A program made the translations under genes and the position numbers. From assembly GCF_964355755.1 (NCBI RefSeq), contig NC_092673.1, forward strand, positions 7,817,001 through 7,881,000: DNA of 64,000 bases. The letters are read 5' to 3'. The first letter of the stretch is position 1, and every line of letters starts with the position of its first letter. Positions 1-64,000 of this stretch are shown here, piece by piece. The stretch comes from Antedon mediterranea. Its lineage: Eukaryota > Echinodermata > Crinoidea > Comatulida > Antedonidae. A model generated the notes under the pieces. It had not been told where the DNA came from and searched no databases. It saw only the letters and a program-made list of their open reading frames with translations.

Positions 1-389
1 AGGGTATTTCTTGAGTAGAGGGTATTTCTTGAGTAGAGGGTATTCTTGAGTAGAGGGTATTTCTTGAGTAGAGGGTATTTCTTGAGTAGAGGGTATTTCT
101 TGAGTAGAGGGTATTTCTTGAGTAGAGGGTATTTCTTGAGTAGAGGGTATTTCTTGAGTAGAGGGTATTTCTTGAGTAGAGGGTATTTCTTGAGTAGGGG
201 GTATTTCTTGAGTAGAGGGTATTTCTTGAGTAGAGGGTATTTCTTGAGTAGAGGGTATTTCTTGAGTAGAGGGTATTTCTTGAGTAGAGGGTATTTCTTG
301 AGTAGAGGGTATTTCCTGAGTAGAGGGTATTTCTTGAGTAGAGGGTATTTCCTGAGTAGAGAGTATTTCTTGAGTAGAGGGTTCTAGAA
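1..389 (+). repeat. 18-bp minisatellite
   Basis: About 21 head-to-tail copies of an 18-bp unit (agggtatttcttgagtag), nearly identical, with single-base variants near the right end. The unit length is a multiple of three and one frame lacks stops, so a 113-residue pseudo-ORF with a SRGYFL-type repeat results. I treat that as an artefact. The array runs off the left edge of the window, so its full length is unknown. Confidence 0.95.
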
Positions 390-451
390 CTGTAGCGCCA
401 TTTGAATATTAAGGATATGTTCACTATAAATCATTTGTTTTTTGAACTAAA

Positions 452-760
452 CAGAAAAGAGGACAATAATAGGAGATATTGTGGATTGGAGAGAAAGCTT
501 TTAATTGAAGATTCTTTAATTTGGGGACGATTCAATCTCTTTATATTAAGGAAGCAGTCTTTACTTTGAGGGAGGAGTCTTTACTATGAGGGAGGATTCA
601 ATTTCTTTATATTAAGGGAGGATTCAATTTCTTTATATTAAGGGAGGAGTCTATATTGATGGAGGAGTCTTTTTAATTTGAGGGAGGATTCTTTATATTG
701 AGGGATGAATCTTTATTTTGAGGAAGGAGTTTTTTATTTGAGCAAGTCTTTACTTTCTCA
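452..760 (+). repeat. degenerate GGGAGGAGTCTTTA repeat, copy 1
   Basis: A short leader (agaaaagaggacaataat) is followed by imperfect tandem copies of an approximately 20-bp motif built on gggaggagtctttaatttga. The same leader and motif recur at 1771-2215, so both belong to one dispersed repeat family. No coding potential seen. Confidence 0.7.
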
Positions 761-1770
761 AATTTACATTCAGTGATAATAAAACATACTCTTTTTTACA
801 GTATGTTATGTATTTCATTTCCTTCCTTCCTATTTCAAATGAGCTGCTCTAAAGAGTAAACCACAACATTTAATGACACATCAATTTTATAAATGTACAC
901 ATTTTGAAAAAGTGTTGCCACTGTGACCCAAGCATTCTCCCGTCTCCTTGAAAATCGAGGAAATAACCTCGCCAATTCGTCTGTGCAACGTAAATCAAAT
1001 TTATACATTAAATCGCGGAGATTATGGGTTTTAATAGCGTCATAAACAAAACTGTTGAGCGGTGGGAAGGTGATAGTTGAAGAGAGTTATTACTTGTCCA
1101 ATCTCAACCCAGGAAAGATGATTTTAGTATGCAATATAATATAAATATGTAGATATATATATGTACTGTATGGACAACTTATGTTGAATATCCGTTGTTG
1201 CAGATAAAACGAAAATTACATATTTTTAGCATGATGAAACATTATCTACTACTAGTCTACTAAAAAAACAAAAAAAAAACCCATCATAACAATTTATTGT
1301 ATAATAATTCTTTATATATTGGTAAAAAGAATAGTATGAATAATAAAAGATACAGTTAGAAAAAAAAAAGAACTTGTAAATTTAATTATATAAATACTAC
1401 CTTTTAAGTATCTTAATTAAAATTAAAATAATGAGGGTTACTTACTGTATGTTCTGTAAACTGTCTAAAAAGATACAGTCTATAGTTGAACTTTGAAATA
1501 CTGTATTTGAATATAACGTTCAGACGAGTGGGAAGTAATCTCTGTAGTAGCAGTTTTTTTTTGTTTTAAGCCCTAGACTCAAAGAGTAAATGTGCTACTT
1601 CCACGTAAAAAGGGATGTAGTGATGTGTAGATAAATTACTTTAAAGCTCATAGGTAAATGCACCTTGTATTAAGCATCGTGTTTTCATGTTTGACATAAC
1701 TTGAACTCGGATGTAATGTAAGAATGTAACTATTGTGTTTTTTGTGTTGTATTGAGTTTTGATAAAAGGG
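760..1770. other. AT-rich stretch downstream of DSN1
   Basis: No gene can be assigned except the weak candidate terminal exon at 887-980. The rest is AT-rich with homopolymer runs. Confidence 0.4.
887..980 (-). CDS. candidate C-terminal exon of DSN1 (unresolved)
   Basis: On the minus strand, one frame after a GCACAG acceptor reads RIGEVISSIFKET and then GECLG, ending at TAA (887-889). Its spacing of hydrophobic, acidic and Cys/Phe positions resembles the last helix of DSN1, which should follow the exon at 2268-2400. The splice phase does not match: the upstream exon ends in phase 0 but this frame needs two carried bases. Either a small exon is missing, the acceptor is different, or the match is chance. 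Another frame here is also open for about 80 codons. Confidence 0.2.
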
Positions 1771-2215
1771 ACACAGAAAAGAGGACAATAATATGGATGG
1801 ATGGATTGATTGGAGAAAGCTGGCAATTTACATGGGTGAGCAGTAACGGTAAGCGGAAATCAGAGTATATTTTCCCAAGTAGAATACTGCATGTATCTAT
1901 CATGAACAGAAACTGTCCACCCACTCCGTGTAAACAGTCTTAAGGAATAACATAGATTCTATATTTTTACAACTGTTACCGCTTGCCAGTGTAAATTGGC
2001 CTTAGTTGGAGAGTCTTTAATTTGGGAAGGATTCAATTTCTTTACATTAAGGGAGGAGTCTTTAATTTGAGGGAGAAGTCTTTAGTTTGAGGGAGGATTT
2101 TTTATATTAAGGGAGGAGTTTTTTATTTGAGTGAGTCTTTAATTTGATTGAGTCTTTAATTGTAGGGAGCCATTGATTTGATGGAGTCTTGAATTTGGAG
2201 TGCACCTTTAATCAG
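1771..2215 (+). repeat. degenerate GGGAGGAGTCTTTA repeat, copy 2, with embedded MITE
   Basis: Second copy of the family at 452-760: same leader at the left and the same gggaggagtcttta tandem block at 2010-2200. Between leader and block sits a short inverted-repeat element (1821-2000). The first copy lacks this insertion, which dates it after the family spread. Confidence 0.6.
1821..2000. mobile_element. short MITE with imperfect terminal inverted repeats
   Basis: The left end tggcaatttacatgggtgag and the right end (reverse complement ggccaatttacactggcaag) are imperfect inverted repeats of about 28 bp around an approximately 180-bp element without coding capacity. A solo related end (ccgttaccgctcgtctgtg) occurs near 48020-48058. 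Confidence 0.5.
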
Positions 2216-2267
2216 AGAAAGTAAATTAATCAGAAGAGGGAATCTTCAATCAGAGTTGTTTACTTAC

Positions 2268-5200
2268 ATGCATTTCAAGTTCCTGTAGAGAATTCTTTGT
2301 TGAAGACAATATCTGGTTCAAATCAGGAAGTTCAGCAAGGTATCTTTTATCTTGCTTGCTTAGTGTATCAGGAGCTTTTGAATCTGTACCTTTCTGTAGC
2401 CTTAAAAAAGAAACAGAATGCAATGACATTAAATTAAAGCCTTGAACTTGAAAAATGGTAAATTTAAAAACTGTGAATTTATCATAAAAAAATGTGATCA
2501 ATGTTCGCACTAACCGTGATGTTAAAACCAATGATTGTCTCGCATGGTGAATTTCATGTGTTAACCTGAGATGTTTGTTCGCATTGGACTTTTTAGCAAG
2601 CGTGGTTATTTTTACAGACACCATGGTGAGTTATACTGGGTAGGCAGTGGTTGGTAAAAGTAACCATTACACTTGGTTAATTTAACCATGTAGGAATCGT
2701 AGCCAGTGTTTTGATTGGACTTTCTTGGTCTCATTAGCGATCGTTTTAGATGGTGCAAGATTCTTTTTGTCTACACTTTCATAACATTTTTTGCTCTGGA
2801 TAATTTTGTGGGCAAAATGGTGACCGCAGTAGGATGGGGAATAATGAATGAATGAAAACTAACCTATAGCATTTGCAGTTTATAACGTTTAAAAAGGCCA
2901 AAATATTTTTAAACGACCTAACCTTTGACATTAGATGTAAGTGGCTGATAAATTGAAAAAAATAAATCTACAGTACAGTACAGTACTGTACAGTAGGTGT
3001 TTTATAAATTTGGTGTAACTGAGTGTTCTATTTAAACTGCCACTGCCCCATTGAATAGAACAGAACTCTTTCAACTAATGAAATTATTCTTCCCATTCAA
3101 CGTAAACAAACATTCATTATTCGTTTTATATTTAAACACACCAATTGTTTAGTAAACTGTAAACTTTTATTCAATTTAAATTTTAAAATAAATTCATACT
3201 ATGTAGAATAGAATAATTAAATAACCATAATCGACAGAAAACTGTTTTTGGTTTCTACACGACAACACAAATGCTGTCAATTGCAAACTCGCCGCAGATA
3301 CACCAGTCAGGGTAGATTAACCAGCTTACAACGAATCAGATCATGTTGAATTTCATCAATTTCATCTTTTTATGGGAGGGCTTACTAATAGGAGGAGACA
3401 TTTAGTACGGTGTTTGGTTTCATTAACAAGATTATAAAGAGTTATAATGCATCATTTAATGACTCTGATAAAACTAATTCAAGTAAAAAGACAGAGCGTT
3501 AGGATTATTTCATATTTTAGACAGTAATGTTTTTATACCATTTGGAATTTATAGTAAGATTTAGGAGTATTACTATATATTATTATTTATATGAAAAAAG
3601 TAAATTCTACCTATTTTTATTGCATAGAAGAAATAGTTAACGACATAAATATGACACCGGACCTAAAATTTGATCAAATCTACAGTACACTTTTTTCCCT
3701 TGTAATTGAGCATTTAACATTTCGATTATAAATTGCATTTTCTTTAGCAGCAGCATTTTGATTTTGTAGTAGTACTTTTCTTTTTATTCCAAAATCATTT
3801 TGTAGAAGAAGTTGCAGTATTTATTTATTTATGTACTATAGTTTGTTAACTAAGTCGAAAAATACATTGCCATTTTAAGATGTAGGCCTACTGGTCAATT
3901 TGGGATCTTTTGGACAAAAGAAATTCTGGTTTTAGAAGAGCTTTTGAGAGTTCAGACTGAAGTGCAAATTGCAAAATTGTTTTGATACCTTCTTTCTTCA
4001 GCTTGAGTAGCCGCATCTGTTGCAGAGGTCAATAACTCTTCCCATTTGTTGGATTCTTCCACCAGTCCATTGCAGTGTTCCTGTATCATTGTGGCAGATT
4101 CTTCCATCTTGACATTTATAGGGTTTGGAAGGCTAAATAAATTTGTTTTAAATGATTATTTTATGGAAACAGCATTTTAAGTGTACAGTACTCTAAAGCA
4201 TCACTACCATATTTGAGCATATCACTACCATATTTGAGCATATCACTACCATATTTGAGCATATCACTACCATATTTGGGCACATCACACAGTTTTTGTC
4301 AAACTAGTTTCATAGTGTAGACATGGCTTTATAATACTTAAAATAAACTAAACGATTGTAATAAATGTCGTGGAAGTAATACAGAAAGCAAGGTTTTTCT
4401 TTCAACCTTATTTTGTATTTGAAGACCTTCGGAATAATCTGCTGAATATTAAAAGCACTATATAAATTTAATAACATTAACATAGAAGAATATTAAATGT
4501 TATCTTTAGCCATTTACTTTTATACATTTAGATGATATATTGAAATGCAGTAACAATTAACGATGATGATTGTGATGATTTAAATTTAGATTAGACACAT
4601 ACTGATGGTAAGTTAAGAAACCAATTAAAGATATGGCAATATTTATTATTTTATAAACGAATAAATAAAATATATTCATGTTCATATTCATTTTGGATAA
4701 GGTGGTGAATGCAACATCTATTAGGAAGCTTTTGATTTGCGACGGCTGATGATAAAACTACATCATGTTAGTTCATTTTGCGCATGTGGGAATATTTGAA
4801 TGACACATGTTTGATGTTTCTAGGTCGACACTGACCTGACCTAGGTTGGTCGTCAGTTTTCATCGCAAAGCAAAAGCTCTCTATTGAATGCATATTTCTC
4901 AAAATGCTGTGCACAACGCTCATCATGACAGTGGTATACCAATATATCTTTTCACATAGCTTGCAAAACACTGTGGAGTTTACACAGACTGGAGTGTCAA
5001 CACCAGTAGTAGTATTGTGTGCACCCTGATGTGTATGTAAACTTGATTGTTTTGCTAGCTGATTTGAAAGAGGTATAAGCTACTACCAAACTTCACTAAA
5101 CAATGAAAACATGAGAGTAACTGTTAACTGATATTTTATGTAATAGTTAAATATAAATGAAATATTGGTACCAAACAATAATGAAGTTATTTCAATGTAC

Positions 5201-8200
5201 CTTATGATAATGAACACTAAACAATGTATTGTTATGTAACACTTTAAATATATTCATGAGATAAATATAGTGGATCTTATACCTTTTAAAACAGCTTTTT
5301 GAATCAACTCTAAAGATTTAAAATCAAAGTTATAGATTTGAAATTTGTTTGTCATTTAGAATAAAAGCATGTATACACTTCAAATGACAAGTTATATTTG
5401 ACAATAAAATTACATTAAACATCAAATGATAACTTTTAAGGAATAATTTTTAATCTTAGGTTTTGAAAGATGACAGATTTCATCTATGGAATTTAGTTGT
5501 TTATCATGAAAATAAGAACGGTATGAAATATTTATATATTTTCTTATCTTTTTCACTTGATTTGAATATCAATATATCATATACAGGTAAGTGAACTCAA
5601 ACAAAGTTTTCATAGTGAATTTAAATTCAGCTTTAGTCACACAGACATTGAAAGCCATTTACTTCACTATTTTAGTTTCGCATGGCAAAACTTATTCTGA
5701 CATGAGACATCAAAATTGTTTTTTTCTTTAAAGATGCATTTTCATTTCTTGGCTATAAAAAAAAACTAGACAAAATTGTATGTTGCGAGACCTACCAAAT
5801 AAAATATTTCATCTCTTTTTATGTAATTAAAACCATCAAAATTACACATATGTGTGAATTTTCCATAGCGTTCTACAACTATTTTAGATTTTGGCAAGAC
5901 ACACAATTAAAATCAGAAATTAAAGAAAAATCTGACCAACCCTTTTTTTCAATTGAAGCATTGATTGGGCAACTTAACACTTTAAAGCCTAAACCGAGTC
6001 TTGTAGGAGACTTTTGTTGCTATGTTGGCAATGAGAACACACCTGGTGCTGCAACCATGATCTGAACTAAGGATCTATTAGTAAGCAACCAAAGTAAACT
6101 ATCATAGTACCACTACTTAAAGTTATTATATTGTAATAATTAATTTAGGTAAATTCAAATTTCATTTACTGATAAAAATTATGGAATGATTTTAGTTATT
6201 CTGTTTCAGAAGTTAAAAATTGTTTAAAACAATTTATGTCTAATTTTGTTGTTTTTTTGTATATTTGTGTTTTATTACTTGCATGCTACGTTCCAAACAA
6301 TTTCAACAACTCTTCTCTACAATCATTAATTGTTTAATAGTTTATCTTAGTTGATGTTACGCTTTTATTAGTTTATTATTTAACTAGACCTTTACACTGT
6401 TTGTAAATTTTTTTCTATTAACCCTCTTAGTGCCACGGGCGGCGTTTGAAACCCCAAGGGACATGCGTTGAACACCCATGGTCGGCGTTAGACACCAAAC
6501 GTACCTTCTGTGTTTGAGGGCGATAATCACTAACTTCTGCTTGTCTGAGGATTCTGGGATAGCTTTTATTCGATCAAGCGTAAAATTTACTTTCCAAAAA
6601 TGTCAACGACAACATTTTCGCTATTGGAAAATCTTTTGGAATTATTAATTAAAAACTGATTAATTAATCAAAATTACGTTGTTTGTGGACTACACGTTTC
6701 CCGTATCTAGTCAGACAACCGGAAATACTGATTCCTTTGTTGAAAAATGTGCAACGCGAGAAGGATTTTTTGTAGGCCCATGCAGCACGTTGTCAGAATT
6801 TACTCGCCTGAGCAACTTGCTTGTAGTGGGCATGCTCAGACTAACGATGGTGATAGGATGGTTTGATTGGGCCTAGGCTAAAATTATACGACGGCGGTTT
6901 ATTTGAATAAAATAACTCGTATCTAACTCTCCTATTATTACTTTTGTTCAAGTAAATGTACATTTATAGGTATGTATTATAAATATTTGTTTCTTGGGGT
7001 TTTCTAAATATCATTTTATTATCGTTTTTATACGATTTTTTTAAAGAAATTTTATTTAAAAATTTTATTTTTTTTAATTCATACATTTCATAAATAAAAA
7101 TAAATCATACAAATATTCATTATACATCATTTTACAGGAAATTTAATAAGGAATATTTGTTTTTAGAAACATATTTCCTACATTTATAATAAAATGATGA
7201 AATTACTGTTTTAAAAATGTCAACTCCCTGGAGTACTATAAAAATGCTGTTCTGAAAAGAATTCGGTTGAGGGGAAATGGCTCTCTCTAGGGAATTCGGT
7301 ACTAAGAGGGTTAAGACAAATAAATCTTTTTAATTAAATGACTAATTAGTAAAAATTAAATCAATTTGGATATTAATGTCAAACACAAACACATTATAAA
7401 GAACAATTATCTGTTTTTTTACCTTGAAAAGTAGTTATTTTCTCATATGAGTTTTTGAAAGTATATTTGGAAAATAAGCAACAATTATCAGATTTAATGA
7501 AAGTGTATCTTTAATTTTTTTGACATGAAAGTGTCAAAGATTTTTTCTTAAGTTAATGTATCTTAACGCTAGAGGCGTCATCACTCACTTTTTCTGCATG
7601 CTGCACGATTCTCTCAGGCAGTTGTCTTTCTCCAACTTGTCTAACGTCTCATTAAAAGCACTCCTGGCTGCGAAGTTAACGAACACAAGTCAAATTGCAA
7701 TTTCAAATACGACTAATATGTTTCTATTTAATTCTAGGCCACAGTTTTTCAGACATCCAAAAACATGATATTAAAAGTAGCATGGTTTTAAATTAGTCAA
7801 CTGTTTTCTAGTGCAAATAGCAATCATTTTGAGTTCAAAACACAACTAAAAAAAGTTTGAGATTTAATTAAATGAAATTGACGATCAGCATGGTCAGAAA
7901 GTTGATATTTCTTTTAATTATTCCTTTCAGTGATGCATAAAAGAGGGAGCATTAAGAAGAGCCAAAGCTGTCAAAGATAACTATCGCCAAATAGGGGCTT
8001 CCCATATATGCTTCATTCTATGGAAAGCAAGGTCAACTGTGTATGTAATTTATATTTTATCTGCACAGTTGACCATGTGTCTATTGCATAGTTTTCTATA
8101 AAAACACAATTGACTATGCACTTAGTTCTCTATGCTGATAGAAAAAATAATTAAGGTGCATGGTTGCCCATGCTGAAAAGAATTTGATGCACAGTCTATA

Positions 8201-10046
8201 GTACCTAGATTCCACACCAACTATTGACATCATGGCTGTTCATGCCAATAGAAGATGTTAATTTACACACACTGGTCAACTTTGCCTACAGAAACTTTAA
8301 AGTAAAAATTATATTGTAATTAGGCATTATTAACTCCACCTAGTAGGTTATATTTTTGTCTGGAGATATTTGTGCACGTGTTTGTCTGCTAGCAAGATAA
8401 CGCCAAAACTAAAAGATGGAACTTTTCTAAATTTAAACCAGATAGATATGTATGTAGTCACAGAAAACTCTGGATTGGAGACAATCTGAACCTGGATCCT
8501 AATTCTGGACCATTTTTTATTATTTTACTAATTTTAGGCCGTGCGTCAAAACTCCTAACGAAGGTTGCACATCTCTAAATGCTCTTGTTTATCATACCTT
8601 TATTCTTTAACTCTTCAAACCCTCTAACATGTGGCATTTCCTCTTCAAGTCGATTCATTGTATACTATTAAAAGTTAAACATAAATCAGTGTTTACTGTA
8701 TTCATTTTATATTATCATCATCATCAATTAAATTAATTGGATGCCAAAGTATAAATTTAATTTTAACAATGCGGAAATAAAATGTCAGTGGAATTTGAAG
8801 ATATGAAGATATTCAAATTTTGTTTGAAAGAAAAAGATTTCTAAAATAAACCACAGAGGGCAGCATAAGGATACCTCAAAGCTGACTTGTTGTAGAAGAG
8901 CTAGACGTTTCTCTTCTGTTTCATCAGGTGGTATCTTCTTGTGCAATTCTAAAATTTAAATTTATTAAACACAATCAAAATAAATTGCAGGCAATGTCAT
9001 TAGGAAACAAATATTTGTTGATATAAATTTTGCGGTACACCACATATATTTAGTTTTGAAAAGAACTGTTGAGTTTCTCAACGTTTTGATCAATATACTT
9101 TGATCCTCCTCAGGATTGAGAATGCGGAAAATCAAGGAAACTGGTCCATATATAAACTAAATATACATTTAGCGTACTGTAAACATTATATTCAAACAAG
9201 AAACAAATATTTCTTTTATATCTCCAAGTTTATAGGCTTCATTTACCTGAGACATCAAGGTTAGCTGGTGGAAGTGACCTTTGATTTCGACCCCTCATGA
9301 AGCTTGAACGTCTTCTCTTTTTTTCTTTGCATTTTCCCAAGGAGAGTGGCAGCTATTTAAAATAAAGTTTACAAAATTAAATGTATGGATTATTTCTGAG
9401 ACAAACCTACTAAAACATCAAATATGTTTACATTTGTCTTAAGTAATTATAGACAATTATAGAAATCTTTTTCACAAAAGGTTTTCATGAAGTGGTAAAA
9501 TATTGCCTACAAAGCCCTGCAAATAATGTATACCTGTTTTGTATTTTATATGCAATAGTTTATGTTTATGTTCAATTTATTTGTATAAGGAATTGTAATA
9601 TTAAAGTTTCAAGTTCAATCTGTGTACAAAAAATAATAAGGCCAAATAGACAATACTTGGTGTGGAGGAAAATATTAGCATGTTGGACTTTGCCGGAAAT
9701 TCATTGTTTACTATTATCATAGAGATATTCTATTATACAAACGGTCGTTCGTATCCTTTGTTTTTTTTATGTAAGGTCAACCTTTATTCTGTCTGTAATT
9801 TCCAAATTTATGGATGAATAAAGCGATGTCTATGTCTATGTTGTGATGGGCACAGAAAACTAGGTTGACCGTGATGATTTTCACTAGATGCACAGTCAAC
9901 CATGTACAGTCAACCATGCTGATAGGAAACAATAATTTACATGCACGGTTGACTGTGCCAATAGGTATTTATTAAAAAATTACTTTACCTCCTGATTATG
10001 ATCAGTTTGATCTAAACTTCTCTTCTTCTGCCTTCTTGTTGTACAA
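2268..10046 (-). CDS. DSN1: kinetochore protein DSN1 (Mis12 complex), seven internal exons, ends missing
   Basis: DSN1 is a subunit of the Mis12 complex, which links CENP-C at the inner kinetochore to the Ndc80 complex and microtubules. Exons in transcript order: 10046-9989, 9352-9247, 8948-8875, 8664-8598, 7667-7589, 4132-3989 and 2400-2268. All have AG acceptors and GT donors, and all six junction phases agree, giving about 220 residues. The first exons are basic and contain RRRSSFMRG followed by RSLPP, which fits the Aurora B-phosphorylated segment of vertebrate DSN1. Next come EEKRLALLQQ, a coiled-coil segment, and VEESNKWEELL, equivalent to the conserved helix with Trp. The last exon seen contains LPDLNQILSSTKNSL. 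The N-terminal exon was not found; it may lie beyond the satellite at 10.1-11.2 kb. The C-terminus is only tentatively placed at 887-980. Identification rests on my reading of family resemblance; exon structure is directly visible. Confidence 0.8.
2810..3150. other. intron, repeat remnant
   Basis: Between DSN1 exons. It holds a short tactgtacagta palindromic run near 2975-2998 and a segment (aaacattcattatt) also present in the palindromic element at 21505-21665, suggesting a decayed MITE of that family. Nothing else recognised. Confidence 0.35.
4188..4331. mobile_element. MITE copy (AAAGCTCTGTCTACA family) with internal 21-bp expansion
   Basis: The right half carries gtcaaactagtttcatagtg and a decayed terminal repeat ending in ggcttt, as in full copies at 19104-19258 and 24141-24304. 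Inside, a 21-bp unit (atcactaccatatttgagca plus t) is repeated about four times. The left terminal repeat is missing or deleted. It lies in a DSN1 intron. Confidence 0.7.
4340..6417. other. DSN1 intron sequence without recognisable features
   Basis: AT-rich, several hundred bases between repeats. ORFs on both strands here are short and show neither splice-compatible ends nor protein-like composition. Confidence 0.5.
6422..7310. mobile_element. piggyBac-like non-autonomous transposon, TTAA target site
   Basis: The element begins ccctcttagtgcc and ends ggtactaagaggg, near-perfect inverted ends of 13 bp. It is flanked on both sides by TTAA (6418-6421 and 7311-7314). A TTAA duplication with CCC-type termini is the hallmark of the piggyBac superfamily. 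At 889 bp with no transposase-like frame it must be mobilised in trans. It sits within the DSN1 intron between exons at 4132 and 7589. Confidence 0.85.
7975..8300. repeat. GGTTGACTGTGC-rich MITE-like repeat, copy 1
   Basis: Multiple direct and inverted copies of a ggtcaactgtg / cacagttgacc motif, with tctatgctgatagaaa segments. The same motif cluster occurs at 9845-9965, so this is a dispersed repeat made of short inverted modules. DSN1 intron. Confidence 0.5.
8332..8540 (+). repeat. dispersed repeat, TTTGTCTG...AGCAAGATAACGC type
   Basis: Contains gtttgtctgctagcaagata followed by segments resembling those at 45665-45915, where the fuller head cctccgccaaggaggtatat is present. I recognise this as a repeat type widespread in marine invertebrate genomes; its class is unclear to me. 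DSN1 intron. Confidence 0.5.
9745..9845 (+). mobile_element. possible LINE 3-prime tail
   Basis: Ends with ggatgaataaagcgatgtct and a short tandem (tctatg)n run, a form typical of the 3-prime ends of CR1/L2/jockey-type LINEs. No coding part is attached. Confidence 0.3.
9845..9965. repeat. GGTTGACTGTGC-rich MITE-like repeat, copy 2
   Basis: Shares ggttgactgtgcc and cagtcaaccatg modules in both orientations with 7975-8300. Located immediately downstream (on the minus strand) of the DSN1 exon at 9989-10046. Confidence 0.45.
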
Positions 10047-10098
10047 CTGAAACAAAAAAAATGAGTGAGTACAATTATAATAAAGCAATAAAAAAGCG

Positions 10099-11195
10099 AG
10101 TGAGTGGCCGAGCAGTTAAGGCAGTAGCCATAACATTGGCATAGCAGTTAAGGCAGTAGCCACAACATTGGCATGGGTAAGTGGCCGAGCAGTTAAGGCA
10201 GTAGCCATAACATTGGCATAGCAGTTAAGGCAGTAGCCATAACATTGGCATGGGTGAGTGGCCGAGCAGTTAAGGCAGTAGCCATAACATTGGCATAGCA
10301 GTTAAGGCAGTAGCCATAACATTGGCATGGGTGAGTGGCCGAGCAGTTAAGGCAGTAGCCACAACATTGGCATAGCAGTTAAGGCAGTAGCCATAACATT
10401 GGCATGGGTGAGTGGCCGAGCAGTTAAGGCAGTAGCCATAACATTGGCATGGGTGAGTGGCCGAGCAGTTAAGGCAGTAGCCATAACATTGGCATAGCAG
10501 TTAAGGCAGTAGCCATAACATTGGCATGGGTGAGTGGCCGAGCAGTTAAGGCAGTAGCCATAACATTGGCATGGGTGAGTGGCCGAGCAGTTAAGGCAGT
10601 AGCCATAACATTGGCATGGGTGAGTGGCCGAGCAGTTAAGGCAGTAGCCACAACATTGGCATAGCAGTTAAGGCAGTAGCCATAACATTGGCATGGGTGA
10701 GTGGCCGAGCAGTTAAGGCAGTAGCCATAACATTGGCATGGGTGAGTGGCCGAGCAGTTAAGGCAGTAGCCATAACATTGGCATGGGTGAGTGGCCGAGC
10801 AGTTAAGGCAGTAGCCACAACATTGGCATAGCAGTTAAGGCAGTAGCCATAACATTGGCATGGGTGAGTGGCCGAGCAGTTAAGGCAGTAGCCACAACAT
10901 TGGCATAGCAGTTAAGGCAGTAGCCATAACATTGGCATGAGTGAGTGGCCGAGCAGTTAAGGCAGTAGCCACAACATTGGCATAGCAGTTAAGGCAGTAG
11001 CCATAACATTGGCATGGGTGAGTGGCCGAGCAGTTAAGGCAGTAGCCATAACATTGGCATAGCAGTTAAGGCAGTAGCCACAACATTGGCATGGGTGAGT
11101 GGCCGAGCAGTTAAGGCAGTAGCCACAACATTGGCATAGCAGTTAAGGCAGTAGCCATAACATTGGCGTGGGTTCGAGGCTCACTTGCTACACAT
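10099..11195 (+). repeat. satellite derived from the tRNA-like head of a SINE
   Basis: Roughly 28 head-to-tail units of two sizes. A 45-bp unit carries gtgagtggccgagcagttaa (an A-box-like core) plus ggcagtagccataacattgg. A 32-bp unit lacks the first 13 bases. They often alternate as a 77-bp higher-order unit. The last unit continues into gggttcgaggctcac, a B-box, and on into SINE body (catggttctggtaaaacc) ending about 11195. The full SINE at 22132-22446 has the same head, so the array arose by tandem amplification of a SINE head. It lies upstream of the first DSN1 exon seen. Confidence 0.9.
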
Positions 11196-11319
11196 GGTTC
11201 TGGTAAAACCGGTAACCCACCATCCATCTTTAGGAGCATCAATACCAATAAATTTAATAAATCTGCTATAATCCACTGTAGTTGAATTGAACATGGAATA
11301 TCTGTAAATCAAGTACCTA

Positions 11320-11579
11320 TTAGTTAGGCTAGGTCCGGTATATCTACTAGTACTAGGGTAAGCTAGGTAGGAGGCCTAGGCTAGTACTAAAATATAGGCC
11401 TAGTAGAGGCCTAGGCCCTAGGTAGGCCTATCCTAACTAAGTCATTTTGTGTTGAATTACCTTCCTGTTGAATGAGACCTAGAGGGTAGGCCTAGCCTCT
11501 ACTGTCTGTACTAGCTAGGCCTCCTACCTAACTAGCTACTACTAGCTAGGGCCTAGCCCTATCTAGGGCTAGCCTAGTC
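11320..11579. repeat. AGGCCTA-rich cluster
   Basis: Dense overlapping taggcctag/ctagctagg words in both orientations (self-complementary), forming a simple-sequence-like tract. Similar clusters occur at 13040-13100, 31280-31840, 57130-57240 and 61320-61760. No gene seen. Confidence 0.7.
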
Positions 11580-13051
11580 GGATTAGGCCAACTTCGGCCA
11601 AAGACAATTTCGGCCACAGACAATATTACTACCATAGCTATGGAACACCCATAGTGCCATTGATAGGGGAACAATGAGACACGACAATGTAATACAGGAT
11701 TATCGATTTCATTGCGTTTTACTTTTGTTTTTTGTTTTTACACAGGAAAACACGGACACAGACAAACTTGGCAATTAATTAATAATGAAAATAAAATACG
11801 AACACGTATTTTGTAGCTAGGTGGCATGATGAGATAAGAAACGAAGAATTACGTAGATACCGATATTTCAGAGTACAACAAATACAATACGGTTGAAATT
11901 AAAATGTATAGTTTTTACAAATAAAAGAAATGAATTGAATGAGGCCTAAGTGATACTAATTGTATGTACATTTTTCTATAAATATAAAACGAATTGAAGT
12001 ATGTAGGGATATATACTATTTGTATTGTGTACAATAAATATAACTTTGAAGGAATAAGAAACGGAAGAACAAAGTGGTTAAGAATACGATTTATTTTATC
12101 GGAAGAAACAATTGAAGAAAGTATATAATTATTAAGAATTAATATGTTGTAAGATGTAAATGAAACACTGGTAAATAAATGTTAATAGAAATGCGTGCGT
12201 TGTTTTTGCGTGTAAAATTTTACCTAATAAAATGAACTTGAAATATTAGTAAAACACCAACTACCCAAGAGGAATTATGCGAAGGCATTGAAGAATTTCT
12301 GAACAGGCTCGGAATAAATTTCTGACTGTGTGCGTCATGAGAAGGTACGTCGAAAACCCCGTCATATGGGTCGTTGATTTGTCCGTAGTCATTGCATTTT
12401 GCCGGGGATTCCCCATCATTTCCGTAGTAGCCTATTTACAGTATCTTCATTTCCCTACGTCCGAAATATTGGGCCGAATTTCCGTAGTAATTACGGATGT
12501 TCCGAACTTTGAAATAACAGTGTTTGATTGCTTCTTTCTGTATTAAAAACCAATCAAATGAAGATGACAAAGTTTTATTAAATTTATTTTTTTTTATCAC
12601 TAATTTTTTTCTTGATTCTGCTTGTATTGATGTGTGAGTTCCTGATATTCCTCCTTGTTCCTTAGGTCACCTAAGCAATGGAAGGAAAAACGTTTTAATT
12701 AAATTTCTTTTTTCATAGCCCAACTATTAATACGTCTGTACTAAGAGAGTATTTAACTGTGTCACTGACAGTTGAATTTGTTTTTCGCCAAGATACAACT
12801 AAACTGGAATGGAAACAACAAATCTAATACCGTAAATGCAAATTGTAGTGGAATAACGTTAAGAATGATAACACTGTAATGGTAGTAATAGTCATAAAAA
12901 ATACTACTGTATACAACAAAGCATGAGATGCGATAACTAATAGCAAAAACAATAGCACGGTCTAATATATGCGTGAATGGCGCGCCATAGAAATCTGTTG
13001 TGGCCGAAACTGTCTGTGGCCGAAACTGTCTGTGGCCGAAACGGTCATATC
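11580..13051. mobile_element. non-autonomous DNA transposon with TTTCGGCCACAGACA terminal repeats
   Basis: The left end has two copies and the right end three copies of a 19-bp word (tttcggccacagacagt type) in inverted orientation, giving terminal inverted repeats of about 45 bp around 1.47 kb. The interior is AT-rich. Its only ORF above 60 codons (12328-12546) looks non-coding and contains repeated ccgtagta words. The superfamily cannot be told from the ends alone, and target-site duplications are not clear. Confidence 0.65.
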
Positions 13052-13099
13052 CTACCTAGCTAGGCCTAGCTAGAGGCCTAGCCCTAGGCCTAGAGAAAA

Positions 13100-14640
13100 G
13101 AAAGTTTTTGAAAAAAAAATAGACTAGCCTAAATAAATACATAACAACGGAGATCCTATAACAACTATATATGAAACAATATGTTTCTAAAAGTATTCTA
13201 TTCTATAACAAACCTCATTTTGTATGATTTATATGCTGTCTATCTTAGCTTTCGTATGTTTTGTGTTTTTGATAATAATTGAAAATCTGCCGCTCAAGAA
13301 ATGCGCCCTCAACAATAATCTATTTACTCGAAGTCTCTTAAAAATGCTGAAAAGTAAGTAAAGAATCCAGTATCTATTCTCAGTTCCTTAACCTTTTCAT
13401 ATTTTTATTAAACTATAAAGCACACGAAATATTATTTATTTTGTAAAAAAAATATTTTTAAATATCACGTACGTTAATTTCAGCTGCAAATAAAATAATG
13501 TTAATTGATAAAGCCCACGTAAAAAAAAATCGGGGAAACCCCCATTTACGATTGGCTCTCTCTTCTTGCCGGCTATGACTATAAAAAATAAAAGTGCTTG
13601 TTAAAAAAGGTAGTCGTCATTTGTATTGCTGTATGAAAGTGACAAAACCTCTAAACAAATAGCACTTTTCATTTTATCTAATGTTACTTTAGGTAAGGTA
13701 TATATTTATAGTAGAATACAAATATTAAATAAATTGTTATTTTTAATTCAAAATTCCTAAACAATTTAGCCCAGGCTAGGCCTCTAAATAATGACAATGT
13801 TTACAAACTGTGTTGTTAGTCTAACTCTCTTGTGTAGTGTAAGCCGGGAAAGATGCTCTCAAGATACTAGAAAACCAAAATAAGAAGGGCCTAGCCTAGT
13901 TTTTTTTTAATTGGCATTTTCTGTACACAGTATATTACGCTTAAATGGTATTTGCTACACAGTAACAACAATAATTGTGTAAAAGTAAAACTAATTGTGT
14001 GATATTTTGTTATAATATAATCAGTCAATGAAATTGAATGAATGAAGTGAAGTGTGAATTGTTTGAGTTTCAACGAACAATGATGAATCATTAATACTGT
14101 ACAATAGTGATGTGAGTCATACTGATCCATCCTGTTTAATTGTTATACAAAAAAATACTGTACACTCTCACTTAGTATATAATCCACCCATGAACAAAAT
14201 ATTTGAAAGTCATATTACTGGTTACCTAGTGTTTGTAAACTACGAATGTGAGAGAATTTAATTAAATTTGATATATGATGGGAGATAATTTATAGATACT
14301 ATATACCGGCAATTGTTGATGTAATGGATATATATATAACTTTAAAAACATTAAACCAGGTAATTTCTTGTCTTAAATGTGTGTTCTATTGTTAATTATG
14401 ATGAAAAGGGAATACCTAAGTATCGTCTCTCTCGTAGACTTCTCTAGGCCTATCTTAGATAGGTTAAGTTTTGTAGGCCTAGTTGGTAAAGAGTGGTAAC
14501 ATACGGACATTGTACGCTAGAGTAGCTAGAGGCCTAGCCTGGCTTTGTCTCGTTGCTGAATTAATTGTCTTTCCTTTTTTTGCACAATCCGTTAATACAA
14601 TTCGGTTCTTTTATTTGTTTATTCTTTTGACAAACGATCG
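13100..14640. other. intergenic, no gene seen
   Basis: AT-rich sequence. Missing 5-prime exon(s) of DSN1 could lie here on the minus strand, but I could not identify one. ORFs at 13891-14130 and nearby are low-complexity shadows. Confidence 0.4.
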
Positions 14641-14642
14641 AA

Positions 14643-15501
14643 GTGTTGGGGTTTCACGACAAATATGGTCCGGGGCCAAAATCGGTCCGGCCGGACCAGT
14701 TTTGGCTCCAAAGTTTGTGGCCAAAAGCAGTCCGCCACTGCAAAAATCGGTCCGGGTTTTTCTTCTGCCGATTTTAATTGAATTACTAGGCCTATGATGC
14801 TGGTTTAAGTTGTTTATGGCTAGAAAAATATCCCATGATATATATAAGTAAGTTATCTTGTCGGATAGATATGATAAATAAATGTATTTTATCTAAAAAC
14901 ATGACTTAGGTGTTCACTGATATTTCAGCCTGCCACACACTCACATGAACGGGTATGAGATTTTATTTATGATCGAGGCCCTTTTCCTTCCTCAGCCTAA
15001 TCAATATGGGATAATTGTTTTATAATAATTGTATTGACCATATTAACCATAAATAAGTAATAAATTAAATTGTTTTTAACATGAGGAAACGAACAAAAGA
15101 ACAAAATGGATTAAAAACAGGCAGAAATACATTGTACACAAAAAGCCTAACAATTAGTACTAATTACTGATGCGTTACTATTAATAATGATAATAAAAAA
15201 ACAGACTTAATTTATAATATTAAAATAACAAATAAAACCCTGTAGTTTTCAATATAATGAAAATCATGGCCCTTTTTTCAAAATGATATATTATACATTA
15301 TGACTCATTTTGCGCACCATATATTTGTAAGACCGGACCATATTTGGCGGCCAAAAACAGTCCTACTCCCCGGACCGATTTTATCCAGGCCGGAAAGGTT
15401 TTGGCAGCCAAAAATGGTCCCCCGGACTGATTTTGGCAGCCAAAACTGGTCCACCGGACCGATTTTGGTCCGGACTGATTTTGGTGTGACAGGTGCATCA
15501 C
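14643..15501. mobile_element. non-autonomous DNA transposon with GGTCCGG subterminal repeats
   Basis: Imperfect terminal inverted repeats of about 32 bp: left gtgttggggtttcacgacaa, right (reverse complement) gtgatgcacctgtcacacca. Inside both ends are clustered copies of a ggccaaaatcggtccgg word in opposite orientation, so the first and last 120-180 bp pair. No transposase frame. The short ORFs at 14483, 15298 and 15300 are products of this repeat. Confidence 0.7.
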
Positions 15502-15778
15502 ATCACAATATGAAAATATCAATCTGCGCATTCTGGTATTTATAGCGGGCCACTTAAATTATTAGATTAGACTTATTTTTCACATTTTTAACCATTTAAA
15601 GAAGAAGAAAAAATTATTATAGGTCCATATAAAGACAAAAACAATTATCACAATAGGTCCATATAGTATTTATTTTTACATAAACTATGTAGTGTGTGGT
15701 TTTTTTTTTTGGCAGTGAAAAAAAAAGACAAATTGCAGGAAGACCCACATAATACAGTTAAGCTGATTGGTCAACACC

Positions 15779-18700
15779 ATGGTTGAAAAAATTCTTCCAC
15801 CAGATTATCCAATCACAGACATTTTTATAGTTTCAGAAAAATCATATTGTCCATCGGGATACCAGGTGGTAAGTTGTGTAGCATATCATGACAGAGCCTT
15901 GTATCAGACTTAGGGCCTGTTTCTATTGACCAGAGAATATCGTAGTCTGAAAGAATGGTATTTTCTTAATAAGATAAGGAAATCTGTGAGAATATGAAAA
16001 AGCTGCTCCAACCAATATATATTTTATGTATATTTTGGGGTTTAAAATGTTTAATATCATGAATACTAATACCATAGGTGTAGGAGAACCTTACTGTTAT
16101 AATTTTGGAGATTTTGGTAGTACAGTACAGGTATTTGTTTTTTAGATCACTTTCTTTTAAATGGCTAACACTTGGGGGAGGAGACACTTCTTACAGTAGG
16201 TCTTACCAGGAAAGAGTTCTACTGTTGCTTTATTTATAAGTTTTAATATTATCTTTGTAATTTCTTTGCTTCAGATTGATTTAACTACAGATGGACAAGA
16301 TGCAGACTTGTGGAAAGATTCTTTCCTCAAAAAGACAAAGAGATATTTATGTTTCACTAGGAAGCTACCAACACCAGATGTAAGAACAATTTTATTTCAA
16401 TTTCTCATAAGATGACTAAATGAACCCTGTATTGTACTGTACCTTTCCAATTCCAGGATTAAAATAAAGCATAACTATTATTATTTAGAAATTAAGGGAA
16501 ATACATTATGATTAATCTCAGCTCACACCTTCCATCACTAGATTCTATAGAGTTCTTCAGTGTGACGCTAGCACAACCAAAAGTGCGATTTTGTAATAAC
16601 CACTATAGATTTGTGTTTCTATCAAATTATGTATCTTAGCTTGATTTTTTTTAACTTAAACTGTAGTTGAAGAATAAATAGATTAATAAAAAACAAATGT
16701 TTAGTGATCTTTTGAAATTTTAGTTTGTTTTTATTGAAAATGATTAAGTTTTAAAATGACTACTTCAATAAGCCTATTCCAAACCATTGGTGAACTAGGA
16801 GTCACTCAGGCAGGTTGAATGCATTTTTTGGTTGGCTAGGAACCACGCAGCGCCACCTACAGTACTGTCGTGACATCATTACCACAGAACTCTATTCGCA
16901 TACACATACACTTGGCTTAAAAGTGTCTAGATTCTTGTTTTAGACAATCAATTCCAGTATTTCTTTAAGAAAAAAAACATAAAAGATGAAGATGTTTCAT
17001 GAACAGGTCAAATTTTGCACGAGGGCAGCTGATAAAAACCATCTCATTTACATACGTGGCCACACTCAAACTTAGGCCAGTGACCAGGATGGCTTTTGTG
17101 AATTGTCATGACAACTTAATGCATTCATAGTTGTTAATGGTTTTAAATATTTTAATTTAAAAGATGGATTGGTTGAAAAATGTTTGTATTTTCAGGGCTC
17201 TAATACTATGGTGCTAAAAGACTTAGCAATAATAAAAGAAAATGGACAAACGCCTGAGAGGTACACAGCGCTGAATGTAACAAAAGACACAGGTATGGCT
17301 TTTAGATAATGTCAGTGTGTTGTTGTTTAATAGGGGTGTCCCAAAGGAGGGGTTCTACTATACAAACTATTTCATTTTGGAGGGCCTGGAATCAATGGAA
17401 ACAAAACAAAAAGTCTCCTGATTGAATAGTACTGTAAATTAATCACTGTCCTATCCCATAGGTGGTAATCCCCCTGATACTGGGGCTTTTTTTGTGAACC
17501 AGTTTGATTTGAAGCAGTGCTTTAGCATATAGGTAAATGGGTTGGATAATTGTTTGATTTCACCACCAATTCAGTCATTGTGTTCTTCTGTCCATGATTA
17601 TAATTATACAGTATTATTTATTTACGTCAGAGTAGGGCAAAACATCTGACCAAGTATTATTTATTGTTATATTATATTATTTTCAACAATTTTTCTTTAA
17701 CCAGCTGAACCAAGTTTAAAAAAGAAGCAAATAATGGTACAATATGCTAATAGAGTAACATCAGGGCCAGCAATTTGTGAAGTGTTCTTGACTAAAAATA
17801 CAAAATATCCTATTGCAGAATCACATGGTAGGGGGTAAGTAAAAATACAAAATATCCTATTGCAGAATCACATGGTAGGGGGTAAGTAAAAATACAAAAT
17901 ATCCTATTGCAGAATCACATGGTGAGTAAAAATGTTAAAATATTATTGTTCTTCATATTGTAAAACAATTTTTTAAAATAGCTTCCAATTCTCCCTTTTG
18001 TACTAACTATGTACTGTATGTGAGCAGGTATCAAAGGAACACTTTTTTTACCCTAATTTTAAAAATATCCTATCCTATATTACATACATGTATGTATATA
18101 TGAATTTCAAATTATCCTACTACACAAATTAGTATGCTAGATACAGTGGGGAAAACTGGGTGATAAAAGGTCAGTAATATGACCCTGTGGTCTAATGGTA
18201 TGATACTCTCTGTAAACATTATATCGCAAGTTCCAATCTCAAATAGAGACATTGTATTTTTGTAAAACCAAATTTAATTTTTTTTTTATTTGTGCTGTTC
18301 ACAGAGAAATAAATGGTTTAACATTATCAATAAGGTATGGAACAGGACCCAAACCAGCACCAATATTAACAGCAGTACCCGAGCCAACACCTAGGCCTAG
18401 GCCTGTACCCGCCCCAAGGTAAGAGACATTCAACCAAACACACTAACATGTGACCAACATGTTTGGTTTCAGCCTTGTTATATTTATGGTATATAGACTC
18501 TATGCGAACCAGTGCCTTAACGTTAAGGGGCCCTCCGACACTTTTTTCAGCATATTTGAATGCTTGTTTTTAAATTCAGATTTTCTGTAAATACTGTAAA
18601 CTTCTAATTCTGACTTTTGTGCGTCAACATTTCTGAAATTGTGATAAATCAAAAGGCAGACCCAGCCGCTTGACATAAACTTGTTTCACTTACTGTTTCA

Positions 18701-21700
18701 TAAATAGGGGCCTAGTATTGTACTATTATATTTTTTATGGGCCCTGCTCTGGTCCCACTGAAGGGAACATCCTCAAACAACAAGTGGGCCCTGGATAAAG
18801 GTTGATTGTAGTAAAAAAAAAACGTTATATTTCCCCCTAGTTTGTTTCATAGAAAGTATCCTCATAACAGGAAATGACATGTAACACAAAATTGATCTTT
18901 AACTTTCTACATATAGTGCAGGGAAAAATTTCATTTGAAAATTTTGTTTAGCAAAATTGCTAATCAAACTGATTTTTGAGTCAAGAAACATGTTTTGTAT
19001 TGTATTTTTTGCTACACAATTGTAGAAATGTGTAGCAAAAAGGTTGTTTTGTATAGCTTTTTGCTATGCTACACTGGCGAAATTATTCCCTGTAGTGCTG
19101 CCTAAAGATCTGTCTACACTATCAAACTAGTTTGACAAAAAAAGTGTGATGTGCCCATATGGTAGTGATATGCCTAAATATGGTAGTATTATGACACTAT
19201 CATGTCTATATATGGGCACGTCACAGCACATAAAGTTTGATAGTGTAGAGAGTGCTTTAGAAGGCTTCACATTGTTAACTCATTTTTCAAAGTTTTCCAA
19301 ATTTATCGTACTTCTTTTAACCAGAACACAGTTAACGCCAAATACCCAGAGTGCACCCATCACTAGAAGTGGAACAATGAGAGCTCATCAGTTACATTAT
19401 CAACGTAAGTATTTTCATGTAAGAAGAAATATAGTGTTTTTCAGCCCTTTAATCAACTACTGTATTTATTAGGCAGTCAATTTAAGTAGATTTTGGAATT
19501 TTTTTGTCAATTTGGTGTTTAAAAAAAAATACAGCTCTGCATTTCAAAATTCTATTTTATTTTGTTTATTATAATTTTTTAAAGAAAAATATTTGCAGCC
19601 AAATTGATAACTTACAGTATTTTTGCAGTGAAACAGAGTTCAGGAAAGTTGTCATTGACATTTAGTATTTTAATGAAAAACATATTTTCTTTCAATTCAT
19701 TTCTCCTCAATTTTGCATAAATAAATAAAAACCAAATGTTAAAAACCACAGTTTTTCAAATCTTTTACATTTATAAAATTTTGTTTCCCAAATTTGTATA
19801 CATTTATTTTGTCACTGTGATTATATATTTAATTTCTGTATATCTTTTTTGATCCATAAGAATAAGGAAATAAAATAAAACACAGTAGGAATGTTACATG
19901 TTTTGATGTCAAAAATAAATCAATGTTTTCCTTTTCAGTTTTCTAATTATTATTTGTATTTCCTCTTTGCATGATTCTATAGCTACATCATGCAATGCCT
20001 ACCATAACAAGCAACTATTCTATAGCTACATCATGCAATACCTACCATAACAAGCAACTATTCTATAGCTACATCATGCAATACCTACCATAACAAGCAA
20101 CTATTCTATAGCTACATCATGCAATACCTACCATAACAAGCAACTATTCTATAGCTACATCATGCAATACCTACCATAACAAGCAACTATTCTATAGCTA
20201 CATCATGCAATACCTACCATAACAAGCAACTATTCTATAGCTACATCATGCAATACCTACCATAACAAGCAACTATTCTATAGCTACATCATGCAATACC
20301 TACCATAACAAGCAACTATTCTATAGCTACATCATGCAATACCTACCATAACAAGCAACTATTCTATAGCTACATCATGCAATACTTACCATAACAAGCA
20401 ACTATTCTATAGCTACATCATGCAATACCTACCATAACAAGCAACTATTCTATAGCTACATCATGCAATACCTACCATAACAAGCAACTATTCTATAGCT
20501 ACATCATGCAATACTTACCATAACAAGCAACTATTCTATAGCTACATCATGCAATACCTACCATAACAAGCAACTATTCTATAGCTACATCATGCAATAC
20601 CTACCATAACAAGCAACTATTCTATAGCTACATCATGCAATACCTACCATAACAATAACAAGCAACTATTCTATAGCTACATCATGCAATACCTACCATA
20701 ACAAGCAACTATTTTCTTTGATTTTTTTCAGCTCTAGATGGTGTGACATTTCAAATCAATAGTACTTTCAAAAGTTTAAATTCAATGTCTAGTGTAAGTT
20801 TATACAGTATTTATACAGTATTTATACAGTATTTATACAGTATTTATTTATTTATACAGTATTCTAATCAGTCGCCGGTGTCTACGTAAAGTTAAACTAG
20901 TGCCCTTTTAACACCTGCAAAAAATAACCAGGTTTGCATAATGTGAAGACAATTTTGAGGAAAATTTCGAGATTTCACAGGGATCCATTTGTTCTGAGTT
21001 TTTACTGCGCATGTGTGTATTGCCCATGGTATTAAACTGACCAATCATAATAATCGTATAGCTCGCAACTTTGCTTTCGTTTGCCAATATTTTTCACGGT
21101 TCGAATATGCGTGTATGAAAATGTGTAATAAATCGTAAGATCAAACCTGTTTTTTTTACAATTTATGTAGTTGTGAAAAAAGTATTAGACTTAAAGCTTT
21201 TTGCTCAATTCTTCTGAAATTTTTAAATTTGTGTGTAGACCAACTATTTTCATTCCCTGATATAAATTGGTTTATTCCTGTGCTAGTTGAGGGTTCTAAT
21301 TTTCTAGCTAGAAATCTACAGGCTTTAGTCTTTGAATCTGTAACTTTAGGCTTTAGAACTTTAAATATTAAGTGTCCCCTTGTATTTGAAATTAGATAAT
21401 ATTATTTTGACTCATAAAGTAGTTTCTTGTACAGGTTGTGTGAATTTTTTCTGTCTTATTGAATCAATGAATAATTATTGATAGATTCCAGGATGATTAT
21501 TATACAAATAATGAATGTTTATGAGTGCAATGGTACAAATAATGGCACGAGGTGAATGATGAAAGGTTATATCAACGAGGCAAAGCCGAGTTGATATAAC
21601 CTTTCATCATTCACCAAGTGCCATTATTTGTACCATTACACGAATACAAAACATTCATTATTTGTTTTATATAACATCTAGACGTTTTTTTTTCGTACAC

Positions 21701-21945
21701 AAAAATGTTTCAAAAAGTACTATTTAACGATCGTTGAATAGTGCGTACTATTGCACGCCATGTGACCCACATTCGTCCAATCAAATGACAGGAATTTATA
21801 TAGGTGTTATATAAAATCAATTAATTTTCTCTTACAGTACTATGTACCGAAAATTCCGTACTTAACACCTGAACAGATAGAAGAAAAATATAAATATGAT
21901 TTCCAAACAGAGAGAATTGCGGAGAGAAGAATTGTAAATCCTTAG
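15779..21945 (+). CDS. MVB12B: multivesicular body subunit 12 (ESCRT-I), complete 8-exon gene
   Basis: MVB12 is the fourth subunit of ESCRT-I, which sorts ubiquitinated membrane cargo into multivesicular bodies at endosomes. Exons: 15779-15868, 16275-16379, 17196-17292, 17705-17834, 18305-18418, 19325-19404, 20732-20793 and 21838-21945. They join in phase to 786 nt, 261 residues plus TAG. Residues about 8-145 form the MABP domain that binds acidic membranes: PITDIFIVSEKSYCPSGYQV, then DGQDADLWKD and TKRYLCFTRK. A proline-rich linker follows (PEPTPRPRPVPAP, around 165-178). Residues about 206-255 match the UMA domain that anchors MVB12 to the ESCRT-I core: PLDGVTFQIN and YKYDFQTERIAERR. Length compares with about 270-320 for vertebrate MVB12A/B. 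Whether it is A or B is undecided; it may be the single invertebrate ancestor. The donor of exon 4 lies in a triplicated 47-bp repeat. Confidence 0.92.
17788..17930 (+). repeat. 47-bp triplication spanning the exon 4 donor of MVB12
   Basis: A 47-bp unit made of the last part of exon 4, the GGTAAGT donor and the next intronic bases occurs almost three times in tandem. Copies 1 and 2 both have an intact gggggtaagt donor; copy 3 diverges after cacatggt. Each unit also contains a cctattgcag acceptor-like site. Using donor 2 would add 47 nt and shift frame. Phase with exon 5 requires donor 1. Confidence 0.9.
18182..18252 (+). pseudogene. degenerate tRNA-Glu-like sequence
   Basis: Reads gaccctgtggtctaatggta and, about 25 bases later, gcaagttccaatctc. 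This resembles the A-box/D-arm and B-box/T-arm of tRNA-Glu, but the arms do not pair convincingly. Likely a tRNA pseudogene or the head of a tRNA-derived SINE inside MVB12 intron 4. Confidence 0.35.
19104..19258. mobile_element. MITE, AAAGCTCTGTCTACA family, full copy
   Basis: Begins aaagatctgtctacactatc and ends in its near inverse (gatagtgtagagagtgcttt), terminal repeats of about 24 bp around a 155-bp element. The interior has gatgtgcccatatggtag. TA immediately precedes the left end and ta-like bases follow. It is in MVB12 intron 5. The 108-residue ORF across this site is not coding. Confidence 0.8.
19976..20712 (+). repeat. 43-bp minisatellite in MVB12 intron 6
   Basis: About 17 tandem copies of a 43-bp unit (agctacatcatgcaatacct plus accataacaagcaactattc plus tat), nearly identical. 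C/T variants occur at one site, and one copy near 20650 carries a 6-bp aacaat insertion. The array ends only about 20 bases before the acceptor of exon 7, displacing any ordinary branch-point region. Confidence 0.95.
20798..20865 (+). repeat. 13-bp tatttatacag microsatellite
   Basis: About five tandem copies of a tatttatacagta-type unit immediately after the exon 7 donor of MVB12. Confidence 0.8.
21505..21665. repeat. long palindrome (foldback MITE) in MVB12 intron 7
   Basis: Two inverted arms of about 70-75 bp (left containing tgaatgatgaaaggttatat, right its complement) surround a loop of about 13 bp. Arms also share ggtacaaataatggcac. The transcript would form a stable hairpin. Related pieces occur near 2815-3130. 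Confidence 0.85.
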
Positions 21946-22131
21946 AAACAATCTGAAAATTAGATTGCAAAAAGGCAGGATTGCGTCTGTAACTTTTTTA
22001 ACAAGCTAAGTCTGTGTCTTCTTTACACTTGTCTACTCACAGTGCTGATTGCCTCAATAGAAAGCCTGGACATTTTATATAAGTAACTCTTGTTTTCAGT
22101 TTCAGTTTATATATAAACTATAAAATTAGGG

Positions 22132-22446
22132 GAGTGAGTGGCCGAGCGGTTAAGACAGTGGAACCGTAATTACGTAGCCATAACATCGGCAGGGGTTCGA
22201 GGCTCACTCACTCCATGGTTCTGGTGGTAGAACGAGTCTTCTCGGATAAGGACTATAAACCGTAGGTCCAGTGTACACATCTAGCTTGTGTGCACTTTAA
22301 AGAACCTAGTACATCTTTCGAGACGAGTAGGGGGTTACCCCGGTGTATTAGTACATTACAGCCACTGATCACCAACTGGGCCCTCTGGGAGACCAGTCTT
22401 TGACTGAAGAGGTTACCCAGTATAAATATATATTCAATCAATCAAT
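22132..22446 (+). mobile_element. tRNA-derived SINE, full length
   Basis: The 5-prime head gtgagtggccgagcggttaa (A-box) and ggggttcgaggctcac (B-box) resemble a class II tRNA such as Ser. A conserved body follows, with ctttaaagaacctagtacat and gttaccccggtgt, and the element ends in a (caat)n tail. It lies just downstream of MVB12. The head is the source type of the satellite at 10099-11195. Short ORFs on the minus strand here are shadows. Confidence 0.85.
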
Positions 22447-22586
22447 ATAAACATCAAGTTTCTTTATAGCATATTAAAAAAATCAGTTTGACAAGAAGGT
22501 ATAGGAGAAATGCTATTGTATTATTAATTTATTTGATCAATACCAAATGATCAGTAATTCATTTTACACCGAAATACCCGGTTTTG

Positions 22587-22856
22587 TCAAATTTTATGAT
22601 TGGTAGACATTGTACGTTTAATATGATGACCACTGGACATGATGGTACAATTGTTTACCCTTTCATATTGCTTAGCAGATCTCAGAAGTTGATACATACT
22701 GGCGTTTTGTTCGATGTGCGCCCCAGTGTGTGTAAACTCCGAAAGAACATGTGAAAGGTGTATTTCTTTATTAATGGAATTGTACTTGGAATGTGCTATT
22801 TTGCATTTTAAACTTGTCGAAACTTTATCAAAATATGTTTTCCAGTGTTGTTCCAT
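22587..22856 (-). CDS. unrecognised 89-residue ORF
   Basis: A single-exon frame from ATG at 22856 to the stop at 22587, with mixed protein-like composition (it begins MEQHWKTYFDKVSTSLK and contains QNASMYQLLRSAKQYERVNN). An upstream extension to 22961 runs into MITE-like repeat, so I start at the internal Met. No signal peptide, membrane segment or known motif seen. It could be a small gene convergent with MVB12, a terminal exon of a larger minus-strand gene, or chance. Confidence 0.3.
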   Translation of the reverse strand: MEQHWKTYFDKVSTSLKCKIAHSKYNSINKEIHLSHVLSEFTHTGAHIEQNASMYQLLRSAKQYERVNNCTIMSSGHHIKRTMSTNHKI

Positions 22857-22879
22857 TGTATGTAAATAATAATCTTTTT

Positions 22880-22972
22880 TTATGTTGTGCCAAATATGGT
22901 GGTGATATTCCCAAATATGGTATTGATGTGACATCATCATATTTACATATGGATACAGCACATTTTGTTGTC
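22880..22972. mobile_element. MITE fragment, AAAGCTCTGTCTACA family interior
   Basis: Contains ccaaatatggtggtgatatt, ccaaatatggtattgatgtg and acatatggatacagcac. These match the interior words of the MITEs at 19104 and 24141, but recognisable termini are missing. Confidence 0.5.
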
Positions 22973-22979
22973 ACATTAA

Positions 22980-24140
22980 GCTTAAATCTATATTCTCAAT
23001 ACTTAGTTATCCGCACCTTGGCGGATAACTCCTTGTTTAGTTTTTGATATTACCATATGTAGGCTGAGAAAATTCAGTTTACTATCAATATGTATAATTC
23101 ACCAAACTATTTAAGTTTGTTGGTAGGTCCCATGCACTGTATACACACTGTAAATTTACATAAACCAAAAGCGTAGTGTAGTCAATTATATATATAATTA
23201 TAATTATGTACTCAGGAATGCACTATTTAAACATTAGTTTGGTAATAGTCAAGATAGATTGTGCCACCATGTGCCGAATTTCGGCTATATAACCTTCAAC
23301 TAATCTACAGTACATAATTATGTTAATCCAAATGTAAATATGTGGGCATATAGGCCTACCTAACTTGATAGGACCGTTTAAATGCATCTATTGCCTTGGC
23401 AATTAGATATACAAATAGTAGTAGAAAAACCTCTCTTTTTTTGGAAATTATATAAGTGTACTCTTTCTCGTGAAACGAATGAGGGGCAATGTATGTTTTA
23501 TCTTTGCAGCATTTTGCTGGGTCCCGAAGGTGTCTCCTAATAGGGGTTCAACTGTAAAATCATCATTAACAACATAACTTTTTAACAAAAAATTGTTGTA
23601 ATATATATAAAAATAGATTATAATGAGTGCATTTATTTAATAATTTATTAATGGACCTATACGGTTTACTTTACAGTATTTTCAAAAGAATTGTTTAATA
23701 GGATCGTTGTTAACTAAACTGAAAACTGTAAATAGAAATCTGACTTATTTATTAGTTTCGGGTTCAATTTGAGTTGTAATTTGTGTACCATCAAAAAACC
23801 TATGGGTTTGATTGATGTACAGCGTTACCGTACGTAAGACCCCTTCTTTCAAGACAACGTTCCAATGAAATGAACGAGGGAGCAATATATGTTTACTCCA
23901 GCCAAACCCTAATCACCCCTAATCAGAGGAACGTCCCTGAATTTGTTTGTTTTTACGTTAAGGCTGAATTTGAATGTTATTATTTTTTCAAATACCTATG
24001 TATGTTATTCCGGATGACAATATTAAAATTTAATTTGGCCTAATGGCAAATGATATCCAGGACTGATGATATCGCTCATTTAAATTTCTAAGCGTAAAAA
24101 GAAAATGCTAAGTTTATACATACCCTTATTTCCTACTGTT
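22980..24140. other. intergenic, no gene seen
   Basis: AT-rich with scattered AGGCCTA words. Nothing with splice-compatible or codon-like structure was recognised. Confidence 0.5.
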
Positions 24141-24304
24141 AAAGCTCTGTCTACATTATCAAATTTTATGGGACAAGAAAATGTGATGTGCCCATATATG
24201 GACATGGTGATGTCATAGCACTACTATATTTGGGCATATTACTACCATAATTGGCCACATTACTTTTTTTTGTCAAACTAGTTTGAAAGTGTAGACAGAG
24301 CTTT
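24141..24304. mobile_element. MITE, AAAGCTCTGTCTACA family, full copy
   Basis: The best-preserved copy: it starts aaagctctgtctacattatc and ends tttgaaagtgtagacagagc followed by ttt. Terminal repeats are about 23 bp, with ttgtcaaactagttt subterminal at the right. The 164-bp element has gatgtgcccatatatggaca inside, matching 62191-62267. Confidence 0.9.
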
Positions 24305-24654
24305 GATACAATTCTAATTGTTCTATATTAATTTTCTCTAACGTCATTAATGTTCTCCCTAACGTCATCAATTTTCTATGCTATAGGCCTAACTGTAATT
24401 TAGGTAAAAGGTTATACAATTAGAATAACGCGATACTTCCTGGATTACACCCGTCGTCTACAGTATACTCCCAGAAAACTACTAGTATACATCCTAACTA
24501 GATGACACGGCTCTCAATACAAAATTTGGACTCCCAATGGAAACTAATTGGGTTGTCCTGAATCTATTCATCTTCATATAATTATTTCTCCTTTGTTTTT
24601 CCTGATGTTTTATCATTTGACTGTTATTTATGTATCGATCTGTTTTTAAAAATA

Positions 24655-25044
24655 TGTATGATGTATGAAAGCTGTGAGATGTGGTTTCTAAGGAGAATGA
24701 TGAGAATTCCATGGACAGATAGAGTTAGTATTGAAGATGTATTGATAAGAGCTGGAGTGTGCAGGAAACTACTGAAGGATATTAGGATTAGACAGATGAG
24801 ATTCATGGGACATGTGTTGAGGAAGGGAGGTCTGGAGAACTTGGCATTAACTGGAAAGATAGAAGGACGAAGGGGGAGAAAAAGAGTTACTTGGTTGGGC
24901 AGCATAGCTAAATGGATTCGGAATAGAGGCGAGAATACCAAAGAAGTGGAGTTGCTGAACATGTCAATAGACAGAGAATTGTGGCACAACATGATCGCCT
25001 CCTAGTCTCATGATATGGCACTTCGAGAGAGAGAGAGAGAGATA
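24655..25044 (+). mobile_element. 5-prime-truncated non-LTR retrotransposon, C-terminal part
   Basis: The open frame 24658-25005 (115 residues) begins in MMYESCEMWFLRRMMRIPW and continues with IRIRQMRFMGHVLRKGGLEN and GKIEGRRGRKR. This is the C-terminal region found after the reverse transcriptase domain of RTE/CR1-like elements. It ends shortly before a (ga)n run at 25027-25042, consistent with a 3-prime microsatellite tail. The RT domain itself is absent. Confidence 0.85.
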
Positions 25045-25109
25045 TATAAATAATATTCTAAATAAACGATTTTCTATCGATAACTATACCAGAGACGTAA
25101 CTAGCTACA

Positions 25110-26071
25110 CTGTAAGATGATACTCCGAAGACGACTGCAATCTCAGATACGTCCCCATCCAGATAACTAGACCATTTATACAATACCCTAGACGATATTC
25201 TCTGGATATAACTACCCTAGATGATACTCACCAAACAACTACATCCTCAGACAATATTTCAAAGACCACCACACACTCGGACGATATTCTCAAAGACGAC
25301 ATCACGTACCCTCAGACGATACTTCCGTAAAGACAACTATCACACCCTAGACGATATTTCCGACCAAGGCATGAACACTCGGACGACTCCTAAGGCAGAC
25401 TCCCAAGACAACTACAATGTCATGTACCCTCAAACGATACTCCCAAGACAAACAAACACCGTCTAGACGATACTCCGGCCAAGGCAACCCTCAGACGATA
25501 ATACTGTACTTCCATGAAGCAATACTACACGTATTCTTAGACGATACTCCCAAGACATGAACTACAAGTAGACTATCCTCAGACGATTCCAAGGAAAACA
25601 ACTATATCACGTATCTTCATGCGATCTCCCAAGAAATACACGTATCATCCTCAGACGATACTTGCAAGACAACTACACGTATCCTCAGACGATACTCCCA
25701 AGACAATACACTTATCTTCAAATGATACTCCCTCCCAAGACAACTACACGTATCCTCAGACGATACTCCCAAGACAACTACACGTATCCTCAGACGATAC
25801 TCCCAAGACAACTAAACGTATCCTCAGACGATACTCTCAAGACAACTACACGTATCCTCAGACGATACTCTCAAGTCAACTACACGTATCCTCAGACGAT
25901 ACTTCCAAGACAACTACACGTCTCCTCAGACGATACTCTTAAGACAACTACACATATCCTCAGACAATACTCCCAAGACAACTACACGTATCCTCAGACG
26001 ATACTCTCAAATCAACTACACGTATCCTCAGACGATACTCTCAAGACAACTACACGTATCATCAGACGATA
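25110..26071 (+). repeat. 34-bp minisatellite, block 1
   Basis: A unit of about 34 bp, agacaactacacgtatcctc plus agacgatactccca. It is degenerate at the left and nearly uniform from 25617. Long frames on both strands (25619-25942, 25662-26072, 25617-25811) are translations of the repeat. The array is cut by a retrotransposon exactly after cagacgata and resumes with ctctcaagac at 27475. Confidence 0.95.
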
Positions 26072-27474
26072 ATCATCAATAAAGGCAATAGAGTCATTGC
26101 TTATATTAAGTCAATTATAGACCGATTTGATAATTTTAGTAGAATTTTCTATGGTGACATTCTATGGAAAACAATTGCTCTTCCTACAATAAATTATGCT
26201 TGTTCAGTGTGGGTTAGCCAAAGCAGGAAAGATATTGATAAAATTGAGTCACTTCAATTACAAATGGCGCGGTACATCTTAAAAGCTAGTAGAAATACAC
26301 CTAAAGAGGCCTTGTATGGGGATTTAGGGTGGGTTCCAATTAAAGTTATTCAAGATATATCTAGAGCCAAATTTATTAATTATGTAATGAACATGGATAA
26401 ACACCGTTGGCCTAACTTTATGCTTAATACGTGTCTAAGTTCAACTACAAATGTAGACCACGCTATAAACTGATTCCCAGTTTTGCTAAGACGTGTGCGT
26501 CTATTAATATGGACATTGACTCAATTTTCGAAACTTCCTACCTTGGCAATGACCCTGATAGTCATTGGGTTAAGAGATTTAAAGAGTTGATGCATAACAC
26601 AAACATTGCATTTTGGAAAAGTGAAATGCTAAGAAAATCGTCACTTCAGACATACTCTCTTATTAAGTCTAATCCGTGCCTTGAAAAATATTTATTGGAT
26701 TGTACAGACTTTCTAGGATCTAGCCTCAAATTCAAACTACGTTCTAACACCCTTCCTTTAGGTCACAGGAGTTGTAAGTGGCTTCCTGAATATGATGGTA
26801 TCTGTAAAATGTGTAAGAATGGTTTAGAAGACATTCAACATTTTCTATTCACATGTAACCAACTCAATGGCATAAGGATTGAAGAATATACCAAATTAGA
26901 ATATATGTTAATCGATATCAATCATTTAGATGTATGGGAAAATTTTATCTCTGGTGACCTGAACACCAAATTAAATCTTGTATTAGGTGGAACTGATAAC
27001 TACTATCATTATATGTATGACGTCGATTCCATATCAAATATCTTTGATTGTTACTGTAAGCACTATGTTAAAAGAGCTTGGGCACACAGATGTATTGTTC
27101 TAGGCGAGTAATGTTCATATCAATCAAACTAAATGATTGATATCTATCTCACTAAATGATTGATATCTATCTCATTATAGTGTTAGGTCTACATTGTTGT
27201 TGCCCAATTCATTTTATATTGTACAGTTCCTACCTATTCTATATGTTTATTTCTTGTAATTTTGTATTTTTAGGTGTCAGTTCAATGGTATTGTAGTTAC
27301 TGTAGTTGAATTGTTTTGACATGTTGACCTACGTCGACTTTTTATTGTAATTGTTATTTTCTATATCATGTTTTTTTTTTTTTTTTTGTATATTTCTCTT
27401 GGATGCACCTTCCATTTGGTCGAGTGCCACTGTTGTAAAAGTGTAATCTCCAAATAAATTATTATTATTATTAC
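26072..27474 (+). mobile_element. 5-prime-truncated non-LTR retrotransposon inserted in the minisatellite
   Basis: Two frames cover the C-terminal part of the element's polyprotein, 26207-26473 and 26431-27111 (226 residues), joined across a frameshift near 26440-26470. The second holds a Cys/His cluster (CKMCKNGLEDIQHFLFTC) typical of the zinc-knuckle-like region after RT in several LINE clades. The tail is aaataaattattattatta. The interrupted 34-bp unit on either side shows the exact insertion point. Confidence 0.85.
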
Positions 27475-28035
27475 TCTCAAGACAACTACACGTATCCTCA
27501 GACAATACTTTCCAGACAACTACCAATATCCTCAGACTCCCAAGACAACTACACGTATCCTCAGACGATACTCTCAAATCAACTACACGTATCCTCAGAC
27601 GATACTCTCAAGAAAACTACACGTATCCTCAGACAATACTCTCAAGAAAACTACACGTATCCTCAGACAATACTCCCCAGACAACTACCAGTATCCTCAG
27701 ACGATACTCTCAAGACAACTACACGGATCCTCAGCCGATACTCTCAAGAAAACTACACGTATCCTCAGACGATACTCCCAAGACAACTACATGTATCCTC
27801 AGACGATACCAAAGAAGACAACTACACGTATCATCAGACGGTATTTCAAAGACAAATACAACCTCATCGATACTCTCAACAACTAAACCCCACTAGAGAA
27901 TACTCCTAAGAGTAAGACAACACCCTTAATAGGCATACATACTTCCAAGACACCAATACACGTGACCCTAGGACGATACTCCCAAACAAATTAGTATTAC
28001 ACCTTTGTACAACCTCACCTTTAGACGATACTCTC
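27475..28035 (+). repeat. 34-bp minisatellite, block 2
   Basis: Continuation of block 1 after the retrotransposon, about 16 copies becoming degenerate towards 28035. It is interrupted again by a second LINE. Confidence 0.9.
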
Positions 28036-28039
28036 CAAA

Positions 28040-29547
28040 ATATACCTTATGTGAAACATGGCTTAATATCTACGTTAACGACGGTGAACTTAGCTTCCCG
28101 GGTTACAAGTTATACCGTTTGGATCGTATAAATAAGCGAGGTTGGAGGACGTTTGATTCTTGTTAGCAATCGGTTTAAGTCAACCAGACTGGTTCAATAC
28201 GAAATTACTGGCAGTGAAACTATGTGGATTGCATTGAACTAAAGGCTTCAAATAGAAAAACGTGTATTGTTGGACTGCCCTATATGGAGCTTCTTCATTA
28301 ATCTCTCAAGCTTATATATGAATCCTCTAAGGCTTAATTGTGCTTAGTCGGTGATTTTAACCTACCCGAATTTCAGTGGAACGACGACAGTAGTCATACT
28401 TTTAAATCCAACTCTGCTATTAATGTTTGTTTTTCTGATCAAATTCTTAACCATTTTAACCTCTTCTTAAAAATTTGGCATTTGCGATCCTCTTTTATCT
28501 TGGATTCGTAACTATTTTGACAATCGTTTCCAACGTGTTAACTTTAATGGTTGCACATCTACGTGGTTGCCCGTTATATCCGGAGTTCCGCAGGGTTCCA
28601 TATTGGGACCTTTGCTCTTCTCTGTTTGTCAACGATGTTTCCGAAATTTGTGTTCACTCGCAATGCCTCATTTTTGTATATTTTGGATATTAAATTGTAT
28701 CGGATAGTTAATACTATTATTGATTCTCTTCTTATTCAGCAAGATCTTGTTAGGCTATGTAATTGGTCTGACACATGGAAAATGTCTGATTCTTACTTTA
28801 TCACTTAAAAAACAAATTATTAATTTTAATTACACTATTAACGGACTTTCTATTGATAGGGTTAACTTTCAAAAAGGATCTTGGCATTTATATTGATTGA
28901 TTACTAAACATGTTTATCATATTGTTGCTAAGAGTAATAGAATGTTAGGTATGCTTTGGCGTCATAATAAAAAATATCGACAGTGTTACTTAAACTTTAT
29001 GTCTTTCTTGGCCGACCTATTTTTGACTTTTCCTCAACAATTTACAATTCCATTTCGATCTCCCAATCAAATCGTATCGAACGGGTTCAATCCAAATTTA
29101 TTTACTTTATTAACCATAACAATCCTGGTCCTTTAATTCATTTTCCTCCGCTTTATACTCGGTTTTTCTTTTTAAATTCTTCAACTCCCTTTTTAAATGT
29201 AATATTTTGTCATTTTTTTCTCTCAAAATTAATCGACCAAACTCTCGCAACACCGACTTATTTTCCCTAGCCCGTTGTCGAGTCAACGTAACCAAAAATG
29301 GTTTCATTCAAAGATTATCAAAGCTTTTTAATTCCATATCTATTAACGATAAGACTATCGATATTTTGTTGACACTTTGTCCAAATTTAAGTCTAAAGTT
29401 TTTTTAAAAATCGATTTAAGTTTGCTAATTTGTATGTTTCCTGTTTTGTATTTTTATGTGCTTTTAATTTTATATTTATATCTTAAGAGTTTTAAGGCAT
29501 CCTGTAATTTTTCGTTGTTGGATGTGGTTAAAATAAAAAAATAAATA
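28040..29547 (+). mobile_element. decayed CR1/jockey-like LINE inserted in the minisatellite
   Basis: Frames are broken throughout, but conserved pieces survive in order: an endonuclease-like LVGDFNLPEFQW near 28350, an RT motif SGVPQGSILGPLLF near 28580-28620, and later RT/thumb segments. It ends in an A-rich tail (aaaataaaaaaataaata) followed directly by minisatellite (ccctcagacgatc). ORFs at 28475, 28551, 28897, 28983 and 29207 are fragments of it. Confidence 0.8.
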
Positions 29548-29935
29548 CCCTCAGACGATCTTCCAAGACAACTAAACACTCCCATATGGATTAATTAATC
29601 CATGGTACTCCGAAGACAAATATAGCAGAAGATAGGCCTACTCCCAGAAAACTTACCCTAGAAAATACTCCCAACAAGTAGGCCTACACGTACCTTCGGG
29701 AGACGATACGCCCCAAACATTAATAACTACACCCTCAGACGATACTCCCAAGACAACTACCGTAAACGTACGTATCCCCACATTAATAACTACACGTATA
29801 CTCAGATGATACTCCCAAGACAACTAGGCCTACACGTATTCTCAGACGATTCCAGAGACAACTACACGTTCAGACGATACTCCCAAGACAACTTACAACC
29901 TCACCGATACTCTCAAGTCTCAACAACTACACCCC
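29548..29935 (+). repeat. 34-bp minisatellite, block 3 (degenerate)
   Basis: About ten recognisable but divergent units (cagacgatactcccaagaca). The most degenerate edge of the array. Confidence 0.85.
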
Positions 29936-31272
29936 ATTCGTGGCACCAATGATGCCACCTTTATGACCAAACGTTTTCAGCAAATCACGAACGATCAATC
30001 AACAACGAGACAGGATATCTTCTTTTTGTCGATCTATCTGCCGCGTTTTTTATGATATCGCTAGATCCGCTGGCTCTTGACATCTATACGCCTTCGTTTA
30101 CCACCAGAACTCGAAAACACTACCCTTATTGATATTCTTCAAATTTTTACTAAAACACTACAATAGATGTTAAAGGACGAAACGTACCAACAACCGCTGG
30201 TGTTCGTCAAGGAGGTCCCGAATCACCTCCATTGTTTGATTTACCGTATATATTGACTGTAATGAGAATGTCATGCATCACGCAACCAATCAGAGATTAG
30301 ATTTATTTCAATTCAAATATCGAATACTTACTACTCGCGAAGAACGTGCAACTATTAAACGTTGACCAACTGTTGGCACACCGCAACCGCAACTCGATTG
30401 GGCAGGTTACGCCGATGATATTGTGTTATATCTATTTTCGTTTGCTTCTCTCAAATCATCACTTTCCCTGATCGATTCCATTTTCAAACAATTCAAACTG
30501 AAAATAATGCGACTAAAACAGAAACCATGAATACCAATCGTAAATTCACATATGGAGAAGATGTTTATCCCAAGAGTGATCTCTTGATGGAAAACCTATC
30601 CAAAACACTGACAAGTTTCGCTATCTTGGCTCTCAAATCGTCCATGACCAGAATACCACAGGAGACTGCTGGGAATTTAATAGTCGCATCGAACCTGCCA
30701 AAAACAAATTTTCGTCAAAGAAGAATGTTTTATTAAATCACAATATTCTTCTCCAAACTCGTTTGATTTTCTTAATATATTCGAAGTCGATTGACATTCA
30801 ATTGTACAATCAAATAAACTTGATTCGCCTGGGGTACGTTTTTAAGACGAATGATCCGTAATGGTTATCGGCGAAAAAACACTTTAGATGATGAATGTTA
30901 TAAACTGTATTATACCAACATCGACATAAACAATATATGTAAGACATTTGATTTATTTACATTCATCAAAACCCAGCAACGACATTATGCTGCACATCTT
31001 ATTGTTTCCACATTATTTTTACTGTTGTATTCAAATTGTACTACAAATTGGAGAAGTTTGATGGAAAAAGACTTGAGTGTCGTGTGGATTCGTCAGATTC
31101 AGAACTTCTTATCCAATAATGATCGAATGACGAATATTCTTCCAAGATGACAAATGCTCTTCGCGTGGTAGAAATACGAACACGTTATTCAAACAAGTTC
31201 TAGATAATGTTGGAATGGTCAAACAAGCCTTCATTAACAACTCGAAGTTCTTTGATATAGTATTCACATAAT
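29936..31272 (+). mobile_element. decayed non-LTR retrotransposon with YADD motif
   Basis: Degenerate RT signatures are visible in shifting frames: a VRQGGPESPPLFD segment near 30205-30240 and GYADDIVLYLF near 30410-30440. The Asp-Asp pair is the RT active site. Frames at 30527-30736 and 30851-31150 are downstream pieces. Multiple stops and shifts make it inactive. Confidence 0.75.
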
Positions 31273-31279
31273 GTGTTGC

Positions 31280-31840
31280 TAGGCAAAAATTCGAGGCCTA
31301 GCCTAGTTTAAAGTTAGCCAGCCTAGTAGGCCTAGTAGTAGAGGCCTAATTAATATGTTAGCCATCCCTTCCTTCTGGACCAGTCCCTAAAATAGTAGCT
31401 ATAGGCTAGGCTAGGTAGCCTGCTTGCCTACTAGTAGTAAGTAGTAGGCTAGCTAGGCCTATCTATTATTAGTTAGGGTTAGGCCCACTAGGCCTAGGGC
31501 CTCTAGTCTAGGCCCTAATTAATAGCCTAGTATTAATAATTCTATTAATAATAGGCTAGTACCTCCTATCTCCTACTACTAGGCCTACTACTACTAGCTA
31601 GGCAGGCCTATAATACTAATAGGCATGATGGATGGTGGTGGCGCGCCCCGGCATGTCTAGCAAAAAGGTACAGCCGTACAGCGTACTACTACTAAGGATA
31701 ATGCCCTAGCCTCTATTCTAGGCGCGCCTAGAAGACTGTATCTAGGCTAGTAAAGCTTATTTATTACTAGGCATAGGTAGGCCTAGTCTAGGCCTTATTT
31801 AGCAGCCAAACTAGGCCTAACCTAAAAAAAAAACCTAGAG
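31280..31840. repeat. AGGCCTA-rich tract
   Basis: About 550 bp of near-continuous taggcctag/ctagtagtagg words with local palindromes (ggcgcgcc also occurs twice). No coding potential. Confidence 0.75.
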
Positions 31841-31844
31841 ATAT

Positions 31845-32622
31845 GCAGATGACACAACCTTACTTGCAAGAACTGCGACAGAGCTCCAAGATCTGAAAGA
31901 GCAAAGCAATCCAGTGAGGAATATGGTCTTAACCTCAATGTCAAGAAGACGAAAGTAATGATAAGTGGAAGGAGGAATGAATTCAAGCAGATGGAGAGGA
32001 CATAGAAGTAGTCAACACCTTCAACTTTCTTGGCTCCCTGATTGTTGACACTGGAGGAAGCTCAGAGGAAATAAAACGTCGTCTCGCTATGGCTAGAACA
32101 TCCACAATAGGTCTTACCAACATTTGGAAGGATAGAGGGATCTCAAGAAACACAAAGATTCATATCATGAATGCATTGGTATTTCCGATTGCCACTTATG
32201 GATCTGAGACATGGGCTCTTGGAGCTGCAGATAGAAAGAAGATCAAAGCTTTTGAAATGTGGTGTTGGAGGAGATTGTTGAGGATATCGTGGAAGGAGCA
32301 TAAGTCAAATGAATTTGTTAACAACCAGATTGGATGCAGAGTCAACCTATGCCAGAAGGTTGATAAGATCAAACTTCAGTACTTTGGTCACATTGCCAGG
32401 AGAGAAGGTGACAACATGGAAAAGATAATTGCACAAGGTCATGTAGAAGGCAAGCGAAAACGTGGTAGACAGAAGATAAGATGGGCTGATGGTATTAGAG
32501 AGATCACAGGATTGGATGTGTGCACAGCTTCTCGCTATGCTCAGGATAGAGATGGGTTGAATGTCATCATAAGCAGGAGCACAAAGGGTCAGTCATGACT
32601 CACAGGACCACGACGACGACGA
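31845..32622 (+). mobile_element. RTE-like non-LTR retrotransposon, 3-prime part
   Basis: Starts with an RT active-site remnant YADDTTLLARTATEL near 31850 and continues, after a frameshift, into the open frame 32089-32598 (169 residues). That frame contains ATYGSETWALGAADRKKI, FEMWCWRRLLRISW and QGHVEGKRKRGRQKIRWADG. The 3-prime end is a (gac)n run at 32610-32628, characteristic of RTE-type elements. It abuts the kinase pseudogene and probably replaced its 5-prime end. Confidence 0.85.
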
Positions 32623-33988
32623 CGACGAGATCTCAACAAGATGCACCCCAGCAAACAAGAAGAAAATCAGTATTTAGAAGGATTTGGACAGCAGTGCTTC
32701 ATCTTTGTATCAGAAGTGATGAATCAACGGATAGCAACTTAAGTTCGTCATCATCATCAGTATCATCATCACAATCGTCTTTGTGGCCACGGTCATCGAC
32801 ATTCGCACATTCTCCTGGCCAGATAGTAACACCCAGAGGAGAGGTCATTCTCCCACCAAGAAGACAACATGTTCGTAGCGTGTCGTCGTCATCAGCTACC
32901 GTTTCTCCAGCTCATTGCATTTTAAAACTACCAACATCAACATTAATATCAGTCGGTGAGATACCATCAGAAAAGAAACGTTTTTGTAGTGTGCCATCAT
33001 CTTCGTCATCACAATGGGCATTATCATCTGCCAGTAGCGTAAATGGTTCTTCGACTTCATCGACAAGTAACACCACCACCACTTCACCAACATCCGTCCG
33101 TAATAATATGATCCTACATCAAAACCTTCGGAAATGCTGCCGCCTGTGAGGTTACTGGATAGCGGAAGTGTCTCCGACCTTGGTAATCCTGTACGTCTTG
33201 GACAGGGAAGTTTTGGTCGTGTTTACCTGATATTATCCAATCTTTTTCCAGGTCATCAACACCTCGTCGCAGTCAAGACGGCTTTTTTGAACAGTTACAG
33301 CAATCCTGATGAAACATGAGACAATATGGTGGTAGAAGCACGTGTCATGGAGTTCTTAGATGATCTGCCTTCTGTTCCTCGTGTCTTTGGCGTTTTTCGT
33401 CAAGGTCAAGTATGTTGTATGGTACAGCAGTTTATTGGAAACACTCACAACATGTCCAGTACAACATTGCAAACTGGGCGGCCATCTTTAAGTGCGCTTA
33501 AATGTATGTCTATGACATTAGAAGTTGTCATCGCCCTCAATGCAATCCACCAAAGAGGACTGCTTCACAATGACGTAGCGCTTAGAAACATCCTTGTCCA
33601 CCATAATGGAACCAAGTATAGAGCAAAGCTTACAGACTTCGGGATGGCCTGCAGCCAACAGTACCCAAGAGGAAATAGGCAGATAAAGTTTGCATCGCTA
33701 GACGAGGGCCTACAGTTCCACCAAGATTATCCAGACGTAGCACCAGAAAAATACCTTGATGGTGCTTGCGACTCAGTCAAGGGTGATGTGTATTCCGTCG
33801 GTCATGTTATGAAGATTTTAGCATTATCAATTAGAAGCAGGGAGATGGTTGACCTTAGAGAGGTGAGTGCAGCATTCGATGCGGATGATCGATTATCTCT
33901 AGATTGTGTAATCAACATCTTGAAAACCATTATAGAAAATGAAAAGATAAATCCAACATGCCGAGGTTTTAACGAGCGTTTGATTTAA
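32623..33988 (+). pseudogene. intronless protein kinase, disrupted by a frameshift and a nonsense codon
   Basis: A Ser/Thr-rich N-terminal region (frame 32595-33149, entered from the RTE tail) is followed by a kinase domain in another frame from about 33134. The domain has a glycine loop (LGQGSFGRVYL), the ATP-binding Lys (VAVKTA), an in-frame TGA at 33317-33319 just before the helix-C Glu (VVEARVMEFL), a catalytic loop with HND instead of HRD (LLHNDVALRNILV), DFG (LTDFGMA) and APE (APEKYLDG). The frame change lies around 33105-33149, perhaps at a short A run. The TGA is consistent with C-to-T decay of an Arg CGA codon. With no introns and an RTE at its 5-prime side, it looks like a retrocopy or a single-exon invertebrate kinase that has died. 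Sequencing error is an alternative for either lesion. Family within the kinome is not recognised. Confidence 0.75.
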
Positions 33989-34393
33989 ACGTAGTTTTTA
34001 ATTATTATAATAGTAATACACATAACCAATAAAACCTGTAATACAGTATTAATATAGTAATATAAAAATCATTAAATATCGAATAATAGTAATATTTAAA
34101 AAAAATAGTAAAAAATATATTTTCATGAATGTTTGTTTCTCTACATATGTTTCTTGTCTTGATACTTAAATTTAATAATAAATTTTATAAAACAGACCAA
34201 ACCTCGCATAATAATATTTAACAACAATATTTTAAAAACGAAAATGTTATGTTGCTATTGGTAAGTATTGCATTAAAGTAAGTAGGCCTACACACAATTT
34301 TGTTATTAAGTAATGTATAATTCATAAAGTTAATGAATTAATACTAACAAAAATATTTAGTTAAAAGGTAGATTTGATGTTCACTATAATGAT

Positions 34394-34922
34394 AAGCCTG
34401 GTTGCCATAAAATCGCACGACAGAGCGTAGCGATTCTATGGAAACGCTAGAATTTATCGGGGATCTACTACGCGAGTGCTAAATATTCTTTGGTACGCGT
34501 ATTACCAAGTATTACCAAAGATAATAAAAGGAGAAGATACAACAGTTCCGTTGGCGGTGTAAACCACATCCGGGTTACTATTTGCCTACGCCTGAAGGTG
34601 GCGCATTTCCTTTTCACTAGAAGAAGTGCGCCACCTTCAGGCGTGGGTAAGGTAAAACTTTTATTGTAAATATCTATAAAAATGCAAACGATGATTATTT
34701 ATCAAAATTCATATTCTTTGTTATTACGATTCATCGCCGACAAAATCGGCAAAGTTGAACATGGTTGAACCAGGGAGTTGTTGAACTTTGCCGATTTGAC
34801 TGCGATGAATCGGTGAGCCTTCCCGATTGCGTCGGCGACATCTGCGCGTGTAGCGATTTTAATGGAAACGGTGTAGCGATTTTAATGGAAACGCTGTAGC
34901 GATTTGAATGGAAATCAGGCTT
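34394..34922. mobile_element. MITE/foldback element with TAGCGATTTTAATGGAAAC terminal repeats
   Basis: Left end aagcctggttgccataaaat and right end (reverse complement) aagcctgatttccattcaaa form inverted termini. The right end has three tandem copies of a gtagcgattttaatggaaac unit. Inside are two separate hairpins, 34589-34645 (acgcctgaaggtggcgca and its complement) and 34728-34813 (gattcatcgccgacaaaatc and partial complement). No coding frame. Confidence 0.75.
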
Positions 34923-34929
34923 TAATCAT

Positions 34930-36985
34930 ATAATGAGAAATGATAGTTATTCTATTGAGAAACATAAAGAGCACCCTCGCGTTTACTGAACCAATTATTA
35001 TATTTGTTTATTATTACCAAAGATCTTATATACTAGTATATAAGATCTTTGATTATTACTTAGTTATGTGTTTTTCTCTATAGGTTGCCAACGAAACAAC
35101 AACTACAGTAGGCCTATTCACGATGATTATTCAAGACAATCCTTTAATACATTAAAGGTAAATTACTACTGTATTGTACTTACGATAAAAATACTTGTTT
35201 ATAATTTAGATTAAGTTAAGGTAGATCGCCACATATTTGTAAGTTTAACTTTACAGCTCACTATGTCAGTCGGTTGGTCGGTCGGTAAACACTAACTTGT
35301 ATATGACCTTATCTTGATATCAGTTTAATCTAGCTAAGTCAATTTTTCACAGTATATTCCATATGGCCAGGAATCGATGTGGTTATGTTTTCACGGTGCG
35401 CAATAAAAAATTACGCGGTCTACGCACGATTTAACGAAATCACGTTTGTAATCATATCTTCACAACCATGAATCACAATTAAATAAAATTTGGTACTCAT
35501 AAATTCCAGAGCATAAATCATCATATGGCAATACAATTACATGCGTAGCGCATGTAACGCATGCGTACGCGCTCTTAAAATTTTCAATTTTTTTTTCGAT
35601 GAAATAATTAGAGTACGTTTCAGGCAATTAAGCGTTTACAAAATTGCCATGAGTGCGCATATTTTTGCGCGCGCACTGCGCGTTAAATGTTATTACGCAC
35701 TCTTTTCGCCCGATTTCTGTTTTCTTTACTTACTTTTCAACTCGAAATTACGTTAACGAGCACGTAAAAAGTGACAGGCTACGCACGTGTAAATTAAAAA
35801 AATATAAATGTTTTTAAACATTTCAACATTTTTAAACATGTTCAGCAATTTCGGTCAGTTGGTAGGTTGGGCACGCGACTGCAGCCATCTATATGGTCTT
35901 GTTTTTATTTTTCATAAACAACTGCCACAACTGGTATCTCAGATGATTTCAGGTCAAAACATTCAATCACAATTTTTATTTATTTTAATAAATTAAATAT
36001 AATTATTAGATATTAGCTTAGTAGTTAACATTATTTATTTCTTTAAATATAGTTTTATGTGTAACCTTAATACTGATTTAACAAATATAATGATTTTCCA
36101 AATCAAGTGGGCCACTTTGTGTACAGTGATAACTCTGAATTTATTTCTTTTTCATTAATATTTATCGGGGAGGGCACTACTACGACAACTTACCAAGAAG
36201 ATAATGTTAGCAAACATTTTTCAACATTTTAGGTAAGAACAAGAATTACAATGTACCGTACAACTATATCAACCAAAAGGTATACTGTATATTGATTATG
36301 TTATTTATATCATCATCTTTAAGATGATGTTAGCAACAACATATTTTAAGGATCAATTACAATTTTATTACGACTCGGGTACCTAGTACTGGCTCTTTTA
36401 CCAGAATATTTACATTTAAACGTGTGCACTTGTAAATTAATATGTTAATTAATATATCAATTATAATGAACGTTCTAATTTATAACAGTTTGACTTCTAC
36501 AACAATTTTCAGCAAAATTAAATGATAGAAAAATATAATTAAGTTTTTTGTTTGTTTCAGAAATCATATAGGAAGAGGAAATATTTATTATGAGATAGAC
36601 CTACCTTGGAGAGTTAACAATTATACAGTATTATATTTTAATATTTTTTATGGTGTTTTAATTTTTTTATTTCTTTTTAAATGATAATTTAATTATTTTT
36701 CATATCTTTCAAAATTCATAATGTTTACAACACAGGAACCTAAATGCAATAATAGTTTAGTTAGGGACGGTAGAGATGAAGGACGAATGTTACATCGACA
36801 AATGCTGTACTTTCCCGATAATAAAAGAAACAGTGTGTAAAATCGCATATAAAAATCCTCATATTATTGTATTAGTCTGCTGTTTTCTGGGTCGTTCAGA
36901 GCAGTGTGGTCAGCGGTTGAAATGAGACACAAATACGGCCAAAATAGCACAAAAACAACGTGTCTGAGGGCGATGTATGTTTATG
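34930..36985. other. intergenic, no gene seen
   Basis: AT-rich with an island of CG/GCGC words at 35380-35790. ORFs at 35541 and 35808 have no recognisable features. A perfect short palindrome (agatcttatatactagtata and its continuation) lies near 35022-35050. Confidence 0.4.
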
Positions 36986-36989
36986 TTTT

Positions 36990-37218
36990 ATGTACCACAA
37001 AAGTCAGAAGCAAAAAAAAAAGGTATTCGGGTTTTCGGCTAAATTATGCTAGATTTAGTACAAATTATGCTAGTTTTGTTTTTTTATTATGCCAGATAAT
37101 ATGCCAAATCGTGGTAAATATGCTGTAAAATTATGCTAGATTTTCTAAAATTATGCCTAGCATAAATGCCAGATGGGTAAAAATTATGCCAGATAGCATA
37201 ATTAATATGCTAGATTTG
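36990..37218 (+). repeat. AATTATGCTAG-type interspersed short repeat
   Basis: About ten copies of aattatgctag/aattatgccag words in roughly 230 bp at irregular spacing, including inverted tagcataatt. Not a regular tandem array. Function unknown. Confidence 0.6.
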
Positions 37219-37294
37219 GCCACTATGGTTCAGAGTACTGTTGGCATACTATACAGAAGTCACTATCTCAATTAGTTATTGACTCAACTAAACT

Positions 37295-37905
37295 AAAAAT
37301 TCCGCGGATATTTCCCAAGCGGATGAGCAAACTGTCAATATTTATACTAACTACAACAACTTTATACAATACATATAATTATTCAAGTCAATGGATTTAT
37401 CCTGTCCGGTCCCTGTAGGCCTATCAGCATAGTAAACATACATTCCAACCATTGAATCCAACATGTAAATATGCCACTATCACTTGTATGTTGAATCAAG
37501 GGCAAAATACTCCAGTGGTATCATCAACTTGACCACTATAAACTCGAACGGCGATTACAATGTTTTTTACATTCGATGGGGATTTCCCAGGCGGACGGGC
37601 TGGCTATATTACTGTCAATATTTGTCAACAAGTTAATTATATACCTAATTAATTCAATGAATTTATCATTTATTGTCCGGTCCCTCATAAAAGACATATA
37701 GGCCTACATTCCAACCATTGTAATTCCCCACACGTAAATATGGCACTTATGTTGAATCAAGGACAAAATATCTTATCTTATCTTCTTATTATTGACAACT
37801 TGACCACTACAAACTCAAAGATTACAATGTTTTCCCTAAAAATATAGGGGATTCCCCTATGTGGCTAGTTTCAAATACTTGTCAATATCTTAGTTTATAC
37901 GTGAT
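37295..37905 (+). repeat. approximately 270-bp tandem duplication, two and a bit copies
   Basis: Ordered blocks recur at offsets of about 270-276 bp: ggatatttcccaagcggatg / ggggatttcccaggcggacg / ggggattcccctatgtgg, then tgtccggtccct, cattccaaccattg, gttgaatcaagg and caacttgaccacta. Copies differ by many substitutions and indels, so the duplication is old. Confidence 0.75.
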
Positions 37906-38499
37906 TGTGATTATCTGATAATATTATATTAACATTGAAACTTAGACATACGTACTTTATTACTCTTTAAATACTTTTGGTTATACCTCTTTTATACTGC
38001 CAGCAAACAATGATGCTGGTCTGGAAGAATTATGTAACCCAACAAATTTAATTCAGACGTAAATACACGCATCCGTGTGTCATTCTTGGATAAAGCTGTA
38101 AAAACACACTTGTTGCGGTTCACCAAACGGAAGGCGCGCCGTTAAATTCTGTATATTTACTGTATTATTATGACTTTCCGTTCCGTGAAAGAGAACAAGT
38201 GTGAATGTACCTATACCAGATGGAAAACGGAATTGCTTTTATAACATAAAATGAAACATGCATATACAACATTATTATAAAATCATTTATAGTAAAATAT
38301 TATTATTATGATCATACATTTCAAGTTTGCAGTCTATATCGTGCCTATTTAGCCTCATTGGTTTGACTCTATTGTTATACCGCAGATGGCGCTCGTTACG
38401 GCAGACTGAACGAGTTCAATAGACTTTAAGCCTTGGCTACTATCTATTTTATCACCGAGTAAAAACTTCACTTTGGCAACCGTCGCGATCGGTATTACA

Positions 38500-38752
38500 G
38501 TATAATCAAACACAAGAGCAATTTAGTTCCATTGTTGCTATCAGGCTTCATAGTAGGCCGCAGATAGAAGATTGTGTCACTGTTGTTATAATACAAGAAT
38601 ATTTTCGAAATCGAAGTCTAAACTGTCCATTGGGAATTTGGGTTAATCTTACTCCATGATCTTTGTCAGAGACTGAATGTTAAGTTTAGCAGTTCATTGT
38701 ATGACGATCGATTATTGTAGCAAACATGTGTCCATGAACCTCTTGGACCTAC
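38500..38752 (+). other. possible 5-prime non-coding exon
   Basis: GC-richer than its surroundings and ends in a good donor (cctacg then gtgagt at 38753). It contains only a tiny ATG frame (MNLLDL) open to the donor. It could be a leader exon of the plus-strand gene at 44.9-47.7 kb. No direct link is visible. Confidence 0.2.
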
Positions 38753-38759
38753 GGTGAGT

Positions 38760-40540
38760 TATTTAACATTACATTATGTGTTTACACTGTAATTATTATT
38801 ATTACAGTTTGCGGCCTATTATTATTATTTCATTGTGGAAGTACATCGATTTGTCTGGCATTCAGAGTGATAAAATGTATAAATAAATCTCTTCAGGCCT
38901 ATTCCATTTAATGTGATTGGAACAATCACAAAGTAAACTTGGCCCGTTCAGTACGGGGTTATTTTATTTTTGAAAGATAGATACACTGTCCATATTCAGT
39001 AGTAATAATAACACAAGTTACAAGTACGGTGGGCCTGCTAGGTATTTAGGCCTATAAGAATCTCATGATCATATCGCCGGGAAATTTGGAACGAAAATCC
39101 GAGATTGAAAGACACAACATAGAATAGATTACTGACAATCTGCGTATTTTAAAAATTATCATATAATCGAACGTTATATGGACCTATACATTAGATAAGT
39201 TCATGGTTACAGCAGGGAAGATTGTAATAATTTTACTTTTCTCTGGTTATAGTTCGTTTGAAACTTTTAATCAAATTTGACAGGAAATGAATCTATTTCT
39301 TTTATATACAGTAGGCCTATAATTTACTTGAATCGTAGAAAGTGTGAAACCAGCTGACCAGATATATAAAATACAGTCCTTAAAATGAATGGATCAATTA
39401 TGATAGAATGGAGTCGATGACAAAATGTAATTCTCGAAAGCACGCTTTCTGGTAGAATTTCGGACAATGGCAAATTCTGGTAGAATTTCGGACAATGGCA
39501 TTTCGGTAGTCACATTATATAGTCCTTGCACGAAAAGGCCGCGTGTAACTGTTAATTAAAGAGTATGTCGTTAGTTCTTGCACACAGTGTTTTTAATGGC
39601 GTGAACTAACCGTACTTTTTAGGCCTATGTCCGTGTCACATCACAGTGCAAAAATAAGAAAGGCTCAATAATTAGCGCTTGAGAAAGACTACGGGCTTGT
39701 TTCACGTTGGACTAACGGTAAACTTACCAGGTGTGTGCATTCAATAATCATTTTATTTATTATAACAGGTAATTACTAATGTAGAACGTGTAGTCATGAA
39801 TAATTACGCTTATTTGGCGAACACAATACACTGAAGGCAAAGGTGGAAGGACAACATAACAATCAATAACTAAAATGTCTTTGATAGTTAAAAGCATTAT
39901 CAATTCATAAATCACTTTGAGCAGTATAAGTGCGTGTACTTTATACGTTAATTCAGGCATCGTGCGGTTGTCATAAAGCCTGTGTATTAATTGTAGCCTA
40001 TGGGGGTTTGACGTAAAGTGGGGATTGATATTTGGATTGATGGGGTACGGTATGCCTACAGTTAGCTTAAATCCCTTGGTAAATACCGCCTTTCATGGGT
40101 AAACAATGGCTCGCAGTTGACATGTAGTGTTAATGGGTGTTGTTTGAGGGCTTATAAGTGTCGATGTTTATAGCTTTTTTTAGAATATCAACACAGAGGT
40201 TGTCAGTCAAAACCTATACCAACAGACCTTCCTGACCCAAATATAGTATCTAAATCATGAGGGTCACCACATTTCGATAGGCCGCACATCCACTGATTGC
40301 TTGTTCCATGCTCTTCTTTCTAACAAAACATTTCTATCTATGTCACATACATGCGCCAAATGAGCAGTACCAACAATAAATACATTGTTTGAAATACAAT
40401 TGAGACTACTAGTAATTATTATCTTTAGATCCATTTACACGGCTACACAAATTTGAGAAGTAAACAATGAAATAGCGTTCGTAAATATTAGTTTCCCATT
40501 TTGGTTACCAAAGCAGTTCCAAACACTGGTTCAGGTCGGC
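38760..40540. other. intergenic or intron, no gene seen
   Basis: No coding or clear repeat structure apart from scattered AGGCCTA words and a 23-bp direct repeat (ttctggtagaatttcggaca) near 39448-39494. Confidence 0.45.
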
Positions 40541-40545
40541 CTTTA

Positions 40546-40709
40546 AGCTTGGTTAACACTCGGACTTACCACATGGACGTAGCGTAATGCAAATGATTTG
40601 ACTAGGCCTAATCACAAGCAAATTATTATACTAACTGACGCTTTGTCATTGGTTTAACTCACTTGCGTTGCGATACGTGCTTGCTTTACGGCCGAGTGGA
40701 AACCAAGCT
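40546..40709. mobile_element. MITE with AGCTTGGTT terminal repeats
   Basis: Left agcttggttaacactcgg and right (reverse complement) agcttggtttccactcgg are part of inverted arms of about 60 bp that also include caatgacaaagcgtcag-like sequence. A second partial copy starts at 40740 (agcttggttaacattataat) and ends at a taagcgattgataatcgctt palindrome near 40798-40820. Confidence 0.7.
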
Positions 40710-40937
40710 ATATCCTGCGTTGCGTCTGTAGATGAGAGTTTCAGCTTGGTTAACATTATAATAGGACATAAGCGCAATGTAAGTAATTTGACCAATCTTA
40801 AGCGATTGATAATCGCTTAGGCTTGTGTATTAAGGATCAGTGTACTTTTTTATTTGATATTTTAGAAATCTTATTGGCATATCTCATCAAAAGCGGTTCA
40901 CAAGGCCGCATAGGCTAGGGTAAGAGTGTATCTTTTA

Positions 40938-42242
40938 CCATGGATTAAAGAATAGAAGGATATGCATCGACGTGAGATCAAGGGTTCCTTGACTCTCGCC
41001 GACAGACCGCGGACCGCCCATAATGTTACAGTTTAATTAACCGCATGGTAACAACGAAACGGTCGCGTGCCTAATATATTGTTTACTGCACATGTGCAAC
41101 GACATTTAACCTTGTTGGCTACTACGCTTCTTTCGCGCGTTCTTTGGTGGCATGATGTTTGTAGATGGTCAACTATTGACTATGTTGGTTTCTGCCGCGA
41201 TTGATCTACGCTAATGATTTTTTTATGATGATTAAAGTAGCATTTTATGACCTGTAGTAGCCCTACATCTGAGACAATAACTATTAGTTGTCTCATTTGT
41301 TGTAAAATTACAAAATCAGCAAGAATGCTAGCCTAGCTAGGCCCAGGCCTTGTACTAACTAGGCTAAACTGGGCTAGTAAACCCTATGATTTGCCGACAT
41401 TGATACTGCCTAGGTAGGCCTAGGCTAATCTTAAATACTCACCGTTGTCTTACTTCTTGTGTGAATAATAATAATAGGTAGGCCTACTTCGTTTGTTCGT
41501 GATCAAGTTTGCCCTGCGTGTACTTTTCAAAACGACCGCTAGGTAACGAATCGCAACTATACATAGCCAGCCAATCCCGGATCAGGGATCGCTGTTTTCA
41601 TTCAATTAGGCCCGGTGATTGGATGTGATGTGGATGACATAACCACTAGCCAATCACCAGGCACTACAGTTTAAATATAATCACATCGATAATTAAGGAG
41701 ATTTATGAAGAAACCACTGCTTAGCCATATATTAAAAAACACGATTGTTGTATGTCTGAACACCGGCCACGCTAACAACATACATGGTCAAATGCATAAT
41801 TTAATATTCTATAGATTAACGCAATTTTTAATGACAGAAGATGGCAGGCAAATAATGATAATTCAAATATAAAAATGGCATATTTTATTAATATTACCAA
41901 CTACCTAAAATTACCAGTCGTAAGAAAGTGAACTTTTCGTAGTCCGATTGTGATGAAACTAAAACAGAATTATTCAGCAATATATGTTTGTTATCAATTA
42001 ATCATCGACGCAGACATGTCAATAGAACATTCAGACTGCGCATACGATTTCTACATGGTTACGTTTTGGTCTCAAAAAATGTAACAGTTGATTCGCAGCG
42101 TTTTACAGAGGGCCGCGGTTAGAGACACGGAGTTCAATGAACGTGTTTGTTTGATTGGCAGCAGTGCTTTAGTATAGGCAAGCGCGTTGTAAAATCGTTT
42201 GATGTCACCGTCGATGCATATCCTTCTATTCTTTAATCCATG
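40938..42242. mobile_element. non-autonomous DNA transposon, 1.3 kb, 34-bp inverted termini
   Basis: The left end has catggattaaagaatagaag followed by gatatgcatcgacg, and the right end is its perfect complement at 42207-42242. The interior (including AGGCCTA-rich sequence at 41325-41430) has no long ORF. Superfamily not determined; no clean target-site duplication seen. Confidence 0.75.
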
Positions 42243-42948
42243 CTTTTACTCAAGACCGTAAACTAGTTCTGATTCCCCCCATAGGCCTACACTATTGTAA
42301 TAAAAGAATACCAAGAAAATTCCACCTTTTTTAAATAATTGTTTTATCAATCGTTGCTAGACCTTTTATGTTTGCAGTAATCAAACACCGTTCTATAAAT
42401 TACAATGAATTAATACCTTTTATTATAAACATCTATAACAAAAGCTCTGATTTCTGATAGCGTCATGATGTCATGGTTACTCGTGTATGAAAAGCCTATT
42501 TGATATTCATAAGGACACTTTATCCTAAAGAGAATATTCACATACATATCAATTTCTGAAATGTTTTTTTTCTATAGAAACTTAATAGGGTTACTGTATA
42601 TATAAAGAAAAAATCATTAAATAAAATATAAAGAAATACAGTTGTATTCTTATGGTGGTTTTTAAGCTATTCTTTATAATGCTAAACGCCTGTTGAGGTT
42701 GTGCCATCTTCATAATCTAATTGCCACCTTCTGGTGTATATTTTATTCCTTCTATATAATATAAGAACTGAGGTGGATAACATTTTATTATGTTAATGTT
42801 GGCAAATGATTAAACCCCAGTAGCTTATTGGACAAACAAAGAGGTTAAAAAAGAGTCCGATTCTGTGCTGCCTTGAATGATATTAACAATATTACAACCG
42901 GATTTATATTTATTATCGTTTTAAAGTTTTCAGGATTTTGAGTAAAAT

Positions 42949-43218
42949 GAATTCGTGTCTTAAACGGGGTCTTAAACTATCCATTTTGATAAGTAGTCGT
43001 GAACACAATTCTCCCCTTTAGATAACAAGAGCTGAATACAATATGACCAATCACAAGCGGTGAATTAGTCGAATTGTTGCTTGTAATTGGTCAACAAGCT
43101 GCGCTTACAACAAGGTAGGGTAACCAAGCGTGGGTTACGAATTCGTGTCTCAAACATCTTAATAATGTAATCATAAACACAATTCTCTACTTTAGATAAC
43201 AGGTGCTAAATACAATTG
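42949..43218 (+). repeat. direct repeat flanking a small insertion
   Basis: The segment gaattcgtgtcttaaac ... aacacaattctcccctttag at 42949-43040 recurs at 43139-43212. The roughly 100 bp between them include ccaatcacaagcggtgaatt and its rough inverse, suggesting a small MITE related to the AGCTTGGTT family inside a local duplication. Confidence 0.5.
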
Positions 43219-43544
43219 ATTCATAATGATAATTGATAACTATATCAATAAACCTAATCATATAATATATAATGTATGATTTTGTGAAGTATACGTTTAT
43301 GTCAATCAATGTGCAACAGAATAATACAGATTATTTGATGATAATTATCAATCTCAAGTAAAATAATTCAAGAACATGAAAAAAAAAGCATCGAATAGGC
43401 CAGTTTGGAGTTTTAATCAAGTTGTACACTTCCGTTTAAAAAACAAAATAATATTTGTTTTTGATTCAATTTTGGTAAAAGTAAATAATGAATAAACATT
43501 ATAACATATAGTAATAAAGCATATTCAATTAAAAAAAGTAATAT

Positions 43545-43912
43545 TGAGACGTTTTAGTGGGGGTCTATGTTTTCGAGAAAATCTATAGTGGGGGTCTCTG
43601 GTTTCGAGAAAATCTCGAAAACAGAGACCCCCTATATAACGTAATATTGACTTAATATTGAGACGTTTTAGTGGGGGTCTCTGTTTTCGAGAAAATCTAT
43701 AGTGGGGGTCTCTGGTTTCGAGAAAATCTCGAAAACAGAGACCCCCTATATAATGTAATATTGACTTAATATTGAGACGTTTTAGTGGGGGAAAATCTTG
43801 AAAAGAGAGACCCCCACTAAAGCGTCTCAATATTACATTATATAGGGGGTCTCTGTTTTCGAGATTTTCTCGAAAACAGAGACCCTGGGTCTCGGGTCTC
43901 TGTTTCCGAGAC
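43545..43912. repeat. tandem and inverted palindromic minisatellite (GGGGGTCTCTGTTTTCGAG)
   Basis: A unit of about 130 bp, itself made of inverted halves (gggtctctgttttcgagaaa and tctcgaaaacagagaccccc), is repeated two and a half times, ending in a fully inverted copy. The block can fold into several long alternative hairpins. The 129-residue frame on the minus strand is a translation of the repeat. Confidence 0.9.
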
Positions 43913-43919
43913 ACCCATC

Positions 43920-44940
43920 ATAAAACAATCTCTTTACGCGCAGCACTACTGTAGCTCACTGACGTAAGTTGTTCAAGGCTCATAAAGTCGATAAAAAATA
44001 GTTAGGCCAATACAAAAGATATTGGCCTAAGAATAAAACGTATAATTTATTGACTTATAAACGGATATAAGATGTATCTATTTGCAAGTCCGTTCATTTT
44101 AGCAGGGAAAATGAATTTACAACCGACTTTATTACTGGTAGGCTATACGTGCGTGACTTACTATTTTGTAGACTTCTGACGTAAGTAGGCCTTAGTATAT
44201 TTAGCCTTTATGTTTATTGTAATGTAACTGAAAGTTACGAACACAAACTTCACCATTATTCCACTATTAGACGGGCTACCGGTGCTATGATTTGGTTTAC
44301 TACATTTTGTTTTAGGGCTGGCATTAAGAACATGACAAATTACTACATTTGACAATACCAGTAATTATCATAGGACATAGTTACTGAGGGTAAGTCTATC
44401 TTGTGATTCTTAAAATCTCAGTGGACAAATCACAATATGGTTGACGCCTGTTCTCTAACTGCAACGTTATTTTTTGCGTAAGTTCGTATATTAGCCCACC
44501 ATTCAAATACGGAAAGACATGGTATCGGCCTACTAAGGTAAACCCCCATACTCATTGTATATAAGGACATCGTCAATAAAACGTCAATTAAGATTACGAC
44601 CATGATAAATAGAATCCAAAGGTTGTTTGGTTATGCTTAATGAATAGGATAACCTAACACCCTAACAGAAAATCTCTGAAAGGTGTGTGTTTAGGCCCTT
44701 TTGAGTGTTTGTTTCATGTGAACAGATTTTTGGGAGTCAAAGGAAGCGTTTTTAAGTTCTTGGATAATATGGCACGTAGGTTGATAAGCAAAGTAATGAA
44801 CACAGATAAGTCGGCGACTAGGTTCTCGTTACTTAGACATATAGGAATTTTTTATACTAACATTAAAAAGTAAAGTAATTAAAATATGTACAAAAAGATA
44901 AGTTACTCGCGAATTAAGATTAGATAAATAATTGTATTAT
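43920..44940. other. no gene seen
   Basis: AT-rich. The frames at 44161-44355 and 44685-44873 show no recognisable motif and no splice support. Confidence 0.4.
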
Positions 44941-44946
44941 TTTACA

Positions 44947-46570
44947 ATGTCAGCGGTATGTAGAACGGTACGGTACATCTTCATTCCAGAGGTGGATCGC
45001 GAAGAATTTGAAAACACAGGTGAGGGTGACCATATTATTATAAAATAACTGCGTTTTAGCCCTAATTTACGATTATGAAATGTTTACATTTAGTTAATGT
45101 AAACCTTTCGAACAACTGTTTCTAAATCTCTTCTCCGACGATCACAAAGTTTTGATCTACTCTGTCAATGTAGATTGCACATTATGCGGAAATAGCGAAT
45201 AGAACTAGAAACAATAAGGTAACTTACATTATTAGCAAAAGTTTTTTCTGACACAGATAACTATGTATCGTTGTTATCCTTCTTACTTCTATGCACTACA
45301 TTGGGAAGTATCGTATCCAGAGTATATTAAATATACTCTGGATACTTGGGGCACAATTCGTCTATCATCACTGGCCACTAGTCACATAGGCCTAACCATT
45401 AAACCATATTCGACACCACAGACATTACAATCCGCTGTTTTCTTCCAACTAAATACCCTCTTCTTTTTCAACAACTCAATATATAAAAGCACATGATGTG
45501 ATGTGTCGAACACTAAACTCACTCAGATATTCAGAACTGAAGGTGTTTTTCCTTTTTGTTTTGACGTATTTAAATGTATTTGTCAGAAGCTTTAGCAATG
45601 ATATAATATGAATGTATGTTTATTTGTACTGTATTTAAATTTTTCAATGGAATTTTATTGTTATTAATTTATTTACCTCCGCCAAGGAGGTATATGTAGG
45701 CCTACGGTATCGATCGCGTGTGTCTGTTTGTCTGTTAGTGTTAGCAAGATTATGCCTATACTCAAACAGTTATTGCAAGATCTTTACCAAAATGAATATA
45801 GAGATGAATATGTGGTCAAGGACCACTCTATTACATTTTGGAGGCAATCCAGACCAAGCTCCTAATTCCGAACCAATTTTTAGTATTATTTTCAGACCTG
45901 CTAATGTTAAAAGATAGGAGATAATTTTCAAAAGCTGGCGAGCAGTCTTAAAGTAAACTGAAATGCATTTTATCGAAAACTACTTGTTCCAAAAAACTTC
46001 ATTTTTGTATAAGAGGCAAGAGTTATAATTTGTGATTTGTATATTTAAAACATAATTTGATTTAATGCCCAGGTTTTTCATACGAGTATTTTTTCAAAAA
46101 CCTATTTCATCCGTTTGTTTTTGTCATTGCTGTTCTATTATTAGTCAACTGAAACTATTGTTAGTTGAAAAGCTGGTTACATAACCATTACACCAGATTC
46201 GCATACACATGGTTGTAGTGAACACACATATTAAAAAACAAAATGTTCCGGTGAAATCTTATGTATGCGAATTTAACAGTAGGCGGAGGTATGTACTCTC
46301 TAGTATTAAAATGAACTTAAATGGAATTATATATTTAAAGTATATACGTATTGCAATTTTTTTTCTGCAACGCCATTTGGTCTTGAATCAAATTGAATGA
46401 TGGTATTAATTTGCTAATGTTAGGCTTTTAGTTTGTGCCGTAATAGGCTGCATAATGTACTCAAATATAATATTTTTTGTTTATATCTTTCAGATAATAC
46501 ATGCCTAGAAATACGAAGAAATCGGATTTGTATTTATGAAAATCAAATTATAGCTATCTTATTAATATGA
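44947..46570 (+). CDS. putative spliced upstream ORF, 49 codons, stop overlapping the next start
   Basis: An ATG at 44947 opens a frame (MSAVCRTVRYIFIPEVDREE) to a good donor (aacacag then gtgagg) at 45019. Joining to the acceptor atctttcag at 46493 keeps phase and continues 25 codons to TGA at 46568-46570, which shares ATGA with the start of the 376-codon frame at 46567. It could be a regulatory uORF allowing termination-reinitiation, or the exon pairing could be wrong and 44947-45019 may belong to another transcript. Confidence 0.4.
45313..45345. repeat. perfect 33-bp palindrome
   Basis: gtatccagagtata, a 5-base loop, then tatactctggatac. It lies in the intron between the two putative exons at 45019 and 46494. 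Confidence 0.9.
45663..45915 (+). repeat. dispersed repeat with CCTCCGCCAAGGAGG head
   Basis: cctccgccaaggaggtatat, then tgtctgtttgtctgttagtg, then a segment resembling 8400-8530 (cagaccaagctcctaattcc). This repeat type is common in marine animal genomes. The ORF 45720-45917 within it is not coding. Confidence 0.65.
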
Positions 46571-47697
46571 CGACCGCGTATACAATGAATCGATACAACA
46601 AAGAGTCGGATATTTCCTCTAGCATCTTTAGAAACCAAGACAAAGCGAAAACAAAAAATTCGTTTGCTAATCGAAATTTGCAGAATGATTTAGACAGAGA
46701 GCGAGGAATAGAAAAAATGCACTTAGATACAATTCGTAGAGAACAGATGTTGCTTCAAAAAGAGCTCCAAAAAGTACGAACGAAAGGACAATATATGAAT
46801 GGAAATCGGGCAATCGTTCGTCGCTCGCAGCATCATCGGTTTGGTCGTTATACGCATGGAAGACGTGCCGCCGGTAAGCCTCAAGATGCAGACAATGATA
46901 ATATGTCGGAAGAACTTGTTACAACCACGGACTCTTCATTGCCATCTATTCATTTCAATTCAAGGCAATTATCACAAAAATCAACACCCCTGCAGAGGGA
47001 ATATGACCAAAAGATGCAACTTATTAAAAAAGAAAGTAGCCGCGAGCAGACAATTAGCCAACGGCGATTAAAAGAAATGTCACGGAAGCAACAGAAGTTA
47101 GTAGCTCGTGTCGCAGATTTGACAGAAGGTCTGAAAAACACCACGACTTCTAGCAATGCACCTTCTACTTATAAAGGAATATCAAACAATCATGATAGTA
47201 AACGAAGAATGTCACATCAGGAAAAAGTCTCAAACAACTTGAAGACATTACCGTCGATTTTTAGTGTACCCATTCCTAATAACACAGCCACTTCTCCATA
47301 TTCTTCACGGAGAAATGACGCATCACCGTTGGTAAATGAACCTTCTCGAGCACCAATAGACAATGCTGCGCATACTAATAACGGTGTTACTGAGAATACT
47401 CAGACCAATTTAAACATCATGTCCGAACCGCATAATAATATTCAGAACACAAATGTAGCGGACATAGTAGCCAATCCAACCTTATGGTTTGATCAAAATA
47501 AATATGCTCCCGATGGCGGTTTACGAACCATTCACCTGTTGCCAAATTCTGACGATACTTTTCATGAGGCTAAAAAAGCGCGTTATTTGCGATGGAAGGA
47601 CCCGCAGACGATTAACAAAGAACTTTCAGTTACCGAAGTTTTTTCTCCTAAAAAGAAAACTAGGCGACAGTCTAACATCCATGCTATACATGAATAG
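46567..47697 (+). CDS. uncharacterised basic coiled-coil protein, 376 aa
   Basis: A single open frame, MTTAYTMNRYNKESD to NIHAIHE, preceded in the same exon by an acceptor at 46493, so the 5-prime leader is spliced. Two charged heptad-like segments (about 38-72, with RREQMLLQKELQKV, and about 142-190, with RRLKEMSRKQQKLV) predict coiled coils. Low-complexity Asn/Ser/Thr-rich sequence lies between about 192 and 305. A conserved-looking segment (NPTLWFDQNKYAPDGG) lies near 308-325, and the C-terminus is basic (KKKTRR). There is no signal peptide or membrane segment. The N-terminal coiled coil faintly resembles CCDC190-type proteins, too weak to name it. The two neighbouring Mets (1 and 7) are both possible starts. 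Confidence 0.75.
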   Translation: MTTAYTMNRYNKESDISSSIFRNQDKAKTKNSFANRNLQNDLDRERGIEKMHLDTIRREQMLLQKELQKVRTKGQYMNGNRAIVRRSQHHRFGRYTHGRRAAGKPQDADNDNMSEELVTTTDSSLPSIHFNSRQLSQKSTPLQREYDQKMQLIKKESSREQTISQRRLKEMSRKQQKLVARVADLTEGLKNTTTSSNAPSTYKGISNNHDSKRRMSHQEKVSNNLKTLPSIFSVPIPNNTATSPYSSRRNDASPLVNEPSRAPIDNAAHTNNGVTENTQTNLNIMSEPHNNIQNTNVADIVANPTLWFDQNKYAPDGGLRTIHLLPNSDDTFHEAKKARYLRWKDPQTINKELSVTEVFSPKKKTRRQSNIHAIHE

Positions 47698-47699
47698 TA

Positions 47700-48420
47700 G
47701 GATGGTAAACAGTGACCATGGACCTCAACTCATCTGACGGCGGTCAACATTTTCTTTTGAGTATACCTAATTTTGAAATTAACGACGAAGACTTACTTTA
47801 TATTACGTAAATGAGAAAGAAAACAGAGAATTCTGTGCTCTCTGTTAATTGTATCGATTTGGGCAATAGGCAGGTTTATTTTAACCACTGGGACAATATG
47901 TAAACACGCGATCATATCAATCCAAATTTCAGTAAGATTATGGTTGGGAGTTGGAACGCATGCAGTTTGTTAGAAAAATAGGCTTTTTACAGGCAATTTA
48001 ATTGAGATCTGGTTTTCCGCTAACCGTTACCGCTCGTCTGTGTAAATTGTCCTTCAGCGTAAAAAAAATGCAATGGGTGGACATTATTGAACTTTGTGCT
48101 ATTTAAAAAATGCATATATATGTTCTATTATTATAAGACAGATTATTCGGCATGATATACGTGTGCTGCAGAATTATCAAAATAGTAAATAAAAAATATG
48201 TAGAATAAATTGTGTCAAGGGAGTTATATTTGTTTTTTTCATGTTTACAATAAATAGCGCTATTTCTATTCTTTATTCTCGATTGTTAAAAAACAAACGA
48301 AATGCAACAAAATTGATACATGATCAAAGATTTCTCTATGAATCTTGATAAGCTTTATAACTCGTTTGGATATAAGCTTATTGCAACCATGAATTAATCC
48401 ATGTTGCAACTGATTTGTAA
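47700..48420. other. 3-prime flank of the 376-aa gene
   Basis: AT-rich, with aataaa-like words near 48188 and 48250 that could serve as polyadenylation signals. A solo MITE end (ccgttaccgctcgtctgtg) lies at 48022-48040, related to the element at 1821-2000. Confidence 0.35.
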
Positions 48421-48424
48421 AGCT

Positions 48425-49160
48425 TGATTCCAGATTCAGATTTATTTGGTCTTTGCGGAAATTCATGACAGACACAATCACTCCATAACATTACAATAAC
48501 AGACAAAATATATACAAGTAAAATAAATATAAACAAGTAAAGACTTGTAATAAAGATACACTATACAAAATAAACTACAAGATTATTCAACAGTATTTGT
48601 CATTGAAAGCACGGATGGAAAAATGGACGAATGAATGTAGATATCTGTTGCTAGTTAGTTCTACGTAGTCGCTTTCCTGACCTTAACCATACATAATCTT
48701 GGTGTATTGTTTATCATTTAGTATAATGCACCTTGTCTTTTCTAGGATTCTTGCGGTACATGTTATTACATCAATTGAGGTACTTTCCTTAATAATTCGA
48801 CAGGCCTTTTTAACAATTGCTATCAGTTTTCCAACATCCTATTTTCTTAAACTACTAAACCATACAATAGAACAAAAAGGATCTCACTTTTAACAACGAA
48901 AGAATAAAAAAGCTTCATGATTGTTGGATTAACATGGAAATGATTAAGCCTTCTAAGGAAATACAGTCGTGTAAGACATTTAGCAACGCAACGATGACGC
49001 GATGAATATCCAATATTGTTGGCTCTTTCAGGTATGGTAAGTAACCGGTCACTCACTTGAGACGCTAAACCAACTTGGAAGTCTAAGTCTAGAACTAATT
49101 TACAAATGTTGATATGAGTAATTGTAATAACTTCGAGATGAAAAAATAATAAAAGCAAAT
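48425..49160 (-). mobile_element. LINE fragment (CR1/Rex1-like 3-prime end)
   Basis: On the minus strand the frame 49158-48847 contains RLYFLRRLNHFHVNPTIMKL and LFYSFVVKS. After frame breaks come KLIAIVKKACRIIKES and a region ending in a 3-prime tail (catgaatttccgcaaagacc followed by aaataaa). These are the conserved post-RT segment and tail of CR1/Rex1-type LINEs. 5-prime truncated and decayed. Confidence 0.75.
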
Positions 49161-49369
49161 GAGCTTGAATAAAATCTGCAAAAATGATTCATGCCCGAAA
49201 GATATTTTTATTTTTTTGAAAGTGACATACCACAGACATTGCAATCAATTACACAAAGTAATCAATAGTTGCAATAAACTCTATTAAGTATTGTTGTATC
49301 TTCCGATTATAGAATAATAGAGATCAGTGGTGGTATGTAAAATCTACTGCATTGTAATTGTCGGTAATT

Positions 49370-49790
49370 ATGGGGGTTGGATAGGCCTACATGGATGTTC
49401 CGTTGATTAGAAAACAAAAGCGTTTTAAATCCTAAAGTTCGGCCCGAACTAAGTTGTTGAGCTGATGTTTAAGCTCGCCCTATTTCAAATTCTGGTTCAA
49501 GAAGGTGAGAGATCTAACGATTGGCGCATTGTTCTACCACGCGGGGAGTTGAGAATCTGCCTCGAGTGAGACAAGACGTGTCTTGGCAGAAAGAGAAAAC
49601 CTGTTTTAGGACGAGAACTTCCTGATTGCTTGATGAGATCGCTGGAGACATCTCGAATGTTTTACACATATATTTGCGAGTTATAACTCATAAAGTTGTT
49701 TTCCAAATAAACGTTCTAATAACGTACACAGTCTATGGTTCATCCTTGGCGTTTGTGTTTGACTCACAACATTAGATATTTTAGCATAAT
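49370..49790 (+). mobile_element. possible solo LTR
   Basis: GC-richer than its flanks, with no ORF, an aaataaa signal at 49706-49712 and an end of the form ttgactcacaaca. The left boundary and target duplication could not be fixed, so this is only a suggestion. Confidence 0.2.
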
Positions 49791-49799
49791 TTTTTGGAT

Positions 49800-51420
49800 T
49801 TTATATTTGTTTAGTAATTTCCATATGTTTTACTGCAAGTAATCCGGTTCTATGGTCAAGTATACTGTTATCCATTTTATTGTCTGGAAAGTTGGGTTTT
49901 GTAAACATAATGTGCAGTATACAAAGGGCTTATCACTACAGTAAATACTTGCAGATAAATGCCGATATTATTGGTTATGACATTTGGTATACCTGCTTTG
50001 TCACGTACAAGTATTGTTGTACAGTATAAGAAACACTACATGAAGTTTTAACTTCAGTTGCTTAGATTTGTATCGAGCACATTTGTTTAGCACACAGATT
50101 ATAATTATTGTGGCGCTATAGTATGGTTGCTTACTACCAGCGTAGAGATGAGATGATTATCGGAATATGCACCAAAATTAAAGACCAGATCCTTAGTGCC
50201 TTATATATGGGGATAGTTTTTCACGGTCTTATTGCCGGTGGCCGGTTATTAACAGGACAATTTAAGAGATCGCTAAAAACGCGATTCTCGTCAGTAAATT
50301 TACGGTAAATCTGCCTTAGCGCCATTACACCCACGGTTACCATCTTTATTGTTTGATTGTTGATGGCCGGAGGTTATTATTATTAATTTGAATATATCAG
50401 AGGGAACCATTGAAGAATTAAGATCATAATTAAGATCATTATTTAGATAGGTTTTCAAAGTTGTATTATCAGACAATAGACAAAGTTTGTGTTTCCGGGA
50501 CAACCGGTAAAAAATGGTTAGCCAAAAAGTTTGTCCAAACATTGAAACATCTAGAAATGATGCTCATACTAGATTTGTTTCTGCTGTGCTATCACTCCTC
50601 TTGAGTACAATTCAACTAAGCAAACTGCAAAGTTAATCAGAAAACATCCATTTTCTCGATTGATGCTTAGATCATAGATATATTATAATATCTCTATGGT
50701 TAGATTGATCTATATGAATCGGTGAGAGAAGTTAGATAATGAGATGCAAAAGTCTAGATCTACACATAGTGTTAACAAAGTTCTGTAATTTCTGAGTGAG
50801 AGATAACAGGTGGATAAAGTGGATAATGTAATCGAAAATAAATTTAGACCACTACTAATTAAAAGTAGGAAGTCAACTTTGCTTAATACATGTAGATCAA
50901 ATTCGAATAAGGTACTCAGAGACATGTGTGGAAGACAACGTTGAAGACCAAGAAGTATAATTACGTTACATTTGTAATAACGTTAGATTCAACGGCACAC
51001 GACGATATCAATTGACAATTTGCTGGCTGAGGTTACTCGTGACAAAATGAGTTTCAAGTCTGACAATATTTAAGTATCTCATCGAATTTAAGTGCTATTA
51101 CTGACAAGCCAATAATTGTTCGATTTCAATCAGGCTGTGTAACAATGTGCTTGCATCCAAACTGGATGCCAATTTTTAAAATCAAATGTCATTCACTTCT
51201 GGAAGGAGAGACATTATGATGGAGTTCAACGTGCATGGACTAACACATGCAAGATAGGGTATTAAGCATAAAAGGAAGTTTGATTGAATATGCCTGTCCA
51301 CTCTGGTTTACAGGGACTTCTAGTTTCAAAACATTTATTTACAGACTCTGACATAAAGGATAATTAGGTAAAATGCAATAAAATAATTATACAAGGCAAC
51401 AACTTATTGAAAAAAAAAGA
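49800..51420. other. no gene seen
   Basis: AT-rich. The frames at 50108-50308, 50300-50542 and 50710-50925 have no recognised motif and no splice support. Confidence 0.4.
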
Positions 51421-51423
51421 GCT

Positions 51424-52262
51424 ATGCAATGTATCCTCTTTGGATTGTTACATGAAGAGGCTCTCCCATCTCTTCGATGTTGTTCGCTTAAAGATCGACT
51501 ATTGCATCTCCTTCTGTTCCCATCCTTGTTCAATCTCTACTCAGAACAGATATATATACATCTGAAAGGTGTAAATATAGGAGGCGTGAATATCAATAAC
51601 CTCAGACATGCAGACGATACGGTCCTCTTTGCAAGTAGTGAGAATGATTTGCAGAGATGAAATAGAGTGGGCAAAGAGTATGGCACAAAGATCAATGCCA
51701 AAAAGACTAAGATAGGCATTGCAAAATCAACTCTTTCTGATAAGCTCTGATGCGACACCTGGACTCTCTAGCAACCTGTCTCAGACAGAATGGAAGCATT
51801 TGAGATGTGGTGCTATATAGAAGATTGTTAAAAATAACATGGTAAAGGATGATCTCGAATAGAAATGTATTGTTGAAAAAGAAAGAGTTATTTCTTATTA
51901 TGAAAAGAAAGAGTATACGATTCTACAGACATATGATAAGGCTGAAAATGTTGCAGCGACCCCTTCTTGAGAGACAAATAGAAGGTAAAAGAGAAAGAGA
52001 CAGACCTAGTAGGAAATGGACTGATGATCTCAAAGAATGGAGCAACACCAAAAGTTATGACAAATGTGTGAGGCAAGCATTGGATAGAGATGGCTGCCGA
52101 AGCATGAACTCTAACCTACTCCAACCATGAATATGGAACTAATACTAATAGGCAATGCAATTTTATTTAAATGTCATTTTGTTCTTTGTTGTACGTCCTC
52201 CATCTTAATATTGTATTTGTTTTTTTGTGTGATTATGATTAAAATAAAGATTGATTGAATGA
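51424..52262 (+). mobile_element. decayed RTE/CR1-like non-LTR retrotransposon
   Basis: Frame 51424-51660 ends in FNLYSEQIYI and LRHADDTVLFASSENDLQ, the RT active-site block with His for Tyr in YADD. Frame 51849-52130 holds the C-terminal block (RFYRHMIRLKML, EGKRERDRPSRKWTDD). Several frameshifts lie between. The 3-prime end is aaaataaagattgattgaat. It lies about 180 bp beyond the ITPA stop codon, in the opposite orientation. Confidence 0.75.
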
Positions 52263-52442
52263 TGACAGACGGCAATCTATTGTGACAACTCTTTTAAAAG
52301 ACCTTGTATTCACCCACGTATACTGGTGTCTCTACTTCATCAGGAAAATGAAATATATACTGTATACTGTATATACAAAACCACCATACCCTAAAAATAT
52401 AATATGGAAAATCAAATTTACACTTTTTAAATAGATTCTCAT

Positions 52443-55400
52443 TCATGATTCTGTTTTTGATTTCTTTGATTCAGGTTCTTCTGTGTCTTTACTGACTGTA
52501 GACTCCTTAGTCAGAAAGGCTGCAAGTTTTGTCAGTGCTTTACTTCGATGAGATATCGAGTTCTTGACAGCATCAGTCATCTCTGCATAACTGTTAAACA
52601 AAATAAAATAAAATCTTATCAACAAATTGGAATGAGTTCCCAATATGAGTAGAATATGGAGAGAAGTCCAGGCTTTAAATTTCATATTTAAATAATTATT
52701 TGAGTTTTTGTAATTAATTCATATTTATTGCAAGGTCTTTCTTTTTTTGGCTTTATTATTATTTTAATTACTTATTGTTGGCATGAGCTTTGCATAATGA
52801 ACATATAATACCCGAAATCTTTCATTTGTAAACATATTGACTACACTCTTATCGCGGCTACATTCGGTCATCAAATCATTGATGATAATACTAAATGGTT
52901 CCATCGTTTCTATCGAATCCCTATAAAAATTGAATATTGTTAATAGACCCACTAAGTTCAGTGGAAAGTGGTTAATATTCTCCATAACCCCACATTATAT
53001 CATCGAACCGTTTATCAAAATAATTGTATTCCGATAATTGTTGAATGAAAAATGATTTTCCCGAGGTCAGCCCGCTAATTACAGTGGTGAAGGGGGTTAC
53101 TAGCACACTCATCTTTACATTTATAATGGATTTCTTAATCATCATAGCAAACATCAACACTACGCACATCTTTTGTTGTTGTCTACGTTAACATTAAGAA
53201 ACCGACCAGATTTAAGCAAATATGTGGACAAAAAAATTTTAATATTTAATTTCCAGACTGGTTTCCCCCATATTCTACTATAATTGACACAAAATATTTT
53301 GACGTAAACAAAACCATTAAAAAAAAAATGTTTAACACGTAGCAACATGAATAATTAGTATAGTTTACAAATCAAAACATTGGTAACTTACGTTTCATCA
53401 AATCCATCAGGTTGAAAACATGGATCCCATCCAAATGTTGTCTTGCCTCTTGGTTCTACAATTTTACCCTGAGGAATATACAATAGAAATCCTGTAAACT
53501 GGAATATGAATACCCCATTTATTTGAGGGTTTTTAGGGGCCGTTTATTTGAGGGAGGCGTTTATTTTTTGGGATGTAACATTGTTGTATAATCAAATAAA
53601 TACCCAGGGCTATATGAAAAAAACACAATTAATATCAAGAAGTGATAAAATACATCAAAATGCTTTGTAAATTGTAGATCATGCCAAACAATGAATTCTA
53701 CTAAAAATAGAAATGTGTTGTAATAAAATATTGTGTGTATGCATGTGGTGGGGCCTTTATTTGAGGAAAACGTTTATTATTTATTCCAAATAATGTTCTA
53801 TGGGGGCATTTATTGGAGGGAGGCATTCATCAAAGCTGGGCGTTTATACAATAAATACGGTATGCATCAAAGCAAATGCCTATTAAAATATCTAGTACTG
53901 AACTCTTGACCTCCATGACCCCCCTAAACCAATGAATCTAGAAACTTTTATTCTTCATGGACATGTCCCATCCCCTGATAGGAATATCATGTACAAACAG
54001 TAATTTTTCAATCAACTTACCGGGGTTTTACCATGAAACAATTGAACTTCTTCACCTGGTCCAGAACAATATGCAAATGTACATAATGCATATGCAGATT
54101 TATCTTCCCATCCAGTAAGCATACGATGAAGTCCTTGGTAGATAAAGAAAGTAACTCCCTAAAAGTTAGTATGTTTAAATAATAAAATATGCTGTATTGT
54201 ATATTAATACAATGAACGAAAATAAAAGTGATAATTATAAAGGGTTTGTTCAGACTTATGGAAGTATGTTTAAAGTTTATTGGCATCAACCACAAAAGAT
54301 TAGTGTAAACCACCTACAACACTGATGTTTAGTTTTTATTCAAAAGCTGCAACATCTGAACATACCTAAAAAATATACTACCTGGAATAAAAGCTTATCT
54401 TTCTTTCTATAATTATTTCACATGTTCTTAAAAATAACAAGACATGTTCTGTGCTTGACATTAGGGTGCCATTTGCTAATAAAAGTCCATCCAAACGCTA
54501 CCCCAGAAAAAGGGTCAATTACACACACTGAAATTAAAAAAACTATTATATTACACAATAAGGATGGCTTACCTTCTGGACCTAATTTTTCTAAAAACCA
54601 TTTTCTGAAAACAATGTAACATATGTATGACTTAAATTTAAAAATTCTGTACTGTACTTGTAATAAGCATTACCATTGTGATCAACAAAGATGCTTTTTA
54701 TATTTAAAACTTAGGTACAGGCATGAATTTGTCAATAAATCAAATATGTATAAACATGAATTTCCCTTAAAATGGTTAAATAAAAAATTTGGCAAAATTC
54801 AGACATACTTTTTTTCAGTAGTTAGGTAGTTTAACCTAAGGTATTACATGTCTGGTGACTCCCTAGAAAGGGGAAAAAAGATGGTGGGTATAAGGTGGAT
54901 AATTGTTTTTTAGATTTGATTGTGTAATTTCTCCCCATGGTTATAAGTGCTAATTTTCAAAAAGCTTAATAACATAAATAAAACCTTAAAATTATGAAAC
55001 ATGTAATAAGCATTACCATTGTATCAACAAAGATGCTTTTTAGATTTAAAGCTCAGGTACAGCCATCAATTTTAAAAATAATAAATATAAAAAATTATGA
55101 AACACATGGGAAACTATAGATTAATAATTGGAATGCATGATCAAGATGGGACAGTTAACTGGTTTTGGGGGGAAATTTCCTAAACAATTTTAATTTTAAA
55201 ATACTTACATATATGGACCCGGCAAACCACCAAGAGCATTGAAACATAAACAAGTGTCCTCAACAATCAGTGACCCTTTCACCTATAAAAAACAAATCAA
55301 ATAAATACTATAGTATATTTTTATTTTCCAATGTTTTTATTTCTGGCCAGTATCGCTTCAGAAACTCTAATTTGTAAATGCTTGATCTCTATTGCACATG

Positions 55401-57420
55401 CGTACAATAAATAATTTTGGTTCTGGTTTGGGCAACTTATTTCATTATCGCAAATATTGTCATGTTTCAAAATAATATAAGATTTGTTACCTCTTTTGTT
55501 GCCTCTTTGCACTTGTTAATGCATATATCATCTGGTTCTCCTTGAAACTCTGGCACTGGAAAAAGCAAATATCAGATACGGTAAATAATAAAATCATCAA
55601 CAGTCTTGTTTCATTTATATACTGTACCTGGGCATATTTTACAATTGTGATTTTAAAGATCAATATATTTTTCTTTATTTCATCATACACATCCAACAGC
55701 GAGTAACCCACTAATTACAGGATGGATAAACTACTTATTTAATAATTTATCGTGCTTATAAAAGTAAGTCTCATTTATAAAGGCTTAGGAGTGGAGTTGA
55801 AAGAGTCTGAACCTCGGGGTTGGAAGGCAAGCATTAACCATCAAACTACAGCTCAGCTACAGCTCCATTACAAATCTAACAAATTGAGGGGTTCTAATAT
55901 ACCGGTAATCTACAAAGTACACTATCCATCTCTTTACCATTTTATTTTCATTCATGAAATCACAAAAATAAAATTGATAAAACGAATATGTGGTAACTTA
56001 CAGTCAATTTTCTGTGATACAACTTGTATTTGTTCACCTAAAATAGCTTTAACCTTTTTATGCCAAAAAAAAGAAAAAAAACGTGACCTTATATTTCAGA
56101 AACTAAGTCAGATTTTCATTATTATATCTTTAATTGTAATATTTACTTTTGAATATACATTGTTATCCCTAAAATAATATACATAGAAAGAGCTTCTATC
56201 TATAATAGGCTAGGCCTATTAAAAAGAAACGAGCACCGGCGAAAGTTAGCATTTGGCGTTTCATAGAAAATAACGTTTTTCTGGCGGCGGCTCGCAATTT
56301 GTTTTTTCGTACATAAGTTGGGGACCTCTCATGAAACGTCACAAAATAAACATGAATAATTCATCAGTTAAATTTGTTGTTCCGTGTGCACCCAAGCGTA
56401 TTTAGCAACAAGTGATTACAACTGCAATACGATTCTTTCTAGGCCTAGGATTCTAGGTCAATTCATGTGATTGCCTTCGCGCACTCTTCTTCACACACAC
56501 CACTATGCAAAATGTGGCAAGACACATTCAACTAAGTAGTAATTGGACATAGCTCAAAAAAACCCACGAGAATAAAGAATGTGTAAAATTTTTGTACTGT
56601 ATTTTTTAAATAATGCATTTACTCAAAGGAACTTTAAAAATGCGCATATATAAACACATGAGATGGAATAAAAAATGTATTTTAGTGTAATGTAATTGTT
56701 TAATTTTGCTGACTTATTACTCGGACTGTGTCATACCTAACACACACACACGGAATACTAGAATAGACATGGGCTTTAGAGACCAATAATTAGGCCTAAT
56801 AAATAGTATTAATAGAAACTATAATTTTAACACGCGTTATTCTTTAGTAATAAATTCTATCAAAAAACACCATTAATACTACTAAAGGCTGATTATTTTG
56901 ACAATCCACACAAAACGCCGCTATTCTTTTATGAAATCGCATGCCGCAACCCACAGCGGAGAGGATAGGCCTAGAATTGTATCGCAGTTGTGTAATCACT
57001 TCTTGTTGCTATACGCTTGGGTGCACACGAAACAAGAACATTTAACTGATGAATTATTCATGTTTATTTTGTGACTTTCACGAGGGGTACCCAACTTATG
57101 TACGAAAAAAAAAATCGCCGGCGGCTCAACTTGGCCTAATCCATAGGAAGGAGATAGTAGGCTATCGAGGCCTAGGTGAGGCTAGCTCTGGCCTTGCTAG
57201 GCCCAGGCCCACTAGCAGGCTAGGCCTAGCCCTCTAGGAGCTACCCACCTAGGCTATAGTTCTTCAAGTCTGAAGTTTGCACTAAATTGGAAGAAAAAGA
57301 AAGGGCTAAATAACCCTAGGCTAATTATTTATTAAATATTGCTATAATATACAGTGTTACCTCTCTTAATTTATTGACATTTCCTGTAACAAATATTAAT
57401 TTTCTAATCTCTTTCGACAT
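52443..57420 (-). CDS. ITPA: inosine triphosphate pyrophosphatase, complete 8-exon gene
   Basis: ITPA hydrolyses ITP, dITP and XTP to the monophosphates plus pyrophosphate in the cytosol, keeping deaminated purines out of nucleic acids. Exons in transcript order: 57420-57361, 56053-56002, 55555-55491, 55282-55209, 54604-54573, 54133-54021, 53468-53392 and 52590-52443. All junctions are GT-AG and in phase, 621 nt, 206 residues plus TGA. Family signatures: TGN (12-14) with NKLRE, PEFQGEP (38-44), [20 protein letters not shown] (66-85), [23 protein letters not shown] (143-154) and the SHR substrate-binding motif (170-172) within YAEM...SISHRSKAL. Human ITPA has 194 residues; this one has a charged C-terminal extension (about 181-206, ending KKSKTES). 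A second copy of exon 1 lies at 61797-61856 and could serve as an alternative start. The proximal exon 1 has GNVNKL where the family usually has GNA-K. Confidence 0.95.
53505..53870 (+). repeat. TTTATTTGAGGGAGGCGTTTAT repeat
   Basis: Repeated words (atttatttgaggg, gggaggcgtttat, gggcgtttatacaataaata) at both ends of a 365-bp segment in ITPA intron 6. Probably a MITE or simple dispersed repeat. Confidence 0.6.
54640..55075 (+). repeat. diverged direct duplication in ITPA intron 4
   Basis: The segment cttgtaataagcattaccat ... aacaaagatgctttttatat at 54656-54728 recurs at 55003-55072, with offset about 345 bp and roughly 80% identity. Confidence 0.7.
56294..57118. mobile_element. Mutator-like MITE with long inverted repeats and 9-bp target duplication
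   Basis: An 825-bp element in ITPA intron 1. Its terminal inverted repeats are about 145 bp long: left from gcaatttgttttttcgtaca, right its imperfect complement ending gtacgaaaaaaaaaatcgc. They include tcacaaaataaacatgaata and gtgtgcacccaagcgta in both arms. It is flanked by a perfect 9-bp direct repeat, CGGCGGCTC (56285-56293 and 57119-57127). Long terminal repeats with 9-bp duplications point to the Mutator superfamily. No transposase frame. Confidence 0.85.
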
Positions 57421-57450
57421 TTTCAATTTTTGTTTTTCGGCTGTTCACAC
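57109..57450 (-). repeat. ITPA exon 1 duplicon, proximal copy
   Basis: A 342-bp segment containing ITPA exon 1 (57361-57420), its donor, an AGGCCTA-rich stretch and the last 10 bp of the Mutator-like MITE. It matches 61494-61886 almost base for base outside small indels. Because it includes the MITE terminus, duplication followed the MITE insertion. Confidence 0.9.
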
Positions 57451-58460
57451 AAAAAATCGAGTGTTGACAAAGTGCGAGGCAGCGAGGCAAGCAAGGCATG
57501 CCAAATATTTGTGCGAGGCATCATTTTATCATTTCCAAAAGTGCGAGGCATGCAAGGCATATAGTTTACAATTTCAAAAAGGTGCGAGGCATATCTTAAC
57601 GTGCTATTATGCTATATTATAGGCCTAATAATCAATCGATACAAGCGTATCTAAATAGATTCGTGTATACACTCATCATGTTGTTTATTTTTATGTAACG
57701 ATTGTTTTTTAATTCAAGTCATATCGTGTCAAATTTTACTTTTACAAAAGTGCCCAAACTACGGTTCAAAAATCTGAACGACAGTCTTCAACTTTCGATA
57801 AACAATAATTGTTATAGCGACACACTCATCAAATGACTGCAATGTTTGTTGGCATTTCGAGCGTGTTCACTCACATGGCTCTCGAACATAGCAGAGTGAA
57901 AATAATATGTTGTCACACCCCTGCGCCTAGATCCGGTAGACCCGAGAGATGGAAAATCCCTCTTTACTATATAGCAGTAGCGGAATGATTCAGCCCTCAG
58001 CTCAGAGGATTGTGGTGCATTCCCCTCCTATAGCACGTGGTTTCAGCAGCAACGCACAGGCTTCTCTCTGAGCGGCGTGCCAAAGACATTTTTGACATTC
58101 CATTCTCTAGGAACAACACGTGTACCTCTCTCGCAAATAAGGTGAACAGCGATTGCCAGGACAAGTTCAATAACTGGCGGTGAATAAAAGGTAACTGATA
58201 TGCCGATCCAATAACATGCCGCAAAGAAAAACAAATTGCGACAGAATTCTGGAGCGCGTGTGAAAAAAGACTTACGTCCGACAATTGTAATACTAGGCCT
58301 AAAATTAAACTTTAGCTAATATGCTTAGCCCTAACCTAGATAAGAGGCCTATGTAGAAAATAATTTAATCAATTTTGATATAATAATAATTGGTGTAATA
58401 TTTAATAATGATACACTATTCCTGTTTTAGTAAGCTAGGTATATTGCGAACGATTTGTAT

Positions 58461-59228
58461 TTACGCCGTGGTTAGGATTCCGGCACCGGAACTCAACTGC
58501 CCAGCGTTAGGGAATCCGACACGCTATTGCGCATGCCCAGAGCGAAGTAATTATAGCTTTGCACTTTACCGCGCACCACCACACCACCGGCGAGAGTCGG
58601 AGAGTGTTAGGGATTTACTGTAGCCTATTGCTGCCTATAGTTAGTCGTTGCGCGAGCGAGAGAGCGATGGATGAAACTTCCTTGGCCTAGCCTAGCCTAG
58701 GCCATATGAATTAATAATTAAAATACCACTACGCCACGCGTTAAAATAATTATTATGATATTGATAAGAATCAGCCTATCTATCTAAGAATCGTAAGGCT
58801 GTAATTTTATTAGACAGAGTGAATAGCGTAGCGACCCCGACTTCCCGAACGGTTCTGTTTTTTTCACATCATATCTGCGTGGCGGCTGCCGTCAACAAAT
58901 CAACTTGTATACGCATGTTATTACAGTATAATGCGTTATATGAAATCTTTTATTTTGTACTTGAAAAATCATAAAACTAGTCAGGAAGCAACCATTTTTT
59001 TAATTACGAAATAAATAGGCCCCTGGTCACATTTAGCTGGTAGGCATCTAGGCTAGTTCGCCGTGGCGCAGCTATAATCCATCGCTGTTTATAGTCTGCT
59101 GTAGATGGATGGATCGAGTATAGAGTCGCCGATTACCTCACTCTGGGCATGCGCAATCGCGTGCCGGATTCCCCAACGCTGGGCAGTTGAGTTCCGGTGC
59201 CGGAATCCTAACCACGGCGTTGTATTTA
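58461..59228. mobile_element. foldback element nested in the 4-kb insertion
   Basis: Inverted arms of about 85-90 bp at over 90% identity (left with acgccgtggttaggattccg and gcgcatgcccagag; right the complement at 59139-59228) around a roughly 590-bp spacer. No transposase. Confidence 0.8.
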
Positions 59229-59229
59229 T

Positions 59230-60590
59230 TGTTGTCCATGTACGTACTAATAAACCTGGCGCTAGTTTCCTTCGCTTGTATTTTTACTCCAAATTTGATA
59301 ACTAACTTTATCGTGTGAATACCACACCTTAGAAGTATACCTCATGAGTACTTTAACCGATTCACCACGATAAGCGCTTAAAGCGCTCAAAAGGTTAAAA
59401 GTCAAGGTCATTGTAAACAAATTATCAACAACAAAAAAGTAAATCGAATTTACATGCGCAGTTTGCTGTGCATGAATCGTAACAACAAATTATACAAAAT
59501 ACTCACAACTTCTTTTTTAAAAATATGCTTCTAAATATATAAAAACAATTGTTGAAGTTAGTTTGAAAATAAAATTCGAAAATATAACCGTTTTTCGAAG
59601 CACGCTGTTCGAAACGCGACAGGCGCGTTGAATGAATCTAGGCCTAAACATACAACGTAAAATCGTCTAAAATCCATCTTTATTTCTGATAATCACTATT
59701 TTGAAGCTTGTATACAATAAATGTATAATAAATAAAGATTATGTATCAGTTACAGTGTCTAAATCGTCATATTTCCATGTAAAAATGTGATTTTTCTACC
59801 GGAGAAAAGTCGTGAAGATGTCCTCACTAGGGCCGCGCCATATTGTTTACCTTTGATTGTAATATGAACCCTGACATGTCAGATGCATTATGGGCATGAA
59901 ATATTTGTTCAAACTCTGCGCAAAGGTCAGTTTATTGAAGCATAACTTTTGACAAACATTTTGATACCAAACTTGTTTTAATTTCATAAGTTTTCGACGC
60001 ATTTTCGTCAAATTTTCTGCAAGCTACACGTCTAAAACAGCGGACTAAGCTCCCGAGGGATGCCGGTGCGCGTGAGAATCCCGAATTCCAAGTCGCTTTC
60101 GGGATGTTTTTTTTAACATTCCCGGTGAACAAACAGCGGCGACGACGCTCTCGGGGCGGCTCCCGATAGGCCTAGGCCCCATATGGTCATCGTCGGATGA
60201 GTCAGTCTACTAATTTCTTCATAATTTCGAAACCGGTCATTCATAATGGTCAAGTTTGGTCTTATTTTGAAGAGAAGAAATAGGTTCTGATGAAGAGATG
60301 AGTTTTATTATGAAATATTTATTAATTTTTGTGCATTTGGTAGTCAAAGATAAATTACAAATTTTTAATAATTTTCCTAAAATATTTCTAAAATTTGCAT
60401 AATCCATACTCCGCCAAAATAAGTTGTAACACAAATTTGATAACATATTTGGAAATAAAATGTCCTTTGCATTATTTTTGTTTTTTAATTTTTTTAATGT
60501 CTGTGTTTAGAAAAAAAGTTAGGGTTAATTATATGACATATGCTTTTTGGGTCCCAGGGGAGCAAAATAAACTTAGGGGTCAATGGGTTA
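59230..60590. other. interior of the 4-kb insertion, no gene seen
   Basis: Moderately GC-rich in patches (60040-60170), with no splice-supported or recognisable coding sequence. The ORF 59932-60132 is unassigned. Confidence 0.45.
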
Positions 60591-60592
60591 AT

Positions 60593-61244
60593 GAAAGAAT
60601 CACATAAAAAGTAACAAATAAATCCTTAAATTAATGATTTTACAGGCGTGTTTCTCGCACACTGTTCGCGAATTTCACTTATTCAATGTTCAATATTTTT
60701 GTTTCTATGGAGCGCCAAAAGAGCAACGATAATAGAGGACTAAAACTCAGTGGAATGCGTCAATTTCTCATGCATTTATTGGTGAAAAACACGTTTTATT
60801 TCAATATATTTGTTAATTTGTCAATAAAAATGTTGTAATATGTTACTGCTGATACTGTTCTGTTTTCAAAGAATAATAATCGATCCTAAATCAACATCAC
60901 TACCTAGTCTAGACCTAGGACATTCTACTAAGGATATTATGATGAATTTTTCTATTTTATTCTTTAAAAAAAGGTTAACGAAACCGTGTACATTATCAAC
61001 AGTAAAATTTTTCCTTACTGACAGTGACAAAATCTATTGAAATTGTACTTGATTTTCACCAAATAATGCGTTAAATATAAATGGATTCCACAGAGTTTTT
61101 AGCCCTCTAATTAATTTTGCTCTTTTGTCGTTCCATAGAAACCAAAATATTGAACATTGAGTGTGCGAAATGCGAGAAAAACAACGTCTGTAAAATCACC
61201 AATTTAATGGATTTATTGTTACTTTTATGTGATTTTTCTTCATT
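60593..61244. mobile_element. second foldback element nested in the 4-kb insertion
   Basis: Inverted arms of about 150 bp: left 60593-60758 with tcaatgttcaatattttt and gattttacaggcg, right 61082-61244 its imperfect complement. The spacer is about 320 bp; the ORF 60840-61040 inside is unrecognised. Confidence 0.8.
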
Positions 61245-61493
61245 AAAGTAGGCCTACTAATTCTAAGCTGTGGTATTCAGGATAAAGTTGGTTAAAATAC
61301 AAGGCAGGTGCAAAAGGAAACTAGCCTAGCGGGCCTAGGCCTAGGCTACTTCAATTTCGGTGATTTCCTGCCTTGCAATTTTGAGAAATGATAAAATGAT
61401 GCCTCGCATTTTTTGATGATGGTAAAACGATGCCTCGCATAAATTTCTGACTTGCCTCGCATGCCTTCCCTGCCTCGCACTTTGTACTACCCC

Positions 61494-61886
61494 AAAAAAT
61501 CGCCGGCGGCTCAACTTGGCCTAATCCATAGGAAGGAGATAGTAGGCTATCGAGGCCTAGGTGAGGCTAGCTCTGGCCTTGCTAGGCCCAGGCCCCCTAG
61601 CTAGGCTAGGCCTAGCCCTCTAGGAGCTACCTACCTAGCCCTCTAGGAGCTACCTACCTAGTTAGGTGCTATATAGGCCTAGTCTTCAAGTCTGAAGTTT
61701 GCACTAAATAAATTGGAAGAAGAAGAAGGGGCTAAATAGCCCTAGCTAGGCCTAGGCTAATTATTTATTAAATATTGCTATAATATACAGTGTTACCTCT
61801 CTTAATTTATTGGCATTTCCTGTAACAAATATTAATTTTCTAATCTCTTTCGACATTTTCAATTTTTGTTTTTCGGCTGTTCACAC
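61494..61886 (-). repeat. ITPA exon 1 duplicon, distal copy
   Basis: Counterpart of 57109-57450, longer by a local duplication of a ctaggagctacctacctag word and other AGGCCTA-type indels. Beyond 61886 the sequence (ttctcacacactcacaaact) differs from that beyond the proximal copy, and is presumably the ancestral upstream flank of ITPA. Confidence 0.9.
61797..61856 (-). CDS. ITPA: alternative ITPA exon 1 (distal copy)
   Basis: Encodes the same 20 residues as the proximal exon 1 except Ala for Val in the nucleotide-binding TGN segment (TGNANKLRE). ATG is at 61856 and the same GTAAC donor follows at 61796. The frame joins in phase to the exon at 56053-56002. Since this copy keeps the presumed original upstream flank and the usual residue, it may be the principal start exon, with the proximal copy skipped or used from a separate promoter. 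If used, the transcript must splice out the whole 4-kb element. Confidence 0.7.
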
Positions 61887-62190
61887 TTCTCACACACTCA
61901 CAAACTGCTAGGCCTACGCACGTGTTGCTCTCTCTGGAAATTGTTATACACTATGGAACGCCATTTGTGTCTTTCTGACAATTAAACTTTTCACAAAAAC
62001 ATTTATTACTGAACAGAATATAATTCTTTAGAACATATTCATTTTAAAATTTAAAAATTAAACAACAAATTAATTGGTGTATGTGTCGTCACAAGGTAGA
62101 CTGCTTTAAAAGCAACTTTGATTCTCTCACAAAGTATACAAGAAAGAATTTAAAATGTTATAAACAAATCTGGATGTGTAAACTGCCACT

Positions 62191-62267
62191 AAAGCTTTGT
62201 CTACATTATCAAACTTGATGTGACAAAAAATGTGATGTGCCCATATATGGACATGATGATGTCATAT
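62191..62267. mobile_element. MITE fragment, AAAGCTCTGTCTACA family, left half
   Basis: aaagctttgtctacattatc, then gatgtgcccatatatggaca, matching the left half of 24141-24304; the right half is missing. Confidence 0.8.
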
Positions 62268-62269
62268 CT

Positions 62270-64000
62270 ATTACTTTTCTTCATTTTATTTCTAAGTGAA
62301 TAACTTGATTAAAACTATATAAAATAGCCTGTATATTAAGTCCGATGTTTTAATCTTAATTGTTTCTGGTGGATGTATCTAAAATACTGTACTAAAATAT
62401 GAATACAATTTGGAAACTGTTACGGTATATAGTCCTATACTCCGATCCTATAGCCACATATTTTTATTTTGAAAAGACCCACAATAAACATATAATTATA
62501 CAGTAATTAGCAGGCAATCAAATTTCACATTTATTTCCTCATATACAACTATATTACAGCTGCTGTTATATTTACAAGTTTCACATAAATTTTAAAACTA
62601 TAGCAAGACAGAATAACAAAAACGGAAGAACGTTCAATTTGACATGTTCGAAAGGTCATGGAAAACAATAATGTTGCCATATGATATTAAACAAAAAGCA
62701 CTGTTTCTCCATATCCCCATCCAGTTCTAATGCATGTATTGTAATCACAGACAAAAATGGTCATTAATTGGAGGTATTCTTCCAATATTTATATATATTA
62801 TATACAATAATTACTTTAGTACCAATGTTACGCATTTCTATTCAACCTAAATAGGTTAAGTTATAACGAAACGAATCTTAAATAAAGAAATGAAAATGTA
62901 ATATATTACAAGTATTATGTGGAAGAAATCACGTGCATATATGCCTAGTATGTAAAATGGGTTGTGTATTATTTTATAAGATAATGAAATAATAACTGGG
63001 TAAAGAAAATAAAACTTCCGAAATCAAGAAAACATTTGATTTTATAACCAAAATCAACCAAACTAATATTTTATAAATCAGTTCCTAAACACCCTTTAAT
63101 AATCAATGTACAGTAATTTTAAAGTAAAGATAGTAAATAAAAACAAATTAAATCTTATTGAGCCTGCTTAATATAGTATACTAATGAGACACAACGCAAA
63201 TAAGACATGGACGTGTATTGGACGGACATTGCGCATCAGATCGAGAGCTCATCAGGACACTGCCGGCCTAACACATTAACTCAGAACTAACCTTTATTTT
63301 TGCTTGCCATAGTTAAAGTAAGCCCATTGAAATTGAAACGCCACTCAACTGAATGAACTTAAACAATGTAAATAAATATCGAAATAAAAACACTTACTAA
63401 AATATAATAGACCCAATAGATTTTCACTTTTATAATAATGATAGCATTGTAGATATAAGTTTATTTTCAAGACTTTCGGCATCTGACCTTTCAACCTATC
63501 AAATATTTTATACATCAACATAAATACATTCTAAATCGTATGCATATCATTTACACACAAATTTCAAATCTCTAAAAGTCTCTTACTAGCACACACAATT
63601 CGGAAGTAAATAATTATATTACTTAAAACATACAACTGTATATAAAGGAGATACAATTGTACATGGATTCTTCAGTATCAGTGAGGACAAGCAAAAATAT
63701 TCATAATCAGAATAAATATGTCCATCTTTGGTGGCTTTACTAGATAAAGGCATCTAACTTTGCAACTATGTTGCCGTTGTACAACTTACTACATCAGTCA
63801 TTCAAAAATCTACCTTGGTTTTCGACACTTTGCATGTTTTCTAATAGTACAATTATTTAGGCATTTTGTATCGCTAACCATATTTGGGATAATATCCAAG
63901 GACACTTTAAGGAAGAGATTTCTAAAAAACCTCTGCAACATTTTCCTAATGGCATATTTATTTAACAGCACACTAAGCTCTTACGTATCTGTATTTATTA
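62270..64000. other. no gene seen
   Basis: AT-rich, without ORFs above 60 codons and without recognised repeats. It could be intergenic sequence or a long 3-prime UTR of a gene beyond the window. Confidence 0.4.

Follow-up and report, generated by a model that had tools for sequence, protein, structure and literature searches.

The locus described here has its closest relatives in several known systems. The protein encoded by the gene is full-length and has the exon-1 motif TGNxxK, as well as conserved residues along the whole protein, in common with the inosine triphosphate pyrophosphatases ITPA/Ham1/RdgB (Pfam PF01725; human structure 2CAR; E. coli structure 1K7K), the difference being that exon 1 is present twice here. 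Known tandem exon duplications and alternative first exons share with it a direct duplicate of a first exon and in-phase splicing; in contrast, the duplicate studied here has no native upstream region. Non-autonomous Mutator-like (MULE) DNA transposons and the element that separates the two exon copies have a 9-bp target site duplication (TSD) and terminal inverted repeats (TIRs) starting GAG/GGG in common, whereas no autonomous partner is linked to the ends found here, and a long internal inverted repeat makes the element partly foldback-like. Finally, piggyBac-like MITEs share a TTAA target duplication and ends starting with CC with an element nested further inside, but the latter has no transposase, and its superfamily is assigned from its ends only. 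Literature searches returned no direct match for the combination among titles and abstracts. The locus is a new instance of well-known processes and its history neat but ordinary; its value lies in preserving, cleanly and in dateable form, five rearrangements that followed one another at the start of a single gene, with their order given by TSDs and nesting.

The minus strand of the window, i.e., the entire stretch of 64,000 nucleotides that was analyzed, carries a complete eight-exon ITPA gene, in which all exon boundaries are AG/GT and the exons form a single continuous frame of 206 aa. The distal (5') copy of exon 1, which aligns to human ITPA, lies at 61797-61856 on the minus strand and comprises 20 codons followed by the donor gtaacactg. 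Exons 2 to 8 occupy 52443-56053 on the same strand and complete the 206-aa coding sequence (exon 2, 56053-56002; exon 3, 55555-55491; exon 4, 55282-55209; exon 5, 54604-54573; exon 6, 54133-54021; exon 7, 53468-53392; and exon 8, 52590-52443). The protein matches the PF01725 (Ham1) domain over its full length with 185.3 bits when it includes the distal exon and 183.2 bits when it includes the proximal exon, both above the curated cut-off of 22.5 bits, and its best match among all solved structures is human ITPA (E=6.5e-81). In a genome-wide profile search, the other Ham1 exons matched at this locus only, once each.

The initial annotation proposed that two near-identical segments each carry ITPA exon 1 with an ATG and a donor that would splice in phase to exon 2, and that the encoded peptides differ at one residue. 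All of this was confirmed. The distal copy of the unit extends from 61494 to 61886 (393 bp) and the proximal copy from 57109 to 57450 (342 bp); the two differ by 8 substitutions in 342 aligned bases, and indels, most of which lie in CTAGG-rich sequence, add about 51 bp. The unit comprises exon 1, preceded by 30 bp of 5' leader and followed by the beginning of intron 1, and also takes in the final 10 bp of an older MITE. Genome-wide it occurs twice, and the remaining matches cover short pieces of its repetitive part. The proximal exon 1 (57361-57420, minus strand) also has 20 codons and the donor gtaacactg. Both copies retain the ATG, a 60-nt open frame and the identical donor junction GAG/gtaaca, and, judged by frames and splice-site sequences, both join exon 2 in phase. 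Their only codon difference is GCC (Ala) in the distal copy versus GTC (Val) in the proximal copy. We conclude that about 0.35-0.39 kb covering the start of ITPA was locally duplicated in tandem. At 61603-61661, a 23-bp unit (CCTAGCCCTCTAGGAGCTACCTA) is doubled in the distal copy and single in the proximal copy, a minor repeat change that arose locally once the duplication had taken place. That two haplotypes were instead joined into an artificial duplicate during assembly is exceedingly improbable: the ends of the duplicated block are sharp and unrelated to any overlap, exact TSDs flank the element that separates the copies, each Ham1 exon detected with the profile has a single match in the genome, and the contig, at 36 Mb, is the size of a chromosome.

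Human ITPA has Ala at the variable position, and for this reason Ala is probably the ancestral state. The Val of the proximal exon differs from human ITPA and is shared with E. coli RdgB (TGNVGK). Because RdgB has Val, and because Val in place of Ala lowers the Pfam score by only about 2 bits, the substitution is likely tolerated and unremarkable. With Val normal in the superfamily and the change in score small, the earlier suggestion that the Ala and Val isoforms might differ meaningfully is weakened.

The two copies of the unit are separated by a non-autonomous Mutator-like element at 57459-61492 on the plus strand, with the TIRs GAGTGTTGACAAAGTGCGAGGCA and GGGTAGT(A)ACAAAGTGCGAGGCA. Its boundaries are fixed by other copies of the family. 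About 30 left and 30 right ends showed that the element starts with GAGTGTTGAC and finishes with ACTACCC; these ends also give the start as GAGTGTTGACAAAGTGCGAGG and the end as GCACTTTGTTACTACCC, and the TIRs have G-rich starts (GAGTGTTGACAAAGTGCGAGG and GGGTAGTAACAAAGTGCGAGG). Six other copies that were fully read have exact 9-bp TSDs at identical boundaries (GCCTAGGAG, TTTATAAAT, CAAAAATAG, CCTTGTATT, CTAGGATTG, and AAGGCTAAG). Accordingly, the TSD of the window copy is CAAAAAATC, located at 57450-57458 on the left and at 61493-61501 on the right. The initial annotation described a 4.03-kb element with a 9-bp duplication; the length of the duplication holds, while its sequence has to be corrected from AAAAAATCG to CAAAAAATC, because the other copies shift the element ends leftward by one base. 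The interpretation as one single 4-kb element had to be abandoned, as the 4.03 kb consist of three elements, i.e., a host of ~2.03 kb and two nested insertions of 756 bp and 1,231 bp. Intact members of the family are about 2.04 kb long. Alignment to them splits the window copy into three blocks (57459-58463, 59220-59356, and 60588-61492), and this copy has 14 differences from the family consensus in 1910 positions (0.73%; 0.40-1.2).

More than a hundred left ends of this family are present in the genome. We found no transposase frame in the window element. The genome contains 36 matches to the MULE transposase domain, in long open frames that reach about 700 aa, none of which, by coordinates, was seen inside the listed copies of the family. 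At 60588-61294, the family carries its long internal inverted repeat, which matches its own reverse complement at about 69-70% and is foldback-like. Separately, in five other copies (L018, L031, L050, L054, and L072), the left or right end is present again at a distance of about 160-300 bp; these partly repeated termini suggest end duplication during transposition or self-insertion.

The older MITE, whose last 10 bp lie within the duplicated unit, is 825 bp long and located in intron 1 (56294-57118), flanked by the 9-bp TSD CGGCGGCTC at 56285-56293 and 57119-57127. Most other genomic copies of this MITE are 89-96% identical, and their matches start no more than a few bases from the same point. 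The MITE predates the duplication, since the duplicated unit starts within the final 10 bp of that element. The TSD of the Mutator-like element places the next two events. The proximal unit ends with the first C of CAAAAAATC, and the distal unit opens with the AAAAAATC that follows, so that the duplication join falls between the C and the A. Since the target spanned an existing tandem join, the duplication preceded the insertion of the Mutator-like element. The order MITE, tandem duplication, transposon, as proposed initially, is therefore upheld, and with more force than before, as the corrected TSD draws its bases from the two units that meet at the join. The opposite order, with the transposon entering first, is disfavored by the C in the right TSD, where entry into a single-copy locus would have left AAAAAAATC.

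The two copies of the unit have diverged by 2.3% (95% CI, 1.0-4.6), i.e., about 1.2% per copy. Compared with 0.73% for the transposon, this is compatible with the duplication having come first but is no proof of a time gap. For two independent events, a 9-bp target would span the join in a 735-bp tandem pair with a probability of about 1% (a window of about 10 bp), and independence thus involves a coincidence of this size. A preference of the family for A-runs, which might have caused the coincidence, is unsupported by flank composition: the mean A+T content of 53 distinct 9-bp flanks is 65%, similar to that of the window, and they revealed no such preference. The coincidence of join and insertion site within the 9-bp target could also be accounted for by a single linked event, e.g., a break at the insertion that was joined to the sister chromatid. 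We consider this very unlikely, as the right TSD carries a C that is found only at the join, and entry at the MITE end of a single-copy locus would read AAAAAAATC.

These data support a history in which the start of ITPA was duplicated, the Mutator-like element inserted across the join, and two further insertions into the element followed. As for the consequences for the gene, the native upstream sequence on the promoter side (61887-62100, minus strand), which is the putative promoter region, adjoins the distal exon only, while at the proximal exon the native sequence extends just 30 bp upstream of the ATG and then gives way directly to the transposon terminus. It is likely that the gene works as it did before the duplication, with the native promoter and the Ala exon in use and the Val exon a relic. 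Transcription would begin at a predicted native promoter beyond 61886 and include the Ala exon (61797-61856), which would be spliced over about 5.7 kb to exon 2; the proximal Val exon would leave with intron 1 as a passenger, an intronic relic.

The open frames, the shared donor and the matching splice phase of the two exons, together with the tolerance of Val in the family as seen in TGNVGK of E. coli RdgB, would also fit the use of both exons, with the transposon terminus serving as promoter for the proximal copy and giving Val and Ala isoforms. However, the proximal copy no longer has the native upstream sequence in front of it, and no promoter is expected in the element because it is a short, non-autonomous copy in which no transposase frame was found; we therefore regard the use of both exons as unlikely. 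At about 2% divergence, the intact frame and donor of the proximal exon are only weakly informative on its use. The more specific proposal that the transposon would have turned a dead duplicate into a second, separately regulated start exon, with Ala and Val isoforms of ITPA, appears quite unlikely; on this reading, both duplication and insertion may be recent enough to be still polymorphic. The functional part of the initial annotation, with its two candidate start exons and a transposon promoter, gained no support. Were the proximal exon expressed, the locus would offer a simple natural experiment on the ability of transposon ends to rescue promoterless duplicated exons.

The rearrangement also created a candidate splice acceptor, TTTTTTGTGTGAACAG/CCG, in which the join sets a T-tract before AACAG. 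Through it, the proximal copy might be included as a poison cassette exon in readthrough from the native promoter; distal exon 1 plus the cassette translates to ...LREPKNKN, followed by an immediate in-frame stop. The acceptor is only putative, and such inclusion would be harmful, making this outcome highly improbable. The favored reading remains transcription from the native promoter with the Ala exon.

The first of the two nested elements, of 756 bp, lies at 58464-59219, has the TIR CGCCGTGGTTAGGATTCCGG, and is flanked by the 9-bp TSD TTGTATTTA at 58455-58463 and 59220-59228; its relatives show no more than 97% identity across the compared stretch. The second (59357-60587) is a 1,231-bp piggyBac-like non-autonomous element with a TTAA duplication. 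Sister copies of the host carry the empty TTAA site TTTAATGAAAG, reading TTTAATG, versus TTAA on both sides in the window copy. The 1,231-bp element is 100% identical over 258 bp to at least 12 other genomic copies (e.g., G000:C9:5659243 and G000:C8:7642749). Based on this identity, it moved very recently, and its family may still be active. The 756-bp element and an insertion in another Mutator-like copy (L079:1104-3489) are different elements with related ends (CGCCGTGG... and CGCTGTGG...). Their insertion points lie only a few bases apart in the two separate copies, and both have T-rich duplications, a pattern consistent with a possible insertion hotspot in the Mutator-like element.
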